From the NCBI GenBank assembly GCA_023435545.1, contig JAEYRQ010000256.1:1-11131 (forward strand): DNA of 11,131 nucleotides, written 5' to 3'. Made by a program: the position numbers and the translations under genes. This document shows, piece by piece, positions 1 through 11,131 of the stretch (position 1 is the first letter of the stretch; each line of letters starts with the position of its first letter). This DNA comes from Pseudomonadota bacterium. GTDB taxonomy: Bacteria; Pseudomonadota; Alphaproteobacteria; Rhizobiales; Tepidamorphaceae. Under the pieces are notes generated by a model. That model was not told where the DNA came from, made no database searches, and worked only from the letters and a program-made list of their open reading frames with translations.

Positions 1-291
1 GCCTCGATCGACGCGGCGATGGCGCCCTTCCTCGCGCTGTCGCGCGAACTCGCCATCAGCGGCGGCGGGCGGCAGGCGGGCGGGGCGCCGGTGGTGATCC
101 TCAACAACGCCCCGGCTGGAACCGAGGCCGACGTGCGGCAGCGGCCGGACGGCGCCATGGAGATCGACCTGATGCGGGCGGCCGACGATGCGCAGGCCGA
201 GCGTATCGGCCAGCGTGGGTCTTCGGCCCGGGCGATGGAACGCTTCTATGGGCTCAATCCCACGGCGGGCACGCCGCGGCGTCGCCGCTAG
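1..291 (+). CDS. C-terminal end of phage tail tape-measure protein (partial)
   Basis: The reading frame is open from base 1 to a TAG at 289-291, so the window holds only the last 96 residues of a longer protein. The visible part has a Gly/Ala-rich stretch, then a short beta-like segment (VVILNN, then EADVRQRPDG and MEIDLM), and a basic tail ending TPRRRR. Tape-measure proteins of rhizobial prophages often end with this kind of small beta segment. They set tail length inside the tail tube and are ejected with the DNA. The best support is position: the next genes follow the lambda M-L-K-I-J order, and the gene before M in lambda is the tape measure H. The coiled, hydrophobic body of the protein lies outside the window, so the call rests on context and the C-terminal style. 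It could be another minor tail protein. Confidence 0.7.
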   Translation, partial: ASIDAAMAPFLALSRELAISGGGRQAGGAPVVILNNAPAGTEADVRQRPDGAMEIDLMRAADDAQAERIGQRGSSARAMERFYGLNPTAGTPRRRR

Positions 292-305
292 CGGAGGCGC
301 GACTT

Positions 306-668
306 ATGGCTGAAGCCTGGCCGAACATCGAGCACCGCGCCCGCGCCCGCTCGTTCCGCACCCTTGCGCCCGGCGCGCCGCGGCTGTCGACCGAGATGGA
401 CGACAGCTCGGCCTGGCACCGCCCCTCGACCACGCTCCGACTTGCCCGCATCGCCTTCCAGATCCGCATGTCCAATGCCGACTTCGATGTGTTCAAGGTC
501 TGGGAGGACCGCACGCTTGTGCAGGGGACGCTGCCCTTCGTCATGCCGGTGTGGACCGGCTCGTCCTACCAGAGCCGGACCTGCACCTTCGTCGATCGCT
601 ACAACGACGATGCCGGGACCGGGCGCTATCACGTCGTCACCCTCACCCTCGACGTCGAGGACTGGTGA
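306..668 (+). CDS. Phage minor tail protein, gpM-like position (120 aa)
   Basis: This gene encodes 120 residues from an ATG at 306, preceded by a clear GGAGG (293-297) with 8 nt spacing. It starts 14 bp after the tape-measure stop. The protein has no membrane segment. Its C-terminal half looks beta-rich (FQIRMSNADFDVFKVWEDR, then LVQGTLPFVMPVWTGSSYQ) and ends in alternating hydrophobics (VVTLTLDVEDW). This resembles small tail-tip proteins such as lambda gpM, where a segment that avoids leaving gaps between inserted coordinates is followed by a final beta strand. Its place directly after the tape measure and before the DUF1833 gene fits gpM. The assignment is by position and general look, not a recognised signature. 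It would act in assembling the tail-tip complex in the cytoplasm. Stop TGA at 666-668; the next gene starts 3 bp later, so translation is likely coupled. Confidence 0.65.
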   Translation: MAEAWPNIEHRARARSFRTLAPGAPRLSTEMDDSSAWHRPSTTLRLARIAFQIRMSNADFDVFKVWEDRTLVQGTLPFVMPVWTGSSYQSRTCTFVDRYNDDAGTGRYHVVTLTLDVEDW

Positions 669-671
669 GCG

Positions 672-1244
672 ATGCCGGTCGAGATGGACGAGGCGCTGGA
701 GGAGGCCTATGCGTCGGCGCCGGCCGACGAGTTCGTGCTCTGCACGCTGGAGATCCAGCATCCGGCCTTCGTCGATCCGGACGGCAACGCCGATTCGCTG
801 CGCGCGGTGACGAACGACAAGCGGGCCTGGGACCTGAAGATCGAGGCGGACGCGCCGATGTTCGCGGGCGAGACCAAGACCTTCGAGCCGTGCGCGGTGG
901 AAGTGATCGGGCCGGAGCAGGACGAGGCCTCGCTCGGCCAGATGCGGCTGAAGATCGACAACGTGCCGCAGCGCTACATGCGCCACCTGACGGCCGCCGC
1001 GACCATGTCGTCGCCGATCCGGGTGATCTATCGCGAGTACCTGCTGAACCACGATCCGGAGACGGGGGAGTGGACCGTCGCGAGCACGGACGGGCCTGCC
1101 TACAGGATCGGCGGCCTGACCATGAAGGCGGTCGACGCGACCATGCTGGTGCTGGAGGGCGTCGCCGGCTTCGTCGATGCGCTGGGCCAGTCGGCGCCGA
1201 CCGAGGTCTTTTCGCGCGAAGACTATCCGGGGATCTGGCAGTGA
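672..1244 (+). CDS. DUF1833-type tail-tip protein, gpL-like position (190 aa)
   Basis: The 190-residue protein starts at ATG 672, 3 bp after the previous stop; a GAGG at 657-660 lies 11 nt upstream. The N-terminal part (FVLCTLEIQHPAF, then LRAVTND) and the body built of beta strands with AVEVIGP and RLKIDNVPQ match my memory of the DUF1833 family in tail modules of phages of Gram-negative bacteria. The family has no defined chemistry, and by gene order it stands where lambda has gpL, a tail-tip ring protein. Lambda gpL carries a C-terminal Fe-S cluster bound by cysteines. Here only two cysteines are seen (near residues 24 and 74) and none in the C-terminal part, so an Fe-S cluster is unlikely. 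The last codons overlap the next gene by 4 bp (GTGA), as expected for coupled translation. Confidence 0.8.
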   Translation: MPVEMDEALEEAYASAPADEFVLCTLEIQHPAFVDPDGNADSLRAVTNDKRAWDLKIEADAPMFAGETKTFEPCAVEVIGPEQDEASLGQMRLKIDNVPQRYMRHLTAAATMSSPIRVIYREYLLNHDPETGEWTVASTDGPAYRIGGLTMKAVDATMLVLEGVAGFVDALGQSAPTEVFSREDYPGIWQ

Positions 1245-1681
1245 CGGCCCCGCTCGACATGCGCAAGGCACGCGCGGCCTTCGTCAATGCCCTAATCGGC
1301 ACCCCGTACAAGGTCGGCGCGCAGGGGCCTGAGATGTTCGACTGCTGGAGCATCGCGCGGCATGTCCAGCGCCATCTGTTCGGGCGCGACCTGCCGGCCT
1401 TCCAGGCGCCGGACGATGCCGGCCTGCAGGCGATCGCCGGGTTCATCGCAACCCATCCCGAGCGGCGCCGCTGGCGGCCGGTTTCGCGTCCCGTCGACGG
1501 GGCGCTGGTCTCGATGTTCCGCATGGGGATCGGCCATCATGTCGGCACCTTCATCGACCTCGACGGCGGGTTGGTGCTGCACGCCCTGCCGGGGATCGGC
1601 GTCACCGTCGATCCGCCGTTCCACCTGGCCGCCCCGCCCGACTGCTGGACGCGGCTTCGCTGGTATCTGCCGAGAGACTGA
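1241..1681 (+). CDS. NlpC/P60-family tail peptidase, gpK-like (146 aa)
   Basis: The start chosen is GTG 1241, which overlaps the upstream stop as GTGA and gives 146 residues; ATG 1259 (MRKARAAF) is an alternative 6 codons in. Near the N-terminus IGTPYKVGAQG is followed by FDCW, with the catalytic Cys at residue 35. Further on, PVDGALVSMF replaces the usual GD(V/L)V strand, followed by GHHVGTF with the catalytic His at residue 100, and VLHALPGIGV with the third polar His at 114. This is the Cys-His-His layout of NlpC/P60 endopeptidases, which cut peptide stems of peptidoglycan. In tails the enzyme sits at the tip and opens the wall for DNA entry. Lambda gpK carries an extra N-terminal JAB-type metalloprotease domain; this protein is only the NlpC/P60 part. 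It is followed 6 bp later by the tail-tip gene. Confidence 0.9.
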   Translation: MTAPLDMRKARAAFVNALIGTPYKVGAQGPEMFDCWSIARHVQRHLFGRDLPAFQAPDDAGLQAIAGFIATHPERRRWRPVSRPVDGALVSMFRMGIGHHVGTFIDLDGGLVLHALPGIGVTVDPPFHLAAPPDCWTRLRWYLPRD

Positions 1682-1687
1682 CCCCGC

Positions 1688-4600
1688 ATGTGCCAGGCCG
1701 TCATCGTCGACCGCATCTATGAGGATGCGGAGCGGATCCTGCCGCTCGACCCGGGCCTGACCGTGCACGAGGTCGTCGCCCGCCTCGCCGACGCGCATCC
1801 CGACCTGTTCACCGCGCAGGATCCGGAGAAGCCGCTGCCGGCGTTCCCTGCCGGCGTGCGCTTCCGGCTGCCGATCGTCGCGGTCGGCACCGACCCGGAC
1901 GGCAATCCCGACTACATCCTTCAGCGCACCTGGCATACCCGGACGCTTGCCGAAGGCGAGACCATCGCTTTCGTGGTGGTGCCGCGCGGCGGTGGCGGCG
2001 GCTCGAACGCGGGCAAGCAGATCGCCGGCGTGGTGGCGATGATCGCGCTCACCATCGCCGCGCCCTATCTCGCGGTCGGGCTGGGCGGCGCGGCTTTCGG
2101 CACGATCTCCGGCGGCATGGCGAGCCTGACGCTGGCCGGGCGGCTTGCGACGATGGGCATCATCGCCGGCGGCGCGGCGCTGATGAACGCGCTGCAGCCG
2201 AAGGCCGATGGCCCGGCCGTCCAGGAGCAGAAGGTCTATTCGGCGGCCGCGGCGAACAACTCGCTCCAGCCCGGCGCCATCGTGCCGGTGCCCTACGGCC
2301 TGAACCGCTACGCCCCGCCCTTTTCGACCCGCGCCTACGTCGAATACGAGAACAACGAACAGTTCCTCTACCAGGTGCTCTGCCCCGGCAAGGGGCATCA
2401 CGCGATCAAGCGGGTGCTCTACGGCGACACCACGGTGTGGACCGCCGAGGACGGCTACACCGACGCGATCGAAGGGCTGGAGCTCGAATTCTGCGAGCCG
2501 GGCGAAGGCGTCACGCTGTTCCCCGCCGGGGTGGTGCTCGCCTCCGAGGTGAACGGCCAGGAGATCCCGAACCCGAACCAGTGGCCGCCGCACGGGGCAT
2601 TCGATCCGGTCTGGCTCGGGGGGTTCGTGGTCAACGCCGCGGGCGAAGCCAACCGCATCGATCGGATCGCGATCGACTTCTACATGCCCGAAGGCATCTA
2701 CGCGCAAGGGTCCGGAGGCATCTCCGCCTTCGGCGCCGACCTGATGGCGCAGTACCGCGAGATCGACGACAGCGGCGACCCGGTCGGAAGCTGGACGACC
2801 TTCGTCGGCGACGGCACCGGGGAGAATGGCGGCAAGCGCTACTGGGGCGCCACGAAAGAGCCGCAGCGCTACACCGAGAAGGTGGACGTTCCCAAGGGCC
2901 GCTACGAGGTCCGGGTCGCCGCCACCTATCCCTTCCAGCCGGCCGACAGCGATGCGAAGAACCGCACCCTCTGGGGCGGCCTGAAAGGATATCTCGCCGA
3001 CTTCACCACGCCGCCCGGCGTCACCCAGATCGCGGTGAAGATCCAGGCCGGGCACGATCTGAGCGAACTCTCCGCCAACCAGTTCTTCGTGGAATCGGTG
3101 CGGAAGCTCCCGGTCTGGGACCCTGACGAGGAGACCTGGTCGGAGCCGGTAGAGACGCAGTCGATCGCCTGGGCGGTGGCCGACTGGCTGATGAACACCG
3201 ACTATGGCGGCGGCATCGCCGAAGGCGATATCGATCTGAACTGGCTCGCCGCCTATGCGACCTTCTGGGACGAGCGCGGCGACACGTTCAACGGCATCTT
3301 CGACCGCGAGTGGATGCTGCTCGACGGGGCCAACGCCATCCTGCGCTGCGGCCGGTCGCAGGTGGTCAGGATCGGCGACCGGATCGGCTTCACCCGCTAC
3401 GAGGCGAAGGACGTCAAGCGGGCGGTGTTCACGCCGCGCTCCATCGTCAAGGGATCGTTCAAGCGGCGCTGGATCTTCTCCGACGACACCCTTCCCGATT
3501 CCAAATACTGCAAGTTCCTCGACGCCGAGACCTGGCAATACGACGAGATCAAGGTTGCCGCGCCCGGCTATTCCTCCTCGAGGCCGGTCGAGGAGACGAT
3601 GTTCGGCTTCGTCGACCGCGAGCATGTCTGGCGCGAGGGCGTCACCGACTGCGCGATCAATGCCTACCGGGATCGCGAGTTCGCGTCCTTCACCACCGAG
3701 TGGGACGGCAAGCGGCTGGTGCGCGGCGATCCGGTGCTCGCCGTCCATCCGCTGATGGCCAATGCGTTCGCGCGGATCGACGGGGTGGACAGCACCGTCA
3801 TCACGCTCGATCGGGACATCGCCCAGGCGTTGACCCAGCAATGGGTGGATGACGCCGCCGACTGGACCAACTCCAATGCCGGCGCGCCGGGATCGGTGGC
3901 GGACCTTCCCGGCTCCTTCGTCGAGGACGGGAGCTTCGGCCGGCTGGTGGCGGTCCGCTCCGGCACGTCGACCAACCCGATCCGATCGAAGCGGACGATA
4001 CCGGCGCCGCTCGATGACACGATCATCGAATTGCAGGTGCGGTGGCGGATCGTCGGCGAGGGCGAGGGCCGGATCGTCGCGCGTTGCGTCTCGCTGGATG
4101 GCGACTATGCGCAGCTCTCGGTGGTCGGCGATGCGACGGACCTGGTGTCCGGCGGCGGCCAGCGCCTGACCCGGTTCTATTTTGCCAATCCGGCGACCGC
4201 GTCCGGCATCGGCGGGGTGACGGCCTGGCATGCGGCTGCGAAAGAGCTTCGGTTCGGCGTCAACGTCAACGCCGGCGAGGGCGGCGCCGAGGTGCGCATC
4301 GCCCAGATCCGCCCCCGCGCCGTCCATGGCCTTCAGGATCGGATCTACATCCGGGGCAAGCGCGGCCGCGAATGGGGCTTCTGCGACGTCGCCTCGATCC
4401 CCGACGACCGGACGATCGTGCTGGACGAAACCCACCTCGCCGAGGTCGAGACGGCCGACGGCTCGATCGCCTCGATCCTGCCGGGACCGCGGGCGGAGAA
4501 GGCGCATCTGGCGCTGTTCCAGGACGATGCCAGGCCCTTCGACGGGCTGGTGATCTCGATGCGCCCGACCGGCCCGAACCGTGTCGACGTGCTGCTGGTG

Positions 4601-7600
4601 CGCGACGATCCGAGGCCCTACGAGGCCGACGAGACCGGCTCGGCGCCGCCCTACCTGCCGCCCCGCAAGCCCCCGACGCCGCCTGACCGGCCGATCGTCA
4701 CCGGCCTGTCGGCGCGTCTGGAAAACGGCGACTTCGACGTGCAGCTCGTTGGCGGGTGGCTGCCGGCGCCTGGTGCCCGCGCCTATGTCGCCAAGGTCTC
4801 CTATGACGAGGGGGACACATGGGAGCACGTCTATCGGGGCCGGAACCCGAGCTTTACCGCGCCGACGTTGAGGCAAGCGCAGCGGGTCGCGGTGCGCGCG
4901 ATCGGCAAGCTGCCGGGGCCGTGGGTCTACGCCGACATCGCCGAGCTGGCTGTGCCGCCCGTCAAGCCGCCCCGCAACAAGACACCGCCGGGACCGCCGA
5001 CCGATCTGGCCGTCGATACCGGGTTCACGATTGCTGCTGTCGACTGGGTCAACCCGGCCGATGACGATCTGGCGCACGTCGCCGTGCTGGTGCACACGTC
5101 TGACGATGTAGAGGCCGCGACCGTTGCCGGATCAATCATCGCGCCGGGCGATAGCCTCGTCGTCGCGGATCTTGCCGAAGACACCGATTACTGGTTCTGG
5201 GCCTATGCGGTCGACCTTGACGGCAACCCATCGACCATAACTGGCCCTGTCACCGACAAGACGAAGAAGTCTGTCTTTGGCCCCCCGAATACAGACCCGC
5301 CGGGAGAGCCCACCGCCCCTCAGCTGACGCCGGGGTTCAACCTGGTCCTGCTTGAATGGACCAACCCCGCCGACGACGACCTCGCCGATATCGAGGTGTG
5401 GGTCAACTCGGCGGACAACCTCGGCGCGGCCGTGCTGACCACGACGGCGCGTGCGCCGGGCGCCTCGGCTGTGGTCGGCGAGCTGCCGAACGATGCCGAG
5501 CGGTGGTTCTGGCTGCGCGCGGTCGACTATTGGGGGAACAAGTCCGAGTTCGTCGCCTGCGGCTCGGCGACGACGCTCGACTCCCCCTTCGGCGATCGGA
5601 ACAGCGACCCGCCCGGCGAGCCGACCTCGCCCTCGCTTTCGCCCGGCTTCCATCTGGTCGGGATCGGATGGACCAACCCGGCTGACGACGACCTCGCCGA
5701 CATAGAGGTGTGGGCGCACACCGCGAACAGCCTGGGCTCGGCCGTACAGATCGGCAGCGCCCGCGCGCCGGGGGAAAGCTTCGTCGCGGCGGGGCTCGGC
5801 AACAACGCCACCTGGTGGTTCTGGATCAGGGCGGTCGATTACTGGGGCAACAAGTCGGACTTCGTCGCCTGCGGCTCGGCGACCACCTTCGCCGGCACGG
5901 CCGATATCGCGAACAACGCGATCGACTCGAACATGATCCAGAACCTCGCGGTTCTGACGGCGAAGCTCGCCAACAATGCGGTCAACGTCAACAAGATCGC
6001 CAATGGGGCCGTCGAAGCGGGGAAGATCGCAGCCGCAGCAGTAGGTACGACGCACCTCGATGCGCTGGCCGTAACAGCCGCCAAGATCGCAGCAAGTGCG
6101 ATCGAGACGGCCAAACTTGCAGACGGCGCGGTTGCAACGGCAAAAATTGCCAGTGAGGCGGTGGATTCCAGTCGGATTGCTGATCTGGCAGTATTGGAGG
6201 CGAAGCTGGCGGCCAACGCCGTCACCGTCAACAAGATCGCAACGAATGCGGTCACATCTACGAAGATTACTGACGGGGCGATCTCTACGCCGAAGCTGAC
6301 CGCAAATGCTGTCACGGCGAATGAGATCGCGGCCGGGGCGGTCATTACCACGAAGCTAGCTGCCGGTGCCGTCACTGCGAATGAGATCGCCGCAGGCGCG
6401 GTCGTTACCGACAAGCTGGCCGCGCACGCAGTGACGGCCAGTAAGATGGTGCTGACCGACACCACTAACCTGATCCTGAACGGGGCTTTTGAAGCACCGG
6501 ACGGGACCGCATCGAGTGATGGGTGGTCGCAAACAGGTACGATGTTTATCGGGTCTTTGGCCTTCACGGGTGGACCTAGGTTATTCGGCGCCGCGTTCAA
6601 CGGCACGGGGGTAAACAACCTCGTGACATGGGATGCTTACATCCCTGTCGCTGAGGCGGAATCGTTCGCGTCCAGATTGGACATTTACCGGCATGGGGCC
6701 GCTAATGGTTCCTTCCTGTTGCAAGTGATCTGGTACGACGAAAATAAGTCGGTTGTATCAGGCCCCACGCCGATCTTTTTAACTGACGGGACAAAGTCTA
6801 ATGGCTGGTCGAGCCACACCGGGACCATCGTCACCGTGCCGGCCGGCGTACATTTCATGCGGTGGCGCTGTGGGACTCAGGCCACCCATACGAATCAGTG
6901 GTGGGCCGCTACCAACTTCATCGTTAGGAAGGCGGCGAATGCCGAGCTGATCGTAGACGGGGCGGTGCTGGCCGAGAAAATCGCGGCCGGGGCGGTTGTT
7001 GCTGGCAAGATTGCAGCGGGTGCTGTCACTGCTACTGAGATTGCGGCTGGAACGATTACGTCGGCCAAGATTGCAGCCGGGGCTATTACCACCACCGAGT
7101 TAGCGGCCAATTCGGTCACGGCGGCGAAGATCGTGGCGGCGACAATTACGGCCGCTGAGATCGCCACAGGCGCCATCACCACCGCCAAGATCGCGGCAGG
7201 CGCCATCACTACCACCGAATTGGCCGCCGGAGCGGTTGTCGCAGACAAGATCGCCGCCAATTCGATTTCGGCCTCCAAGCTGATCCTGACCGATTTGAAC
7301 AACCTGATCCTAAACGGGTCTTTCGAGGGCGCGGACGGGTCTTTGCTTAGTGACGGCTGGACCACTACTAACGGTGCGACAATCGGCGCTCTAACCGGTG
7401 GGTTTGCCGGTCATCGATCGTTTGGGATACGGTTCTCCCAGAGCGGCGGCGGGGTCAATAACGTCGCCACCTGGAACACATTCATCCCGGTCTCCGAGGG
7501 TGAATCATTTGCTCCTAGAATTGATGCCTTCCGTGGTAATGGAAACGGCACACTGAATTTGTGGGTCGTTTGGTATAACGCCGACAAGTCTGCCACGGTG

Positions 7601-8836
7601 GGTGCCAACTTTCCGCACCATGTCACGACTGCACATCCCAATTGGACATGGGCGTCATACGCGGGAAGTATTGTTACTGCACCTACCGGGGCGCACTTCA
7701 TGTCATGGAGATGCTACACCAGCCCGGCACACACCGCTGATTGGTGGGGCGCAACCAACTTCATCGTTAGGAAGGCGGCGAATGCTGAATTGATCGTCGA
7801 CGGAGCAATAATCGCCACCAAGATTGCAGCGGGGGCGGTCACTACCGCCAAGCTGGCCGCCGGGGCCGTCACGGCCGGAACGATCGCCGCCGGGGCAGTG
7901 ACGGCTGCAAAGATCTACTCTGGCGAGGTGCAGGCCGACCGTATCCAGGCCGGAAACATTGCCACAAACGCAATTCAAGCAGTCCACATCCTAGCCGGTG
8001 CGGTAATTGCCGGGAAGATCGGCGCGAATGCGGTCACGGCGAACGAAATCGCGGCCGGCACCATCACCTCGAACAAGCTCTATGCGGGCGAGGTGCAAGC
8101 GAGCCGCATTCAGGCGCTCAATATTGCCACGAATGCGATTGAGGCTCAGCACATTGCGGCGGGAGCCATTATCGCGGGGAAGATCGCCGCTGGCGCAATC
8201 ACCGCCGCGAACATGATTGTAAATGGTGTCATCACCTCAAACAAACTCTACGCAGGCGCAGTTCAGGCCAGCCGGATACAAGCAGACAACATTGCAACAA
8301 ACGCGATTACAGCCACCAAGCTCGCGGCCGGGGCGATCGTCGCTGGGAAGATCTCAGCTGGGGCGATCGACGCGGCGGAGCTGTTCGTCAACGGCGTGAT
8401 CATCACCGATCTGATCGAGGCGAATGCCGTTCAGGCCCCGCGCTACACAAACCCGTCCAACGTCAACTGGGTCGGGAGGACCACCGGCCAGCAGGTGGTG
8501 GTCGCGGAAGTAACCCTTCCAGTTACCACTGGCACGACATTTGTCGAGGGCCAGTTCACCTGCCAGACCGTCGCGGCAATCGCCACTGGCGGTGGAAACG
8601 TCACCTCGCAAGTTCAGCTGCGGATCAATGGTGTGACCATCTACTCCGAGCCGGGGGCGTCCCAGTCCGGAGAAGGATCCACCACGCTCACCAATCGCGG
8701 CTTCGGCTTCTCGAATCCCGGTGCTGGCGACCGGACGGTGCAGCTGGTCGTTATCTTCACATGGACCGGCAACCTCAACTTCGCGGCCACACAGGTCAAC
8801 CAGATCCGCCTGAAAGCGACGGCGCCGAAGCGATGA
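1688..8836 (+). CDS. Giant central tail-tip / host-specificity protein (J-like, gpI-J fusion, 2382 aa)
   Basis: Start ATG 1688 follows the peptidase stop by 6 bp, with a GAGAG at 1672-1676. Residues 1-100 resemble the small ubiquitin-like head of lambda gpI and end VVVPRGGGGGS. Residues 110-172 are a glycine-rich hydrophobic stretch, followed by LQPGAIVPVPYG, again as in gpI. Residues about 190-1080 form the J core, with a Phage-tail_3-like part near 530-710 and an apparent inserted domain at about 719-881. FN3 units occupy 1098-1201, 1202-1305 and 1306-1408. Next come a decapeptide stalk (1409-1588), a binding-like domain (1589-1756), a second stalk (1757-1866), a second binding-like domain (1867-2037), a third stalk (2038-2251) and a C-terminal beta-rich domain (2253-2382). 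J proteins form a trimer at the tail tip that binds the receptor and passes the tape measure and DNA through the envelope. Lambda J is about 1130 aa; the extra length here is the repeat and binding region. The exact receptor cannot be read from the sequence. Confidence 0.92.
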   Translation: MCQAVIVDRIYEDAERILPLDPGLTVHEVVARLADAHPDLFTAQDPEKPLPAFPAGVRFRLPIVAVGTDPDGNPDYILQRTWHTRTLAEGETIAFVVVPRGGGGGSNAGKQIAGVVAMIALTIAAPYLAVGLGGAAFGTISGGMASLTLAGRLATMGIIAGGAALMNALQPKADGPAVQEQKVYSAAAANNSLQPGAIVPVPYGLNRYAPPFSTRAYVEYENNEQFLYQVLCPGKGHHAIKRVLYGDTTVWTAEDGYTDAIEGLELEFCEPGEGVTLFPAGVVLASEVNGQEIPNPNQWPPHGAFDPVWLGGFVVNAAGEANRIDRIAIDFYMPEGIYAQGSGGISAFGADLMAQYREIDDSGDPVGSWTTFVGDGTGENGGKRYWGATKEPQRYTEKVDVPKGRYEVRVAATYPFQPADSDAKNRTLWGGLKGYLADFTTPPGVTQIAVKIQAGHDLSELSANQFFVESVRKLPVWDPDEETWSEPVETQSIAWAVADWLMNTDYGGGIAEGDIDLNWLAAYATFWDERGDTFNGIFDREWMLLDGANAILRCGRSQVVRIGDRIGFTRYEAKDVKRAVFTPRSIVKGSFKRRWIFSDDTLPDSKYCKFLDAETWQYDEIKVAAPGYSSSRPVEETMFGFVDREHVWREGVTDCAINAYRDREFASFTTEWDGKRLVRGDPVLAVHPLMANAFARIDGVDSTVITLDRDIAQALTQQWVDDAADWTNSNAGAPGSVADLPGSFVEDGSFGRLVAVRSGTSTNPIRSKRTIPAPLDDTIIELQVRWRIVGEGEGRIVARCVSLDGDYAQLSVVGDATDLVSGGGQRLTRFYFANPATASGIGGVTAWHAAAKELRFGVNVNAGEGGAEVRIAQIRPRAVHGLQDRIYIRGKRGREWGFCDVASIPDDRTIVLDETHLAEVETADGSIASILPGPRAEKAHLALFQDDARPFDGLVISMRPTGPNRVDVLLVRDDPRPYEADETGSAPPYLPPRKPPTPPDRPIVTGLSARLENGDFDVQLVGGWLPAPGARAYVAKVSYDEGDTWEHVYRGRNPSFTAPTLRQAQRVAVRAIGKLPGPWVYADIAELAVPPVKPPRNKTPPGPPTDLAVDTGFTIAAVDWVNPADDDLAHVAVLVHTSDDVEAATVAGSIIAPGDSLVVADLAEDTDYWFWAYAVDLDGNPSTITGPVTDKTKKSVFGPPNTDPPGEPTAPQLTPGFNLVLLEWTNPADDDLADIEVWVNSADNLGAAVLTTTARAPGASAVVGELPNDAERWFWLRAVDYWGNKSEFVACGSATTLDSPFGDRNSDPPGEPTSPSLSPGFHLVGIGWTNPADDDLADIEVWAHTANSLGSAVQIGSARAPGESFVAAGLGNNATWWFWIRAVDYWGNKSDFVACGSATTFAGTADIANNAIDSNMIQNLAVLTAKLANNAVNVNKIANGAVEAGKIAAAAVGTTHLDALAVTAAKIAASAIETAKLADGAVATAKIASEAVDSSRIADLAVLEAKLAANAVTVNKIATNAVTSTKITDGAISTPKLTANAVTANEIAAGAVITTKLAAGAVTANEIAAGAVVTDKLAAHAVTASKMVLTDTTNLILNGAFEAPDGTASSDGWSQTGTMFIGSLAFTGGPRLFGAAFNGTGVNNLVTWDAYIPVAEAESFASRLDIYRHGAANGSFLLQVIWYDENKSVVSGPTPIFLTDGTKSNGWSSHTGTIVTVPAGVHFMRWRCGTQATHTNQWWAATNFIVRKAANAELIVDGAVLAEKIAAGAVVAGKIAAGAVTATEIAAGTITSAKIAAGAITTTELAANSVTAAKIVAATITAAEIATGAITTAKIAAGAITTTELAAGAVVADKIAANSISASKLILTDLNNLILNGSFEGADGSLLSDGWTTTNGATIGALTGGFAGHRSFGIRFSQSGGGVNNVATWNTFIPVSEGESFAPRIDAFRGNGNGTLNLWVVWYNADKSATVGANFPHHVTTAHPNWTWASYAGSIVTAPTGAHFMSWRCYTSPAHTADWWGATNFIVRKAANAELIVDGAIIATKIAAGAVTTAKLAAGAVTAGTIAAGAVTAAKIYSGEVQADRIQAGNIATNAIQAVHILAGAVIAGKIGANAVTANEIAAGTITSNKLYAGEVQASRIQALNIATNAIEAQHIAAGAIIAGKIAAGAITAANMIVNGVITSNKLYAGAVQASRIQADNIATNAITATKLAAGAIVAGKISAGAIDAAELFVNGVIITDLIEANAVQAPRYTNPSNVNWVGRTTGQQVVVAEVTLPVTTGTTFVEGQFTCQTVAAIATGGGNVTSQVQLRINGVTIYSEPGASQSGEGSTTLTNRGFGFSNPGAGDRTVQLVVIFTWTGNLNFAATQVNQIRLKATAPKR
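4979..5911 (+). repeat. Three tandem fibronectin type III units in the tail-tip protein
   Basis: Three units of 104 codons lie head to tail with no linker change. The motif aaccc in the NPADDDLA segment falls at 5051, 5363 and 5675, exactly 312 bp apart. Units begin PPGPP or PPGEP, continue W(V/T)NPADDDLA, and end in a W(F)WxxAVD strand. Units 2 and 3 are nearly the same at the DNA level (for example DYWGNKS followed by FVACGSATT), while unit 1 has diverged more. This points to an old first unit and a more recent copy event. FN3 domains are common in tail-tip proteins and act as spacers or weak sugar binders. The third unit runs straight into the decapeptide stalk at 5912. Confidence 0.85.
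5912..6451 (+). repeat. Decapeptide stalk 1: 18 in-phase 10-residue repeats
   Basis: Residues 1409-1588 divide without gaps into 18 ten-residue units of the form xxAVxxxKIA, such as NNAVNVNKIA, AGAVTANEIA and AGAVVTDKLA. Position 4 is Val or Ile, position 9 is Ile, Leu or Met, and position 3 is Ala or, rarely, Ile. At the DNA level the 30-bp units differ by many synonymous changes, so the pattern is kept for protein structure rather than being a fresh expansion. Similar repeats occur in phage tail fibres and J-like proteins, where a trimeric beta-rich shaft is plausible; the fold is inferred. Confidence 0.85.
6452..6955 (+). other. Carbohydrate-binding-like domain, copy 1 (inside J-like protein)
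   Basis: Residues 1589-1756 form a compact domain between two stalks. It opens with NLILNGAFE and DGW, the typical beginning of CBM4/9-like jelly-roll domains, and ends with HFMRWRC, NQWWAATNF and IVRKAANAELIVDGA. Such domains bind polysaccharide, so it is a good candidate for recognising capsule, O-antigen or another cell-surface sugar. The base composition drops here: hand counts of 60-bp lines give 55% GC at 6541 and 48% at 6721, against 78% at 1741 and 73% at 3901. TTA leucine codons also appear. The assignment to CBM4/9 is from the opening motif only. Confidence 0.65.
6911..6942 (+). repeat. 32-bp exact direct repeat, left copy, at the end of binding domain 1
   Basis: The 32 bases from accaacttca to gcgaatgc are the same as those at 7754-7785. 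The copies are 843 bp apart, which is exactly 281 codons, so recombination between them would keep the reading frame and would remove or add one stalk-plus-domain unit. The same protein segment (TNFIVRKAAN) is encoded by both. Flanking codons differ by synonymous changes, so the identity is local and notable. Confidence 0.9.
6956..7285 (+). repeat. Decapeptide stalk 2: 11 in-phase 10-residue repeats
   Basis: Residues 1757-1866 divide without gaps into 11 decads from DGAVLAEKIA to ANSISASKLI. The hydrophobic positions match stalk 1, with more Thr in the variable positions (AGAITTTELA occurs twice). It joins the two binding-like domains and would put them about one short shaft apart along the fibre, if the shaft fold is as inferred. 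Confidence 0.85.
7286..7798 (+). other. Carbohydrate-binding-like domain, copy 2 (inside J-like protein)
   Basis: Residues 1867-2037 are a diverged copy of the domain at 6452-6955. Both share NLILNG, DGW, a VNN..TW...IPV segment, E.ESFA.R, HFM.WRC, WW.ATNF and the closing IVRKAANAELIVDGA. Copy 2 is 3 residues longer. The middle, where a binding surface would lie, has changed most, while the ends are almost fixed. The 60-bp line at 7501 is only 42% GC by hand count, the lowest seen in the window, so this domain is the clearest foreign-looking DNA here. Confidence 0.65.
7754..7785 (+). repeat. 32-bp exact direct repeat, right copy, at the end of binding domain 2
   Basis: This is the partner of the copy at 6911-6942, in the same codon phase. 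The sequence differs at once on either side: the preceding codon is gca here and gct there, and the next base is t here and c there. It marks the seam between binding domain 2 and stalk 3. Confidence 0.9.
7799..8440 (+). repeat. Stalk 3 with a 55/56-residue superrepeat
   Basis: Residues 2038-2251 begin with four ordinary decads and then switch to a longer repeat. The unit runs K(I/L)Y(S/A)G(E/A)VQA.RIQA.NIATNAI, then about 30 residues ending before the next K(I/L)Y. The tyrosines fall at residues 2077, 2132 and 2188, so the three units are 55 and 56 residues apart (165 and 168 bp). Inside each unit the 10-residue rhythm is mostly kept with small shifts. The last unit ends in GVIITDLIEANAV and leads into the C-terminal domain. 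Confidence 0.8.
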
Positions 8837-8860
8837 AAGCCCGACACATAGATGATGCAA

Positions 8861-8865
8861 AGGAG
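8861..8865 (+). promoter_or_regulatory. Ribosome binding site AGGAG for the coiled-coil gene
   Basis: AGGAG lies 6 nt before ATG 8872. It favours that start over the in-frame ATG at 8833, which overlaps the J stop as ATGA and would add 13 residues (MKARHIDDAKETN). Confidence 0.75.
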
Positions 8866-8871
8866 ACCAAT

Positions 8872-9165
8872 ATGAATGACGCAACTGAAGCCCCGCAGGT
8901 CGCAATTCCGCTCGATGAGGTGCGGACGCTGCTCGCCGAGAAGGATCGCATCGTCGCCGAGCTGTCAGACCGGGCCGCCAACCTCGCCGTCGAGGTCGCC
9001 CGGCGCGACAAGCGGCTCGCGGTTCAGGAGCAGATCCTGAACCAGAAAGACGCCGAGATCGCCAGGCTGAAGGAGAAGGCCGCAGCGGCCGCGCTGCCGG
9101 GTCTGCCGAAGAAGGTCAAGCCGGCGGCAGACGCAGCGGCGCCGGATTCGCCGGTGAGCCACTGA
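8872..9165 (+). CDS. Small coiled-coil protein of the late operon, function unknown (97 aa)
   Basis: The 97-residue protein starts at ATG 8872 with a good AGGAG site; an upstream ATG at 8833 overlaps the J stop and is possible. Residues about 15-70 are rich in charged heptads (LLAEKDRIVAEL, RRDKRLAVQEQIL, EIARLKEKAAAA) and predict a long coiled coil with no membrane segment or cysteine. The end is Ala/Pro/Lys-rich and probably disordered. I do not recognise the family. Small coiled-coil proteins placed directly behind the J gene could be tail-assembly chaperones or parts of the tip, but nothing in the sequence decides this. High G/C at third positions supports real coding. Confidence 0.75.
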   Translation: MNDATEAPQVAIPLDEVRTLLAEKDRIVAELSDRAANLAVEVARRDKRLAVQEQILNQKDAEIARLKEKAAAAALPGLPKKVKPAADAAAPDSPVSH

Positions 9166-9191
9166 CCCCAACCCCCAGCCACACAGATCCA

Positions 9192-9199
9192 AGAGGAGA
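9192..9199 (+). promoter_or_regulatory. Ribosome binding site AGAGGAGA for the 57-aa gene
   Basis: This strong purine-rich site lies 7 nt before ATG 9207 and is the main reason to accept the very short gene behind it. Confidence 0.75.
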
Positions 9200-9206
9200 C
9201 AGTACG

Positions 9207-9380
9207 ATGCCTGCCAACTACGACGTGACCGAGGACGGCGTCACCCAGCGCCTCAACAACATCGACGCGATCCAGCCGCAGAATGGCTACTGGGTGTTCA
9301 TGCGCGGCGATCTTCCGGTCCGCGCGCTCGAGCAGAGGTCCGGGAATTCGTTCGCCGTTGTCGACGAGGATCCCGAGTGA
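9207..9380 (+). CDS. Very small late-operon protein, function unknown (57 aa)
   Basis: A 57-residue protein runs from ATG 9207 to TGA 9378-9380. It has a strong Shine-Dalgarno site (9192-9199), starts 41 bp after the previous stop and overlaps the next ATG by 1 base (TGATG). The sequence begins MPANYDVTEDGVTQRL and contains NGYWVFMRGDLPVRALEQR, then an acidic end (VVDEDPE). It is soluble, without cysteine or a membrane segment. The codons have high G/C third positions. I do not recognise a family. The tight packing in the operon makes it a real gene with fair confidence. Confidence 0.7.
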   Translation: MPANYDVTEDGVTQRLNNIDAIQPQNGYWVFMRGDLPVRALEQRSGNSFAVVDEDPE

Positions 9381-9676
9381 TGGGAAGGGGCATGCAGGAC
9401 CGCTCGGAGCCGCTGGGCGCCAGCCGGGTCGATACGCGTTCGATGAGCCTCGGCGAGGCCGTCGGGCGCGTCGTCAAGGGAGCGGACGACCGGGAGGTCA
9501 GCCTCTGGTGCGGCGACACGCTCCGATCCGTGAGCGGGACCATAGACGCGGGAATGATCGCCGCGGAGTCCATTGAAGCGGGGCGGCTGGTGCTCGATGA
9601 GCCCATCGTCTCGGCTGATCCGACCGAAGCGTCCGCCATCCATTCCCCGGCCTCCGGCGTCAGTCGATCCGCCTGA
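9380..9676 (+). CDS. Small late-operon protein, function unknown (98 aa)
   Basis: The chosen start is ATG 9380, which shares its A with the previous TGA; a GTG at 9377 and an internal ATG at 9392 are other options. The product of 98 residues begins MGRGMQDRSEP. Its middle part (LGEAVGRVVKGADDREVSLW, then IDAGMIAAESIEAGRL) suggests an alpha/beta fold, and its C-terminal 20 residues are Ser/Pro/Ala-rich. Third positions are strongly G/C, which fits coding. No catalytic or membrane pattern is seen and I do not know the family. The end overlaps the minus-strand gene by 17 bp, so the two genes converge. Confidence 0.6.
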   Translation: MGRGMQDRSEPLGASRVDTRSMSLGEAVGRVVKGADDREVSLWCGDTLRSVSGTIDAGMIAAESIEAGRLVLDEPIVSADPTEASAIHSPASGVSRSA

Positions 9677-9896
9677 TGGAGACCTCCCAGGACCCGATGG
9701 GCTGGCCGGCGTGCGTCAGGTCGCTGAGCGTGACGTTGTAGACGCTCGCCTGCTCCCGCAGCGCCTGAGCGACAAGCGCGAAGGCCGCCTGTCGGGCCTC
9801 TTCGGTGACCGGCTGAGTCGGCTGGAACTTCGGCGGGCCTTTGGCGGGCCTTTGGCGGGCATGGCGACTGCTTAGCACACGTCGAGAGGTTTCCAT
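9660..9896 (-). CDS. Small minus-strand protein, function unknown (78 aa)
   Basis: This frame runs on the minus strand from ATG 9896 to a stop at 9660-9662. The last 50 residues (VTEEARQAAFALVAQALREQ, then LSDLTHAGQPIG and SWEVSIRRID) look like a real compact helix-strand protein and use G/C-rich third positions, whereas the plus strand here gives only unnatural Arg/Pro-rich frames. The first 20 residues (METSRRVLSSRHARQR) look less natural. They lie upstream of an 11-bp tandem repeat (9832-9860), and removing one repeat copy would put ATG 9862 in frame, giving the start MPAKGPPKFQPTQPV. So the N-terminus may be altered. No Shine-Dalgarno site is obvious for either ATG. It converges with the 98-aa gene and diverges from the secreted peptidase, with 7 bp between the starts. 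Function is unknown. Confidence 0.6.
   Translation of the reverse strand: METSRRVLSSRHARQRPAKGPPKFQPTQPVTEEARQAAFALVAQALREQASVYNVTLSDLTHAGQPIGSWEVSIRRID
9832..9860. repeat. 11-bp tandem repeat (about 2.6 copies) at the start of the minus-strand gene
   Basis: On the plus strand ggcgggccttt occurs at 9832-9842 and 9843-9853, followed by ggcgggc at 9854-9860. On the minus strand it reads ATG, then cccgccaaagg twice, then cccgccgaag. Since 11 is not a multiple of three, a gain or loss of one copy shifts the frame behind ATG 9862. Confidence 0.9.
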
Positions 9897-9903
9897 AGAA
9901 CAC

Positions 9904-10392
9904 ATGCGTATCGCTGTTCTGACGGCCGCCCTCGTGGCGGCTTTTCTTTTGGCCGTCCCGGCCAACGCAAGCCCGCTGGCCGGCGATCCGTCCTTGCCGA
10001 GTGTCATCGTCGCGGGAAAGACGGAACGGCCGCTCACGGGCCGAGCTGACACCCTGTCGATCGCCCGGCGCTACATGGGGACAAACCCGACGCATCGCCG
10101 AACTCTGTGGTGCCAGTCGTTCGTCAACCTGGTCGAGCGCAAGGCCGGCCGGAAAGGGACGGGGTCAGACCTCGCAAGGTCGGCGCTCGGCTACGGCCGC
10201 CCTGTCCGTCTCACCGACGCGCGTCCCGGCGACATCGTCGTGCTGTCGCGCCGGGGTGGAGGCCATTCCGGTTTCCTGGTCTCGCGCTCGGGCGGGACGG
10301 TCCGCCTGATCTCCGGCAATGCCTGCAATCCCCGTCGCGTTTGCGAGAGCTCATACCCGGAGAGCCGCATCCTCGGCATCCGCCGGCCCTGA
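9904..10392 (+). CDS. Secreted NlpC/P60- or CHAP-like cysteine peptidase (TIGR02594-like, 162 aa)
   Basis: ATG 9904 gives 162 residues that begin with a clear signal peptide: MRIAVLTAALVAAFLLAVPANA, with likely cleavage after ANA at residue 22. The mature part has LWCQSFVN with Cys at 70, GTGSDLARS, ARPGDIVVL, GGGHSGF with His at 121, and ends with SYPESRILGIRRP. This order (WC..FVN, PGDIVV, GH.GF, SYP.SR.LG.RRP) is what I know from the TIGR02594 family of small peptidoglycan amidase/peptidase-like proteins in phages of alphaproteobacteria. It would act in the periplasm on peptide cross-links and fits beside a lysin. A GAGAGG at 9884-9889 is 14 nt away, so the ribosome site is weak. The signal peptide means it can reach the wall without a holin. 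A role in tail entry instead of lysis is possible. Confidence 0.82.
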   Translation: MRIAVLTAALVAAFLLAVPANASPLAGDPSLPSVIVAGKTERPLTGRADTLSIARRYMGTNPTHRRTLWCQSFVNLVERKAGRKGTGSDLARSALGYGRPVRLTDARPGDIVVLSRRGGGHSGFLVSRSGGTVRLISGNACNPRRVCESSYPESRILGIRRP

Positions 10393-10445
10393 GTTTCCCC
10401 GATCCCGGTCGCGCCACCTGGCGCTCCTCGCCTCTTGCTCAACAT

Positions 10446-10450
10446 AGGAG
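10446..10450 (+). promoter_or_regulatory. Ribosome binding site AGGAG for the endolysin
   Basis: AGGAG lies 9 nt before ATG 10460 and supports that start. Confidence 0.75.
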
Positions 10451-10459
10451 ATCTGACCC

Positions 10460-11131
10460 ATGGCCCGGGGCAATTTCGAGCCGTGCTTCGCCATCACGCT
10501 CAACCACGAAGGCGGCTATGTCGACCACCCGGCCGACCCGGGCGGCGCCACAAATCTCGGCGTCACCATCGGCACCCTGTCCGACTGGCTCGGCCGCCGC
10601 GCGACCAAGGCCGAGGTGAAGGCGCTGACGCCGGCGGACGTCAAGCCGATCTACCACAAGCGCTACTGGATGCCGGTGAAGGCCGAGGACCTGCCGTTCG
10701 GCGTCGACCTCGTCACCTATGACGCCGGCGTCAACTCCGGCCCGGCGCGCGGCGCGAAGTGGACGCAGGCCGCTCTCGGCGTCGCTGCCGACGGCAAGAT
10801 CGGGCCGGTGACGATCGCCGCCGCGCGCAAGGCGAATGCCCGGGTGACGATCCAGCACGCAACCGATGCGCGGCTGCGCTTCCTGCAGGGGCTCTCGACC
10901 TGGGCCGTGTTCGGCAAGGGTTGGGGGCGCCGGGTCGGCGACATCCGCGCCCGCGCGCTGGCGATGGCCGGCAGCTCACCCGACTCGATCCGCCACGACG
11001 CGATCCGGCTCGACGCCGAAGCCGACACCGACACGGGCCACGCGAAGACGACGGGCACCGGCGGCGCGGCGGCCGGCGGGACCGGCGCGGTGGCCGATCA
11101 GGTCGGGCAGATGGACTGGACGGTGATCGCC
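10460..11131 (+). CDS. GH108-family endolysin (N-acetylmuramidase), 3' end outside window
   Basis: The frame is open from ATG 10460 to the last base (224 codons), so the gene continues beyond the window. Near the N-terminus NHEGGYVDHPADPGG holds the catalytic Glu at residue 17 in the EGGY motif typical of GH108 (DUF847, ZliS-type) lysozymes, followed by GGATNLGVT. From about residue 90, VTYDAGVNSG, AALGVAADGKIGP and RLRFLQGL match the peptidoglycan-binding domain usually found after GH108 (PG_binding_3). The enzyme cuts between N-acetylmuramic acid and N-acetylglucosamine. After about residue 190 the chain becomes Gly/Ala/Thr-rich, a linker typical of rhizobial members that go on to C-terminal membrane helices; that part is not visible, so an attached holin-like segment is an inference. 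No signal peptide is seen at the N-terminus. Confidence 0.9.
   Translation, partial: MARGNFEPCFAITLNHEGGYVDHPADPGGATNLGVTIGTLSDWLGRRATKAEVKALTPADVKPIYHKRYWMPVKAEDLPFGVDLVTYDAGVNSGPARGAKWTQAALGVAADGKIGPVTIAAARKANARVTIQHATDARLRFLQGLSTWAVFGKGWGRRVGDIRARALAMAGSSPDSIRHDAIRLDAEADTDTGHAKTTGTGGAAAGGTGAVADQVGQMDWTVIA

Follow-up and report, generated by a model that had tools for sequence, protein, structure and literature searches.

The two heads of the central tail fibre encoded in the window (the whole analysed stretch of DNA, 11,131 nucleotides) are probably paralogous jelly-roll knobs of a carbohydrate-binding type set on the shaft of a lambda J-like fibre, with a low GC content that belongs to the whole distal stretch of the gene. 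This reading is carried by the architecture of the fibre, the conservation of the head ends throughout the family, a single GC step within the gene, the grouping of the window heads among the sampled heads and the replacement of heads in related fibres, together with the jelly-roll fold predicted for head 1.

The fibre gene and its surroundings

As listed in Table 1, the fibre gene lies in the tail-tip neighbourhood expected of a lambda J/TipJ fibre, with DUF1833 and NlpC/P60 genes on its 5' side and a GH108 endolysin gene on its 3' side, and the window, judged by its gene content, reads as a phage or prophage segment that runs from the tail genes, those of the tail tip included, to the lysis genes. 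The fibre protein aligned over aa 76-712, that is, over the core, with the J profile phrog_31, 'central tail fiber J' (E 5.9e-73), and tblastn matched it to proteins of Achromobacter and Burkholderia phages that are annotated as tail fibre or J. The Pfam J-domain models stayed below their gathering scores in the fibre (FNIII-A_GpJ, 17 bits with a cut-off of 27; Ig_J_second, 17.8 bits with a cut-off of 27). The three repeats that follow the core are labelled FN3-like only tentatively, because their Pfam matches (J-type Ig/FN3 and DUF domains) all fall below the cut-offs. Repeats 2 and 3 (5290-5887) are near copies of each other (220 of 290 aligned bases identical) and the fibre of the relative P0021 is apparently one such repeat shorter than that of the window, so that a duplication of the repeat is likely. 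Beyond the shaft and its heads, the C-terminal domain is presumed to form the fibre tip; phmmer found no relative of it in the 125-sequence set described below, and its structural model (pLDDT 57.5) was too poor for use.

Two further reading frames lie between the fibre gene and the endolysin gene. The translation of a small ORF soon 3' of the fibre gene (9380-9676) holds a shaft-like stretch, IDAGMIAAESIEAGRL, and this ORF may encode a small protein related to the fibre or may be a remnant. The stretch at 9904-10389, upstream of the endolysin gene, matched Pfam CHAP (E 3e-4; 21.7 bits, below the cut-off of 26) and phrog_1259 (E 4.4e-12), and is a possible CHAP-type hydrolase.

Table 1. Features of the window, with GC content at third codon positions (GC3) for the parts of the fibre gene
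Feature	Position	Strand	GC3	Basis or remark
Virion-protein ORF	306-668			phrog_384
DUF1833 minor tail gene	672-1244			upstream of fibre gene
NlpC/P60 gene	1241-1681			just upstream of fibre gene
Central tail fibre gene, lambda J/TipJ-like, 2382 aa	1688-8836	+		ORF; phrog_31; tblastn
Conserved J core, aa 1-1095	1688-4972	+	0.90	relatives P0122, P0021, P0123
Three FN3-like repeats, aa 1096-1400	4973-5887	+	0.73 (repeat 1); 0.91 (repeats 2 and 3)	sub-cut-off Pfam matches
Shaft 1, decapeptide repeats, 18 units	5888-6448	+	0.72	17 of 17 spacings equal 10; tail fibre PHROGs
Head 1, jelly-roll CBM-like domain (predicted), aa 1588-1757	6449-6958	+	0.69	AlphaFold2; Foldseek/VIA; phrog_346
32-base exact repeat, copy 1	6911-6942	+		fixed C-terminal end of head 1
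Shaft 2, decapeptide repeats, 10 units	6959-7282	+	0.69	9 of 9 spacings equal 10
Head 2, same domain as head 1, aa 1866-2038	7283-7801	+	0.62	identity to head 1
32-base exact repeat, copy 2	7754-7785	+		end of head 2
Shaft 3, decapeptide repeats, less regular	7802-8437	+	0.71	spacing of 10 in 10 of 15
C-terminal domain of fibre	8438-8836	+	0.78	presumed tip
GH108 endolysin	10460 onward			downstream of fibre gene

Two diverged heads and their family

The preliminary description, which spoke of two diverged copies of one domain with fixed ends and changed middles, was confirmed on both points. The heads are domains of about 170 aa, read in one frame of the 2382-aa ORF and embedded in the decapeptide shaft, with an amino-acid identity of 53-55% (53% over 176 columns); both carry LTDxxNLILNG close to their start and ATNFIVRKAANAELIVD at their end. 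The same residue is encoded at 92 of 168 aligned codons, and the same codon is used at 36 of the 84 identical degenerate residues, namely at 12 of 18 within the last 24 columns versus 24 of 66 outside them. Ten identical degenerate codons stand in one run at the 3' end of the heads (permutation p = 0.0045), and this run is the 32-base repeat of Table 1.

The pattern extends to the family. The set of 125 sequences comprised the fibre protein of the window, P0122-P0125, the fibre of L001 and all but one of the 120 matches listed (119, of 7224 in total; P0002 was dropped as identical). At least one head was recognised in 94 of the 125 and at least two in 89, with a profile built from first-round matches in the same set. 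Across 236 near-full heads, drawn from 86 proteins, the information content is 2.0 bits per column in the first ten columns and 2.4 in the last ten, as against 0.3-1.2 in the ten-column blocks of the interior, and fixed ends with changed middles are therefore a family trait. The window heads share with the multi-head shaft fibres the conserved first and last ten columns and the decapeptide flanks, the shaft period having been measured in the window. The nearest neighbour of a head lies in another protein in 190 of the 236 cases, to which orthologs in related phages contribute, and in its own protein in 46. At the codon level (35 heads from 12 genes, L012 left out), identity is raised at the C-terminal end over the middle within genes (0.52 vs 0.37) and likewise between different genes (0.46 vs 0.38).

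With the exception of head 2 and the head of P0021, the other family heads in alignment A4 were 20-33% identical to head 1 (27% for that of L001, Rhizobium phage RHph_X3_2). A protein search with head 1, which depends on common 5-residue words and on full-length proteins being similar in size, returned the window itself and P0021 only (2 of 1033 candidates sharing words), and head 1 showed a match to the minor tail protein family phrog_346 (E 7.9e-4). A tblastn search of 50,697 phage records found one record for each head, from the same Rhizobium phage (29.2 and 28.8%), and scans of genome contigs with head 1 and P0123 and of viral contigs with head 1 and P0122 gave no confirmed relative.

Predicted fold and putative glycan binding

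The AlphaFold2 model of head 1 (pLDDT 83.3) is a jelly roll with the beta-sandwich of CBM4/9/16/22-type modules, which bears out, as a predicted fold and for head 1, the earlier label of a carbohydrate-binding-like domain. Its best structural match by Foldseek/VIA was a domain of the central fibre of phage Douge, tied with CBM16 modules and a tailspike, and both sequence profile and fold matched the Douge central-fibre N-terminal domain over the length of the domain. Pfam CBM_4_9 (PF02018) matched neither window head at E values up to 1, and matched 3 of 20 family members at E ≤ 0.01. A match of head 2 to Rick_17kDa_Anti (17.1 bits, with a Pfam cut-off of 24.2) was set aside as chance. The N-terminal domain of the central fibre gp20 of Douge, a mycobacteriophage, is reported to bind surface glycans (PDB 8ZDO/8ZDP/8ZDQ), and six different surface domains of Douge have similar glycan profiles, so that two heads need not mean two specificities.

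GC content along the fibre gene

Low GC had been put forward both as a property of the two domains and as a mark of their import. The values of 42% and 48% given for two 60-base lines are exact (41.7% at 7501-7560 and 48.3% at 6721-6780), and these two lines, both inside heads, are the lowest in the window; the 70-78% given for upstream parts is the upper end of the range there, with 40-codon windows upstream of the step spanning about 0.57-0.76. Averaged over 300-base windows, GC in the heads is about 53-62%. Likelihood segmentation of GC3 placed a single step at aa 1438/1439 (nt 6002; 0.89 to 0.69, delta lnL 71), about 450 bases before head 1, and found no second step above the penalty within the fibre gene and none at the head borders. 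Beyond nt 6002, the low third-position GC persists over shaft, heads and C-terminus up to the gene end. At four-fold sites, the shafts differed strongly from the core (p = 3e-21) and head 1 did not differ from the shafts (p = 0.60); head 2 was modestly lower than the shafts (p = 0.005; both heads pooled, p = 0.036), and FN3-like repeats 2 and 3 reached 0.92. As the low GC is common to shaft, heads and C-terminus, it neither sets the two domains apart nor marks them as imported, and the step would reflect the history or the codon use of the whole distal stretch. Among 11 related fibre loci, mostly related to one another (L012 left out), GC3 was lower in the heads (0.66-0.76) than in the core (0.73-0.80) in 10, with L005 as the exception.

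Close relatives and exchange in related fibres

The core of P0122 is 92% identical to that of the window up to about aa 1091, the near-identity stopping at 4955-4990 of the window in a proline-rich linker, and its distal part is unrelated, with no trace of that of the window; such blocks are therefore exchangeable. P0122 bears PF09327 (DUF1983); over 760 columns, its distal part shows 26% identity to the distal part of P0123, the TipJ of Microbaculum marinum (core 53-55% identical to the window), which lacks the PF09327 label. P0021, with a core 84% identical to that of the window, has the same FN3-shaft layout and a single head (56% identical to head 1 and 58% to head 2). In the core tree, the grouping of P0001 with P0122 is weakly supported (57.6/65), so that either one or two tip exchanges fit. 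Head 1, head 2 and the P0021 head form an exclusive clade among the 236 heads (FastTree local support 1.0), with long and nearly equal pairwise distances (0.83-0.88), and a separate recent import of each head is thus unsupported as far as the sampled heads go. A history common to heads and flanking gene, which the preliminary description had named as evidence against import, is partly recovered in this clade, donors outside the sample being possible.

The viral contigs scanned with the Rhizobium lusitanum fibre P0012 yielded 11 loci, 10 of them with long fibres (L012 has no fibre ORF of at least 800 aa). Fibres were compared in 45 pairs, L001 and L012 being left out, and tracts were inspected in six pairs picked after viewing and placed in five of these, with gaps scored as mismatches. 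L006 and L008 (core identity 0.96) are 0.65 identical inside a tract over most of head 4 and 0.95 outside it, and the tract recurs against L009 (0.61 inside, 0.93 outside). L005 compared with L006 and L009 falls to 0.43 inside the head 3 region, with 0.92-0.95 outside, and L002 and L003 (core 0.95) stand at 0.58 in head 3 versus 0.86. Single heads look replaced or absent beside near-identical neighbouring parts, in three events, two of them measured twice. The tract edges fall in fixed head ends or shaft repeats, in pairs chosen after inspection and with edges not set against a null. L006 and L008 are also dissimilar or gapped around aa 760-1160, a region with a head in L006 and none in L008. 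In L005, the place of head 3 of L006 and L009, between its two recognised heads, is taken by a segment that the head profile does not recognise.

Larger units appear to move as well. The core of L009, a cut contig, is 0.92 identical to that of L007 and 0.74 to that of L006, yet its C-terminus and last three heads match those of L006 at 0.88-0.95 (heads 0.56-0.71 to L007), which points to block exchange among these fibres; L005 and L006 have most of their distal part in common with cores at 0.61.

Alternative explanations

That both heads are recent cassettes from a lower-GC source, conferring two different receptor specificities, appears quite improbable. The two lowest 60-base lines do fall within heads, head 2 does lie below the shafts at four-fold sites, and relatives do show single heads replaced beside near-identical parts; however, the head borders carry no GC change-point, head 1 equals the shafts, the window heads and that of P0021 form their own clade at long distances, and the search with head 1 leaves no visible donor. 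Cassette exchange as such fits the family, but it is unproven in the window and the argument from GC fails. A larger swap, in which a lower-GC phage supplied FN3-like repeats, shaft, heads and C-terminus together, joined at the linker near aa 1095 or past it, would be compatible with the preferred reading and is conceivable, if rather doubtful. The break in similarity to P0122, the low GC from nt 6002 to the gene end and the distal parts shared across differing cores in L009 and in L005/L006 speak for it, although the GC step (aa 1438) lies off the linker (aa 1095) with FN3-like repeats 2 and 3 still GC-rich, the core-tree split that groups P0001 with P0122 is weak enough that a single tip change suffices on the alternative tree, and P0021, whose core is less similar, has the same distal layout.

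Equally compatible with the preferred reading is a tandem duplication in this fibre lineage that gave rise to head 1 and head 2, followed by divergence and possibly by conversion at the 3' end, which we regard as an open possibility falling somewhat short of even chances. The exclusive clade with the P0021 head argues for the duplication, but head 1 and head 2 share no more identity with each other (53%) than with the P0021 head (56 and 58%), and any duplication therefore dates back about as far as that split, or further. The run of 10 identical codons, set against 24 of 66 elsewhere, is suggestive of conversion between the window heads; this is weakened by the raised C-terminal codon identity between different genes, and the run may therefore reflect constraint. 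It is unlikely that the heads have a structural role only, bracing the shaft as knobs without binding sugar: jelly rolls also occur in proteins not known as lectins and the window heads lack a Pfam CBM match, but the domain that VIA ranks first comes from a phage fibre and has measured glycan binding, and the head middles are far more variable than the ends. A diversity-generating retroelement would likewise leave fixed ends and a variable interior, but it can hardly be credited here, given that the differences between the heads spread over all substitution types, with C/T third positions commonest and no adenine specificity, and that no reverse transcriptase was found among the 10 and 9 ORFs scanned, with 11 kb visible.

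According to the preferred reading of paralogous jelly-roll knobs on a J-like shaft, the heads would protrude from the shaft of a presumably trimeric central fibre and would probably be the first parts to contact glycans of the host surface, and the final contact may be left to the C-terminal domain. The head ends may be fixed because each head must leave and re-enter the decapeptide shaft in register, and the middle would be freer to vary because the surface loops of the fold lie there. We tentatively consider, at a little under even chances, that the conserved head ends and the in-register decapeptide repeats serve as recombination seams, at which heads could be gained, lost or replaced with the fibre left intact, the window representing one such state.

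Comparison with known systems

Modular receptor-binding proteins are well known; the narrower question is where the seams of long J fibres lie, and here the relatives suggest two types of seam, fixed head ends and shaft repeats. A low-GC head within an equally low-GC stretch is no evidence of a foreign head, and recognising this corrects a tempting error. In the literature surveyed, mainly titles and the openings of abstracts and hence a weak negative, no description of the head and shaft layout was found.

Like the lambda gpJ/TipJ host-specificity proteins, the window fibre has a J core profile and an NlpC/P60 gene just upstream; unlike in them, its core and C-terminus are separated by a long decapeptide shaft into which heads are inserted. 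In Douge, which belongs to a different phage group, the gp20 N-terminal domains flank the stem and tip of an 878-aa fibre, whereas the heads of the window are spaced by decapeptide repeats along a 2382-aa fibre, and binding has been measured for Douge only. The evolved Dit and Tal proteins of lactococcal and streptococcal phages are reported to bear CBMs as added adhesion modules on tail-tip proteins; the insertions sit there in Dit loops or in loops of the N-terminal domain of Tal, whereas the window heads lie in the distal shaft (PMC7291167). The jelly roll predicted for head 1 is that of Pfam CBM_4_9, CBM16 and CBM22, although the Pfam model misses the window heads. Further counterparts are the multi-head J-like fibres (P0012 of Rhizobium lusitanum, the phage fibre L001 and the viral contigs L002-L011), which are recognised by the same head profile, bear 2-5 heads per fibre in 11 loci and differ from the window in a smaller core-to-head difference in GC3. 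Related, probably sugar-binding knobs along a repetitive fibre shaft are a common layout.
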